Below, piece after piece: positions 1 to 49,216 of a stretch of DNA of 49,216 nucleotides. The stretch comes from Bacteroidota bacterium. Its GTDB lineage: Bacteria > Bacteroidota > Bacteroidia > B-17B0 > Aurantibacillaceae. Numbering within the stretch: position 1 is the first letter of the stretch; each line of letters begins with the position of its first letter. Below the pieces are notes generated by a model. That model made no database searches and was not told the origin of the DNA. It saw only the letters and a list, made by a program, of their open reading frames with translations. The translations under genes and the position numbers were made by a program. Location of the stretch: assembly GCA_013298715.1 (NCBI GenBank), contig JAAFIQ010000023.1:1-49216 (forward strand), read 5' to 3'.

Positions 1-2
1 CA

Positions 3-746
3 GGTTCCTATGATATGCACCTAGATCCTTTAGCTGGAGGAATTGGTTTACTTGTTACAACAGATGATCAAGCACGTGGTACTTTAAAAACTACAAATGC
101 AAGTTTAATCTATTCATATTTAGCACCTATAAACCGCGAATTTTCAATGAAATTTGGTATTCAGGCAACGTATATGCAAAAAAGTTTAGATAAAACGAAA
201 TTGAATTTTGGCGATATGATTGACGCCCGACGCGGATTTGTTTGGAATACGCAAGAAGCAGTCCCTTCGATCAGTAAAAGAAACGTTGACTTTTCGGCAG
301 GTGTTTTAGGTTACAGCAAAAATTATTTTTTCGGATTTGCTGCCCACCATATTAATCAACCAGACGAAGGTTTATTAGGACCATCTCGATTGCCTGCCAA
401 ATTTACTGGGCATGCTGGGGCAATTATTCCACTAGAAAAAGGGAACGAAAGTTATTTATCACCAAATATATTGTTTCAAGCTCAACAAAAGTTTCAACAA
501 TTAAATTTGGGTTTGTATTATGTTAAAGGCAGTTTTGTTGCAGGTTTATGGTACCGTAACCAAGATGCCGTGATGGCTTTAGTAGGGATACAAAATAACA
601 ACTTCAAATTTGGATATAGCTACGATATAACAATATCTAAACTAAGTGGTAACACAGCAGGTTCGCACGAAATTTCTACACAAATTCAATTCGAGTGTAA
701 AAAAAGAAGAGCGAAATTTAGAACTGTTAGTTGTCCGTCTTTTTAA
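3..746 (+). CDS. PorP/SprF family type IX secretion membrane protein, 5' end outside window
   Basis: The reading frame is open to the left edge, so the N-terminus is missing; the first in-frame ATG (15) is internal. The visible 247 residues have the alternating amphipathic strands of an outer-membrane beta-barrel and the hallmarks of PorP/SprF proteins: an early GGIGLL segment, a SAGVLGYSKNYFFGFAAHH stretch, the LPAKFTGHAG segment, and a late glycine/aromatic run (FKFGYSYDITISKL). Family members are usually about 300-330 residues, so roughly a quarter is cut off. PorP/SprF proteins belong to T9SS/gliding modules in Bacteroidota, and gldJ directly downstream fits. The basic C-terminal tail (KCKKRR-like) after the last strand is a small oddity. 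Family assignment is confident; the exact role (SprF itself or a paralogue partnered with a secreted adhesin) is not. Confidence 0.85.
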   Translation, partial: GSYDMHLDPLAGGIGLLVTTDDQARGTLKTTNASLIYSYLAPINREFSMKFGIQATYMQKSLDKTKLNFGDMIDARRGFVWNTQEAVPSISKRNVDFSAGVLGYSKNYFFGFAAHHINQPDEGLLGPSRLPAKFTGHAGAIIPLEKGNESYLSPNILFQAQQKFQQLNLGLYYVKGSFVAGLWYRNQDAVMALVGIQNNNFKFGYSYDITISKLSGNTAGSHEISTQIQFECKKRRAKFRTVSCPSF

Positions 747-747
747 T

Positions 748-755
748 TATTTTTG
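748..755 (+). promoter_or_regulatory. Candidate -7 box upstream of gldJ
   Basis: TATTTTTG matches the Bacteroidota -7 consensus TAnnTTTG and lies 49 bases before the gldJ ATG, just after the porP/sprF stop. No good TTTG -33 element stands at the standard 19-21 base spacing, so the call is tentative. It would let gldJ be transcribed separately from the upstream gene. Confidence 0.35.
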
Positions 756-804
756 TAACCTTTTAAATTATATAACGTTATAGCGTTTAATTAGCAAGTA
801 AAAT

Positions 805-2472
805 ATGAACCTAAAATGGATAAAAAACCGAAAAAACTTGGCTGCAATACTAGCAGTTTTAGCTATTTCGTGTTCGCAAGAACGATCACCCGTAACTGGC
901 TGGGCCTACAATGATCCTGATAATGGAGGCTTTGAAAAAGGGCCTTACGAGGAGCAAGAAACAGGTCCAGGCTTAGTTTTAATTGAAGGTGGTGCCTTTA
1001 CAATGGGTAGAACAGAAAATGATGTAACTTACGAGTGGAACAATGTACCACGAAAAGTTACCGTTTCTTCATTTTACATGGATGAAACCGAGGTTAGCAA
1101 CTTTTCTTACCTAGAGTATTTGTATTGGACTGCCCGTGTTTTCGGTCCGACTTTTCCTGATATTTATTACAGAGCGTTGCCAGATACTTTAGTATGGCGC
1201 GAAAAATTAGCTTATAACGAACCTTACGTTGAGTATTATTTACGTCATCCAGCTTACCGTGATTACCCAGTTGTTGGTGTAAACTGGTTACAAGCCAACG
1301 ATTTTTGTGCTTGGAGAACCGACCGTGTAAACGAATTTATTTTAGTGCGCGAAGGGTTGTTAGAGCATTCTGCAAGTCCTACCGACCAAGATTATTTTAG
1401 TACAGAAGCTTATTTAGCCGGTAAATGGCAAGGTCAGCTTAAAGTAAAATTACCTTCTTATGATGCAAACAATCCTGAGCGTGAAGTGAGAATGGAAGAT
1501 GGTATATTTTTACCAAAATACCGCCTTCCAACCGAAGCTGAATGGGAATATGCTGCTTATGGCTTAATTGGTAATACTATTGGTGAGCGTATTACAGATA
1601 GAAGAATTTATCCTTGGAATGGACACGGGGTGCGTAATGCTACTGATAAATATATTGGGCAAATTAATGCAAACTTTGTACGTGGCGCTGGTGATTATAT
1701 GGGTACTGCTGGTTTTTTAAACGATAATGCAGATGTTACTGCTCCAGTTTATTCTTATTGGCCAAACGATTACGGTTTATATAATATGAGCGGTAACGTT
1801 TGCGAATGGGTAATGGATGTTTATCGCCCAAGCACTTTGCAAGATGCTGATGAATTCCGTCCTTTCCGCGGTAATGTATTTACAACTCAAAAACGTGATA
1901 GTACGACTTTAGTTGGTGGTTATGGTGGCGAAATTTTAACAAACGTGGACGGTCCATTGTACCAAAAATTCCAACACATGGTTAATAAACCAACACAGCA
2001 TGGTGTAAGTGTTGAACCTGAAAAAGTTACAGACAGTGTTTTAACCTTTATGACAGTTGATCCAACAAACGGAAACAACAACGCTACACCAGAAGGTAAA
2101 TCTGATATCCCTGGCCGTGTGCAATGGAGAGAGGTAAGTAGTGCAGTTGCAACCGATAATTTAGATGAAAGAAGAAATTATAAAACGGCCGATTATATTA
2201 ACTACATGGATGGTGATGTAAATTCAAGTTTATATTACGCGGATGGAGAAGAAGCATATGGTGACAAAGGTGAGAAATTAATGTACGAATATGCCAAAAC
2301 CTCTTTAATTAATGATAAATCGAGGGTTTATAAAGGTGGTAGCTGGAGAGATCGTGCTTATTTCTTAAACCCAGGAACTAGAAGGTATTTAGATCAACGT
2401 CAAACTTCTGCTTGGTTAGGCTTTAGATGTGCAATGACACGTGTTGGCAGTCCTGTAGGGTTAGGCAAATAA
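805..2472 (+). CDS. gldJ: GldJ gliding motility lipoprotein (FGE-sulfatase fold)
   Basis: 555 residues. A short basic N-terminus and hydrophobic stretch end in the lipobox cysteine C23 (AISC), so this is a lipoprotein. The rest is a formylglycine-generating-enzyme/sulfatase-modifying fold: LVLIEGGAFTMG near residue 55, then the MDETEVSNFSYLEYLYW segment, VVGVNWLQANDFCAWR, LPTEAEWEYAA, GLYNMSGNVCEWVMDV, and YKGGSWRDRAYFLNPGTRRY with LGFRCAM near the end. GldJ and GldK share this fold; length and the YLEYLYW segment favour GldJ. GldJ is a periplasmic lipoprotein needed for gliding and, with GldKLMN, for T9SS function. The gene is followed by a strong terminator and then murF, a neighbour order seen in other Bacteroidota. 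Confidence 0.9.
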   Translation: MNLKWIKNRKNLAAILAVLAISCSQERSPVTGWAYNDPDNGGFEKGPYEEQETGPGLVLIEGGAFTMGRTENDVTYEWNNVPRKVTVSSFYMDETEVSNFSYLEYLYWTARVFGPTFPDIYYRALPDTLVWREKLAYNEPYVEYYLRHPAYRDYPVVGVNWLQANDFCAWRTDRVNEFILVREGLLEHSASPTDQDYFSTEAYLAGKWQGQLKVKLPSYDANNPEREVRMEDGIFLPKYRLPTEAEWEYAAYGLIGNTIGERITDRRIYPWNGHGVRNATDKYIGQINANFVRGAGDYMGTAGFLNDNADVTAPVYSYWPNDYGLYNMSGNVCEWVMDVYRPSTLQDADEFRPFRGNVFTTQKRDSTTLVGGYGGEILTNVDGPLYQKFQHMVNKPTQHGVSVEPEKVTDSVLTFMTVDPTNGNNNATPEGKSDIPGRVQWREVSSAVATDNLDERRNYKTADYINYMDGDVNSSLYYADGEEAYGDKGEKLMYEYAKTSLINDKSRVYKGGSWRDRAYFLNPGTRRYLDQRQTSAWLGFRCAMTRVGSPVGLGK

Positions 2473-2493
2473 CATTGTTGATAATTTAATTTA

Positions 2494-2530
2494 AACCCCT
2501 TAGATATTCTCTAAGGGGTTTTTTATTTTT
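2494..2530 (+). terminator. Intrinsic terminator after gldJ
   Basis: A perfect 11-bp stem (2494-2504 with 2510-2520, AACCCCTTAGA arms, 5-base loop) is followed by a T-rich tail. It lies 22 bases after the gldJ stop and ends 7 bases before the murF ATG, so murF needs its own promoter or readthrough. Confidence 0.85.
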
Positions 2531-2536
2531 ATACAG

Positions 2537-3859
2537 ATGAGTTCAAACTATTTTTCGATTGATGATTTGCATAAATTGTTAATGAATTGCCCAGGAGGCG
2601 TAAGCACTGATACACGTAAAATCAACAAAGATGCCTTCTTTTTCGCTTTAAAGGGCGATAATTTTAATGCAAATGGATTTGCAGAAAAGGCAATAACGTT
2701 AGGCGCAAAATACGCCTTGGTTGATGAAGAAGAATATGCAAACAACTCTACAATTTTTTTAGTAGAAAATGTATTAAAGGCTTTGCAACAGCTAGCGAAT
2801 TATCACCGGAAGCAATTTTCTATACCTGTGCTCGGAATAACAGGAAGCAATGGCAAAACAACCAATAAAGAATTGATACATGCCGTACTTTCAAAAAAGT
2901 TTAACACACTGGCTACAATTGGAAATTTGAATAATCATATTGGTGTTCCGCTTACGTTGCTTCGCTTAAATTCAACTCATGAATTTGCAATAATAGAAAT
3001 GGGAGCAAATCATCAAGGCGAAATAGCCGAATTGAGTGAAATAGCAGAACCAACTTTTGGCTACATTACCAATATTGGTAAAGCGCATTTGGAAGGTTTT
3101 GGAGGCATAGAAGGCGTAAAAAAAGGTAAAAGCGAATTGTATAAACAATTACAAAAAAATAATGGCAACGTATTTATTAATGCGGATGACGAAGTATTAA
3201 ACGAACTTGCTTTTAGCAACAACAAAATTACATTTGGGTGTAAAAAATTATACGATTGTATAGGGAAGGATTTAACCTTGGGAGAAACTGTTTCGCTGCA
3301 ATTTACATCGCGTTATGGAGAAAAAGATTGGAGTAAATTGCCAATAATAAACACACAGATTGTTGGCCGCTATAATTTTATTAATTGTTTGGCAGCAGCC
3401 TGCGTAGGGCAATATTTTAGAGTGGATGACAATTTAATTAAAGAAGCGTTAGAAAATTATTTGTCAGATAATAACCGTTCGCAATTGGTAAAGACAGAGC
3501 GAAACACCATTTTACTGGATGCTTATAACGCCAATCCAAACAGTATGAAGGCGGCAATAGAAAATTTTGCAAGTTACGAAGCCGAGAATAAATTAGTACT
3601 TTTAGGAGATATGTTTGAATTAGGTGAGTATGCGGAAACAGAACATGAAGCATTGGTAAAATTATTAGTTGAGAAGAAATTAGAAAATTGTATTTTGGTT
3701 GGTAAAGAATTTTCAAAACTACATCAAACACAATTTACAACATTTGAAACAACCGATCGAGCAGGGCAATATTTAAAAAATAAAACAATAACAAATACTA
3801 CTATTTTAATTAAAGGAAGTAGAAGTATGAAAATGGAAACCTTAAAAGACGTGTTATAA
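2537..3859 (+). CDS. murF: UDP-N-acetylmuramoyl-tripeptide--D-alanyl-D-alanine ligase
   Basis: 440 residues, normal length for MurF. This cytoplasmic ATP-dependent ligase adds D-Ala-D-Ala to UDP-MurNAc-tripeptide in peptidoglycan precursor synthesis. The Mur ligase order is clear: an N-terminal UDP-binding domain (STDTRKI, FFALKGDNFNANGF), the central ATPase domain with P-loop GSNGKTT at residues 103-109 followed by NLNNHIGVPLTLL and the EMGANHQGEI segment, NIGKAHLEGFGG, and the C-terminal domain with LLDAYNANPNSM and LGDMFELG. The start codon follows the gldJ terminator immediately. The stop overlaps the next gene's ATG by one base, so the two are probably translationally coupled. Confidence 0.95.
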   Translation: MSSNYFSIDDLHKLLMNCPGGVSTDTRKINKDAFFFALKGDNFNANGFAEKAITLGAKYALVDEEEYANNSTIFLVENVLKALQQLANYHRKQFSIPVLGITGSNGKTTNKELIHAVLSKKFNTLATIGNLNNHIGVPLTLLRLNSTHEFAIIEMGANHQGEIAELSEIAEPTFGYITNIGKAHLEGFGGIEGVKKGKSELYKQLQKNNGNVFINADDEVLNELAFSNNKITFGCKKLYDCIGKDLTLGETVSLQFTSRYGEKDWSKLPIINTQIVGRYNFINCLAAACVGQYFRVDDNLIKEALENYLSDNNRSQLVKTERNTILLDAYNANPNSMKAAIENFASYEAENKLVLLGDMFELGEYAETEHEALVKLLVEKKLENCILVGKEFSKLHQTQFTTFETTDRAGQYLKNKTITNTTILIKGSRSMKMETLKDVL

Positions 3860-5169
3860 TGAGTGTACAAAAAAACGATAAAAAAACGATTAGAGCTTGG
3901 ACTCTTTATGATTGGGCCAACTCTGTGTTTCCATTGGTTATTACTTCGGCTATTTTTCCTGTTTTTTATGAAACAGTTACGGCCAAGGTAGCCGACGCTG
4001 ATGGCTTGATTAATTATTATGGCATGCATTTAAAAAACGATGTAATTTATTCGTTCACCTATTCTTTTGCGTTATTGATTGTTGTGTTAACAGCTCCAGT
4101 TCTATCTGGTATTGCTGATGTTTATGGGAATAAAAAAACGTTTTTAAGATTGTTTTGTACTTTGGGTGCAGTGTCAGTTTCTACATTGTTTTTTTTCGAT
4201 GCAAATCATTTAGAACTTAGTTTACTTTCGTTAGTGTTTGCAACAATCGGTTTTTGGAGTAGCTTGGTATACTACAATTCTTACCTACCAGAAATTGCAA
4301 CCACGGATTTACAGGATTCTGTTTCAGCAAAAGGTTTTTCAATGGGCTACTTAGGAAGCTCGTTGTTACTCATAATTTGTATTGTGTTTATAAATCTTAC
4401 AAAAAGCGATACATTCAAACCTGTTTACTACTGCTTTTTATTGGTTGGTATTTGGTGGTTTGGTTTTGCACAATATACTTTAAAAATATTACCAAATAGT
4501 GTTTCAAATGCCAGGCAAGCCAATAAAAGTGCTTTAACCAATGGTTTTTTAGAAATTAAAAAGGTATGGTTAAGTTTAAAAGATTTACCAATGCTTAAAA
4601 AGTATTTGAGTTCGTATTTCTTTTTTAACATGGGTGTACAAACTGTTATGGTAATGGCAGTACTATTTGCCAGTAAAGAAATTTATTGGGGCGAAGGCGA
4701 AGAAGCATCAACGGCAAAAACAAAAACGTTAACATTAAGTATTTTATTAATTCAGTTTTTAGGAATAGCTGGTTCGTATTTATTTTCAAAACTATCTAAA
4801 AAAGTTGGAAATATAAAAGCATTAAGCATGGCTATTTTTATTTGGGTGTTTATTTGTGTTTTTACTTTTATAGTTGTTCGATTGCCGTTTCATTTTTATA
4901 TAGTAGCTGCCTTGGTAGGCTTTGTAATGGGAGGTATACAAGCCCTATCGCGAAGTACCTATTCTAAATTTTTACCAAATGATGATGATTTAACGAGTTA
5001 CTTTAGTTTTTATGACGTAATGGAAAAATTAGGGATGATATTTGGTACTATGAGCTTTGGCATAATCAGTCAGCTCTTTGGGATGCGAAATTCTGTTTTG
5101 GCTCTAATTTTATTTTTTGTACTTGGCTTTATTTTATTATTGCGAGTTAAACAAACTAAAGTTGAGTAA
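3859..5169 (+). CDS. UMF1-type (Atg22-like) MFS transporter
   Basis: 436 residues with about twelve hydrophobic segments, an integral inner-membrane protein. The N-terminal signature RAWTLYDWANSVFPLVI and the A-loop-like SGIADVYGNKK are typical of the UMF1/Atg22-like group of the major facilitator superfamily. A second conserved patch, GGIQALSRSTYSKFLP, lies in the C-terminal half. The substrate is not known for bacterial members and nothing here identifies one. The ATG overlaps the murF stop by one base (TAATG), indicating an operon with murF, but that does not prove a cell-wall role. Confidence 0.85.
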   Translation: MSVQKNDKKTIRAWTLYDWANSVFPLVITSAIFPVFYETVTAKVADADGLINYYGMHLKNDVIYSFTYSFALLIVVLTAPVLSGIADVYGNKKTFLRLFCTLGAVSVSTLFFFDANHLELSLLSLVFATIGFWSSLVYYNSYLPEIATTDLQDSVSAKGFSMGYLGSSLLLIICIVFINLTKSDTFKPVYYCFLLVGIWWFGFAQYTLKILPNSVSNARQANKSALTNGFLEIKKVWLSLKDLPMLKKYLSSYFFFNMGVQTVMVMAVLFASKEIYWGEGEEASTAKTKTLTLSILLIQFLGIAGSYLFSKLSKKVGNIKALSMAIFIWVFICVFTFIVVRLPFHFYIVAALVGFVMGGIQALSRSTYSKFLPNDDDLTSYFSFYDVMEKLGMIFGTMSFGIISQLFGMRNSVLALILFFVLGFILLLRVKQTKVE

Positions 5170-5210
5170 CGCCAGCAAATTTTGGCATTATACTTGTGTA
5201 CTTTTAATTG

Positions 5211-6374
5211 GTGAGATTTTTATTTCTTTTCATATTCATTATAAATATTGCTTCAACTAAAGCGCAGTTAACTTATAATGTAAGTAGTCTGCAATTAGGA
5301 ACTATAGCCGAAGCCAACGAAATAAAGGGTGATCTTATTTTGAAAAACGATGCGTCTAAAAAAATATTCTTAATGCGAGCCGATTCCGAACTTGGTGTAA
5401 AAATATATGCTTCTAAAAAAACCTTGCAACCTAATGATACCTGTTTATTGGTTATTAGTTTTATCCCAAACGAAACAGGAAAATTCTCTAAAAAAATTAA
5501 GTTAATTACTAGTGATGCTGAAAAGCCTTATTTGCTTGAGTTACAGGGCAAACTAGAAAAATTAACCACCGATAATAAAATGGCCTGTTTTTATTTTGGA
5601 AGTCAAAAGCGAAGTAATGTAAAAGTAAAAGACGAACCAATTGTAATTAAAGAACCTACTACTCCAAGAGATAATAGTAATAAAATTCCTGATAATTCTT
5701 CACAGCCAAATCCAACAACAGTTGTGGCGACAAGCCCTTCAATAGTTACAACAAGTATTCCAACAAAAACAATTGCATCAACAAATACTACCAATATAAA
5801 TCCAAACGAAATTTCAAATTCAGAATACAAACCAAACAACATTGTTTTTTTAATTGATGTAAGTAATTCCATGAAAGATTCATTAAAATTTCCTGCAATG
5901 AAAAAAGCCTTACATGTTTTAATTGATGCGATTAGAGAGGTTGATTATATTACGTTAATTACTTACGCCGATACTGTAAAAGTAATACAAGAAAAAATTA
6001 GCGGAAAAAATAAAACAGTTTTGCATGCTATGGTAACTTTAATGAAAGCAAAAGGACAAACAAAAGGAAATAAGGCCATTTTAAAGGCTCAGCAAGTTAC
6101 TCAAGATGGTTATATAATAGGAGGTAATAATCAAATATTTTTGTGTACAGATGGTAAGTTTAGTTTTCATGAAAAAGATCAGACTAAGTTTAAACAAAAT
6201 CAGGGTGCAAAGCCAATTGTGTTAAGTACTGTGGCTTTTGGAAAAGATAAAGAAGCTATGTTGAATTTAAAAGATATTTCAAAATTAGGCAATGGCAGTT
6301 TTATTCATATAAAAAATACCGCAAGTGATACGGATAAATTGTTAGAAGAGGTAAAGTTGAGAAGTAAAATTTAA
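5211..6374 (+). CDS. Secreted protein: DUF1573-like Ig domain plus von Willebrand A domain
   Basis: About 387 residues. No ATG is available after the in-frame TAA at 5205-5207; the start is GTG 5211 or the TTG just before it, and both give a good signal peptide (FLFLFIFIINIASTKAQ). Residues about 20-115 look like an Ig-like domain of the DUF1573/ASPM-Hydin type (LQLGTIAEANEIKGDLILKN, then PNDTCLLVISFIPNETGKF). A Thr/Asn/Pro-rich linker of about 60 residues follows. Residues about 205-387 are a vWA domain: NIVFLIDVSNSMKDS gives the MIDAS DxSxS motif, and FLCTDGKF supplies the late Asp. It is probably a periplasmic or surface metal-dependent binding protein; the partner is unknown. It sits 38 bases after the transporter gene and converges on selO with a 3-base gap. 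Confidence 0.75.
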   Translation: MRFLFLFIFIINIASTKAQLTYNVSSLQLGTIAEANEIKGDLILKNDASKKIFLMRADSELGVKIYASKKTLQPNDTCLLVISFIPNETGKFSKKIKLITSDAEKPYLLELQGKLEKLTTDNKMACFYFGSQKRSNVKVKDEPIVIKEPTTPRDNSNKIPDNSSQPNPTTVVATSPSIVTTSIPTKTIASTNTTNINPNEISNSEYKPNNIVFLIDVSNSMKDSLKFPAMKKALHVLIDAIREVDYITLITYADTVKVIQEKISGKNKTVLHAMVTLMKAKGQTKGNKAILKAQQVTQDGYIIGGNNQIFLCTDGKFSFHEKDQTKFKQNQGAKPIVLSTVAFGKDKEAMLNLKDISKLGNGSFIHIKNTASDTDKLLEEVKLRSKI

Positions 6375-6377
6375 TAA

Positions 6378-7829
6378 CTAAGTTCCACAATATGTAACAT
6401 AGCCTTCAAAATTTTTGGGCGATAGTTCAATTAATTCTGAATAATTTTTTTCTAAATCATATTGTTTTTTTAGTTTTGCCAATAAGTTTGTAAAGGCGCT
6501 GTAATCATTATTATTTGTAGCTTTCTCTAGTGCTTCTTCAACTAAATGATTGCGTGGAATGTATATTGGATTGCATAATTTCATTTTTTCTAAAGTAACT
6601 TCTAAACTGATATTTTGATTAAGTAAAAGTTGTTTCCATTTACTTTTTAAATCTCTAAAAAGTGTAGTTGAATAATTCTCATTTAAACTTGGTACAGATT
6701 CTTGTAACATTAAAAATGATTGGGTATAATCTAAATTATGTTGTCTTAAAAACGATAAAAATTCTTTTACAAAAATTTCTTCTCCGCTTCCTTTCATGCA
6801 ATACTTAAATCCGAATTTATTTCCATACATGATTAGCCAATTGCTGTAATACAATTCAGGGAAATTACTTAATACATTCGTACATAAATCTATGGCTTCT
6901 TTTTCATCATCAGCAATAGCGGGCAAAAGCGCTTCAGCCAACCTACATAAATTCCAATAAATAATTTTTCCTTGGTTCCCAAAAGCGTATCGGCCTTGCT
7001 CATCAATAGAACTAAACACGGTATCTAAATTATATTCGTTCATAAAGGCACAGGGTCCGTAATCTATTGTTTCGCCCGAAATAGTTGTGTTGTCAGTATT
7101 CATAACGCCGTGTACAAAGCCAACACGTATCCAATTGCAAACTAGTTTAATTTGTTCATCTATCAATTGTTTTAACAAATAAAGGGCTACATTTTTTTCT
7201 ACTTTTAAATGAGGATAATGCCTGTTTACAGTATATTCAACTAATTCAATTACCTGTTTTTTTTCACCAAAATAGCGCGCATATTCAAAGGTTCCAACCC
7301 TTATATGGCTGGCAGCAACACGTGTAAGCACAGCACCTTGTTCAATTTTTTCGCGATAAACAGGCGCATTCGTTTTTATAACGGCTAAACTTCTTGAGGT
7401 TGGAATACCTAAGTAATGCATACTTTCGCTTATTAAGTATTCTCTAAGCATTGCTTTTAAAGCAGCTTTTCCATCTCCTCTTCTTGAATAGGGCGTAATG
7501 CCAGCACCTTTTAACTGAATATCAACGAGTTTATTTGTTGTTAGTTTATGTTCGCCTAATAAAATTGCTCGTCCATCGCCTAACATAGTAAAGTGCCCAA
7601 ACTGATGCCCTGCATAGGCTTGAGCTATGGGTTCAGAATTATTAAATAATTTTGTTCCTGAAAAAAAATGGGCTAACTCTTTGGTTGAAATAGTTTTTAT
7701 ATTCAGATTTAATTCTTCTGCTAACTCGTAATTAAATAAAGCTAATTCAGGATTATCGTATGTTTGAGGTAGTTGATTCTTGAAAAAAAAATCTGATAAG
7801 CTTTTGTAAGTATGTATAAAGTTGAACAT
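6378..7829 (-). CDS. selO: SelO/YdiU family protein adenylyltransferase
   Basis: 483 residues. SelO is a pseudokinase-fold enzyme that transfers AMP from ATP to protein hydroxyls and is linked in bacteria to redox stress. The conserved core is intact: AQAYAGHQFGHFTMLGDGRA, the lysine in IQLKGAGITPYSRRGDGKAA, REYLISESMHYLGIPTSRSL, REKIEQGAVLTRVAASHIRVGTFEYA, the MNTDNTTISGETIDYGPCAFM segment carrying the metal-binding residues, and the C-terminal YCGT. No selenocysteine is apparent; the C-terminal cysteine is near the end as in other bacterial forms. It is a single-gene unit divergent from the M16 peptidase gene. Confidence 0.92.
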   Translation of the reverse strand: MFNFIHTYKSLSDFFFKNQLPQTYDNPELALFNYELAEELNLNIKTISTKELAHFFSGTKLFNNSEPIAQAYAGHQFGHFTMLGDGRAILLGEHKLTTNKLVDIQLKGAGITPYSRRGDGKAALKAMLREYLISESMHYLGIPTSRSLAVIKTNAPVYREKIEQGAVLTRVAASHIRVGTFEYARYFGEKKQVIELVEYTVNRHYPHLKVEKNVALYLLKQLIDEQIKLVCNWIRVGFVHGVMNTDNTTISGETIDYGPCAFMNEYNLDTVFSSIDEQGRYAFGNQGKIIYWNLCRLAEALLPAIADDEKEAIDLCTNVLSNFPELYYSNWLIMYGNKFGFKYCMKGSGEEIFVKEFLSFLRQHNLDYTQSFLMLQESVPSLNENYSTTLFRDLKSKWKQLLLNQNISLEVTLEKMKLCNPIYIPRNHLVEEALEKATNNNDYSAFTNLLAKLKKQYDLEKNYSELIELSPKNFEGYVTYCGT

Positions 7830-7908
7830 GAGTTATAAATTTTAAAGTTAAGCAGATATTAGAAATATATGGTCTAATTTCACAAAAAAACTTAACTTAG
7901 GGCTTGAT

Positions 7909-9147
7909 ATGATTAACTTTTCGAAATTTAAACTTAGTAATAATTTAACTGTGATTCATCATTATGATAAAAGCACGCCAATGGTATGCTTAAACATTTT
8001 GTATGATGTAGGTGCCAGAGATGAAGACGAAAATAGAACAGGATTTGCTCATTTGTTTGAACATTTAATGTTTGGTGGAAGTATTAATATTCCTAATTAC
8101 GATGAGCCTTTACAGCTTGTTGGTGGAGAGAATAATGCCTTTACTACCAACGATATTACAAATTATTATTGCACCGTTCCAGCAGATAATATTGAAACTG
8201 CATTTTGGTTAGAGAGCGATAGAATGTTGAGTTTGGCTTTTACCGATAAGAGTTTGGAAGTACAGCGTAATGTAGTAATTGAGGAATTTAAACAGCGTTA
8301 TTTGAATCAACCTTATGGCGATGTTTGGTTGTTATTGCGCCCATTAATTTACAAAGTACATCCCTACAAATGGGCTACAATTGGCAAAGAAATTAGCCAT
8401 ATTGAAAATGTTACTATGGATGATGTAAAGTCTTTTTTTAAAACTCATTACAATCCAAGTAATGCAATTATGGTTGTGGCAGGCAATATTGATTTAGATA
8501 CCGTAAAATCATTGAGCGAAAAATGGTTTGGTCCAATTGAGGCAGGAATAAAACCAAAACGTAATTTACCTGTTGAACCACAACAAACAGAGGCGAGGAA
8601 ATTAGTAGTTGAACGTGATGTACCTGCAAGCGCTATATACAAGGCCTACCACATGTGTTCTAGATTCGATGAGGAGTACCACACGGTTGACATTGTTTCA
8701 GATATTTTGAGTAGAGGAAACTCGAGTAGGCTATATAAAAGCTTAGTAAAAGAGAAACAATTGTTCAATGAGATTAATGCTTACGTAATGGGAGATTTTG
8801 ATAAAGGTTTATTTGTTGTGAGTGGTAAAATTGCTGATGGTGTTGATATTTACGAAGCTGAAAAAGAAATTATTGCTGAGCTAGAAAAAATAAAAACAGT
8901 ATTAGTAGATGAAGTTGAATTACTAAAATGTAAAAATAAAATTGAAAGTACTGTAACGTTTAGTGAAACCGATGTACTTACAAAAGCCACTAATTTAGCT
9001 ATTAGTGAATTGCTTGGAGATGCAGACTTAATAAATAAAGAGATTGAAAATTATGCTAAAGTTACGCGTGAAGGTATAATGGAACAAGCAAATAAAATTT
9101 TAGTTGAAAGTAATTGCAGTACACTCTATTATTTAGCAAAAAAATAA
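7909..9147 (+). CDS. M16 family zinc metallopeptidase, catalytic subunit
   Basis: 412 residues, the length of a single M16B half-protease. The inverted zinc motif HxxEH is complete at residues 48-52 (HLFEHLMFGG), and the third ligand falls in VVIEEFKQR around E125. The C-terminal half has the M16_C pattern (HTVDIVSDILSRGNSSRLYKSLV). There is no signal peptide, so it is probably cytoplasmic or exported by an unseen route. M16B proteases usually act as heterodimers with a non-catalytic partner; that partner is encoded 2.8 kb downstream (11973-13253). The next gene starts 2 bases after the stop. Confidence 0.92.
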   Translation: MINFSKFKLSNNLTVIHHYDKSTPMVCLNILYDVGARDEDENRTGFAHLFEHLMFGGSINIPNYDEPLQLVGGENNAFTTNDITNYYCTVPADNIETAFWLESDRMLSLAFTDKSLEVQRNVVIEEFKQRYLNQPYGDVWLLLRPLIYKVHPYKWATIGKEISHIENVTMDDVKSFFKTHYNPSNAIMVVAGNIDLDTVKSLSEKWFGPIEAGIKPKRNLPVEPQQTEARKLVVERDVPASAIYKAYHMCSRFDEEYHTVDIVSDILSRGNSSRLYKSLVKEKQLFNEINAYVMGDFDKGLFVVSGKIADGVDIYEAEKEIIAELEKIKTVLVDEVELLKCKNKIESTVTFSETDVLTKATNLAISELLGDADLINKEIENYAKVTREGIMEQANKILVESNCSTLYYLAKK

Positions 9148-9149
9148 TT

Positions 9150-10100
9150 ATGACTATTAGTGAAGTTAAAAATGAGTTAAACAAACTTGGGTTTGATGAA
9201 GGTGTTATTAATCGTTATGAAGAACCGCATCGTTATTACCACACCATTAAACACATTATACATGTTCTTGATTATTTGCAAAAAAGAATAGGTGTTACTA
9301 AAGAATTGTTTTTGGCAACAATTTATCACGATGCAATTTATAATCCCAAACTCAATAATAATGAGGAAGAGAGCGCTAATTTATTTTTACTAGAATCCAA
9401 AAGTTCTAAGTTAAGTGATACTGAAAAAACAGAAATTACTAATTTAATTCTTTCAACAAAAACTCATCAAGCAAAAACCGAAATTGAAAAATTATTTATT
9501 GAGGCAGATTTAAGTATTTTTCAATCTAAACTATCAGATTTGATGGAGTATGAACATCAAATTTTTAAAGAGTTTCAGTTTGTTGATTATTCAATCTATA
9601 AATCTGAGCGCGTAAAGGTTTTAGAGAAATTTAATTCAGCCCACAACTTAGATGCTTTGATTGAGTATGTAAAATTCAGAAAACCATTAATTGGTGTATT
9701 TGCTGGGAGCTTTAATCCGTTCCATAAAGGACATTTTAATGTGTTAGAAAAGGCAGAAAAAATAGTTGATAAAGTAATTATTGCTTTTGGTAAAAATCCA
9801 GAAAAAACAGAAAGAACTTGGCCAATTCCTAAAGTAATTGATAACCGCCAACAACTTGAATACACGGGTTTATTAACTGATTTTGTTTCAAGCTTAGGTT
9901 ACCCAGTTGTTGTTGTGAGAGGCTTACGTAATTCAACGGATTTTCAATACGAACAAAATCAATACAGATATATACAAGAACTAATGCCAAGTATAAAAAT
10001 TGTAAATGTGTTTTGTGATAAAGAATACGAACACATTAGCTCAAGTGGTATAAGAACCTTAGAGAAATTTAGTAAACACAAAAATTATTTACTAGATTAA
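9150..10100 (+). CDS. Fusion of HD-superfamily phosphohydrolase-like domain and CoaD-like adenylyltransferase
   Basis: 316 residues from ATG 9150; an earlier in-frame TTG (9114) lies inside the upstream gene and is unlikely. Residues 1-175 look like the predicted HD-superfamily metal-dependent phosphohydrolase family COG4339: YHTIKH at 30-35, HD at 60-61 (IYHDAIYNP) and a later Asp at 120. Residues about 178-316 are a phosphopantetheine adenylyltransferase fold: GSFNPFHKGH at 186-195 (the HxGH nucleotidyltransferase motif), VVRGLR at 255-260, TDFQYEQNQ, and ISSSGIR at 296-302. CoaD makes dephospho-CoA from 4'-phosphopantetheine and ATP, the penultimate step of CoA synthesis. The GSFNPFHKGH variant differs from the usual CoaD GSFDPxTxGH. 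It is unclear whether this is the only CoaD in the cell. The stop overlaps the next gene by one base. Confidence 0.85.
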   Translation: MTISEVKNELNKLGFDEGVINRYEEPHRYYHTIKHIIHVLDYLQKRIGVTKELFLATIYHDAIYNPKLNNNEEESANLFLLESKSSKLSDTEKTEITNLILSTKTHQAKTEIEKLFIEADLSIFQSKLSDLMEYEHQIFKEFQFVDYSIYKSERVKVLEKFNSAHNLDALIEYVKFRKPLIGVFAGSFNPFHKGHFNVLEKAEKIVDKVIIAFGKNPEKTERTWPIPKVIDNRQQLEYTGLLTDFVSSLGYPVVVVRGLRNSTDFQYEQNQYRYIQELMPSIKIVNVFCDKEYEHISSSGIRTLEKFSKHKNYLLD

Positions 10101-11971
10101 TGGTGTTAGAACAAAAGATAAACAACCATTACTCAAAATTATTTTTTTGCATTTGCACACTCGTTTTTATAGTTGTTGCACTACGCGCATTTTTTGTTCC
10201 ATTTAGTCATGATGAGGCGGCTACTTTTTTCTTCTATATACAAACTGATACCTACATGCCATACTCATCTCACCTTTATACCAATAATCATTTTTTAAAT
10301 AGTGCTTTAAGTAATGTTAGTTATCACCTATTTGGGGCACACCGCTTTGCATTGCGCTTGCCAAATGTGTTAAGTTTTATTTTAGTGTGTATTGGTGTTT
10401 TTAAACTAGGCAAAAAAGTAAATAATTTGGGGTTTAAACTATGTTTATTAGGATTTTTTATTTTATGTTTTAATTTTCTAGATTTTTTTGCGCTTTGTCG
10501 TGGTTACGGGCTCTCTATGGGCTTTTTAATTTTGGGTTTTGCTTATTTGTGGGAATTTTTTCAAACAAATTCAAACAAAAATTTATATTGGTTTTATTTT
10601 TTTGCACAACTAAGTTTAGCATCCAATCTTACTTTACTAGTTCCTTTGCTAATGCTTGTTGCCATTATTTGTGTTTTTCAAATTTATAATAAAACGTTTT
10701 TTAAGGCTACTAATCTTTTAATTCTTGCAGTAAATGGCTATATGTTTAAAATATGGATTTCGTTGTTGTTGTTTTATAAAGAAAAAAATTTACTAGATTC
10801 TGGAACTGGTTGGGGCTACTGGCGCTTAACGTATAAAAGTTTGTTAGATTTTTTATTTGGCGCTTCGAATACGTGGATTGAAGCTGTAACCATTGGTTTG
10901 TTTATTTTATTGTTTATTGGCACAATTATAATTGTGTTAAAGTCTAAATTTAATATCAAAATTTTGTTTGAACCAACGCTTATTTTTTCGTTTGTATTTT
11001 TTAGTTTAGTTGTAGCTTATTATTTGCTTAAAAAATTATTCGGAATTAATTATCCAGAAGATAGAACAGGAATTTTTTTATTTCTGTTTTTTGTAATTGC
11101 AGCTTCGGGTTTAGCAAGTAATTTTTTAAAAGAAAAATTTTTATTTGTTGGATTAGCATGCTCGTCTATATTTTTAATCACGTTCATTTTCAAATTAAAT
11201 TTTTCAGTATTTGGCAGTTATTTTTTTCATACGTACAAGAAAGATGCTTATGATTTTTTAGTAAGTGAACAAACAAAATCCAATCAAACCATTACCATTG
11301 GTGGAAATGCTGCGCGCGAAATGATATTTGCTTTTTTAAATTTTAGAGGCAATGGCTATTTGAATGGCTATTGTGTAAATAATGAAGTGCAGATGAATAC
11401 CGATTATCAAATCGCATTAAAAACTGAAAAACCTTATTACAATTTGTTTTACGATGAGTTAAAAGAAATTGATTGGGAGCACGTTATTTTAAAAAGGAAA
11501 AAAAGTTTAGAACGAAAGGTAATATTAGAGCATAACAAACTTCAACAATTTAAAGGAGCTAACACTTATTTTGATTTAGTAAAAGTTCGCGATACTTCTT
11601 TAGTTAACATTAATCCTTTAGAGGCGGAAGTTCATGTTAAGTTTGTAAAGGTTCCAAAACCGATTAAAGCGTTTTTGGTTTTTAGTGTAAATGATAGCCT
11701 AGGAAAGCAAATTTATTACAAGGCGCATCATTTAAATTGGTTTGGTTTGAATTTGGATAACAAAACCTTTAAGTTCAAATTAACTACTGGTACCTTGCCT
11801 TTAAAACTAAAAGATTTAAGTATTCATGTTTGGAACATTGATGAAAAACCATTAGACTTTGAAGTGAGTTACTTTAAAGTAAGCCAACTTTATGGAGAAG
11901 GTGTAAACGTAAAAATTCCCGAAAAGTATTACGAACTAATAGAAAAAATAACAAAAAAACCAATTTTATAA
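10100..11971 (+). CDS. GT-C fold (GT39/ArnT-like) integral-membrane glycosyltransferase
   Basis: 623 residues. About nine to eleven hydrophobic segments occupy residues 15-370. The first periplasmic loop carries the acidic DE motif of GT-C enzymes (FSHDEAATFFFY, D38/E39), and the next conserved patch is FALRLPNVLSF. These match the dolichyl-phosphate-mannose/undecaprenyl-sugar transferase-like superfamily, which move a sugar from a polyprenyl carrier to a lipid or protein on the outer face of the inner membrane. A soluble C-terminal region of about 250 residues (from GGNAAREMIF onward) should be periplasmic; residues about 505-605 look beta-rich. Acceptor and donor cannot be read from the sequence. 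The ATG overlaps the previous stop (TAATG) and the M16 partner gene starts 1 base after this stop. Confidence 0.75.
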   Translation: MVLEQKINNHYSKLFFCICTLVFIVVALRAFFVPFSHDEAATFFFYIQTDTYMPYSSHLYTNNHFLNSALSNVSYHLFGAHRFALRLPNVLSFILVCIGVFKLGKKVNNLGFKLCLLGFFILCFNFLDFFALCRGYGLSMGFLILGFAYLWEFFQTNSNKNLYWFYFFAQLSLASNLTLLVPLLMLVAIICVFQIYNKTFFKATNLLILAVNGYMFKIWISLLLFYKEKNLLDSGTGWGYWRLTYKSLLDFLFGASNTWIEAVTIGLFILLFIGTIIIVLKSKFNIKILFEPTLIFSFVFFSLVVAYYLLKKLFGINYPEDRTGIFLFLFFVIAASGLASNFLKEKFLFVGLACSSIFLITFIFKLNFSVFGSYFFHTYKKDAYDFLVSEQTKSNQTITIGGNAAREMIFAFLNFRGNGYLNGYCVNNEVQMNTDYQIALKTEKPYYNLFYDELKEIDWEHVILKRKKSLERKVILEHNKLQQFKGANTYFDLVKVRDTSLVNINPLEAEVHVKFVKVPKPIKAFLVFSVNDSLGKQIYYKAHHLNWFGLNLDNKTFKFKLTTGTLPLKLKDLSIHVWNIDEKPLDFEVSYFKVSQLYGEGVNVKIPEKYYELIEKITKKPIL

Positions 11972-11972
11972 G

Positions 11973-13253
11973 ATGATTAACCGAGCCATTGCACCCGAAT
12001 TTAAACTGATTGAAAAAGTAGATGTTGAGCAAGCACAAAAAATAATTCTAAATAATGGAATAGAAGTTTATACACTTAATTCTGGAAGTCAAGAATTATC
12101 GCGTGTAGAATTTATTTTTAAGGCAGGCATGTATCAGCAGCCTAAAGCACTTGTGGCTTCATGCACCAATGCATTAATAGAATGCGGCACAAAAAAATTT
12201 ACAGCCAATCAAATTAGTGATGGGATTGATTTTTTTGGTTCGTTTTTAGAATTAAATGTTGGACAAGATTTTACATCGATTACACTTTATTCGCTAAACA
12301 AATATTTAAAAGACAGTTTAGTTTTTATCGAAGAGATTATAAAAAATCCAATTTTTCCACAAGATGAATTTTCTATTCTTATCAATAATAAAAAGCAAAA
12401 ACATCAGATTAATTCTCAAAAAGTAAATGTATTAGCAAGACGTAAATTTAATGAATTGCTTTTCGGTTCCACGCATCCTTACGGCATAAATGTGAATGAT
12501 GAAGATTTTGGCTCACTCACGGTGCAAGATTTGGTTGCTTTTTTTAATGAATTTTATGCATCAGCTAATTGTACAATTGTTGCAAGCGGCTTATTGCCAA
12601 ATAACATTTCTGATATTTTGAATTTATTTTTTGGAAACGAAAAATGGGGTAATAAAAACAAAATTAATTTCAAACAAATTGTTCAGCCACAACAAACCTC
12701 AAACACTATTAATTTTGTTGAGAAACCCGATGCCATTCAAAATGCTATAAAAATTGGTCGTATATTATTTAATAAAACACATCCAGATTATTTTAAATTT
12801 CAGGTATTAAGCACTGTGTTAGGCGGTTATTTTGGTTCACGTTTAATGGCTAATATTCGCGAAGATAAAGGCTACACCTATGGCATTGGCTGCGGTATAA
12901 GTAACTTTGTAACAACTGGGTATTTTGCTATTAGTACCGAGGTTGGTTCTGATGTTTGTAAAAACGCATTGAAAGAAATATATAAAGAAATAGAAATTTT
13001 ACAAACAGATTTAATAGATAAACAAGAGTTAGAAACCGTACGCAATTATATTTTAGGCCAGTTTTTAAGAAGCGTTGATGGCCCTTTTAGCCTTGCCGAT
13101 AAGTTTAAAGGTATTTGGGAATTTGGTTTATCATACGATTATTATCAAAATTATTTTAAAGCAGTGCAAGAAATTACCGTTTCCGAAATACGTGATTTGG
13201 CAAATAACTACTTAAAAAAGAGCGACTTAATAGAATGTGTGGTAGGAAAGTGA
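11973..13253 (+). CDS. M16 family peptidase, non-catalytic partner subunit
   Basis: 426 residues with the M16 fold but no HxxEH: the equivalent region reads ALIECGTKKFTANQI. The C-terminal half keeps the substrate-gripping Arg/Tyr motif typical of the inactive partner (GGYFGSRLMANIREDKGYTYGIG). In M16B systems one subunit supplies zinc and the other this R/Y pair, so this protein probably dimerises with the product of 7909-9147. Spacing of 1 base to the glycosyltransferase gene supports one transcript. A single ATG start fits; the N-terminal MINRAIAPEFK is typical of these proteins. Confidence 0.9.
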   Translation: MINRAIAPEFKLIEKVDVEQAQKIILNNGIEVYTLNSGSQELSRVEFIFKAGMYQQPKALVASCTNALIECGTKKFTANQISDGIDFFGSFLELNVGQDFTSITLYSLNKYLKDSLVFIEEIIKNPIFPQDEFSILINNKKQKHQINSQKVNVLARRKFNELLFGSTHPYGINVNDEDFGSLTVQDLVAFFNEFYASANCTIVASGLLPNNISDILNLFFGNEKWGNKNKINFKQIVQPQQTSNTINFVEKPDAIQNAIKIGRILFNKTHPDYFKFQVLSTVLGGYFGSRLMANIREDKGYTYGIGCGISNFVTTGYFAISTEVGSDVCKNALKEIYKEIEILQTDLIDKQELETVRNYILGQFLRSVDGPFSLADKFKGIWEFGLSYDYYQNYFKAVQEITVSEIRDLANNYLKKSDLIECVVGK

Positions 13254-13415
13254 ATTTTTTTTAAATATTCTGTAACTTTTCTTTTGTTGGGTGCGTCTTA
13301 TGCACAACTACTAACAAATGAAAAACAAGTAATTAAAATTCAAGTCAAAAAAAAGGAGAATAAATTGCTAGCTACTCCAAATAAATTGACTGAAAAATTA
13401 CAAGGTTATAAATAA
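13254..13415 (+). CDS. Putative small secreted peptide, start codon uncertain
   Basis: In the same frame as, and directly after, the M16 stop (TGA 13251-13253) lies an open frame of 53 codons with a textbook signal peptide (FFKYSVTFLLLGASYAQ) and a basic 35-residue mature part (TNEKQVIKIQVKKKENK then LATPNKLTEKLQGYK). No ATG, GTG or TTG begins it. Either ATT 13254 is the start, or the 8-T run at 13255-13262 has one T too many and GTG 13250 starts the peptide. It ends 17 bases before the next ATG. The signal peptide and base composition argue for a real or recently real gene; no homologue is recognised. It could also be a degraded relic. Confidence 0.45.
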   Translation: MFFKYSVTFLLLGASYAQLLTNEKQVIKIQVKKKENKLLATPNKLTEKLQGYK

Positions 13416-13432
13416 TTTAAAAAAAATAAATA

Positions 13433-14884
13433 ATGAAAAATACAATAATTACACTTAGTTTAGTTTCAGTTTTATTTAATAGTAAAGCGCAAGAAACAAA
13501 AAGTTTTAACACGTCTTTATTCAATCGTATAAAAGCCTCGGGGGCTTCAGATGTGAAATTTACCACCGCTGATTCATTTCAAGTGTTTGTAAAAACAACA
13601 GCAAAGCAATTCGATAATGTGGATGTATCTTCAGACGGAGATTTACTTATTATTAAAACCAAAGGGAGTTACCGTGATAAAATCGAATTTTTTGTAAAAG
13701 CACCAAATCTTAAAACTCTAGAAATAAGCGGCGCTTCGTCCTTTAAAACATTAAATAATTTAAAAACAGATAGTATTGAATGTATAACATCTGGTGCGAG
13801 TAACGTGCGTTTAGATTTGGAAAATAAATATATCTCAACCAGTTGCAGTGGCGCTAGTGATATTAAATTGATTGGAACTACTAATTACCTCAGTGCAAAT
13901 GTATCAGGCGCTAGTTCTTTAAAATCTTACTCGTTGGCTGCTAAGGAAGGAAATGTAATAGCAAGTGGTGCAAGTTCTGCCAAAATTTTTATAACTGATA
14001 AATTAATGGCAAATGCCACAGGAGCAAGTTCTATAAGAGTGAAAGGAAATCCTTCTGACATAAAGGCAAATGCCTCTGGTTCAAGCAGTGTGAGTAAAGT
14101 GCTAGAAGATGGCAGTAGCGTTAATAAATCTAACTCAAGCAATTTAGGTGATACAACAGTAATTAATTGGAAAACTAAAAAAATATTAATTATTGCAGGT
14201 GCAAATGCTGGTGATACAATTTTTCCTAAAAAACATAACGATGAAGATGGTTTCAAACATTGGGTAGGATTTTCTATGGGTGTGAACGGCTACATGGCTA
14301 ATGGTTTCAATACTTCAATGGAATCGAAATATAAATATATGGATTTGGATTATTCACGTAGTTTAAATTTTCAATTTAACATTCTAGAACATCAATTTAA
14401 ACTTTATAAAAATTACGTAAAATTAAATACAGGTTTTGGTTTTGATTATCACATCTATGCTTTAAATAATAAAACGACATTAAATGCGGATAGCAGTTTT
14501 ACTTGGGGAAAAATTGATAGTACTAACACCTTTGGGTATAGAAGAAATAGATTTAGAAATACCTATATTCAAGTACCATTAATTTTAGAATTTAATACGA
14601 GCAATAATCCTAATAAAAGTTTTCATATCGGTTTTGGGGTTGTTGGTCAGTATTTAATTGCTTCACGAACCAAGCAAGTTTTAACGCAGGATGGAAATAC
14701 CTTTACCAAGGTTAGGAAAGACAACTATAATTTAAATCCTTTTGGTGCTAAAGCTATAGTAACTATTGGTTACAAATCATTTACAATTTTTGGTGAGTAT
14801 AGTTTAACGGAATTATTCAAACCGGGGCAAGGCCCAAAATTAAACACTTTTACAGCAGGTGTGCGTCTTGTACCGTTTGATTAA
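13433..14884 (+). CDS. DUF2807 beta-solenoid fused to outer-membrane beta-barrel
   Basis: 483 residues. The N-terminal 19 residues form a signal peptide ending SKAQ. Residues about 24-220 are a head-GIN/DUF2807 (putative auto-transporter adhesin head) domain. The turn motif (S/T)GAS(S/N/D)xK/R recurs at about residues 37, 100, 121, 140, 159, 179, 197 and 216, that is every 18-21 residues from the second copy, the pitch of a beta-solenoid. A Ser-rich linker leads to about residue 275. From there to the end are amphipathic strands (HWVGFSMGVNGYMAN through FGEYSLTELF and TFTAGVRLVPF) like the PorT/OmpA-type eight-stranded outer-membrane barrels. The likely location is the outer membrane with the solenoid periplasmic or surface-exposed. 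Function is unknown. A terminator follows. Confidence 0.8.
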   Translation: MKNTIITLSLVSVLFNSKAQETKSFNTSLFNRIKASGASDVKFTTADSFQVFVKTTAKQFDNVDVSSDGDLLIIKTKGSYRDKIEFFVKAPNLKTLEISGASSFKTLNNLKTDSIECITSGASNVRLDLENKYISTSCSGASDIKLIGTTNYLSANVSGASSLKSYSLAAKEGNVIASGASSAKIFITDKLMANATGASSIRVKGNPSDIKANASGSSSVSKVLEDGSSVNKSNSSNLGDTTVINWKTKKILIIAGANAGDTIFPKKHNDEDGFKHWVGFSMGVNGYMANGFNTSMESKYKYMDLDYSRSLNFQFNILEHQFKLYKNYVKLNTGFGFDYHIYALNNKTTLNADSSFTWGKIDSTNTFGYRRNRFRNTYIQVPLILEFNTSNNPNKSFHIGFGVVGQYLIASRTKQVLTQDGNTFTKVRKDNYNLNPFGAKAIVTIGYKSFTIFGEYSLTELFKPGQGPKLNTFTAGVRLVPFD

Positions 14885-14910
14885 TGTTCACTTGTTTTAG
14901 TTAAAGAAAG

Positions 14911-14940
14911 AGCTACCATTTTGGTAGCTTTTTTTATTTT
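14911..14940 (+). terminator. Intrinsic terminator after the DUF2807 gene
   Basis: AGCTACCA and TGGTAGCT form an 8-bp stem with a 3-base loop (14911-14929), followed by a T-rich tail. It closes the run of genes that starts at 7909. Confidence 0.85.
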
Positions 14941-14959
14941 ATTTAGAGACTATATTTTT

Positions 14960-14967
14960 TAACTTTG
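14960..14967 (+). promoter_or_regulatory. -7 box giving a probably leaderless trpS mRNA
   Basis: TAACTTTG is a perfect TAnnTTTG box, and the trpS ATG begins 7 bases after its G. With initiation about 5-7 bases past the box the transcript would start at or beside the ATG. A TTTT at 14937-14940, 19 bases upstream, could serve as a degenerate -33 element. Confidence 0.5.
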
Positions 14968-14973
14968 TAGCTT

Positions 14974-15945
14974 ATGGCAAGAATTTTAACGGGTATTCAA
15001 AGTACCAATGTACCGCACTTAGGAAATATTTTAGGAGCAATTCAACCAGCAATTGAATTAAGTAAAGACGCACAAAACGAATGTTTATTTTTTATTGCAG
15101 ATTTACATTCACTTACAAGTATTAAAGACGCAGCGTTTATTAGACAAAGCACCAATGCAGTAACTGCCACTTGGTTAGCCTTTGGCTTTGATACAAATAA
15201 AAATATTTTTTATCGCCAGAGTAGGGTGCCTCAAGTAACTGAATTGACGTGGTATTTGGATTGTTATACGCCTTTTCCAATGTTGGCGAACGCACATTCA
15301 TTTAAAGATAAGAGTGAACGCTTAAGTGATGTAAATGCAGGATTATTTACTTATCCTGTTTTGATGGCTGCTGATATTTTATTGTACGATGCACAATTTG
15401 TGCCTGTAGGCAAAGATCAATTACAACATTTAGAAATGACCGCAGATATTGCAAAAGCATTTAATCATAAAGTACAACAAGAAGTTTTTATTATACCTGA
15501 AGCCAAAATTGATAATAGGGTGATGATAATTCCTGGAATTGACGGGCATAAAATGAGTAAATCAAGAAATAATTACATCAACATCTTCTTGCCTGAAAAA
15601 GAATTAAAAAAAGTTGTTGGAAGTATAGTTACAGATAGTACCCCATTAGAAGCGCCAAAAAATCCGGAAACGTGTAATGCATTTAAAATTTATGAATTGT
15701 TAGCAAGCAAAGAGCAAACCGAAGTGATGCGTGAAAATTATTTAGCTGGCGGATTTGGTTATGGTCATGCAAAGGCAGCTATATTAGAATTAATTCTTGA
15801 GAAATTTAAAAATGAACGCGCCGAGTACGAAGGATTGATGAGTAACACAGCTTTGTTAGAAAAAGAATTAACCATTGGAGAAGAAAAAGCAAATAAATTG
15901 GCCAATGAAAAATTAAAACAAATTAGGAGTTTGATTGGTTTTTGA
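14974..15945 (+). CDS. trpS: Tryptophanyl-tRNA synthetase
   Basis: 323 residues, normal for bacterial TrpRS. It charges tRNA-Trp with tryptophan using ATP. Class I signatures are complete: HLGN (HIGH equivalent) at residues 15-18 and KMSKS at 193-197 in GIDGHKMSKSRNNYI. Other family positions include FFIADLHSLT, VPVGKDQLQHLEM and the Asp of YPVLMAADILLYDA. It appears monocistronic, transcribed from its own leaderless-type promoter, and its 3' end overlaps the convergent membrane-protein gene by 23 bases. Confidence 0.97.
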   Translation: MARILTGIQSTNVPHLGNILGAIQPAIELSKDAQNECLFFIADLHSLTSIKDAAFIRQSTNAVTATWLAFGFDTNKNIFYRQSRVPQVTELTWYLDCYTPFPMLANAHSFKDKSERLSDVNAGLFTYPVLMAADILLYDAQFVPVGKDQLQHLEMTADIAKAFNHKVQQEVFIIPEAKIDNRVMIIPGIDGHKMSKSRNNYINIFLPEKELKKVVGSIVTDSTPLEAPKNPETCNAFKIYELLASKEQTEVMRENYLAGGFGYGHAKAAILELILEKFKNERAEYEGLMSNTALLEKELTIGEEKANKLANEKLKQIRSLIGF

Positions 15946-17464
15946 AATTAAAAAATTTCTTAGGAATTACATGCAATGCACTAATTAAAATGAAACTAAC
16001 TAATGGTGCACGGTAACGTTGTATAGCCCCGTAATTGGAGGTTGTAACGCCAATAATAAAAAAAACGATTAAAACACAGCAGAATAAACATAAAATAAAT
16101 AACCGATTAGTTTCTTTCTTTTTTGTAACAAAATAAAATATTATTGAAACGAATAGAATTATAAGGCTGATTATTATCAACAAATTCTCTAAGGAATACA
16201 CTATTTGTAAAACACCTTTGGCATTAAAGAACAGAGGTTTAAAAAGGGTGTTAACATAAGCATAAAAAATACTTCTGATATTTATTCTTGGTTCAATTTC
16301 AAAATTAGAACCACCTTCGGGTAAATCGTATTCAAGTTTATACAGATGGGTTGTGTCCTTGTTCCCAGAGCAATAGAGCGTATCTTGTTGATGTGTATGT
16401 TCCCAATAAATATACGGTACATTATTTTTAATGGTGTAGTAGGTTGGATTTCCTTCAATTTTTTTAACTAAATTGTAATTAAAATCTACACGCACAAATT
16501 TTGTACTATCTACTAAAAAAATGCCACCTTTTGCCATGCCATTAAAATTACTTTGCTGTGTTAGCAAGGCATTCACTAATGATTTGTTTCTTATAACCAA
16601 ACTAAAGCAATTTGCAGCAATTGCGAAAAAAAATAGTGTTGAAATAAAAATAATTTTTTTTCTTTTTATTTTAAGTTTCTCTAACAGAAAAAATAGTGCA
16701 AACAAACCTAAACAGGTTAATTGTAAATAAGGTTTGATAGTGAAACACAAGCTTAATCCGAATAATAAAAATGATAAATGTTTTAATTTTATTTTTAATG
16801 AAGTAAATTCAAAAAATGAAAAGATAAGTTTTTTTGAAAAGTAAACTGACACTCCTAAACTTAATAACATTAATGGTTCTTTCAAAACTGCACCAGTAAA
16901 GAACCAGATAGAAGGTACAAAAAGCAGAATTATAAATAATAGTAATTCTTTTCTTATAAAATATTCCACAATAGATTTAAAAAGTAAAGTGATCCCCACA
17001 AATCCATAAAAGCAGCTAAAGACGGCGTGTACAAAGTAACTATTGAAGGATACAAAGTGAATGAGGGAATGTATGCGCGTTAAAATTCTATTATCGTTAT
17101 AAAAAAAATCCACAACTCGTCCATTGTCCCAGTTAAACGTGTTTGATATACATTCCTTGTAGAACAAAGAACCAGGGTTATCGTTCTGTAAGCCTGATAA
17201 TACTTTTAAATACTCAAGTGGGTATTTTTTTCCAAACGCACATACTTCACGCGAATCTCTAAAGTAAATGCCTGCATCAAATTCTAAAAAATTTCCGTAA
17301 AATTTATTATACACAAAACAAAAAGCAGGCACAGCCAATAGTTTTAAAATAAAAAAAAGCGTGTATTGGTAAGGCTTTAAGTTGGTTTGTTTAAAAATGC
17401 CAAATAATTGCGTTTTGTAAATAATTACACAAAATAAAAGTGAATATACAATGGCTGCAATCAA
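15923..17464 (-). CDS. Unknown polytopic membrane protein
   Basis: 513 residues from a TTG start (17464) that overlaps the upstream GNAT stop as TTGA. About ten hydrophobic segments occur, with one large hydrophilic region near the middle (roughly residues 295-400, containing FVRVDFNYNLVKKIEGNPTY and HTHQQDTLYCSG) that should face the periplasm. An early conserved-looking loop reads YGNFLEFDAGIYFRDSREV, and a loop around residues 185-195 has WFFTGAVLKEPLM. The layout resembles polysaccharide polymerases or GT-C-like enzymes, but I recognise no family and assign no function. It is the last gene of the long minus-strand operon and its end overlaps trpS tail-to-tail. Confidence 0.6.
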   Translation of the reverse strand: MIAAIVYSLLFCVIIYKTQLFGIFKQTNLKPYQYTLFFILKLLAVPAFCFVYNKFYGNFLEFDAGIYFRDSREVCAFGKKYPLEYLKVLSGLQNDNPGSLFYKECISNTFNWDNGRVVDFFYNDNRILTRIHSLIHFVSFNSYFVHAVFSCFYGFVGITLLFKSIVEYFIRKELLLFIILLFVPSIWFFTGAVLKEPLMLLSLGVSVYFSKKLIFSFFEFTSLKIKLKHLSFLLFGLSLCFTIKPYLQLTCLGLFALFFLLEKLKIKRKKIIFISTLFFFAIAANCFSLVIRNKSLVNALLTQQSNFNGMAKGGIFLVDSTKFVRVDFNYNLVKKIEGNPTYYTIKNNVPYIYWEHTHQQDTLYCSGNKDTTHLYKLEYDLPEGGSNFEIEPRINIRSIFYAYVNTLFKPLFFNAKGVLQIVYSLENLLIIISLIILFVSIIFYFVTKKKETNRLFILCLFCCVLIVFFIIGVTTSNYGAIQRYRAPLVSFILISALHVIPKKFFNFKNQSNS

Positions 17465-17898
17465 TATGTTTCAAATGGTTTAATTTCCATCATTCTTTCT
17501 GGAGTTGAAAGTGGATTGAATCCGAATTTCTTATAAAGTTCGTGCGCATCTTTAGTAGCAAGCATAAAACGACGTAGTCCTTTTAATTGTTCATCCTTCA
17601 TTATAAAATCTATCAATAATTTTCCAACTCCTTTTCCTTGGTATTCGTTAATCACAAACACATCTGCTAAGTAGCCAAAGGTTGCAGCATCCGTAATTAC
17701 CCTAGCAAAAGCAATTTGTTGATTGTTGGTGTAGCACGCATAACAAAAACTATTTTCAATGGCTTTTGTTACAATTTCTAACGGAATATTTTTAGCCCAA
17801 TAACTTGTTTGAGATAAGTAAGTATGAATTACATTAATTTGCAACTTTGATTTATCGTTGCTAAATAAAAGTTCATTATTTATAATTTCGTAAATCAT
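17461..17898 (-). CDS. GNAT family N-acetyltransferase
   Basis: 145 residues. The acetyl-CoA pyrophosphate-binding loop is clear in NEYQGKGVGKLLIDF (about residues 84-98), preceded by the beta-strand YLADVFVI and followed by LRRFMLATKDAHELYKKFGF, all typical of compact GNAT enzymes. The substrate is not predictable. Its start overlaps the TolB-like gene's stop by 4 bases and its stop overlaps the next start by 4 bases, so it is embedded in the operon. Confidence 0.85.
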   Translation of the reverse strand: MIYEIINNELLFSNDKSKLQINVIHTYLSQTSYWAKNIPLEIVTKAIENSFCYACYTNNQQIAFARVITDAATFGYLADVFVINEYQGKGVGKLLIDFIMKDEQLKGLRRFMLATKDAHELYKKFGFNPLSTPERMMEIKPFETY

Positions 17899-18791
17899 AA
17901 ATTGTCTACAAGCACTAAATAGTTGTTTTTGTTGTTAATGGCAAATCGAGTTATTTTATTTAATTTAAAATTTTTTAAATCGAGAAAGGTTACCCAGCTT
18001 TGTTTTTTTTCATTGTATCTCAACAACACTTGACCTTCACTCTTAATCAAGCCTAATGTGTTATGCCAAATGAAATCTTCACTTGTTCTTGGATAGCTCG
18101 CATAAACTTCTGCTTTTCGTAAAATAAAATTGTATTTATAAAAAGTTGTGCTAGAGCTGTCTTTTATTCCATAAATAAGCATGTGCCTATTAATTGCCCA
18201 AAAACAGCGGGTTGGGTGTGTTCCTAATAACGCATCTTTTTTAGTTGTAATGCTAAAATACCTTAAAGAATGTGGCTCAGTTAATTTGTAATAAACAACA
18301 GTATCTGAATTAAGAAAACAGTAATAGCCCACAGAATCGGTAGCTTGAAGCTGTGTATCTTCTTTTTTTGATAAACGACTTGTATAAGCGGAGTAGCTCC
18401 CATCCGAAGCGCTAATGGGCATTATAACTTGCGAAGAATCTTGTAAAACAACAACACTTGATAGTAATTTTGTGTTAGCTATTTCTCTTGGTGAATACTC
18501 ACTCTCTTTTGTTTTTGTAACTTGAATTATTTTTTTATTCTTAATGGTGTACCTATAAATATCTGCTTGTTTGTCTTCTTTAATACTTACAAAATAAATT
18601 GATTTGCCATCACTACTAAAACTTGGTTGATTGTCATATCCCTCCCTATTAGTAATGTTTGCTGCATTTTTTGCAATTACAACAGAATCATTTTTTATTT
18701 GTAATTGAAACAACCATAAATCTGTATTTGGTTGTTGAGCAAAACAAAAACTACTTATTACAAAAAAAATTAGTGTGAAATTATTTTTCAT
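17895..18791 (-). CDS. Secreted TolB-like beta-propeller protein
   Basis: 298 residues with a signal peptide (LIFFVISSFCFAQQ). The first blades carry the PD40/WD40-like signature: NREGYDNQPSFSSDGKSIYFVS followed by ADIYRYTIKNKKIIQVT and ESEYSPREI. Later blades are divergent. Such TolB-type propellers are periplasmic or outer-membrane-associated binding modules; the partner is unknown. The gene overlaps the PAP2 gene by 11 bases and the GNAT gene by 4. Confidence 0.75.
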   Translation of the reverse strand: MKNNFTLIFFVISSFCFAQQPNTDLWLFQLQIKNDSVVIAKNAANITNREGYDNQPSFSSDGKSIYFVSIKEDKQADIYRYTIKNKKIIQVTKTKESEYSPREIANTKLLSSVVVLQDSSQVIMPISASDGSYSAYTSRLSKKEDTQLQATDSVGYYCFLNSDTVVYYKLTEPHSLRYFSITTKKDALLGTHPTRCFWAINRHMLIYGIKDSSSTTFYKYNFILRKAEVYASYPRTSEDFIWHNTLGLIKSEGQVLLRYNEKKQSWVTFLDLKNFKLNKITRFAINNKNNYLVLVDNL

Positions 18792-19350
18792 TTAAGAAAG
18801 ATATTTTGTTTAATAAAAAATTTACGAGTAGCGCTCCAATTAATCCTGCTATAAAGCCAACAGCAATATCGCTAGGGTAGTGCACGCCTAAATACATTCT
18901 GCTATAAACCACTATTATTGGGTAAAGGAAAAATAAAAATCGCCATCTTTTTCGAATAACTTTAGCGAATAAAAAAACAAAAAAACAAACCCCAAATGTA
19001 TTGGCGGAGTGCCCCGAAAAAAAGCCATATTTGCCGCCTTCATAATTATGTACCAAATGTATTTTTTCTTTTAGAATTAAATTGTGTGTTGGGCGATAAC
19101 GTTTAACGCTATGTTTTACAAGGTTTGAGCTGCCATCGGCAAAAGCAAATACTAAACTACACCCAATTAAAAACTTCATGGTTGATTTTGAACCAACACG
19201 TTTATAAATGTAGGCTGCAATCAATAACAGCAAACAAACTGTTGGGTATATTTGGCTAAAGAACCACATTATTTCATCCACTATAGGATTATTATGGTTG
19301 TTTATCCATACTAACAAGTTGCCATCTAATTCTTCAAATCGATCTATCAT
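18781..19350 (-). CDS. PAP2 family membrane phosphatase
   Basis: 189 residues from ATG 19350, which overlaps the upstream stop as ATGA; an earlier in-frame ATG (19371) would overlap the neighbour by 25 bases and is less likely. About five transmembrane segments. The three phosphatase motifs are present: KHSVKRYRP (KxxxxxxRP), FSGHSANTFG (SGH), and SRMYLGVHYPSD (SRxxxxxHxxxD). Candidate substrates are undecaprenyl pyrophosphate or lipid phosphates. The position next to mltG and dapF suits undecaprenyl carrier recycling, but that is inference. Confidence 0.85.
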   Translation of the reverse strand: MIDRFEELDGNLLVWINNHNNPIVDEIMWFFSQIYPTVCLLLLIAAYIYKRVGSKSTMKFLIGCSLVFAFADGSSNLVKHSVKRYRPTHNLILKEKIHLVHNYEGGKYGFFSGHSANTFGVCFFVFLFAKVIRKRWRFLFFLYPIIVVYSRMYLGVHYPSDIAVGFIAGLIGALLVNFLLNKISFLNEK

Positions 19351-19829
19351 TTCCTTAATATAGGAATCCAAATTTCTTCTTCCGAATCGTCTGAATTCTT
19401 TTTGTATTTCTCTCCTAAAATTTCAAAATGAAATCTATCTGTTGCAATTTTAAATTCACTTTTAGGAAACCAGTTTGTAAATATGTTATTAAATGCTTCG
19501 TTTGCTTTTGCTGAACTTCCTTTGTAGTTAAATACCACGTAATTACCGCCTTCAATTTTTACACAAGTAAAATCATTTGGAGCGGTCACTTCTTTTGTTA
19601 CAGCAACACCAGCGTATTTCATAAACGGTTTTGCAGGACTAAACTGATTAAAATAATCGTTCGAGTGTTTCGTGATGGAATATAAATTAGAATCTATTTT
19701 ATTTTCGATACTATTTCTTAAAGGCATAAATCGATTCCACAAATCTACGGCTTTATAATCCAATAAATTCATTTCTAGTGAATAACAACAAATCAGTATA
19801 GGTTCTATGGTTTCAAATCTAAATTCCAT
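19347..19829 (-). CDS. Stand-alone GyrI-like/effector-binding domain protein
   Basis: 160 residues without a DNA-binding domain. The sequence alternates strands and helices like the GyrI-like small-molecule-binding fold: KYAGVAVTKEVTAPNDFTCVKIEGGNYVVFNYKG, then FNNIFTNWFPKSEFKIATDRFHFEILGEKYK with acidic residues and a final WIPI strand. Single-domain members bind hydrophobic ligands or hydrolyse small molecules; some are called AraC-effector-domain proteins. The ligand is unknown. Start and stop overlap both neighbours by 1 and 4 bases, so it is translationally coupled to mltG and PAP2. Confidence 0.6.
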   Translation of the reverse strand: MEFRFETIEPILICCYSLEMNLLDYKAVDLWNRFMPLRNSIENKIDSNLYSITKHSNDYFNQFSPAKPFMKYAGVAVTKEVTAPNDFTCVKIEGGNYVVFNYKGSSAKANEAFNNIFTNWFPKSEFKIATDRFHFEILGEKYKKNSDDSEEEIWIPILRK

Positions 19830-20872
19830 TAACGTTTTATACCTTTATTGGTGATAGCTTTTTGATAAGCCTTGGCAAATTTTTTGTGCTCTTCATAGGT
19901 TTCAGAAAAGTCTGAATAGCCGTTTAATTCTGGTTTTGCACAAAAGAATTTGTATTTGTGTTTGGTATAGTTTAACACAGCATCAATTGCTTGTACCTTT
20001 ACCAAACAAATTGGACCAGGCGGCAAACCTTTATTTTTATAGGTATTGTAAGGCGAATCAATTTCTTTATCTTCATCTAAAACACGCTGAACGCCCCAAT
20101 TTTTATTCGCGAAAATTAAAGTTGGGTCAGCTTGCAATTCCATATTTGTTTCTAATCGATTAATGTAGACACCAGCAATTTTTTGTTGATCTGAGGCAAT
20201 GGCACTTTCGCTTTGTACAATAGAAGCCAAGGTTATAACATCCACAACACTATAGCCAATTTTTTTTGCTTTTTGTTTTCTTGCTTCACTCCAAACATTA
20301 TCAAAATTTATTTTTAGTTCTTTAAAAAAGTCTTCTTTATTAATTGCCCAGCTTACCTCAAGGGTAGTTGGAATTATTGCCGCAAAAGCATTATCAGGGT
20401 CTAAAGAAAATTTTTTTTCTAAAAATGTATCATCTGCAAATTCATTTTCTAAATCGCCTTCAGTTAATTCAAGTTTATCGGCTACATAAGTTATAAATTC
20501 ATCAATAGAATGTATTTGCGAATTAAAAAAGAGTTTTACTTTCTCTTGTTTATTGTACTTAATCAAATTAATAATTTGACGTAGCGTCATACCGTTGTTA
20601 ATTCTATATTTTCCTGGGTGTATTTCTTCTCCTAATTTCATTTTCTCCGCTAACCATGTAAAATCTTTTTCGTCTTCAATTATATCTTCTCTCTTTAGAT
20701 TAGAAACTACTTCTTGTAATTCGTCATCGCTTTCAATATAAAAATACGTATAAGCTTTATTTTTAAGGTGAATTGCTTTTGCAAAATAATTTAAGTAGAA
20801 GTAATAGCCAACCGCACCTAGAATTAATACTATTAAAATAAAAAAATATTTTTTTGATTTAGACTTTGCCAT
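19829..20872 (-). CDS. mltG: Endolytic murein transglycosylase MltG
   Basis: 347 residues. MltG cleaves nascent glycan strands on the outer face of the inner membrane and sets glycan chain length. One N-terminal membrane helix (residues 9-28), then a LysM-like region (GEEIHPGKYRINNGMTLRQIINL), then the YceG/MltG domain: TLASIVQSES with catalytic Glu at about 222, VYINRLETNMELQADPTLIF, and NTYKNKGLPPGPICL followed by KYKFFCAKP. The usual IVEKE reads IVQSE here, keeping the second Glu. It is adjacent, with no gap, to the cytochrome gene upstream and overlaps the GyrI-like gene by one base. Confidence 0.95.
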   Translation of the reverse strand: MAKSKSKKYFFILIVLILGAVGYYFYLNYFAKAIHLKNKAYTYFYIESDDELQEVVSNLKREDIIEDEKDFTWLAEKMKLGEEIHPGKYRINNGMTLRQIINLIKYNKQEKVKLFFNSQIHSIDEFITYVADKLELTEGDLENEFADDTFLEKKFSLDPDNAFAAIIPTTLEVSWAINKEDFFKELKINFDNVWSEARKQKAKKIGYSVVDVITLASIVQSESAIASDQQKIAGVYINRLETNMELQADPTLIFANKNWGVQRVLDEDKEIDSPYNTYKNKGLPPGPICLVKVQAIDAVLNYTKHKYKFFCAKPELNGYSDFSETYEEHKKFAKAYQKAITNKGIKR

Positions 20873-22933
20873 TTAAGAAATTTGAGCCAAAGCAGCTTTT
20901 GCTTTGTTGTTGTTTGGATTTATTTTTAACAGACGTTGTAAGTACATTTTACATTGTTTTATATCCTTTAAATATAAATAATATCCTGCTAAATTTAGTA
21001 ATAATTGCTCATAATCAGGGTCTAATTTTAGTGCTTGCTTGTATAGTCTGAAAGCCTCTGCTTGCTGTCCTTTAACAAGTTTTAAATATCCTAAACTTGT
21101 TAAAGCAGAAACATTTTTAGGATATTGAGTAAGTACGTATTCAAAAATTGTTTCAGCGTCATTTAACTGGTTGTTTTGCGCCAAGCAGGCGCCATATTTG
21201 TTGTTGAAATCTAAATTAAATGGAGCTAAGTTAACCGCTTGTTTAAAAAATGGAAGTGCTTTTGCTTGCTCGTTTAAGTAATTATAGGATTCTGCAATTC
21301 TGTAACAAGCCCAAGCATCGTAATTATGGTAACTTTTTTTAGTTAATAGTTTTGAGAGTAAATTATCCTTACCAACATTGCTTACTAGGGAACTTATTTT
21401 ATAAAAATTACTTCTGAAAAATTCTATTTGAACTAATTCGTGAATATTTTCTTTAACCTCTTTTGTGTTTGAACTTGCCAATAAAAAATTTGCAGAATCG
21501 AGGAATGATTTATTTTGCTCAAATTTTTCAAACTGATTGATGTAAGCCTTTGCTCTTGTTTTTTTACTCGGATTTTTTTCGTTGATGGCAAATAAGCCAA
21601 TAAACTCTTTTACCTTTTCTTTTTGTTTCTGAGTGATTGGTTTTCTGATGTAATGATCGTGCACGGTTACGTGTGGGATATCTATTGAGCCTGAATTAGG
21701 CATATGGCAACTTACACAGTTTAAGTTTTGAATTGCCTCACCAGTATTAATTTTTGATTTTATTTTTTCATCAGAGCAAGTTATTAAATTGTTTTTTGTG
21801 TTATGACAGTTGTTACAAGCATCGTTAAACACATTTTTGTTTGTTTGTTTTACACTTACATGCGGGTTGTGGCATGTAATGCAAGTCATGGCATCTTTAT
21901 AGGGTTTTAATGGGTTAGTACTCTTTAATTTTGCTTTTTCAATAGACTTTATAAAACAAGCGCTTTGCTTTAGTCTATCTGCGTGCGATGCCATTATAAA
22001 TTCGTCATCTGCATTTTTATATTTTGGCAGAAATACACTTAGTACATCACTTAATTTTTTTCCCGGTTTAAAATCGTAAAAACTTTTTCCATCTTTTAGT
22101 ACCGCATTGCCTTGTAAATGGCATCGTTGACATATATCGAACTGCAAATCAATACTTAACTTAGCTGGATTTACAATTGAGTAATCAATGTACTTTGATG
22201 TATCTATTTTTGATCCTGTTGAACGTTGCACCACATGAATGCTGCCAGGGCCATGACAACGTTCGCAATCAATGCCGCTTGGTATATGGCTGTATTTGTT
22301 TTCTGAACCTATTTCAAAAGTAGGATAGCCATTGTGGCAACTCATACATTCTAATCCTATTTTTCTGTTAAAGCGTGTATTTACGCCATTCTCAAAACCT
22401 GGCGGTAAATCCCATTTTTGTTTTTGTGTGTAGAAAGTCATAGGCATTTGATGTACATACCCATTTTGGCAAGATAAATGCGAATTGGTGTGTTGGCCTG
22501 AACCAATAATAAAATTAACCAGTTCGGAGCGTTGGTGTATAGTATCTTTGTTTTCAATTCTAAATTCAGTAATAAACAAACTATCTTTTTGCCAATTTGA
22601 AAAATACTTTAAATTGGTGAAACCATCGCTAACAAAGGGTTTAGAGAAATTCGCACTTGATTTTTCTTTTGTTGCCATATCAAACGATTTACCCATTCCT
22701 GTTTGTTTAAATGAATTGTAAATGGATTGATGGCACTGTTTGCACGTGTTTATCCCAACATATTTCGCACTATCGCTATGGTTCAAGTAAACTAAACTAT
22801 CTTTTAATTTTTGAATTTCTTTGGCTTTATCTGAATTTGAAAAGCAAGAATAAAAAATGATGATACCCAATAAACTAAAAAAAACTAGCACAAAGTACTT
22901 TGTTTTTAAGCTAAATTTTTTGTGCTTTGGCAT
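20873..22933 (-). CDS. Heptaheme cytochrome c lipoprotein with C-terminal TPR repeats
   Basis: 686 residues. An N-terminal hydrophobic segment ends at C30 (IFYSC), so it is probably a lipoprotein. Seven CxxCH haem-binding motifs lie at about residues 64, 196, 223, 268, 351, 373 and 406 (CKQCH, CMSCH, CERCH, CQRCH, CITCH, CNNCH, CVSCH). Contexts such as CERCHGPG, CITCHNPH and CVSCHMPN resemble the multihaem proteins of the cytochrome c554/NrfA-like superfamily. Residues about 555-680 hold three to four TPR-like repeats (YNLNEQAKALPFFKQAVNLAP; LGYLKLVKGQQAEAFRLY). It should be a periplasmic electron-transfer or scaffold protein; no partner oxidoreductase is encoded nearby. The stop directly abuts the mltG ATG. 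Confidence 0.88.
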   Translation of the reverse strand: MPKHKKFSLKTKYFVLVFFSLLGIIIFYSCFSNSDKAKEIQKLKDSLVYLNHSDSAKYVGINTCKQCHQSIYNSFKQTGMGKSFDMATKEKSSANFSKPFVSDGFTNLKYFSNWQKDSLFITEFRIENKDTIHQRSELVNFIIGSGQHTNSHLSCQNGYVHQMPMTFYTQKQKWDLPPGFENGVNTRFNRKIGLECMSCHNGYPTFEIGSENKYSHIPSGIDCERCHGPGSIHVVQRSTGSKIDTSKYIDYSIVNPAKLSIDLQFDICQRCHLQGNAVLKDGKSFYDFKPGKKLSDVLSVFLPKYKNADDEFIMASHADRLKQSACFIKSIEKAKLKSTNPLKPYKDAMTCITCHNPHVSVKQTNKNVFNDACNNCHNTKNNLITCSDEKIKSKINTGEAIQNLNCVSCHMPNSGSIDIPHVTVHDHYIRKPITQKQKEKVKEFIGLFAINEKNPSKKTRAKAYINQFEKFEQNKSFLDSANFLLASSNTKEVKENIHELVQIEFFRSNFYKISSLVSNVGKDNLLSKLLTKKSYHNYDAWACYRIAESYNYLNEQAKALPFFKQAVNLAPFNLDFNNKYGACLAQNNQLNDAETIFEYVLTQYPKNVSALTSLGYLKLVKGQQAEAFRLYKQALKLDPDYEQLLLNLAGYYLYLKDIKQCKMYLQRLLKINPNNNKAKAALAQIS

Positions 22934-22980
22934 AACCTTCTTTGATTAATTTTAGATAGTAAACTTATTGATTGAAATAA

Positions 22981-23505
22981 TTATTCAGTAAAAATACATT
23001 GCAAAAAGTATACATCTTCAAAAGTTGACTTCCCAGTTTTGTGCCATTGTTTTTTTATTCCGCTTTTTTCAAAACCAGCTTTTTCAAATAAGGATAAACT
23101 CGCAGTGTTACTAACATCAACATGCACGTATGTTTGATGTAGATAAAGAATTTTAAAACAGTATTCTTTAATCAGGCTAATTGCTTCTTCTGCAAAACCA
23201 TTATTTCTGTAATTTTTATTAATAAACACACCAATTCCACAGCGATTATGTTGTGGTTCAAATTCAAATAAATCAATGCAACCAACCGTTTCTCCATTTT
23301 CGGTACTATTAATCATTAGGCGCAATTGTTTAATTGTGTAAATATCTTGTAGTGAGTTTACAAACTCCTCTAAAACAAATTTACTAAATGGGACTTGTGT
23401 ATAGCTTATTTTCCAAATTTCTAAATCATTTTCCCAGCCATAGAGTAGGTGTACATCGGCAGGTTCAATGGCTCTTATAGTAATTTTATTTCCTTTTATA
23501 AACAT
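22981..23505 (-). CDS. RimJ/RimL-type GNAT acetyltransferase
   Basis: 174 residues from ATG 23505, which overlaps the upstream TAA by one base (TAATG); an ATG 18 bases earlier exists but is less likely. The start KGNKITIRAIEPADVHLLYGWEND is the standard beginning of GNAT family 3 (RimL-like) enzymes. The acetyl-CoA loop is in GVFINKNYRNNGFAEEAISLIKEYCF, and the late VHVDVSNTASLSLFEKAGFEKSG segment is typical. The acceptor may be a protein N-terminus or spermidine-like amine; it cannot be told from sequence. A 47-base gap separates it from the cytochrome gene downstream. Confidence 0.85.
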   Translation of the reverse strand: MFIKGNKITIRAIEPADVHLLYGWENDLEIWKISYTQVPFSKFVLEEFVNSLQDIYTIKQLRLMINSTENGETVGCIDLFEFEPQHNRCGIGVFINKNYRNNGFAEEAISLIKEYCFKILYLHQTYVHVDVSNTASLSLFEKAGFEKSGIKKQWHKTGKSTFEDVYFLQCIFTE

Positions 23506-24062
23506 TATAAAGTGCTTTGCCAATTATTGGCTTCTAATATTTTTTGTTGTAAGGTTTCCTTAGTATAATAAGGCAAAAGTAGCGTGTCGTTCTCTTCTTG
23601 TTGATTGAATTGCATAAAATCAGTTATGAAATTGTTTTCACATAGTCGTTCTACAAATTCAAATAATAATTCTTTTTCATCCAATTGAAGTGCATATAGT
23701 TCTTGAAAAAAAAGTTTTATTGGGCTTAAACAGGTAGAGGTATTATTTTCAACTTTTACAAATTTTTTAATTGCCTCTTGCAAAATTTCTAGCTGATAAT
23801 AGTTGCTAAAAACAGGATGTGGTTTAATTTTGATAAAAGTACTTTCAATTTTTTTTTGTGCAATTGTTTTTAAAAGCACTTCATGGCTTATATTAAACTC
23901 TTGCCCTTTAATGGTAAGTGAATTATAATTTCCATCAATCAACATGCCAATATGAGGCGGAACACGCGTTGCATTGAGAATAGCTAACCAATTATTTTTG
24001 CCAAGATGTTGATTACTTGTTTTTAATTTTGGTAAATTAATATGTACGAGTTCTTTAGTCAA
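23505..24062 (-). CDS. Conserved-looking protein of unknown function downstream of dapF
   Basis: 185 residues from a TTG start at 24062, overlapping dapF by 8 bases. No signal peptide, membrane segment or recognised domain. The N-terminal third is strand-rich (IGMLIDGNYNSLTIKGQEFNISHEVL) and the C-terminal half is helical and Glu/Gln-rich with LSPIKLFFQELYALQLDEKELLFEFVERL. It is translationally coupled to dapF upstream and to the GNAT gene downstream, which supports it being real. I do not recognise it. Confidence 0.65.
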   Translation of the reverse strand: MTKELVHINLPKLKTSNQHLGKNNWLAILNATRVPPHIGMLIDGNYNSLTIKGQEFNISHEVLLKTIAQKKIESTFIKIKPHPVFSNYYQLEILQEAIKKFVKVENNTSTCLSPIKLFFQELYALQLDEKELLFEFVERLCENNFITDFMQFNQQEENDTLLLPYYTKETLQQKILEANNWQSTL

Positions 24063-24843
24063 GTAATTTTATACTGCCTGAAAATACTTTTGTAGCCTTG
24101 CCTTTAAGCCAAATATTATAAAAATTTTTATCTAGAACCTTTTCAAATGAAACTTCTAAATTACCTCCAAGGGTGCTTACTAGGCAATTATTTTTTGAGG
24201 TTGAAATACCTATTAACGAAGCGCATAAAGCGGCAGCGGTAACACCAGTGCCGCATGAGAGCGTTTCGTTTTCTACGCCACGTTCGTAAGTTCTTACAAA
24301 CAAGGCATCTTCTTTTTTCTCAATAAAGTTTACGTTAGTTCCTTGCTCAACGAATCTTGCACTGTTTCTAACGGCATTGCCTTCTTTATAAACGTCGAAA
24401 GAATTAATATCTGAAACAACTTTTACATAATGAGGAGAACCTGTGTTTAAATAAAAAAAATCACTTCCTACTTCAACCTCTTTTACATCTTGCATTTTTA
24501 ATTGAACAAAATCTTCTGATTCGATAATTGCATCGTGCTTACCATCAATGGCTAAAAATGTTGCTTTGTTCTCAATTATCCCGAGGTGCTTTGCAAAGGC
24601 AGTAATACATCTCCCTCCATTACCGCACATACTACTTTCGTTGCCATCGCTGTTATAATAAACCATTTTAAAATCAACACCTGCCGCTAATTCTAGCAAC
24701 ATCAAACCATCCGCACCAATTCCAAATTTACGGTTGCACAAAAAATTTATTTGCTCTGTAGTAAGCGAAACGGAGTTGCTTCTATTATCAATTAAAATAA
24801 AATCATTGCCAGTGCCTTGGTATTTAAAGAAACTAATTTCCAT
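24055..24843 (-). CDS. dapF: Diaminopimelate epimerase
   Basis: 262 residues. Interconverts LL- and meso-diaminopimelate, supplying meso-DAP for peptidoglycan and lysine. Both catalytic cysteines are present: C73 in SSMCGNGGRC and C197 in TLSCGTGVTAAALC. The start KYQGTGNDFILIDNR, the GIGADGL segment, and GSPHYV are standard. Length is normal (about 260-280). It follows the membrane-anchored unknown gene by 5 bases. Confidence 0.96.
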   Translation of the reverse strand: MEISFFKYQGTGNDFILIDNRSNSVSLTTEQINFLCNRKFGIGADGLMLLELAAGVDFKMVYYNSDGNESSMCGNGGRCITAFAKHLGIIENKATFLAIDGKHDAIIESEDFVQLKMQDVKEVEVGSDFFYLNTGSPHYVKVVSDINSFDVYKEGNAVRNSARFVEQGTNVNFIEKKEDALFVRTYERGVENETLSCGTGVTAAALCASLIGISTSKNNCLVSTLGGNLEVSFEKVLDKNFYNIWLKGKATKVFSGSIKLLD

Positions 24844-24848
24844 AGTAA

Positions 24849-25478
24849 TTAATTCATTTTTGCAAGTAAATCAGAATCGTTTACGCGCTCAAGTTGTTTA
24901 AACTCGCTCCCGTTAAATAATTTATAAACTTGCTCGCTACATTTTATGTAATAAGAATTATCCAATTCGTAGAGTACAACATTGGTATAATCTACAAATC
25001 CATAAAGCATAATTTTATTTTTTGTAAATCTGTAGCCACGAGAGTTAAGCGGTGTTTTCCAGAACTCAACAAAGTACAAATCTGAATTAAATTGACTAAC
25101 GTTTGATAGGTTGGCTGCCGTGGTATCTGAAACTAAATTGTTTTCACCAATTTTGATGAGTTTAATACTTTTTACCGAAAGCATTTCTTCTTTGGCAACG
25201 TTGTAATTTTCATCTTGCTTAATTAAACTGTCAACTTCTTTGTAATTTATTTTCGCAGAGTTGGGTAGTTTAATTTTAAAACGTTCTTTATTTTTTGCTT
25301 CTGTATTTTTTTGTGAATCGGAATCCACTGGTTTTTCAATGACAGTAATTTTATCTTTTGCAGAGTTTTTAATTGAATTGAATAAATCAGAAATTTTGAA
25401 AAGAAAAATTCCTACACCAATTATTAGACCTATTGATAATCCAAAAATAAAGCTTGGTATTTTTCGTTTTATGCTCAT
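24849..25478 (-). CDS. Membrane-anchored protein of unknown function
   Basis: 209 residues. A basic N-terminus (MSIKRK) and one hydrophobic segment, about residues 8-28 (FIFGLSIGLIIGVGIFLF), anchor it in the inner membrane with the rest outside. A lysine-rich hydrophilic linker follows (about residues 40-75), then a mixed strand/helix domain with FVEFWKTPLNSRGYRFTKNKIMLYGF and VVLYELDNSYYIKCSEQVYKLFNG near the end. No family recognised. It is the first gene of the long minus-strand operon and is divergent from htrA. Confidence 0.6.
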   Translation of the reverse strand: MSIKRKIPSFIFGLSIGLIIGVGIFLFKISDLFNSIKNSAKDKITVIEKPVDSDSQKNTEAKNKERFKIKLPNSAKINYKEVDSLIKQDENYNVAKEEMLSVKSIKLIKIGENNLVSDTTAANLSNVSQFNSDLYFVEFWKTPLNSRGYRFTKNKIMLYGFVDYTNVVLYELDNSYYIKCSEQVYKLFNGSEFKQLERVNDSDLLAKMN

Positions 25479-25569
25479 TTTTAACTACATAAAATTAGCA
25501 TTTTTTTTGATTATAAATTGTTGTGGTTAAGGTTTGTTAAAAACAAATACAGGTTAATAACATTGCTAT

Positions 25570-25577
25570 TAATTTTG
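25570..25577 (+). promoter_or_regulatory. Candidate -7 box for htrA
   Basis: TAATTTTG matches TAnnTTTG in the divergent region between the dapF operon and htrA. It would give a leader of roughly 60 bases. No TTTG -33 element at the expected distance, so the call is tentative; an alternative stress-sigma promoter is possible. Confidence 0.35.
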
Positions 25578-25641
25578 CGTTATGAATTAAAAATCCATTA
25601 TAAAGTCAAAATAAACGTAGTGTTAAATTAAAAAAAATTGT

Positions 25642-27102
25642 ATGAAAAAGATAGCATCAACATTATTCATAGCGGCAGTAGGGGGTTTGACGTCATTATC
25701 TGCTGCTTATTTTTATTCTAAAAACTTTGCCTCCTCGGTAAATCTGGTTCAAAACGAAAGTAAAAATAACACTGTAAAATTGGTAAGTTCGGGAGAAAGT
25801 AATATGTTAAGTATGAATTCAGATTTTACTAATGCGGCTGAAAAGTCTGTAAATTCAGTAGTTCATATAAAGGTAAAAAGTACTCAAGTAAACAATTTAA
25901 ATTACGATCCATTTACTGAATTATTTTTTGGTCCACAACGAAGGCAACAAAACTACACCCAACAAAGTAGCGGTAGTGGTGTAATTATTAGTGATGACGG
26001 TTATATAGTAACCAACAACCACGTAGTTTCTGGAGCTGATGAGATTGAAGTGGTAATGAACGATAAACGCACTTATGAAGGAACGATTATTGGTACGGAT
26101 GCCAGTACAGATGTTGCTTTGATAAAAATTAAAGAAAAAAATTTGCCTTACTTAAATTATGGAAATAGTGATGCAGTAAAGGTGGGGGAGTGGGCGCTAG
26201 CTGTTGGGAATCCATTTAACTTAGAAAGTACCGTAACGGCTGGGATAATTAGTGCTAAAGGAAGGAGCAATATTTTAGAGAATTCAAAACGCCCAATAGA
26301 ATCGTTTATTCAAACGGATGCTGCTGTTAACCCTGGTAATAGTGGAGGCGCATTAGTTAATATTTATGGAGAATTAATTGGGATCAACACAGCTATAGCT
26401 AGTAATAATGGGGCGTACCAAGGTTACTCGTTTGCTGTTCCAGTAAATATTGTTAAAAAAATTGTGAGTGATTTAATTGAGTTTGGAACAGTGCAACGTG
26501 CATACATTGGTGTTATTACTAGAGATATTGATGCAAAATTTGCGAACGAAAAAAATATTAAAGTATTAAATGGCGTTTATGTTAATGCCGTTGCAGATGG
26601 TGGAAGTGCAGCCGATGCTGGCATTACAGAGGGTGATGTAATTACAAAAATTGAAGGTGTTGGCATTTCGAGCTTTAGTGCTTTGCAAGAACAAATAAGT
26701 AAATACCGACCAGGTAATAAAATTAATGTTGAAATTTTAAGAAATAATTCTCAAAAAAACTTAACGCTTACTTTAAAATCTTTAGATAATACAACAAAGC
26801 TGGTAAAGAAAAGTGAAATCGCAAAAGCTTCTATTAATGCGCTGGGGGCAGAGTTTACAGATGTTGAGAAATCGGAATTAGAAAGATTGCGGTTAAGTAA
26901 CGGTGTAAAAGTTGATAAATTAATGAATGGTAAATTTGCACAAGTTGGTATTAAAGAAGGGTTTATAATTACAAGCATAGATAAAAAGAAAGTAAGTACA
27001 CCAAAAGATATTGAAGAAATTATGGCAGATAAAAGTGGTATAATAAGTGTTCAAGGATATTATCCAAATGGTTTGGGTATAACTTATCAGTTTAGTTTGT
27101 GA
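25642..27102 (+). CDS. Do/DegP-type periplasmic serine protease
   Basis: 486 residues. Envelope quality-control protease and chaperone of the HtrA family. An N-terminal signal or anchor segment (residues 3-25) is followed by a trypsin-like domain with the full triad: H127 in TNNHVVSGAD, D157 in DASTDVALIK, S234 in NPGNSGGALV. Two PDZ domains follow, about residues 270-380 (YIGVITRDI, GGSAADAGITEGDVITKI) and 395-486 (ALGAEFTDV, GIKEGFIITSIDKKKV). The second is short and its carboxylate loop is less regular. The gene is alone on its strand and is followed by a terminator converging on the LytTR operon. Confidence 0.93.
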   Translation: MKKIASTLFIAAVGGLTSLSAAYFYSKNFASSVNLVQNESKNNTVKLVSSGESNMLSMNSDFTNAAEKSVNSVVHIKVKSTQVNNLNYDPFTELFFGPQRRQQNYTQQSSGSGVIISDDGYIVTNNHVVSGADEIEVVMNDKRTYEGTIIGTDASTDVALIKIKEKNLPYLNYGNSDAVKVGEWALAVGNPFNLESTVTAGIISAKGRSNILENSKRPIESFIQTDAAVNPGNSGGALVNIYGELIGINTAIASNNGAYQGYSFAVPVNIVKKIVSDLIEFGTVQRAYIGVITRDIDAKFANEKNIKVLNGVYVNAVADGGSAADAGITEGDVITKIEGVGISSFSALQEQISKYRPGNKINVEILRNNSQKNLTLTLKSLDNTTKLVKKSEIAKASINALGAEFTDVEKSELERLRLSNGVKVDKLMNGKFAQVGIKEGFIITSIDKKKVSTPKDIEEIMADKSGIISVQGYYPNGLGITYQFSL

Positions 27103-27130
27103 TAGTTGAGGATGAGAATAAAATTAAAAA

Positions 27131-27155
27131 CGGCAATTTAATGCCGATTTTTTTA
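27131..27155 (+). terminator. Probable terminator after htrA
   Basis: CGGCA and TGCCG (27131-27135 with 27142-27146) form a short 5-bp GC stem around a 6-base AT loop, followed by a T-rich tail. The stem is short, so strength is uncertain. Confidence 0.5.
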
Positions 27156-27201
27156 TTTGATAAAACTCTAAACGAGATAGGTTCGTTGATTCCATCTCAA
27201 C

Positions 27202-27945
27202 TCAATTCAACCTATTCATAAATTGTTCTTTTTTTCTTCTCGAAATTTCTATTTTTGAACCATCGGTCATTATTGCGTAACCTCCATCTTCTTTTAAATA
27301 GCGTAACACATGATTCATATTAATTAGGTGATGGTGGTGTACACGAATAAAATCGCTTTCGGGCAATAAATCTTCGTAATGTTTTAAGCCAAAGCTCACC
27401 ATCAATTTTCGTTTGTCTGATAAATAGAATAGGGTGTAGCTGGCATCTGCTTCGCAACGCACAATGTCTTTTATTGCAACAATTTCGTAGGCGTTACCTG
27501 TAGGCAATGTTATCTTTTGAAAATTTTCATCGCTGCGTTTTAGTTGTTGAATTAAAAAATTCAGATTATCCATGCTTGGTGCTGCGTTTCTTTTTTGAAC
27601 CACTTTATCAATAGCAAGTTTTAATTCTTCAATATCTATTGGTTTTAATAAATAGTCGCAAGCACTGTATTTAATAGCACGTATGGCATGTTGATCGCTC
27701 GCTGTTGCAAAAATTAATTCAAATTTTTGCCCTTGTACTTGCTCTAACAAATCAAATCCACTGCCATCGGGCATACTTATATCTAGAAAAACCAAATCGG
27801 GTTTCAAGTTTTTTATAAGCTCAACGCCTTCTTTTACATTTTTGGCTTGACCAATTACTTCAACAAATTCGTTACTTTTTTGAATTAATGAAACCATCAT
27901 TTCTCGGCTTTTGGCTTCATCTTCTATTACAATTGTTTTAATCAT
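27202..27945 (-). CDS. LytTR-type response regulator
   Basis: 247 residues. The receiver domain (1-120) has the acidic pair E9/D9-like IEDE, phospho-acceptor D55 in VFLDISMPDGSGF, the Thr/Ala switch at ATASD and Lys in YLLKPIDIEEL. Residues about 150-245 are a LytTR DNA-binding domain (GNAYEIVAIKDIVRCEADASYT, FIRVHHHHLINMNHV). It is co-transcribed with the propeller sensor kinase 4 bases upstream and is its likely partner. Confidence 0.93.
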   Translation of the reverse strand: MIKTIVIEDEAKSREMMVSLIQKSNEFVEVIGQAKNVKEGVELIKNLKPDLVFLDISMPDGSGFDLLEQVQGQKFELIFATASDQHAIRAIKYSACDYLLKPIDIEELKLAIDKVVQKRNAAPSMDNLNFLIQQLKRSDENFQKITLPTGNAYEIVAIKDIVRCEADASYTLFYLSDKRKLMVSFGLKHYEDLLPESDFIRVHHHHLINMNHVLRYLKEDGGYAIMTDGSKIEISRRKKEQFMNRLN

Positions 27946-27949
27946 ACTT

Positions 27950-30895
27950 TTAAAAATTTAGTGGTACAAATATTTCTACTTTTGTTCCGCAATCATTGCT
28001 ATTATTATCCTTTAGGTCAATAATATTAACGTTTAAGTCAGAACCATTTATTTCATTTAATATTTTTAATCTATCCTGAGTTATTTTCATACCTAAGGAT
28101 TTGTGTTTTTTTCCGGGCATGGTGTGTTTTATTAGCGACGATTTATCTCTACCAATTCCATTATCAGTAATGGTGCAAATTAATAAATTATTTTTACAAC
28201 TTAAATGAATTGTTAAAAGACCTGTTTCTGGTTTTGGATTAAGTCCGTGTAAAATAGCATTTTCTACATAAGGTTGCATTAAAAGTGGAGGCATAATATC
28301 ATAATCAACATCAACAGAATTATCTACCTTAATATCGTATTCGAATTTGCCTTCAAAGCGCATCTGTTCTAATTCTAAATACAGTTTAAGTGCTTCTAAA
28401 TCTTCTTCAACCGTAACTGTTGGTTTATCGCTGTTGTTTAAAATAATGCGCACAAGGCGCGCAAATTTATTTAAGTATTTAATTGCCTCATCTGTTTTAC
28501 TATTAAAAATGTAATGTTGTATAGAGTTAAGTGAATTAAAAATAAAATGCGGATTCATTTGTGAACGAAGTGCTTTCAATTCAATTTTACTCATTTCAAC
28601 TTTTCTATCGAACTCAATTTTTTGTTTTTTCTTAAATCCTCGTACGCGAATTGAGAAAATTAGAACAACCACAAAAACGATTAAAAAAATTAGAAGTGTT
28701 ACAAACCACCATGTAAGGTAAAATGGCGGTAAAATTGTAAATGTAAAAGTTGTTTCATTATCACTCCAAAGCTCTTCATTATTGCAACATTTTACTCTAA
28801 AGGTATACTTTCCTGGAGCTAAGTTAGCATACTTACTATAATCTTCACTAGACGCATTACTCCATGTTTTTTCTAAGCCTTCTAATTTTTTTAAATATTT
28901 TACTTTATCTGGGTTGGTAAGGCAAATGCCACGGTAATGAATGGCGATTGAATTCATATTGTAAGGTAATTTGCAATTATTTGCTAATAAAGTATCTCCA
29001 CCAGCCAAATTAAATTTTTGAATTTGTGTAACCGGAATTAAGGTATTCGTTTTTATACTAAAGGGTTCATGTTTAATAATTCCACTTACGGTGCCAAACC
29101 AAACGCTTCCATCTTTATCTTCCCATATTCCGTTGGAATTACATTCTATACCTAGAAATCCGTCTTGTTTGCCAAAGGGTTTTACTGAAATAAAATTTGA
29201 ATTTACATATTTTTCTATATCAAATTTGTTTACGCCTTGGTTAGTGCCGAGCCATAAATTCTTTTTATTTTCTGTAAATTCAACCGAGTATACATAATCT
29301 GAATTTAACCCATTTTCTTCTGTAATGTAGGTTAGCGCTTTGGTGTTAATATCAAAAACTGATAAGCCGTTAAAGCTACCACTTAATAGTTTTCCTTTGT
29401 GATACTTTATTGAGAAAAAATTTTCTTCAGTTAAGTTAAATTCTTTGTTGGCGCTGTAAACTGTTTTATTTTTGAGATAAAATAGGCCGTTACCATAGGT
29501 TCCAACCCATAACTTACCAGTGTCATCAAAAGTAAAACCGTAAACACTATAACTTTGCTTTTTTGGAAGTTCATAAGTTTCGCTCTCAATTATTTTACCA
29601 TTAACAAGTTTAATTTTACAGAAGCAACAATTACCTCCAATAAATATTGTTTCACCATCATTGGTATACATACAATCGTAAGGCCCAACAATATTTGATG
29701 GTAATTTTAGTTCATTAAACTTTTCATTATTACAAAGCATTACCCCATTCTCAAATCCAAATAACACATTGTCATTTTTGCATTGAACAATGCTTCTACA
29801 AACGTTGGATATAAGTCCATCGCCTAAACCAAAACGTTTAAAGTAACCTTGGGTGTATTTATAAATGCCGTTATTTTCTGAACATAGCCAAAGATTATCT
29901 TTACTATCGCGCATTACGCCAAACACAAAAGCATTACCAGGCCCATTTACTTTATCAAAACTAATAAACGCATTATCTCTGTATTTGTATAAACCGCTAT
30001 GTGTGCCAATCCATAAATTATTTTCTTTATCAACGGTGAGGCTTCTTACAAAATTAGAATTGTTATCAAATCCAATATTGTAATAGTAAAATTGTTTTCC
30101 ATCGTATTTTAATAGACCCGAGTGTGAGCCAACCCAAAGAAAATTGTTTTGTTTTGCAAGCACTGTAATATTCTCATCAATTAAACCATTTTCAACAAAG
30201 TAGTTTGTTATTTTATTTGATTCTAAATCTAAGAAACTTAAACCTTTCGATGAGGCAATTACCAATTGGTCTTGAAAAAATTCTAAATTATTTATTTGAT
30301 TTGAAGGCAGGCCATTGCTTAATCCTATCCGTTTAAGCGATTTATTTTCAATAATAATTAAGCCTTCATCTGTTCCAACAAAAAGAGTTTGGTTATTACT
30401 TTTGATGATGCAATTTATTTTTAAGTTATTTAATTTTTGAACGGCTGAAATAGAATTGTTGTCATAAACAAATAAACCTTTTGTTGTACCAATAAAAAGT
30501 TGACTATTTAAACCATTGCATAAGCATGTTATGTTGGCATTAAAGTTTGAGAAAGCATTATTTTTGTAAATAGTATTATTTTTTACAAGGTTAATACCTT
30601 TGTTTGTTCCAACAAAAATAAAGCCACTATCGTTTTCGCAAAGCGCATTTACGTTATTATCTATCAATCCATTTTTTTTGCTGAAATTTTTAAACACTAT
30701 ACCGTCAAAAGCGCTTAGTCCGCCATAGCCGCCGCTCCATAAGTAACCTTGGTTATCTTGAAATAAACAAGATACTTGCACAAAGGGTAAACCATTTTCA
30801 GCACTATAGTTTTTAAAATAATATTGTTGGGCATTGGTAGCTAAGCAAGCAACAATAAATATAAAAATGAATATATTTTTAAAGTTGTAGATAAT
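27950..30895 (-). CDS. Propeller-domain LytS-type sensor histidine kinase
   Basis: About 981 residues if begun at ATT 30895. The first canonical start (GTG 30781) would remove the signal peptide and half of the first blade. The frame upstream of the GTG encodes IFIFIFIVACLATNAQ and then YSAENGLPFVQV, the classic first blade of two-component propellers. Domains in order: signal peptide; about fourteen two-component-propeller blades (repeated LWIGTHSGLYKY-type units) to about residue 620; a Y_Y_Y Ig-like domain (NLAPGKYTFRVKC); one membrane helix (WWFVTLLIFLIVFVVVLIFS); a His_kinase domain with MNPHFIFNSLNSIQHYIF; and an HATPase with PYVENAILHGL and DNGIG. It senses periplasmic signals and signals to the LytTR regulator. 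True start uncertain: AUU, or ATG 30914 if one T is missing from a T-run. Confidence 0.85.
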   Translation of the reverse strand: MIYNFKNIFIFIFIVACLATNAQQYYFKNYSAENGLPFVQVSCLFQDNQGYLWSGGYGGLSAFDGIVFKNFSKKNGLIDNNVNALCENDSGFIFVGTNKGINLVKNNTIYKNNAFSNFNANITCLCNGLNSQLFIGTTKGLFVYDNNSISAVQKLNNLKINCIIKSNNQTLFVGTDEGLIIIENKSLKRIGLSNGLPSNQINNLEFFQDQLVIASSKGLSFLDLESNKITNYFVENGLIDENITVLAKQNNFLWVGSHSGLLKYDGKQFYYYNIGFDNNSNFVRSLTVDKENNLWIGTHSGLYKYRDNAFISFDKVNGPGNAFVFGVMRDSKDNLWLCSENNGIYKYTQGYFKRFGLGDGLISNVCRSIVQCKNDNVLFGFENGVMLCNNEKFNELKLPSNIVGPYDCMYTNDGETIFIGGNCCFCKIKLVNGKIIESETYELPKKQSYSVYGFTFDDTGKLWVGTYGNGLFYLKNKTVYSANKEFNLTEENFFSIKYHKGKLLSGSFNGLSVFDINTKALTYITEENGLNSDYVYSVEFTENKKNLWLGTNQGVNKFDIEKYVNSNFISVKPFGKQDGFLGIECNSNGIWEDKDGSVWFGTVSGIIKHEPFSIKTNTLIPVTQIQKFNLAGGDTLLANNCKLPYNMNSIAIHYRGICLTNPDKVKYLKKLEGLEKTWSNASSEDYSKYANLAPGKYTFRVKCCNNEELWSDNETTFTFTILPPFYLTWWFVTLLIFLIVFVVVLIFSIRVRGFKKKQKIEFDRKVEMSKIELKALRSQMNPHFIFNSLNSIQHYIFNSKTDEAIKYLNKFARLVRIILNNSDKPTVTVEEDLEALKLYLELEQMRFEGKFEYDIKVDNSVDVDYDIMPPLLMQPYVENAILHGLNPKPETGLLTIHLSCKNNLLICTITDNGIGRDKSSLIKHTMPGKKHKSLGMKITQDRLKILNEINGSDLNVNIIDLKDNNSNDCGTKVEIFVPLNF

Positions 30896-30985
30896 TAAAA
30901 ACGAATGTAAACATATAAATATAAGAAAATAATTGTAAAAAAATAAGTGGTAGGTAAAATTAGAGAAATGGCTGAATTTGGAGCA

Positions 30986-31624
30986 CTAGTGTATTAAATA
31001 AATAACACTAAAAAAGAAGACTAAGAGTGAAAAAATTAATAAAGCATTTTTAAATTTTTTGGTTTCAAAGTAATTACCAAAAATAAACGCCATTAAAAAA
31101 GAAATAACAAACCAACCAAAATAGTTATGCAAGCCAGCTAGTCCATATTTAAAATACCAATAATCTAAAGTAGGAGCAACTTGTTCTATTATTAAATCCA
31201 CGCTTGTAGCAAGGCTTGCAGCAATGAATGAGTATACTATTTTATTTCTGCTAATTTTTTTAGCGAGAATTATTGCTGCGCATGCCATTAATGCCCAATT
31301 AAACGAAATTACAACAGGTACATTATAAATTTTTATTCCTAAAGCATTGCCATATTTATAAGGTCCAAATATGTAACCTGTTTTAACACCAATAACTTCA
31401 AAAGCAAAACCAATTAACGCAATGAGTAAAAACGAAATTAAGAACCGAAAATTTCGTTTAGAATCGGTTTGGTATAAAATAAAAACAAAACAGGTAAACA
31501 AAATTGTAAAAGGTGTAAAGGGTTTAAAAAAGTTAGGGTAGTAACAAAAACCAAAACTTCCAAATAGGTACATTAATACCAAAAGAATGAGCGCATTTCT
31601 TTTATTAAAAATCTTAGTTATCAT
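30986..31624 (-). CDS. cruF: CruF-like carotenoid 1,2-hydratase (DUF422)
   Basis: 212 residues, seven to eight membrane segments. The DUF422/COG2324 carotenoid-biosynthesis signature is present: FEVIGVKTGYIFGPYKYGNALG, then NVPVVISFNWALMA, and DLIIEQVAPTLDYW. CruF-type enzymes add water across the end double bond of acyclic carotenoid psi ends, giving 1-hydroxy products in myxol, saproxanthin or flexixanthin-type pathways. The ATG overlaps the crtD stop region by 11 bases. The neighbouring CrtD supports this function over a generic membrane protein. Confidence 0.82.
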   Translation of the reverse strand: MITKIFNKRNALILLVLMYLFGSFGFCYYPNFFKPFTPFTILFTCFVFILYQTDSKRNFRFLISFLLIALIGFAFEVIGVKTGYIFGPYKYGNALGIKIYNVPVVISFNWALMACAAIILAKKISRNKIVYSFIAASLATSVDLIIEQVAPTLDYWYFKYGLAGLHNYFGWFVISFLMAFIFGNYFETKKFKNALLIFSLLVFFFSVIYLIH

Positions 31625-33086
31625 TTACTATTAATTCACTAACAATTTTGCCGCTCAATAAACTCAATGGAATACCACCGCCTGGATGCACACTGCCGCC
31701 TGCAAAATATAAGCCTTTTATTTTTGAACTGTAGTTGGCATGCCTTAAAAAAGCTGAAAATTTATTGTTACTCGAATTACCATATAATGAGCCACCAAAC
31801 GATCCCGTTTGAATTTCAATGCCGTAAGGGTCTAAAATTTCTTCACAAACAATTAAATCGTTCAAATCTACTTTTAAAATGCGGTTTAATTTTGCAATCA
31901 CATTTTTTTTAAGCTCCTCCTTGTAATTTATTTCTTTTTGAGATTTATTATGTGGCGCATTAACCATAACAAACCAATTCTCACAACCCTGCGGAGCATC
32001 GTTTTTGCAATATTTGCTACTTATATTAACATAAATTGTTGGATCATGGTATGGCTTGTTGCTATTAAAAAGATCGGTAAACTCCTGCTCATAATTTTCG
32101 CTAAAAAAAATGTTATGCAAATCCAATTCAGCGAATTGTTTTTGCATGCCCCAATAAAAAATAAAGGCGCTACTCGATTTTTCTTGTGCCAATAATTTTT
32201 TTGGAGTGTACTTTTTCTCTAACAACTTATTATATACCAAGTGCATATCCGCATCGCTCACTATAATATCTGCAGGATAATCTCCTGAAGCTGTTTTTAA
32301 ATAACGAACGCTATCGTTTTCTAATTCAATATGATGCACTTCGCAATTAAACAAAAATTCAACGCCTAAATTCGCCGCACATTCCACTAATTTATTTGTT
32401 ATATCTATCATGCCGTTTTTAGGAATATAAGCCCCTAAATTAAACTCCAGATGTGGTATAATATTTAATAATGCCGGTGCCTTATAAGGATTACTGCCAT
32501 TGTAAGTAGCGTATCTATTAAATAATTGAATGGTTTTTTTGTTTTTAAATTTTTTACTATTTGCTTGGTGCATGGTAGTAAACAATTGTAATTTGTAACT
32601 ATTTAAAATGCCTTTAATAGTTGAGAGGTTAAAAAAGTTTTTGAGTTTGTGTAAACTTTTTTCTAAAAATATTGGAGCGGTAGTTTCATAAAAAAATTTA
32701 CTTTGCTCTAAATGTTTTTCTATGGTTATGGGGTCTTCGTTAAGTTTTAGCTGTAACTCAGTTGCAAATTTTTTTGTCTCAGAGAACGATTTTACAACCG
32801 TACCATCTTCAAAAAAATAGTGGGTTAAAACGTCGAGTTTTTTATATTCAAAATCAATTTTTTTTGGCGACAATTTCAATAAATCATCAACTAAATTTGG
32901 TAATGTAAAAAGTGATGGTCCTTTATCAAATCTAAAATTGTTTAACTCTAAATTACAAAGTTTGCCTCCAGGGTAATTGTTTTTCTCAAGAATTTTTACG
33001 CCGTAGCCCGCATTTGCCAACCTAATTGCGGTGGCTAAAGCACCCATACCACTTCCAATTATAACTACTTTTTTACCGATTTTAAT
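31614..33086 (-). CDS. crtD: CrtD-like 1-hydroxycarotenoid 3,4-desaturase, apparent ATT start
   Basis: 490 residues if begun at ATT 33086. The only downstream ATG (33047) lies inside the FAD-binding glycine motif: the upstream 13 codons encode KIGKKVVIIGSG, completing the Rossmann GSGMGALATAIRLA at residues 11-13. No ATG, GTG or TTG lies between the in-frame TAA and that point. Family sequence continues with EKNNYPGGKLCNLELNNFRFDKGPSLFTLP, characteristic of CrtD, and ends in the FAD-binding GLYFAGGSVHPGGGIPLSLLSG. It removes hydrogens at C3-C4 of 1-hydroxy carotenoids and works with CruF. It is divergent from crtI. Assignment to the CrtI/CrtD superfamily is certain; CrtD specifically is likely from context. 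Confidence 0.85.
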   Translation of the reverse strand: MKIGKKVVIIGSGMGALATAIRLANAGYGVKILEKNNYPGGKLCNLELNNFRFDKGPSLFTLPNLVDDLLKLSPKKIDFEYKKLDVLTHYFFEDGTVVKSFSETKKFATELQLKLNEDPITIEKHLEQSKFFYETTAPIFLEKSLHKLKNFFNLSTIKGILNSYKLQLFTTMHQANSKKFKNKKTIQLFNRYATYNGSNPYKAPALLNIIPHLEFNLGAYIPKNGMIDITNKLVECAANLGVEFLFNCEVHHIELENDSVRYLKTASGDYPADIIVSDADMHLVYNKLLEKKYTPKKLLAQEKSSSAFIFYWGMQKQFAELDLHNIFFSENYEQEFTDLFNSNKPYHDPTIYVNISSKYCKNDAPQGCENWFVMVNAPHNKSQKEINYKEELKKNVIAKLNRILKVDLNDLIVCEEILDPYGIEIQTGSFGGSLYGNSSNNKFSAFLRHANYSSKIKGLYFAGGSVHPGGGIPLSLLSGKIVSELIVNDN

Positions 33087-33106
33087 TTTGTTTAACCTAC
33101 TTTAAA

Positions 33107-33114
33107 CAAAATTA
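33107..33114 (-). promoter_or_regulatory. Candidate -7 box for crtD-cruF
   Basis: On the minus strand TAATTTTG fits TAnnTTTG and lies 20 bases before the ATT start of crtD. No TTTG at the -33 distance. Divergent crtI starts 28 bases further on, so the two transcripts would originate within about 60 bases. Confidence 0.35.
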
Positions 33115-33141
33115 CAGTTCTTTTGTTTAATAAGGAACACA

Positions 33142-34617
33142 ATGAACAACAAAGTTAGTATAATCGGTGCTGGTTTTTCAGGCTTATCCTCGGCTTGTTA
33201 TTTAGCCAAAATGGGCTACAATGTTACTGTTTATGAAAAACATAACCAAGTTGGAGGCAGAGCAAGGATTTTGAAAGAAGAAGGCTTTACTTTTGATATG
33301 GGGCCTAGTTGGTACTGGATGCCAGATGTGTTTGAACGATTTTTTGCAGATTTTGGAAAAAAAGTTAGTGATTACTATACATTAAAACGTCTATCTCCGG
33401 GTTATAGGGTGTTTTTTGAGAAAGATCAAATAGATATTCCATCTAATTTAGAAGAGCTTTATCAACTTTTCGATAAAATAGAAAGCGGAAGTTCTATAAA
33501 ATTAAAAGAATTTTTAAAGGAAGCAGAATACAAATACCAAGTAGGTATTCATGATTTGGTTTATAAACCAGGTGTTAATATCTCTGAATTGTTTGATGCA
33601 AAATTAATTAAAGGATTATTTAAACTCGATGTATTTAAAAGCATGAGTTCGCACATCCGTAAACTTTTTAAGGATGAAAGGCTTATTCAAATTTTAGAAT
33701 TTCCGGTTCTGTTTTTGGGTGCATTGCCTGGTAATACGCCTGCATTATATAGCTTAATGAATTACGCCGACTTGGTTTTAGGTACCTGGTATCCTGAAGG
33801 CGGCATGGGAAAAATTGCTGAAGGCATGCATAAATTAGCTTTAGGACTTGGTGTTAATTTTGAATTGAATGCTGATATTAGTAAGATAAATGTTGAGAAT
33901 AGCGTTGCAAAAACTATTACCACAAACATTAATTACAATGGATTTAGCGCTTTAATTTCGAGTGCAGATTATAATTTTACCGAACAAAAACTTTTAAATA
34001 AAGAGTTTCATCAATACAGCACAGATTACTGGGAAACCCGTAAAATGGCACCAAGCAGCCTCATATTTTATTTAGGAGTAAAAGGAGAAGTTAAAAATTT
34101 ATTGCATCATAATTTGTTTTTTGACGAAGATTTTGGGGTGCATGCATCTGAAATTTATACGCACCCTAAATGGCCAAGCAAACCATTGTTTTATGTTTGT
34201 AATCCATCCAAAACAGATAATACTGTTGCCCCAGAAGGATTTGAAAACATTTTTATTTTAATACCAATAGCACCTGGCCTAACCGAAAATACTGAGCTGG
34301 TAGAACATTACTACAATTTGGTGATGGAAAGATTAGAAATGAAAACAGGTTCAACCATCAAATCAAATGTGGTTTACAAAAAAGTATTTTCTCCAAAAAA
34401 TTTTATTGCAGATTACAATTCTTTTAAAGGTAATGCTTATGGTTTAGCAAATACCTTAATGCAAACTGCACATTTAAAACCGAGTATAAAAAATAAAAAA
34501 GTAAAAAATTTGTTCTACGCTGGTCAACTCACTGTGCCTGGCCCTGGGGTTCCACCTGCACTAATTTCGGGTAAATTGGCGGCAGACCAAGTACATCATT
34601 ATCTAACTAAAAAATAA
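33142..34617 (+). CDS. crtI: Phytoene desaturase
   Basis: 491 residues, typical for CrtI. Converts phytoene to lycopene by successive dehydrogenation. FAD-binding start VSIIGAGFSGLSSACYLAKMGY, then EKHNQVGGRARI and the substrate-side MGPSWYWMPDVFERFF. The C-terminal FAD motif is NLFYAGQLTVPGPGVPPALISGKLAA. It begins the plus-strand carotenoid operon crtI-crtB-unknown-idi, 16 bases before crtB, and is a paralogue of crtD across the divergent promoter region. Confidence 0.95.
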   Translation: MNNKVSIIGAGFSGLSSACYLAKMGYNVTVYEKHNQVGGRARILKEEGFTFDMGPSWYWMPDVFERFFADFGKKVSDYYTLKRLSPGYRVFFEKDQIDIPSNLEELYQLFDKIESGSSIKLKEFLKEAEYKYQVGIHDLVYKPGVNISELFDAKLIKGLFKLDVFKSMSSHIRKLFKDERLIQILEFPVLFLGALPGNTPALYSLMNYADLVLGTWYPEGGMGKIAEGMHKLALGLGVNFELNADISKINVENSVAKTITTNINYNGFSALISSADYNFTEQKLLNKEFHQYSTDYWETRKMAPSSLIFYLGVKGEVKNLLHHNLFFDEDFGVHASEIYTHPKWPSKPLFYVCNPSKTDNTVAPEGFENIFILIPIAPGLTENTELVEHYYNLVMERLEMKTGSTIKSNVVYKKVFSPKNFIADYNSFKGNAYGLANTLMQTAHLKPSIKNKKVKNLFYAGQLTVPGPGVPPALISGKLAADQVHHYLTKK

Positions 34618-34633
34618 ATTCATTAATATAAGT

Positions 34634-35470
34634 ATGAAAGCGTTATACGATAGAGTATCAATAAAAAGCAGTAAAATGGTAACCCAACAATACAGCACAT
34701 CATTTAGTTTGGGAATTAAATTTTTGAATAAAGAATTTCAAGACCCTATTTATTCTATTTATGGCTTTGTTAGGTTTGCAGATGAAATTGTAGATTCATT
34801 TCACGATTACAATAAGCAAGAAATGCTTACCGAATTTTGGAACGAAACCCATTTGGCACTAAAACGTGGTATTAGCATTAACCCAATACTTAATAGTTTT
34901 CAATGGGTTGTAAATAAATACAAAATTGATATTGATTTGATTGATACTTTTTTAAGAAGTATGGAAATGGATTTGAACAAAAAAGAGTATACGGAAGAAG
35001 GGTATAAAGAATATATTTTAGGTAGTGCAGAAGTAGTAGGATTAATGTGTTTAAAAGTATTTGTTCAAGGTAATGAAAAAATGTATTCGGATTTAACCCC
35101 TTATGCAATGAGCTTGGGTAGTGCGTTTCAAAAGATTAATTTTTTACGTGATTTAAAAGCTGACTACAAAGTAATGGGAAGGGTTTATTTTCCGAACGTA
35201 GATTTTGAAAATTTTTCGCCTGAAACAAAACAACAAATTGAAGACGATATTGCTTTAGATTTTGATATGGGTTTGGTTGGTATTAAAAAATTGCCAACCA
35301 AGGCTCGTTTGGGGGTTTATGTGGCTTATATCTACTACCGTTCGTTATTCAACAAGATAAAAAATACGCCAGCAACACATATATTAGAAGAGCGAATTAG
35401 AATTCCAAATGGTCAAAAAGTGGCCTTGTTTGCCACAAGTTATGTGCGAAATAGCTTAAATATGCTCTAA
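34634..35470 (+). CDS. crtB: Phytoene synthase
   Basis: 278 residues. Condenses two geranylgeranyl diphosphates to phytoene. The two Asp-rich magnesium sites are present: D50-D54 in FVRFADEIVDSF and D173-D177 in INFLRDLKADY. Segments typical of the family include YSTSFSLGIKFL near the N-terminus and AEVVGLMCLKVF. The stop overlaps the next ATG by one base, indicating translational coupling with the unknown secreted protein. Confidence 0.95.
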   Translation: MKALYDRVSIKSSKMVTQQYSTSFSLGIKFLNKEFQDPIYSIYGFVRFADEIVDSFHDYNKQEMLTEFWNETHLALKRGISINPILNSFQWVVNKYKIDIDLIDTFLRSMEMDLNKKEYTEEGYKEYILGSAEVVGLMCLKVFVQGNEKMYSDLTPYAMSLGSAFQKINFLRDLKADYKVMGRVYFPNVDFENFSPETKQQIEDDIALDFDMGLVGIKKLPTKARLGVYVAYIYYRSLFNKIKNTPATHILEERIRIPNGQKVALFATSYVRNSLNML

Positions 35471-35973
35471 TGAAATTGTTATTCATTTCTGTAATATTTT
35501 TTTTTCAAACATCTAATTCTTCAAAAACTGTTTCAGATTTACGTTACTATTTCTCAATCGTATCTGAAAGTAAAGCTAATGTTGAGAAACTAAAGCAACT
35601 TTCTTCCGAAGCAAAACAACTAAACCAAGCTGTAAAAACAGGTTACTACGCCAGTGCTGTAATGGCTGAAGCAAAATTCAAATTCGATCCATTTAGTAAA
35701 TTATCGGCATTTAATAATGGTAAAAAAATATTAGAAAGCTGCGTAAGTGCCGATTCTTCATTAGTAGAATTGCGTTATATACGTTTGGCAATACAAAAAA
35801 ATGTACCAAGTATTTTGGGTTATAGTTCAAATATTACGAGCGATAAAAAGTTTCTTTTGAATAATGTTTCTAAAATAAAAGAAAGCGATACAGAATTATA
35901 TTCAAAAATTAGCGCCTTTTTAATAACACAATTCAAACTCACTGAACCTGAAAAGAAATTATTAAATTTATAA
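35470..35973 (+). CDS. Small secreted protein of unknown function in the carotenoid operon
   Basis: 167 residues. N-terminal hydrophobic segment LLFISVIFFFQTSNSS suggests export. The rest is helical with YYFSIVSESKANVEKLKQL, TGYYASAVMAEAKFKFDPFSKLSAFNNGKKILE and VELRYIRLAIQKNVPSILGYSSNI. No recognised domain; the helical layout with periodic aromatic residues resembles TPR-like small solenoids. It is coupled to crtB by a one-base overlap and lies 1 base before idi, so it is probably conserved in the crt operon, but its role is not known. Confidence 0.65.
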   Translation: MKLLFISVIFFFQTSNSSKTVSDLRYYFSIVSESKANVEKLKQLSSEAKQLNQAVKTGYYASAVMAEAKFKFDPFSKLSAFNNGKKILESCVSADSSLVELRYIRLAIQKNVPSILGYSSNITSDKKFLLNNVSKIKESDTELYSKISAFLITQFKLTEPEKKLLNL

Positions 35974-35974
35974 C

Positions 35975-36472
35975 ATGGAGCACGTAATTTTAGTAGACGA
36001 GTTGGATAACGCCATTGGAAGCATGGAAAAAATGGAGGCACATCAAAAAGGTGTTTTGCACCGTGCATTTTCTGTTTTTGTGTTTAATGATAAAAACCAA
36101 ATGCTTTTACAACGCCGTGCTCTAAGCAAATACCACAGCGCTGGTTTATGGACCAACACCTGCTGCTCGCATCCACGGCCAAACGAGGCGTTAATGGATG
36201 CTGCAAACAGAAGATTGGATGAAGAGATGGGAATGAAAGTTGAATTAACACATAAAACGTCTTTCATTTACAAAACCCAATTTGACAATGATTTAACCGA
36301 GCATGAGTTAGATCATATTTTTATCGGAACATCCAACCAAAAGCCAAAAATCAATAGTGATGAAGTTGACTCTTACATTTGGCTTGGTATAGATGATATA
36401 AAAGAGCAGATAAAATTAAACCCTCATCAATTTACCAGTTGGTTTAAAATAGCAATAGATAAGGTGTTTTAG
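35975..36472 (+). CDS. idi: Isopentenyl-diphosphate delta-isomerase, type I
   Basis: 165 residues with a Nudix-like fold. Interconverts IPP and DMAPP, feeding GGPP synthesis for CrtB. The active-site Cys is C64 in NTCCSHPRPNEA, and the second catalytic acidic pair is in LTEHELDHIF (E109, E111). N-terminal VILVDELDNAIGSMEKMEAHQKGVLHRAFSVFVF is standard. The gene ends the plus-strand crt operon and converges on the minus-strand gene at 36481 with 8 bases between. Confidence 0.95.
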   Translation: MEHVILVDELDNAIGSMEKMEAHQKGVLHRAFSVFVFNDKNQMLLQRRALSKYHSAGLWTNTCCSHPRPNEALMDAANRRLDEEMGMKVELTHKTSFIYKTQFDNDLTEHELDHIFIGTSNQKPKINSDEVDSYIWLGIDDIKEQIKLNPHQFTSWFKIAIDKVF

Positions 36473-36480
36473 AGCAGATA

Positions 36481-36912
36481 TTAATCTACTTTATATTCTT
36501 TTTTATGGTCTTCGTTACTAGTGTTAATTTCATCATTATCATCATCGGCTTCCTTCAACTCATAACTTTTTTCTTTTTCTAAATTTACGTTTACAATGGT
36601 TGGAGGGGCTGTGGCTTGCGTTATCCAAACAGTACTGTTCCAAAAACGATAATGGTTGCGCCAGTTATCCCAGTAAAAATTATACTTTGGAAAATAAACC
36701 CACCTTCTGTTGTAGGCGTAATTAGGACGCCAAGCAGGATGAAATACCACTACTTTATGTGGACGGTAAGCACTTTTACGCACAGCAATGTGTTTACCAT
36801 GGTGGTGCCCCTTATGCGCGTGATTGGCATGAGCTTTACCTCTTTGAGCAAATGAATTTGAAACTAAAAAAAATAACAGAAATGCTGTTAATGACAATTT
36901 TAAATTTTTCAT
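36481..36912 (-). CDS. Small secreted His- and Trp/Tyr-rich protein
   Basis: 143 residues from ATG 36912, giving a clean signal peptide (LKLSLTAFLLFFLVSNSFAQ); an ATG two codons earlier adds only MV. The mature part begins with a histidine-rich stretch (HANHAHKGHHHGKH), then an aromatic repeat-like region (PAWRPNYAYNRRWVYFP, YWDNWRNHYRFW), and ends with an acidic tail. Histidine clusters can bind metal, but no family is recognised. It lies 48 bases downstream of the DUF4197 gene on the same strand. Confidence 0.65.
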   Translation of the reverse strand: MKNLKLSLTAFLLFFLVSNSFAQRGKAHANHAHKGHHHGKHIAVRKSAYRPHKVVVFHPAWRPNYAYNRRWVYFPKYNFYWDNWRNHYRFWNSTVWITQATAPPTIVNVNLEKEKSYELKEADDDNDEINTSNEDHKKEYKVD

Positions 36913-36960
36913 AACCATAGTTTTTAAATTTATTATTTGACTAATGAAAAATAAAAAGGT

Positions 36961-37722
36961 TTAATTCCCAAAAACTTTTTTTAATAAATCACTTACACGC
37001 GCAATTGGATTTTTACGAATGTTTACTTCTTCATCAGCAATCAAGGTCATTAAACCAGCAATGGCTTTGTTTGTAACGTAAGCGTCTAAATCAGGGTTTT
37101 GTTTTTTTGTACCAGGTAGTTTGTTATAGGTTGTTACCAAAGGGTTCCAATAACTCGTTACTTTTACTTTTGCAATTGCTTCTTTTACAACAGGTAAAAA
37201 TTTGCTGTAAAGTGGGCTGTACGTGGTTTTTCTTAAATAGCTGGTTGCAGCAGTATCAGTGCCTTTTAGAATGGCAAAACCGTCGGCCACACTCATATTA
37301 GTAATAGCATCAACAAACACAGGTGCAGCTTTTAGTGCTGCTTCTTCTGCTGCGCGGTTTAAACTGGTTTCAAATTCATTTACTTTTTTTGTTAAACCAG
37401 CCTTTATTAATCGGGCTTTCATTTCTTGTGCTTCGGCTGGCCAAGGTATAAATAAGCGTTGATTTTTTAAAAAGCCATCTGCCTTACTGGCCAAAGCAGT
37501 AGAGCTGTTTGTACCTAAGGTTAAAGCCTCTTTTAATCCTTTTATTACTTCTTCATTACTCAGTTTTGGGGCTGCGGTGGTTGATACTACGCTATTCAAT
37601 TTTTCTTTAGCAACTTTTTCTAAACTATCTTTTTGTTTTTTTAATTTATCGAACATGCTTTGTGCATTCAAGGTAATTGAAACTCCAATAACAAGAGTGG
37701 TAATAAATAATTTTAATTTCAT
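36961..37722 (-). CDS. DUF4197 secreted protein
   Basis: 253 residues. N-terminal signal segment (LFITTLVIGVSITLNAQ). The body carries the DUF4197 pattern: LSNEEVIKGLKEALTLGTN, LFIPWPAEAQEMKARLIKAGL, FETSLNRAAEEAALKAAPVFVDAI, NMSVADGFAILKGTDTAATSYLRKTTY and a late YWNPLVTTYNKLP. Function unknown in the family; it is periplasmic in Bacteroidota. Transcribed divergently from cinA. Confidence 0.85.
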   Translation of the reverse strand: MKLKLFITTLVIGVSITLNAQSMFDKLKKQKDSLEKVAKEKLNSVVSTTAAPKLSNEEVIKGLKEALTLGTNSSTALASKADGFLKNQRLFIPWPAEAQEMKARLIKAGLTKKVNEFETSLNRAAEEAALKAAPVFVDAITNMSVADGFAILKGTDTAATSYLRKTTYSPLYSKFLPVVKEAIAKVKVTSYWNPLVTTYNKLPGTKKQNPDLDAYVTNKAIAGLMTLIADEEVNIRKNPIARVSDLLKKVFGN

Positions 37723-37737
37723 AAACAGTTTTTTTAA

Positions 37738-37770
37738 TTTGATGTTTTAATGTTGGAATGATTATTTTTG
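37738..37770 (+). promoter_or_regulatory. Bacteroidota-type promoter for cinA
   Basis: TTTG at 37738-37741, a 21-base spacer and TATTTTTG at 37763-37770 match the TTTG/TAnnTTTG consensus. Transcription would start about 7 bases before the cinA ATG, giving a very short leader. Confidence 0.55.
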
Positions 37771-37783
37771 TAAAAATACATAA

Positions 37784-39058
37784 ATGAAAGCAGAAATTTT
37801 AACGATAGGTGATGAAATTTTAATAGGTCAAATTACCAATACCAACAGTGTTTGGATAGCCCAACAACTCAATCAAATAGGCATTAAGGTAGTGCACATG
37901 GCCAGTGTTGCAGATGATAAAGAAGAAATTATTGCAGCTTTTAATCAAGCAAAAACCCGTGCCGATTATGTTTTTATTACAGGTGGCTTAGGCCCTACAA
38001 AAGATGATATTACCAAAAAAACTTTTGCAGAATTTTTTAATACAGAATTGGTAATGGATGAAGAGGTGCTAAACGATGTAAGCTCCTTTTTTTTGAAACG
38101 TGATAAAATTGTTAGCGAGATTAATAAAAATCAAGCGTTGGTGCCTAGTGGCTGCACGGTAATTAGGAATCCTAATGGGACTGCACCAGGAATGTGGTTT
38201 AAAAAAGATAATACGGTATTTATCAGCATGCCCGGCGTGCCCTATGAAATGAAAGCCATGATAACAGACTGCATTTTACCTAAAATAAAAAAGGAAAATA
38301 ATTTACCAGTTATTTATCATAAAACGGTGTTAACACAAGGTATTGGCGAAAGTGCTTTAGCCGAAATGATTGAAGACTGGGAAAATAATTTAAGTTTAAA
38401 AAATATAAAACTGGCTTACTTGCCTCAACCCGGAATTGTGCGTTTGCGGTTAAGCAGTTCAGGAAATGATGCTAATGAACTGGCGAGTAGGGTGGAGGCC
38501 GAAATTGAAAAGTTGGTTCCAATAATCAAGAAATTTATTTACGGTTACGAATTATACGGCGAAGAGACTCCAAAATTAGAAAGTATAATTGCAGACATTC
38601 TTACAAAAAAAAATAAATCATTAGCTTTGGCTGAAAGTTGCACGGGAGGTTTTATAGCTTCTTTATTTACGGCACTTCCAGGTGTTTCTGCGGTTTTTAG
38701 AGGGGCTTTAGTTCCTTATCATAACGATTTAAAAAAGGAGTTATTAAATGTAGCAGATGAAATTTTAGTTAATAATGGTGCCGTGAGTAGAGCATGTGTA
38801 GAGGCGATGGCAAAAAATGTAAGATTAAAATTTAATTCAGATTATGGATTGGCAATATCTGGCATTGCCGGACCAAGCGGCGGAACACCCGAAAAACCAG
38901 TTGGTTTGGTGTGGATTGCCGTTGCCGATAAAGAAAAATGTTTGGCACTTAAATTTATGTTTGGCGATAACCGCCAACGCAATATTTTAATGACAAGCCA
39001 TACAGCACTAAATTTATTGAGGAAATTTATTTTGAAGGAGGAAACGATTGTAAGCTGA
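37784..39058 (+). CDS. cinA: CinA family nicotinamide-nucleotide amidase / MoCF domain protein
   Basis: 424 residues, full length. N-terminal MoCF-binding domain (ILTIGDEILIGQITNTNSVWIAQQL, FITGGLGPTKDDITKK, MPGVPYEMKAM). C-terminal PncC amidase domain (SLALAESCTGGFIASLFTALPGVSAVFRGALVPY, ISGIAGPSGGTPEKPVGLVWIAV). It acts in NAD salvage by deamidating NMN; the N-terminal half may remove ADP-ribose in some species. Own promoter upstream; no coding partner downstream. Confidence 0.95.
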   Translation: MKAEILTIGDEILIGQITNTNSVWIAQQLNQIGIKVVHMASVADDKEEIIAAFNQAKTRADYVFITGGLGPTKDDITKKTFAEFFNTELVMDEEVLNDVSSFFLKRDKIVSEINKNQALVPSGCTVIRNPNGTAPGMWFKKDNTVFISMPGVPYEMKAMITDCILPKIKKENNLPVIYHKTVLTQGIGESALAEMIEDWENNLSLKNIKLAYLPQPGIVRLRLSSSGNDANELASRVEAEIEKLVPIIKKFIYGYELYGEETPKLESIIADILTKKNKSLALAESCTGGFIASLFTALPGVSAVFRGALVPYHNDLKKELLNVADEILVNNGAVSRACVEAMAKNVRLKFNSDYGLAISGIAGPSGGTPEKPVGLVWIAVADKEKCLALKFMFGDNRQRNILMTSHTALNLLRKFILKEETIVS

Positions 39059-39485
39059 ACTTTCTGCAATAAATAATGTTAATAACAATTACAATTAGTC
39101 CAATGTCGTGTCGAGTAAATTTTGCCTTGGTAACTGAGCTTGCCGAAGTTGCCTCTTGCAAAATTGTATCGAGACAATCGACGTTTATTGTCCTTATTTG
39201 TTCTACGTTGGTGTATCGATACCTTTTTGCCAAAGAATCATTTCAAGCACTTATTTTCTGCGAAAACTTCTTAAAATATGCGAAAATCAGAGCAAATAAA
39301 TAATAAAGCCTGTGCAGCTTAATTGCCAATTAGTATCTTTTGTAGTATCTCATAATATTTGCTGAATTCAAGTGAAAATAATGAATGGTATAGTGAATTG
39401 GAAAAATTTTGGTGGTACAAGGTTTTAACTTCAGTCCTCTAAAAGATGAGGAAAGTCTTATGAGCGGTTGTTGCGATTCGCTTAA
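39059..39485 (+). other. Gene-free decayed stretch after cinA
   Basis: Short open frames occur on both strands (for example 39076-39303) but have no recognisable domain or signal. 39100-39230 is rich in TCGA/CGAG patterns and holds ACTGAGCTTGCCGAAGT (39133-39149), close to a motif common in bacterial intergenic repeats. The stretch after 39330 may be the eroded body of the secreted protein whose sorting domain survives at 39486. Confidence 0.4.
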
Positions 39486-39590
39486 AACATTAACAAGATA
39501 GATTTAAGAAATTTTCCTGATGGCGTTTATTTCATTAAATTTACAATAGATAATAAGAACTATTTTAAAAAAGCCATTAAACTTAAGTAA
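39486..39590 (+). pseudogene. C-terminal T9SS type A sorting domain remnant
   Basis: 34 residues after an in-frame TAA (39483-39485): KIDLRNFPDGVYFIKF, then YFKKAIKLK to the stop. This is the last half of a type A T9SS sorting domain (pattern LxxLPxGVYfvk...KKixK). No start codon precedes it and the frame is closed immediately upstream, so the parent gene is lost. Its TAA overlaps the ATG of the next frame by one base, so it was once in an operon with it. Confidence 0.75.
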
Positions 39591-40258
39591 TGAAAGCAAT
39601 CATATTATCTCTTTTACTCTGCCTTTGTATGGTTAATTACTCTGCACAAAAGGAATTTATTATAAAGGTTGATTTACCTAAAACAGTATCTGGATTTTTT
39701 GTGGATGGATAAATGTTTGGGTTCTTGGCCGAGAAAGGCATTAAGAAGAATTATTCGTTTAATTTAAGTTGCAAAGCTTACAATACAAACAATTACTATG
39801 CAAACAGCGCTGATGGCGATCAATCAAGGAGCACTAAACTCACCAGAGGTTATGTCTTTATAAAAAAATATTTTAGTAAAACCTCTTTTCTTCGTAAATG
39901 GTATCTTGCCCCATATCTTAATAGCGGGCAACTCGATCAAACACTCCGTGGATCTATATGTAGTCTATACTCAGAAACATATATTAGAACAAAATACTAC
40001 TACATAGGCGCGGGAGCATTTTTTGGCTATCAATTTCTGACTAAAAAAGGTTTGTGTATTGATTTAAACGTAGGATTAGGATTAGATTTAAGAACACGCT
40101 ACTGGCGTAGAAATACGAACGTTTATTTTATGCCTTCAAACCCAAGGGATTTTATGGGCGATGGAAATATAACCATTGCGCTGGGTTACAATCTTAATAG
40201 GTTATTCAATAAAAAAGTTAGCACGAAAGACGCTGTTACGACCTCAAAATTGTATTAA
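39590..40258 (+). pseudogene. Outer-membrane protein (DUF3575-like) interrupted by an in-frame stop
   Basis: ATG 39590 begins a good signal peptide (ILSLLLCLCMVNYSAQK) and 40 codons that end at TAA 39710-39712. The very next codon is ATG 39713, in the same frame, leading to 181 more residues of an outer-membrane barrel: LRKWYLAPYLNSGQ, YYYIGAGAFFGYQF, CIDLNVGLGLDLRTRYW, NITIALGYNLNRLF. The two halves look like one protein with an internal stop and perhaps lost residues at the junction (FFVDG, stop, MFGFLAEKG). Either a nonsense-mutated gene, or the second half is made without its signal peptide and would be useless. Confidence 0.65.
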
Positions 40259-40433
40259 TTGAGTTATTCCGTATGCTTAGTTTACATTGTAAACACCTAT
40301 TGCATTTTTAGCTAAAACTAACTAAAAAAACTTTTAATCTTCCTGTAATCAAGCCGAATTTCAAATAAAAAAAAATTCATCATAGATTGGACTGAAATGT
40401 AATTCATCTTGGTATAAAACCCAAACACAACAA

Positions 40434-40466
40434 AAAAACCTATCAAATTTAATTGATAGGTTTTTG
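40434..40466. terminator. Bidirectional terminator
   Basis: Arms AAAAACCTATCAA (40434-40446) and TTGATAGGTTTTT (40453-40465) form a 13-bp perfect stem with a 6-base loop. A-tract on the left and T-tract on the right allow use by the plus-strand pseudogene and by the minus-strand DUF4412 gene that ends at 40489. Confidence 0.85.
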
Positions 40467-40488
40467 TAAGTTTTAAGTTAATATGAAT

Positions 40489-41199
40489 TTATTTTTGACC
40501 AGCGGCAGCTTTCATTTTTTCTTGGTATTCTTTGTAGCTGCTCATTTTATAGCCTTCTGTATCAACTGTAAATGTTTTGTCATCTATGGCTGCTGTGCTT
40601 ACTTCGGTTGCTGTAAGCATCATTTTCATTTCCATACCGCCTTGGTTCATACTCGATTCAATAGATAAAGGGTAGCCTTTTAAATCGCCTAAATCCATCA
40701 TGCCGCCACCGCCTCTCATGCCTTTTTTAGCTTTATCATCAGGCATTTTAATTTTATCGGTAACCCAAGCAGTGGCTTTGGTTTCTTTTTTATCTTTTCC
40801 AATGGATGTAATTACGGCTTTTGTACATTCGTAACCGGCAATTGTTTTTTTATCGGTAAAGTATTCTATTTTTGGTTTGTTTGCTGGTGTTTTTTCGTCT
40901 TTTTTATCCGCGTCTAATTCTGCTTTGGTTGCAGTAAAACCAGTTTTGTTACCCATTTGTTCAGAGATTGAGGTCATTTTAGCGCCATCAAACACAATAA
41001 CGTTGGAGCCCATCATGCCGGTCATTTCTGTTTTTGTTTTTTCTCCTTTAATCATTGTAGTAATGTCTTGTTCTCCAAAGGCAGCATATTCAGGAGGTAA
41101 TCCATCAATTTTTAATGCACTTTTAATGGTATAGGTTTCTTGTGCAATTGCAAAATTTGCAAGTAAAGCAAACGCCGAAGCGGTAATTAGTTTTTTCAT
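40489..41199 (-). CDS. DUF4412-like secreted protein
   Basis: 236 residues. Signal peptide (LITASAFALLANFAIAQ). The core resembles DUF4412: IKGEKTKTEMTGMMGSNVIVFD, YFTDKKTIAGYECTKAVITS, KATAWVTDKIKMP, GYPLSIES with MKMMLTATEVS. A Lys/Asp-rich insert (TKAELDADKKDEKTPANKPK) and a glycine/methionine run (MRGGGGMMDLG) are unusual. Function unknown. It is followed by the bidirectional terminator. The next minus-strand gene upstream encodes a similar protein. Confidence 0.75.
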   Translation of the reverse strand: MKKLITASAFALLANFAIAQETYTIKSALKIDGLPPEYAAFGEQDITTMIKGEKTKTEMTGMMGSNVIVFDGAKMTSISEQMGNKTGFTATKAELDADKKDEKTPANKPKIEYFTDKKTIAGYECTKAVITSIGKDKKETKATAWVTDKIKMPDDKAKKGMRGGGGMMDLGDLKGYPLSIESSMNQGGMEMKMMLTATEVSTAAIDDKTFTVDTEGYKMSSYKEYQEKMKAAAGQK

Positions 41200-41228
41200 T
41201 TTTTTATTTATTTGTTATAAATGTTTTA

Positions 41229-41251
41229 CAAATATAATACCAAGTTGGTAT
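41229..41251 (-). promoter_or_regulatory. Promoter -7 box abutted by a 15-bp dyad (candidate operator)
   Basis: Reading the minus strand, TATATTTG (41229-41236) matches TAnnTTTG, 30 bases before the ATG of the DUF4412 gene. Directly upstream, in the spacer, lies a perfect dyad ATACCAA-G-TTGGTAT (41237-41251). Position between -33 and -7 suits a repressor binding site. Confidence 0.5.
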
Positions 41252-41310
41252 ACTTATTCTGTTAAAATTAGCTAATGGTATAAATGGAGGTTTAAATTTA
41301 AGGTTGGTAA

Positions 41311-42006
41311 TTATTGTAAATCAGCAAAAAATTTTGCCATCTCTTCTTTGTTTACAATTTTCATGTATGCCGGAATCTCGAATGTGTTATCAGATACTTC
41401 AATACTTTTGGTAGATTTAGCAACAAAATGCATTTCTAATCCCATTTTTTTTATCCTATAATCAAGTAATACACCAGGTACACCTTTATACGGGTTTAAA
41501 TCATTGCAATTAGGGAGGCCTAAATCTTTAGTATACCAAGCATCAAAAGTAACCGCAGGGTTTTTAACCATTGTTACTTTTATTTTATAGCATTTTTGGT
41601 TGGCAATCTTTTTTGTTTCTTTTGTTTCTTCAAATTTTATTTCAAAATCTTGGTTATCGGCTGTAATTTCATTTTCCTTTTCAATACAGGCCATTTTAAT
41701 ATCCATAAACTTTACGGTTTGCGCTAAGGTTTTTGCAGTTAAATCGCCAATAATGGTAGTATTAAAAATCCCCATGGTGCTCATTTCTAAGGCAAATTTA
41801 TCTTGCTTAAATTTTAGGGTTGCTGTACTTGGCGCTAATCCATATAAGGGATGGCTCTCATCTACACCTTTTGTATCAAATTCAATAACACCTTCATTAT
41901 CACCGCCTGCGTTTTGTTTGCATGAACTAGAGGATAGAAGCATGCCTAATATTACAACAGAAATAAATTTTATTGTAAAAAATTGAATTTGTTTAGTAAA
42001 GTGCAT
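41311..42006 (-). CDS. Lipoprotein with DUF4412-like fold
   Basis: 231 residues. N-terminal hydrophobic stretch ends LLSSSSCKQ, a lipobox with the Cys at about residue 29. The body has the same order as the neighbour at 40489: a strand-rich start (GVIEFDTKGVD), TLKFKQDKFALEMSTMG, ETKKIANQKCYKIKVTMVKNP followed by TFDAWYTKDLGLPN, DYRIKKMGLEMHFVAKS and IPAYMKI. The pair probably arose by duplication and divergence, though identity is low. Function unknown. Confidence 0.7.
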   Translation of the reverse strand: MHFTKQIQFFTIKFISVVILGMLLSSSSCKQNAGGDNEGVIEFDTKGVDESHPLYGLAPSTATLKFKQDKFALEMSTMGIFNTTIIGDLTAKTLAQTVKFMDIKMACIEKENEITADNQDFEIKFEETKETKKIANQKCYKIKVTMVKNPAVTFDAWYTKDLGLPNCNDLNPYKGVPGVLLDYRIKKMGLEMHFVAKSTKSIEVSDNTFEIPAYMKIVNKEEMAKFFADLQ

Positions 42007-42070
42007 TTTAATAATTGAGCTAAAATAACTAAATTATTCAATAATCAAAAATTTTAATAAAAATCAAAAT

Positions 42071-42427
42071 TTAATTGTTAGCTTGATTTACTAAAAAAGT
42101 ATAATTGCCTTTTGCAAGTAATAAGTTTTCTTGATTATAAATATAGTTCTCAATAACTAATTGATTGTTATTAGACTTAATTGTATTGCCTTCAACATTA
42201 ATGGAGGTAGCGCTAAAATCATGTTCTAAAATATCAATGTGGCTATTCACCAAAAGTTTTTTAGTATCAGGTTTATAATTTTCTTTTACAACATCTGCGC
42301 AGCGCTGTTGTATGGTTAAAATAAGGGAGTCGAGCTGCTCTTTAATAATTGTTTCAATTTCAAATTGAACAACAATTTCGTTTTCATCCCAGGTAATTCT
42401 TGATGGTTCGATGAATTTGTAAGGCAT
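42071..42427 (-). CDS. Unknown 118-residue protein
   Basis: Begins at ATG 42427 (PYKFIEPSRITWDENEIVVQFE). A longer frame from TTG 42454 is excluded because that codon lies within the -7 box. No signal peptide or membrane segment. Predicted strands alternate with a central helix (IIKEQLDSLILTIQQRCADVV); the latter half reads SHIDILEHDFSATSINVEG and LVIENYIYNQENLLLAKGNYTFLV. The pattern is vaguely hotdog-like but I do not recognise it. Confidence 0.55.
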   Translation of the reverse strand: MPYKFIEPSRITWDENEIVVQFEIETIIKEQLDSLILTIQQRCADVVKENYKPDTKKLLVNSHIDILEHDFSATSINVEGNTIKSNNNQLVIENYIYNQENLLLAKGNYTFLVNQANN

Positions 42428-42451
42428 AGGAAGTGGGGTATTTAGTGCATA

Positions 42452-42482
42452 CAAATTTAAATATAATATATTAAACTACAAA
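42452..42482 (-). promoter_or_regulatory. Near-consensus Bacteroidota promoter for the unknown gene at 42071
   Basis: On the minus strand TTTG (42479-42482), a 19-base spacer and TAAATTTG (42452-42459) match the TTTG-N19-TAnnTTTG consensus exactly. Transcription should begin near 42445, after TTG 42454 and before ATG 42427. Confidence 0.7.
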
Positions 42483-42601
42483 AAAATTATTGCTTGTTTA
42501 ACAATAATAATATGGCTTTTAAGGTTTTGTTTAATGATTTACTTGATGCGCTTAAACAAACAGGTGTTTTGTTTTTCATTTAACAAAAAAAGAATAAACA
42601 G

Positions 42602-43201
42602 TTAACAAACTTCTAACTTACTTTCTTCAATCATTTTTTTGAGATTGAAAAGTGCATAGCGCATTCTACCCAAACTGGTATTAATAGAAACGTTGGTAAG
42701 TTCTGAAATTTCTTTAAAACTCATGTCGTAGTATGTACGCATAATAACCACTTCTCGCTGGTCGGCAGGAAGTTGATTAATTAAAGATTTTAAATTTTTC
42801 TTGTAAAGGTTGGATTCTTGCTCTTGTTGAGAGGTATTGCAATCGCCTTCGAGCAGATTAAAAACGCTCACCTCTTCACCTTCCTCATTAATATAAACAG
42901 GGGCAGGAGGCATTTTTTTTGCCCTTCTAAAATGGTCAATTATCAAGTTGCGCGCTATACGGATTACCCAAGGCAAGAATTTACCTTCTTCGTTGTACAT
43001 TCCTTTTTTAAGTGTTTGAATTACTTTAAAAAATGTATCTTGAAAAATATCTTCGGCAAGTGCCGTGTTTTTTACTACAACTAAAATACTTGAATAAATT
43101 TTGCGTTGATGACGATTTAGTAAAGTTTCTAAGGCAGACTCATTGCCTAAAATGTACATGTGCACTAATTCATTGTCTTGAAGTTGATTTTGAATAGCCA
43201 T
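42602..43201 (-). CDS. ECF-type RNA polymerase sigma factor
   Basis: 199 residues. Region 2: LLNRHQRKIYSSILVVVKNTALAEDIFQDTFFKVIQTL with the WVIRIARNLIIDHFRR motif of region 2.4 (-10 recognition). Region 4: LPADQREVVIMRTYYDMSFKEISELTNVSINTSLGRMRYALFNLKK, a helix-turn-helix for -35 recognition. Linker residues about 105-135 are unconserved. No anti-sigma gene is adjacent, so control is not visible here. Confidence 0.93.
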   Translation of the reverse strand: MAIQNQLQDNELVHMYILGNESALETLLNRHQRKIYSSILVVVKNTALAEDIFQDTFFKVIQTLKKGMYNEEGKFLPWVIRIARNLIIDHFRRAKKMPPAPVYINEEGEEVSVFNLLEGDCNTSQQEQESNLYKKNLKSLINQLPADQREVVIMRTYYDMSFKEISELTNVSINTSLGRMRYALFNLKKMIEESKLEVC

Positions 43202-43432
43202 AATTTTACTGCTTTGGTAGTTAATAAATGAAATTGCAAGTAAAAGTATATTCTATGGCGTTAATTTTAGGTTTCAACAAACATAGTAATTTTTTCACAA
43301 AAAAACTTAATAAATGAGTAAAAAACAAGATTTATTGAGTGAAATGTGTTTTTTGAAGAGTTAAAATAATAAGTACATAGCGATTGAAATGTTCTTTGTT
43401 CGCTTAAATCCTAAACAAACAGTTCAAAAATA

Positions 43433-43534
43433 GAACTGTCTCCGATTAAGCAACTGTAAGGATTTCGATTTTTTTTTGGTAAGAAATCCTTACAATTTCT
43501 AAATCGGGAATTCTCGTGTTAAGACAGCTAGTTC
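43433..43534. repeat. Imperfect inverted repeat / large hairpin in a gene-free stretch
   Basis: The region 43202-43690 holds no gene. Within it, TGTAAGGATTTC (43455-43466) pairs perfectly with GAAATCCTTACA (43483-43494). The arms extend outward: CCGATT with AATCGG, TGTCT with AGACA, and GAAC with GTTC, with internal bulges; over the inner 25 positions of the arms 22 match. A separate 7-bp hairpin ACAGTTC/GAACTGT lies at 43419-43439. This could be a repeat element of the MITE or REP type, or a structured RNA. Confidence 0.65.
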
Positions 43535-43597
43535 GTCGATGAAATCCACTTCAACTATCTAAATACGGTTAAAAGTATGTAGGTTATAATTTTTATT

Positions 43598-43605
43598 TAT
43601 TTTTG
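43598..43605 (+). promoter_or_regulatory. Candidate -7 box before the acyltransferase
   Basis: TATTTTTG fits TAnnTTTG, 85 bases before the ATT start at 43691. No -33 element at standard spacing. Confidence 0.3.
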
Positions 43606-43690
43606 AATGCATTTTTTATTCTTTTCATGTTACATTTCAATATAAATACTGATTTTATTAAGCTTGTAGAATATAAATAATTCAAAACAT

Positions 43691-44806
43691 ATTTATTTTA
43701 ACGGACTAAACAGTTTACGCTTTTTTGCAGCTTTGGCCGTGATTATTACTCATGTTGAATTATTTAAAGGTAACTTTGGTTTCACAAGTTATTGGAGCAA
43801 CCCTTTCTTTTTTAGTCTAGGAAGCTTAGCTGTTTATTTTTTCTTCGTTCTTAGCGGATTTTTAATAACTTATTTATTACTAATCGAAAAAGAAAAATTT
43901 GGTAAAATAGAAATTAGAAAATTTTATTTTAGGAGAATTTTAAGGATATGGCCACTGTATTACCTTATTTTAATTATTGGTTTTTTTGTGTTGCCTCAAT
44001 TCAATTTGTTTAAAATTGGCTATTTAGAAGATAGTTTCTATCAAAATTTTTCGTTTAATCTCCTATTGTATCTTTTAATACTTCCAAATGTTGCCTTTTC
44101 CCTCTTCCCATCAGTCCCTTATATTGGTCAAGCCTGGTCTATAGGGGTTGAAGAACAATTTTATATTATTTGGCCATTGCTACTCTCAAAGAGTAAATCA
44201 ATTATTAAAACAATGCTGATTATTATTTTTGTTTTAGTTTTTTTTAAGATACTTGTTTTACTATTAGGTAAATTTTCTGCTACTACTTTTTGGTATGAGC
44301 CTTTAAAATTATTAGTAGCTATGTCAAAGTTTGAATGTATGGCTATTGGAGGGATTGGGGCTTATTTATTGTATACTAATAATAGTTTGTTACGTATAAT
44401 TTATATGCCATTGGTTTTTTTGGTATCCATTTTAGTTTCAATTTTACTAATTTATTTTACTCCAGATAGGTTACAAGATGGTATTCATTTGGTATATTCT
44501 ATATTATTTCTTCAAATTATTCTTTTTGTAGCAAAGCAACAATCATCTTCATTGTTTGAGAATAAACTTTTTAATTATTTAGGAAAAATTTCTTATGGAA
44601 TTTATATGTATCACTTTATGGTAATTCCATTTTGTTTAAACATTTACTTAAAGCATTTCGCTTTCAACTCTATTGTATTAGAAAATTTATTTATTTATGG
44701 AGCAACTATTTTAATTACCCTCCTCATGTCTGCAATATCTTACACATTTTTTGAAAGCAGGTTCATAAAATTAAAATCGCAGTATGCGCGCGTAAAATCT
44801 GGCTAA
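43691..44806 (+). CDS. Acyltransferase 3 family membrane protein, no canonical start codon
   Basis: About 371 residues if begun at ATT 43691. The first canonical start (TTG 43733) falls inside the conserved first motif. The frame upstream encodes YFNGLNSLRFFAAL, matching the (Y/F)xxLxxLRFxAA start of acyltransferase-3 enzymes (OafA-like), with the catalytic His in ITHVEL. Before that the frame has only ATA 43673 after a TAG at 43667. About ten membrane segments; typical internal motifs FFVLSGFLITYLL, RRILRIWPLYYL, and QAWSIGVEEQFYIIWPLLL are present. It transfers acetyl or other acyl groups to an exported glycan or lipid; the target is unknown. Confidence 0.82.
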   Translation: MYFNGLNSLRFFAALAVIITHVELFKGNFGFTSYWSNPFFFSLGSLAVYFFFVLSGFLITYLLLIEKEKFGKIEIRKFYFRRILRIWPLYYLILIIGFFVLPQFNLFKIGYLEDSFYQNFSFNLLLYLLILPNVAFSLFPSVPYIGQAWSIGVEEQFYIIWPLLLSKSKSIIKTMLIIIFVLVFFKILVLLLGKFSATTFWYEPLKLLVAMSKFECMAIGGIGAYLLYTNNSLLRIIYMPLVFLVSILVSILLIYFTPDRLQDGIHLVYSILFLQIILFVAKQQSSSLFENKLFNYLGKISYGIYMYHFMVIPFCLNIYLKHFAFNSIVLENLFIYGATILITLLMSAISYTFFESRFIKLKSQYARVKSG

Positions 44807-44916
44807 CAATTTTTTTTTAATACGAGAAGTTTTGCGTTTGCAGTTATTAATACCCAGATGAATTATATTTTAATAAAATTTACTAATTTTAGATTCATAC
44901 TTTAATCAATCCAATT

Positions 44917-46065
44917 ATGGAAAATGAACTACCACGAAGGAGTTTTTTAACGCGGCTTGGGTTAACACTAAGTTCAGCACTTGCTATTCCTGCAAGTAAT
45001 TTGGCTAACAGTTTAAAGAAAATAACCGAATCAACTAACACTACTATGAGTCCAATAATCAGTACTACACCTCTTGGTTTTCAATGGGAAACCGCCGATC
45101 CGTTTTTGTTTTGCGTGCATCATGAAGATGCTTTTCCAAAAGGTAATGAGGTAATGGGTCCTGATGAAAATTATTTTAAAGGACGCCATATGGGCGATGA
45201 TTTTATAATTAAAGACGGATTTAGAATGTATCATGGCAAAACTGTTCCTGGCTTTCCTGGCCACCCACACCGCGGTTTTGAAACAATTACCGTGGTAAGA
45301 AAAGGTGTGGTAGACCATGCAGATTCTATGGGAGCAAGTGGCAGATATGGAAACGGAGATGTACAATGGATGACGGCTGGTAAAGGCGTTCAGCACTCTG
45401 AAATGTTTCCATTGATTCATAAAGAGAAGGTTAACACCATGGAGTTATTTCAAATTTGGTTGAATTTACCTAAGGCAAGCAAAATGGTAGAACCACATTT
45501 TAAAATGCTTTGGCGAGAAGATATTCCTAATTACGAAAACATTGACAGTAAAGGATTAAAAACTTTGGTAGAAGTAATTGCAGGAAAATTATTTGATAAA
45601 AATTCAGTACCACCGCCACCTAACTCATGGGCTGCAAAGGCAGATAACGAAGTTGCAGTTTGGAATATTAAAATGGAAAAAGGAGCTTCGTTTAAATTAC
45701 CTGCTGCTAGTAAAGGCGTTAACCGTACTATTTATTTTTATGAAGGACATAATTTAAAGGTAGCTTCTACCGAAATTTCTAAGTATAGCGGAATAAAATT
45801 AATTCCTGAATTTGAAGTTGAATTAGTGGCAATGGATAGTGATACAAGTATTTTAGTATTGCAAGGCAAGCCTATAAATGAACAAGTAATACAATACGGA
45901 CCTTTTGTTATGAATAGCAAAGAAGAGATTAATCAAGCATTTGAAGATTACCATAAAACACAATTTGGTGGCTGGCCTTGGCCAAAGTATGATCAGGTAC
46001 ACGATAGAGCCTTGAATCGTTTTGCAAAGCATGCGAATGGGGAGCTTGAGCAAAGGGTAGGGTAG
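44917..46065 (+). CDS. Pirin family protein with a twin-arginine signal
   Basis: 382 residues. The N-terminus PRRSFLTRLGLTLSSALAIP is a Tat signal peptide (RRSFL at 7-11). The pirin metal site is intact: H116 and H118 in GHPHRGFETITVV, H160 and E162 in GVQHSEMFP. C-terminal cupin half has LPAASKGVNRTIYFYEGH and the late GPFVMNSKEEINQAFEDYHKTQFGGWPWP, which is a pirin_C hallmark. Pirins bind iron; some oxidise quercetin. Most lack export signals, so a periplasmic, folded-state-exported pirin is unusual. Spacing to the acyltransferase is 110 bases, so a shared transcript is possible but not shown. Confidence 0.88.
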   Translation: MENELPRRSFLTRLGLTLSSALAIPASNLANSLKKITESTNTTMSPIISTTPLGFQWETADPFLFCVHHEDAFPKGNEVMGPDENYFKGRHMGDDFIIKDGFRMYHGKTVPGFPGHPHRGFETITVVRKGVVDHADSMGASGRYGNGDVQWMTAGKGVQHSEMFPLIHKEKVNTMELFQIWLNLPKASKMVEPHFKMLWREDIPNYENIDSKGLKTLVEVIAGKLFDKNSVPPPPNSWAAKADNEVAVWNIKMEKGASFKLPAASKGVNRTIYFYEGHNLKVASTEISKYSGIKLIPEFEVELVAMDSDTSILVLQGKPINEQVIQYGPFVMNSKEEINQAFEDYHKTQFGGWPWPKYDQVHDRALNRFAKHANGELEQRVG

Positions 46066-46073
46066 GGTGCTTT

Positions 46074-46096
46074 GTTTGAAATTTTCAAATTTTTTT
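46074..46096 (+). terminator. Weak AT-rich terminator after the pirin gene
   Basis: TTTGAAA and TTTCAAA (46074-46088) can form a short AT stem followed by eight T-rich bases. Stability is low. Confidence 0.35.
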
Positions 46097-46130
46097 CACA
46101 AGATTAGAATTCCTAAAAACATATATTTTA

Positions 46131-46320
46131 TTATTCTAATAAAATTTGCAAGTAATTTTTTACTTTAATCTTTCTGCTAATTTTTTTCTTTGATAAAAAA
46201 AGCAAAAAAACAAGTCGTCGTGCACGCCCGCCCTCGAAGAATTTCAATAGAAAAATTATGCTTGCTTGCTTAATTTCTTTTTCGGACAGGGCAGTGCACC
46301 TGTTCACCAACAAATATTGA
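46131..46320. other. Gene-free stretch with a GC-rich island
   Basis: 46097-46403 has no convincing gene. Around 46213-46247 and 46285-46300 it is clearly GC-richer than its surroundings, with GTGCAC occurring twice (in CGTCGTGCACGCCCG and GGCAGTGCACCTG) in a context of A-rich tracts. A 60-codon minus-strand frame (46131-46313) has no family features and arginine-rich composition. It may be an intergenic repeat or small RNA. Confidence 0.4.
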
Positions 46321-46403
46321 TTAATTGAGCTAATTCAAAAATATTTTCGAATAGAAATTAGTTCAAGAATTATTCCTTGAAGGAGCTGAGTTTTTTTTCG
46401 TAA

Positions 46404-46883
46404 TTAAGAAAAAAAAGTTAATATTATCAGGTAGAGCAGGGTTGTAATACAAATTGCATTATAACTAATATTAGGACTCCAAGAAACTTGAAGGGAAGTT
46501 ATATTATTTACGATTGACGATATATAAAAGTCAATTAGTAGAAAAGGTATTAAAAAAATCGAAGCCCAAATGTTCTTCCTGATTTTTTTAAACCATAAAA
46601 TCTGAGGCAGAATACCCTTAGATAGCAAAACGATAATAGCTATGAAATAAAACTTGCTGATTAAATAATTTGGGAATCGATGAGGCCATTCATTCCATAA
46701 AAACTCTTTGAAGAACAAAAGAATAAAAGTTAAAGAAAGTACAATTAATAATGAATTTGAAACTAAAACAAATCTATCAATAATTGATTTATGCTTTAAA
46801 GATATTAACTTTAATACTAGCAACAAAAGAGTTGTAGTTATGAAGGCATTTAGAGCTGAATCAATACATTCTGAGAAATTCAT
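46404..46883 (-). CDS. Small polytopic membrane protein of unknown function
   Basis: 159 residues, four to five hydrophobic segments (TTLLLLVLKLI; FVLVSNSLLIVLSLTFILLFF; FIAIIVLLSKGILP; SIFLIPFLLIDFYISSI; ICITTLLYLIILTFF). No recognised family. It starts 5 bases after the bshA stop, so it is probably in one transcript with it. AT content is even higher than its neighbours. Confidence 0.6.
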   Translation of the reverse strand: MNFSECIDSALNAFITTTLLLLVLKLISLKHKSIIDRFVLVSNSLLIVLSLTFILLFFKEFLWNEWPHRFPNYLISKFYFIAIIVLLSKGILPQILWFKKIRKNIWASIFLIPFLLIDFYISSIVNNITSLQVSWSPNISYNAICITTLLYLIILTFFS

Positions 46884-46888
46884 GCTGG

Positions 46889-48026
46889 TTAAACCCTTAC
46901 CGTTTCTTTAATTAAACTTTGATATAGATTTTCGTAAAGAGGGAGTATGTTATTGATATCAAATTTTTGAGCGTGTTTAAAAGCGTTTTGTTTAAACTGG
47001 TTTAATTTAGTTTCGTTTTTAAGCAAATCAATGGCGTTTTTTGCCATATCATCTACATCACCCACGTTGCTTAAATATCCTGTAACACCATTAATATTTA
47101 CTTCTGGCAAACCACCTGTGTTACTACTAATAACAGGTACTTTCATGGCCATGGCTTCTAAAGCGCTTAATCCAAAACTTTCTGTTTCTGATGGTAAAAT
47201 AAACAAATCGGCAATGCTTAATATTTCTTTTGGGTCGGCAATTTTACCAAGATTAATAATCTCGCTACACGTGTCTAATTGCCTGCAAAGCGCCTCTATT
47301 GCAGGGCGTTCTGGGCCATCGCCCACAAGAATTAATTTACTTGGAATTTCTTTTCTAACTTTATTAAAAACATGCAAAACGTCTTCAACTCGTTTTACTT
47401 TTCTAAAATTACTAACATGCACTAAAATTTTTTCGTTGTTTGGTGCGTATTTTTTTTTCACACAAAATTCAAGTGGTTGTGTGTACTCATCTATATTTAT
47501 AAAAGTTCGGGATTACAGAAATCTTATTATCAATTTTAAATGTTTTTAATGTTTCTTTTTTTAAGCTTTCAGAAACAGAAGTAATAGCATTGCTGTGATT
47601 TAATGAGAAACGAATAACTGGTTCAAACGAAGGGTCTCTGCCAACTAATGTTATATCCGTTCCATGCAACGTTGTTACATAAGGCAATTTTATTTTTTTC
47701 GACTTTAATATTTCTTGAGCCGTATAGGCTACAGATGCGTGAGGAATAGCATAGTGTACGTGAAGAATATCCAATTGTTCATACACGGCCACATCTACAA
47801 TTTTACTCGCTAGCACGCTTTCGTACGGGGGATAATCGAATAAAGGGTAATCATTTACACTTACTTCATGAAAAAATAAGTTTTCATCAAAAAGATTTAA
47901 GCGAAAGGGTTGACTGTAACTCATAAAATGCACCTTATGTCCACGTTTTGCAAGTGCTTTGCCTAATTCAGTTGCTACAACACCACTACCACCATAAGTT
48001 GGGAAACAAACAATACCAATATTCAT
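46889..48026 (-). pseudogene. bshA: BshA glycosyltransferase (bacillithiol synthesis), split by a +1 frameshift
   Basis: Two frames join into one BshA of about 380 residues. Part one (47487-48026) starts NIGIVCFPTYGGSGVVATELG, contains HVHYAIPHASVA and TLHGTDITLVGRDPSF and reaches VIPNF, then leaves frame as YKYR-stop. Part two (to 46889) continues the family sequence: CVKKKYAPNNEKILVHVSNFRKVKRVEDV, LVGDGPERPAIEAL, PSETESFGLSALEAMAMKVPVISS. Removing one base of the A4 run at 47501-47504 (T4 on the coding strand) reads N-F-I-N-I-D-E-Y and restores everything. BshA makes GlcNAc-malate from UDP-GlcNAc. Since no other lesion is seen, this is either a sequencing slip, a very young inactivation, or recoding. 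Confidence 0.88.
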
Positions 48027-48032
48027 ACATTA

Positions 48033-48040
48033 CAAAATTA
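48033..48040 (-). promoter_or_regulatory. -7 box for a probably leaderless bshA mRNA
   Basis: On the minus strand TAATTTTG is followed by exactly six bases (TAATGT) and the bshA ATG, the same spacing as at trpS. Initiation would fall at or next to the ATG. No TTTG at -33. Confidence 0.4.
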
Positions 48041-48194
48041 CAATTTATAAACCAGTGCTTAGTTAAAATTGTTTAGTTTTTTGTTATGTTTTAAGGATAA
48101 AATAAACCTTATTTCGAATATATTTTATACCTAGATTAATCGTTTCATAATCTTGAAATCTAACTCATTTTGGGTATTATTTAGAATAAAAAAC

Positions 48195-48223
48195 AAAAAA
48201 GTCGGTAACCAACCGACTTTTTT
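48195..48223. terminator. Bidirectional terminator between the gene at 48295 and bshA
   Basis: AAAAAAGTCGGT (48195-48206) and ACCGACTTTTTT (48212-48223) form a perfect 12-bp stem with a 5-base loop; A- and T-tracts on either side allow function on both strands. It ends the minus-strand transcript of the 48295 gene. Confidence 0.88.
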
Positions 48224-48294
48224 GAACCAAAGCATCAATGTTTAACCCTTAATTACACAATTGAGCTTATCTCTTAAACAAAAAACAAACAGAA

Positions 48295-48732
48295 CTAATT
48301 CATTTTAAAAGGAGGGATTTTTCCTTCTTTCATTAATTGTAAACTTTTTTTCTTGTGATCTTCAAAACTTCCAAAAGCAAGCGCATCCAACATTTCATTA
48401 CGTGTCATGGCTGGGTTATTAAATTGCTTTCTTATATCTTCTGAACATCTATCAACGTATTTTTCAAATTTATTTGGTGCCCAAACATATTCTTTTTTGG
48501 GTGCATCTTTTTTTATAGCAAACTCTTTAGGCAAATCACCTTCAATTTTTGCTTTAATATCAAGTCCTTCGTAAGTTTTAGGGAGTTGTCTGTTATCAAA
48601 CATAAATGGCTTACTCACCATAATTACATGTTTTTTTCTTTTAGGATCTATCATAGACAGTCCTTCAATACGTAAGCCTTTCTTTTTTAAGCTTCCGTAT
48701 TTGGTTTCAAAGTGTTTTAGTATTTCAAACAT
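48295..48732 (-). CDS. Unknown small basic protein
   Basis: 145 residues, no signal peptide or membrane segment. Lysine-rich: EILKHFETKYGSLKKKGLRIEG, KKHVIMVSKPFMFDNRQLPKTYEGL, KEYVWAPNKFEKYVDRCSEDIRKQF, with DALAFGSFEDHKKKSLQLMKEGKIPPF near the end. It has no recognised domain and no coding neighbour on its transcript; a strong terminator follows it. Confidence 0.6.
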   Translation of the reverse strand: MFEILKHFETKYGSLKKKGLRIEGLSMIDPKRKKHVIMVSKPFMFDNRQLPKTYEGLDIKAKIEGDLPKEFAIKKDAPKKEYVWAPNKFEKYVDRCSEDIRKQFNNPAMTRNEMLDALAFGSFEDHKKKSLQLMKEGKIPPFKMN

Positions 48733-49107
48733 GTTATATAGGTTAAGGGAATGTAAAATTAAGCATATATTTGTTAATAACTTTATTTTTTAGACGAAAA
48801 TATTTTATATAATTTCTTTTTATCAAAATATGACAGAATAACAGGCTAAAAAACTGTTTATAGCGTGTTTGTTATTAGTTAATTGTTTGATTATAAGGGT
48901 TTTGTGGTATTGTTTTATAGTTCAAAACTACTTGAACTGCCAATATTGAAAATTGAATTATTATCGGCGAATCTATTTTTTTTGAGCCTGAATTTAAAAA
49001 TTTGGATGTTTTATTAAAAATTGTCGTTTATCAAAGCGTTGTCAAATCTTAAATTTTTTTAGACGAACATTCAAATTCATTGAATTTAATATTGATTGTC
49101 CGTAATC
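48733..49107. other. Gene-free AT-rich stretch before the IS1595 end
   Basis: No open frame of note. There is one 7-bp dyad AGTTCAA/TTGAACT (48919-48938, 6-base loop) and a palindromic AAATTCATTGAATTT near 49074. If the adjacent element is an IS, its terminal repeat and target duplication should lie in this stretch, but I cannot identify them. Confidence 0.4.
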
Positions 49108-49216
49108 TTACCCATAATTAAAAACTGAAGCGACTGTTAATCTATCAAACATAGCATCTTTAAAATATCTTCGATTTAATTTATACACAAATTCGTTTAA
49201 ATAATTTTGTAGATAC
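49108..49216 (-). mobile_element. C-terminal end of an IS1595-type (ISXO2-like) transposase, cut by the window edge
   Basis: On the minus strand the frame from the edge to TAA 49108-49110 reads YLQNYLNEFVYKLNRRYF, then KDAMFDRLTVASVFNYG. The YLxEFxxxxNRR block followed by a short (L/M)FDRL segment is the characteristic C-terminus of DDE transposases of the IS1595/ISXO2 family. The start and catalytic core lie to the right of the window, so intactness is unknown. No terminal inverted repeat is recognised downstream of the stop. Confidence 0.7.

Follow-up and report, generated by a model that had tools for sequence, protein, structure and literature searches.

Apparent AUH start codon, probably AUC, of the carotenoid desaturase gene crtD in a Bacteroidota genome and its near relatives

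The crtD gene in the DNA analysed here (the window, that is, the whole stretch of 49,216 nucleotides from a Bacteroidota genome) appears to be translated from a near-cognate AUH codon (AUU, AUC or AUA), most likely the AUC at 33080-33078 of the minus strand, with the AUU at 33086 as a second choice. We propose that the crtD mRNA carries a short, A-rich leader devoid of a Shine-Dalgarno (SD) sequence, that the initiator tRNA would read the AUH codon as fMet at a reduced efficiency, and that the lowered initiation would limit the dose of the CrtD desaturase, the weak start seemingly being kept and not merely tolerated. Taken as a whole, we judge this reading to be probable. Among its parts, an AUH start as such is well supported by related genes and the choice of AUC 33080-33078 over AUU 33086 moderately so; it is from comparison of sequences that we infer initiation at the AUH codon, its low efficiency and the selection for it. 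Selection on a weak start, limiting or regulating the desaturase dose, is suggested by a class of codons that is shared while its letters vary.

The crtD frame (minus strand) contains no ATG, GTG or TTG from its upstream end at the in-frame TAA (33104-33102) down to the ATG at 33047-33045, which is the first canonical in-frame codon and the start chosen by the ORF tool, and which lies within the FAD-binding GxGxxG motif (GSGMGA). The sequence-only reading had described the frame in these terms, and our re-reading confirmed it. After the TAA the minus strand reads AGT AGG TTA AAC AAA, then ATT (33086-33084), AAA, ATC (33080-33078) and GGT AAA AAA, followed by GTA GTT ATA ATT (strand beta-1), GGA AGT GGT and the ATG; the ATT and the ATC are thus the near-cognate codons ahead of strand beta-1. 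A GTG at 33140-33138 is in the same frame but is separated from the gene by the TAA. In the other two frames, over the 60 codons before the motif, canonical codons that open an ORF extending beyond the TAA are limited to three TTGs, at -86, -53 and -2, with the ORFs from -86 and -53 both ending at -38, ahead of ATT 33086 (-30) and ATC 33080 (-24). No ATG with an ORF passing the TAA was found within that range; the sequence-only reading had stated that no upstream ATG in another frame could be rescued by a single indel.

The gene itself (31614-33080, minus strand, as read from the best-supported AUC) is CrtD according to the NF042421 profile (601.5 bits versus a curated cut-off of 500), a predicted 1-hydroxycarotenoid 3,4-desaturase, and it has carotenoid neighbours (cruF, crtI and phytoene synthase). 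A divergent crtI-type desaturase gene with an ordinary ATG start occupies 33142-34617 on the plus strand (NF058655, 726 bits), and a cruF-like carotenoid hydratase gene (30986-31624, minus strand), also starting with ATG, overlaps the end of crtD. The latter scores above the cut-off of PF04240 and at 76.6 bits with TIGR03460, under the cut-off of 154.7 for this model; the cruF and phytoene synthase genes were both recognised by Pfam and both remained under NCBIfam cut-offs.

To place the start in context, we gathered crtD loci from contigs of named genomes (80 kept of 503 confirmed loci) and from genomes of the same genus and order; the order search gave a crtD match in 37 of 87 genomes, and loci were obtained for 30 of 38 listed places. 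As near rows we took those CrtD sequences from the same family that are at least 58% identical to the window CrtD, 17 in all, 13 of them in the genus (G000, G036, G033, G027, G016, G013, G060, G004, G005, G012, G061, G031, G030) and four from two other genera (G093, G105, G074, G075); family places outside the start counts are G071, G108, G099, G104, G082 and a second G091 copy. The comparison set was derived from 128 loci by removing those with no match at 1e-90, the 17 near rows, their six named-contig copies and identical copies, which left 93.

Twelve of the 17 near rows have no ATG, GTG or TTG in the 12 codons upstream of the FAD GxG motif, and in nine of these 12 there is not a single canonical codon anywhere from the stop to the motif. 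Another four rows (G027, G074, G075, G031) have TTG only, while the remaining one (G005) has an ATG, at -12, a position filled by ATA in its sister G004. In the comparison set, on the other hand, all 93 distinct crtD rows have a canonical start at -5 to -15 codons from the motif (86 ATG, 7 GTG/TTG). The contrast of 12/17 versus 0/93 rows without a canonical start corresponds to a Fisher p of ~2e-12, a value that is descriptive only since the rows are related. The near-row frames are open and full-length, at 58-63% identity, and their start codons are AUU, AUC, AUA, CUG or UUG but hardly ever AUG, which is one step away. These alignments point to a non-AUG crtD state common to near relatives, in agreement with the non-AUG start that had been read from the window alone; the aligned starts of relatives are not all ATG. 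A crtD match was obtained in 16 of the 40 genus genomes, and three of the 16 (G001, G019, G024) speak against a genus-wide rule, their crtD having canonical starts; these copies are more distant (47-50% identity) and fall outside the 17 near rows. The sharing of an odd start by distant relatives suggests a low-dose or regulated start. The divergent crtI is present in 15 of the 17 near-row loci, with an ATG start in 12, GTG in two (G074, G075) and TTG in one (G030).

A 45-row IQ-TREE of CrtD (L066, with an in-frame stop within its tblastn match, was left out) requires five changes for the label "no canonical start", compared to a mean of 10.7 for shuffled labels, and none of 500 shuffles gave a value as low. 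The 17 near rows form a grade and not one clade, with ATG rows nested among them, and resolution is poor at the base, the ATG-starting G024 (a long branch) being placed in the same fork as the near rows; a tree with these features would fit gain as well as loss of the non-AUG start, in differing numbers of changes. The sister of the window is G036 (support 97/82).

The upstream context is of the type expected for SD-independent initiation, as the sequence-only reading had proposed from the A-rich letters around the start. No SD sequence was found in the near-row crtD leaders: the duplex energy, computed with an assumed anti-SD tail, is -3.6 kcal/mol or weaker in 17/17, for comparison with -10.9 kcal/mol for infC of the same genome. 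The folding energy around the 17 starts is 0 to -2.6 kcal/mol, and an A occupies position -3 in 12 of the 17 rows, given our start choices; A at -3 is favoured in Flavobacterium johnsoniae (PMC6847099). Between the divergent genes, an inverted repeat, TTAAACAA-N13-TTGTTTAA (33102-33130), is the sole match in the window, against 0.02 expected. Allowing one mismatch in each half, it recurs in 13 of the 17 near rows, the window being counted among them; the spacer is 13 in 12 of the 13 and 12 in the other. In the rows that have it, 14-34 nt separate the TTG in the right half from the putative crtD start, a distance that bears on whether the mRNA might be leaderless. Within this region TAATTTTG (33107-33114, minus strand) fits the Bacteroidetes -7 promoter consensus TAnnTTTG (PMC7366714) and is a candidate -7 box for crtD. 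An exact box of this type is present at a similar place in only four of the 17 rows (G000, G036, G027, G030), hence the assignment of the crtD promoter is offered as a proposal.

The choice between the two candidate codons rests on columns, which we count in codons upstream from the FAD motif. Column -8, where the window has ATC 33080-33078, is ATT or ATC in nine of the 12 rows without a canonical start, and it is the place where other rows most often have ATG (of the other tree rows, n = 27, 14 have ATG there, one TTG and none AUH). Column -7 is AUH in five of the 12, two of these five (G013 and G060) having no AUH at -8, and G016 offers CTG at -9 as its sole candidate. Two caveats apply to this pattern: the frames of G093, G004 and G105 are open further upstream, and the Ile at -8 of these rows may be an internal residue like any other; and G005 carries an ATG upstream of its ATT. 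The sequence-only reading had put the start exactly at ATT 33086 (33086-33084, column -10), which would give the N-terminus MKIGKKVVIIGSG, and here our result departs from it. That codon has A at -3 and at -6, and G033 likewise has AUH at -10; yet column -10 is AUH in only 2/10 rows versus 9/12 for column -8, and the sister G036 has a stop at -10 and ATC at -8, so that in this relative AUC in that column alone is usable. Measured from the candidate -7 box, moreover, the leader would be ~14-17 nt to AUU 33086 and ~20-23 nt to AUC 33080, with most B. thetaiotaomicron mRNAs reported to have a leader of 23 nt (PMC7366714). A plus-strand copy of the TAATTTTG box at 33083-33090 overlaps ATT 33086, and a crtI promoter element overlapping the start region of crtD may explain the letters of this ATT. 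It is the column -8 pattern and the stop in G036 that lead us to place the start at AUC 33080-33078, with AUU 33086 as second choice; a start at exactly AUU 33086 we regard as unlikely.

Non-AUG initiation is apparently not limited to crtD. A sensor kinase gene (Reg_prop, Y_Y_Y and His_kinase domains; 27950-30895, minus strand), located after cruF and 0.7 kb downstream of crtD, is alike in that no ATG, GTG or TTG occurs among its first 68 codons past the in-frame stop; the ORF tool starts it at GTG 30781, and a signal peptide sits upstream of this codon. The likely start is ATT 30895-30893 or ATC 30892-30890. The codon 21 positions before a conserved QQY is AUH in 21 of 30 genus orthologues and ATG in four. 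By a stricter motif, which excludes L275, a canonical start is missing from the start region of 14 of 29 genus orthologues, another eight have a GTG nearby together with AUH at -21, and seven have ATG. The SD energy at the 21 AUH sites is -3.9 or weaker in 20 and -7.9 in one. In genus g33 of the same family (19 loci, of which the partial L385 lacks the N-terminus), an ATG stands 20-30 codons before QQY in 18/18 readable rows, including G093 and G105, whose crtD starts are AUH. Two more cases are scattered. An acyltransferase-3 gene (43673-44806, plus strand) has an apparent ATA start at 43673, where most orthologues have ATG, GTG or TTG; of its orthologues L305 has ATA as well, and L302 has ATC with a TTG two codons upstream. 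A Lgt-like gene (L192:15439-16206, minus strand) has ATC where four of six orthologues have ATG and one TTG. These two AUH starts look like drift.

AUH starts appear usable in this order, as judged from infC, which in the genome under study reads ACGGAGGTAACT-ATC (L183, C9:55000-57000, minus strand), with a strong GGAGGT SD before the AUC; the parallel to infC drawn in the sequence-only reading thus extends to this very genome. A search recovered infC from 78 of the order's 87 genomes, and a tally by eye of the best 30 infC loci gave 23 ATT/ATC, five ATG, one TTG and one cut by a contig end, with a GGAGG core preceding 22 of the 23 AUH starts. This layout fits the known control of infC. A strong SD at infC is unusual in a phylum that hides its anti-SD.

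The genome as a whole gave no sign of a general habit. When 829 kb from the genome under study were scanned for coding potential, 54 of the 666 genes that scored high were flagged, with no genus excess (18/274 in G030, 15/161 in G057 and 2/71 in G050), and most of the flags, when sorted by eye, looked like fragments, edges or noise. A small homology scan produced AUH candidates for 4/98 ORFs in G000, 4/84 in G030, 0/35 in G057 and 3/24 in G050. A wider one gave 82/301 genus versus 86/305 control ORFs, a comparison confounded by conserved non-coding DNA between near relatives and with a genus set biased by several loci having been chosen for genes without a start, and on which we rest no conclusion. 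A genome-wide AUH excess received no support from the scans. An unusual initiator tRNA was considered as a cause and rejected: the genome gave 30 tRNA matches, and ARAGORN, applied to 24 of these loci and to 59 stretches of the genome sample, showed three tRNAs with a CAT anticodon; L352, which we take to be the initiator because GGG/CCC pairs in the anticodon stem are its usual mark, looks normal, with nothing odd seen.

How far these data favour a weak start that is kept depends on the remaining explanations. AUH starts could be tolerated in the lineage and drift neutrally, crtD being one scattered case of no regulatory meaning; the sporadic AUH starts of the Lgt-like and acyltransferase genes are what one would expect on this account, and since the near rows make up a grade and canonical starts occur in three genomes of the genus, we have slightly reduced our confidence in a kept weak start and raised that in drift. 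Against drift, AUH prevails over many genomes in both crtD and the sensor kinase, and scans able to reveal a general AUH habit gave no excess over other genomes. On balance we consider neutral drift somewhat unlikely. An error of sequencing or assembly, or a pseudogene, might be suspected in draft assemblies with AUG only one substitution away; the recurrence of such a start in 12 different genomes and the full-length open frames at the identities given above make it scarcely credible, and six of the 17 rows match named contigs (by identity and codons) with six accession prefixes. That the odd start is no sequence error had been argued earlier from the window alone, and these genomes bear the argument out. 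It is also highly improbable that the N-terminus arises by a frameshift from an upstream ORF, or by readthrough of TAA 33104 from GTG 33140, which does lie in frame above it: the 17 near rows show no recurring ORF in another frame upstream, a promoter-like box stands between GTG 33140 and the start, and the position of the stop varies among relatives.

A small number of bacterial genes are known to have conserved AUU, AUC or AUA starts, among them infC, which encodes IF3 and is autoregulated through IF3 from its AUU/AUC/AUA start, and E. coli pcnB, which has an AUU start. Both resemble crtD in having a conserved near-cognate AUH in place of AUG, with the difference that infC here has a strong SD and crtD none. 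The control of infC is mentioned in a study (PMC13009471) that describes conserved non-canonical starts lowering initiation in S. aureus cvfC1 (AUU) and ccpN (AUA), the latter being common to S. aureus and B. subtilis. These are cellular genes of other kinds with a conserved non-canonical start, as is crtD, but their sites have extended SD pairing, which according to the authors aids the weak codon (PMC13009471), whereas crtD has no SD. The Kozak-like SD-less initiation of F. johnsoniae (PMC6847099) is similar to that proposed for crtD in its A at -3 and low structure at the start; the main text of that paper, on the other hand, makes no mention of AUU, GUG, non-AUG or noncanonical starts. Compared with the known AUH starts, the present case appears to differ in lacking an SD, in its phylum, and in a codon that varies while staying within the non-AUG class. 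We found no report of starts of this kind for crtD or in Bacteroidota in a literature search that covered few subscription journals.

A weak start common to deeply diverged relatives, in one metabolic gene and one sensor kinase of a phylum largely without SD, would be a natural setting for testing how ribosomes of this type select among start codons and grade them. A link of crtD to IF3 would be a conjecture by analogy with infC. One may go further and imagine that crtD, the Reg_prop sensor kinase and further SD-less genes form a translational regulon through their weak AUH starts, with an output that would follow the amount of IF3 or the stringency of initiation, and with infC, which combines AUC with a rare strong SD, acting as its sensor; we hold this to be speculative and quite unlikely, and, if true, it would mean a regulon encoded in start codons, in a phylum with ribosomes that hide the anti-SD. 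Of more immediate consequence, gene callers restricted to ATG, GTG and TTG truncate proteins of this kind: crtD is cut within its FAD-binding motif, and the sensor kinase would lose its signal peptide.

A few further loci came up along the way. A DUF4129-like label for L172:18408 was dropped, with no match in Pfam and orthologue starts too unclear to count. At L167 (~4934-5423, plus strand) a RelE-like toxin and a preceding antitoxin-like ORF, both named by eye, have no canonical start at the expected N-terminus, and at L173 (~7299-7970, minus strand) a signal-peptide-like N-terminus without a canonical start has a TATTTTTG box just upstream of an ATT and an ATC.
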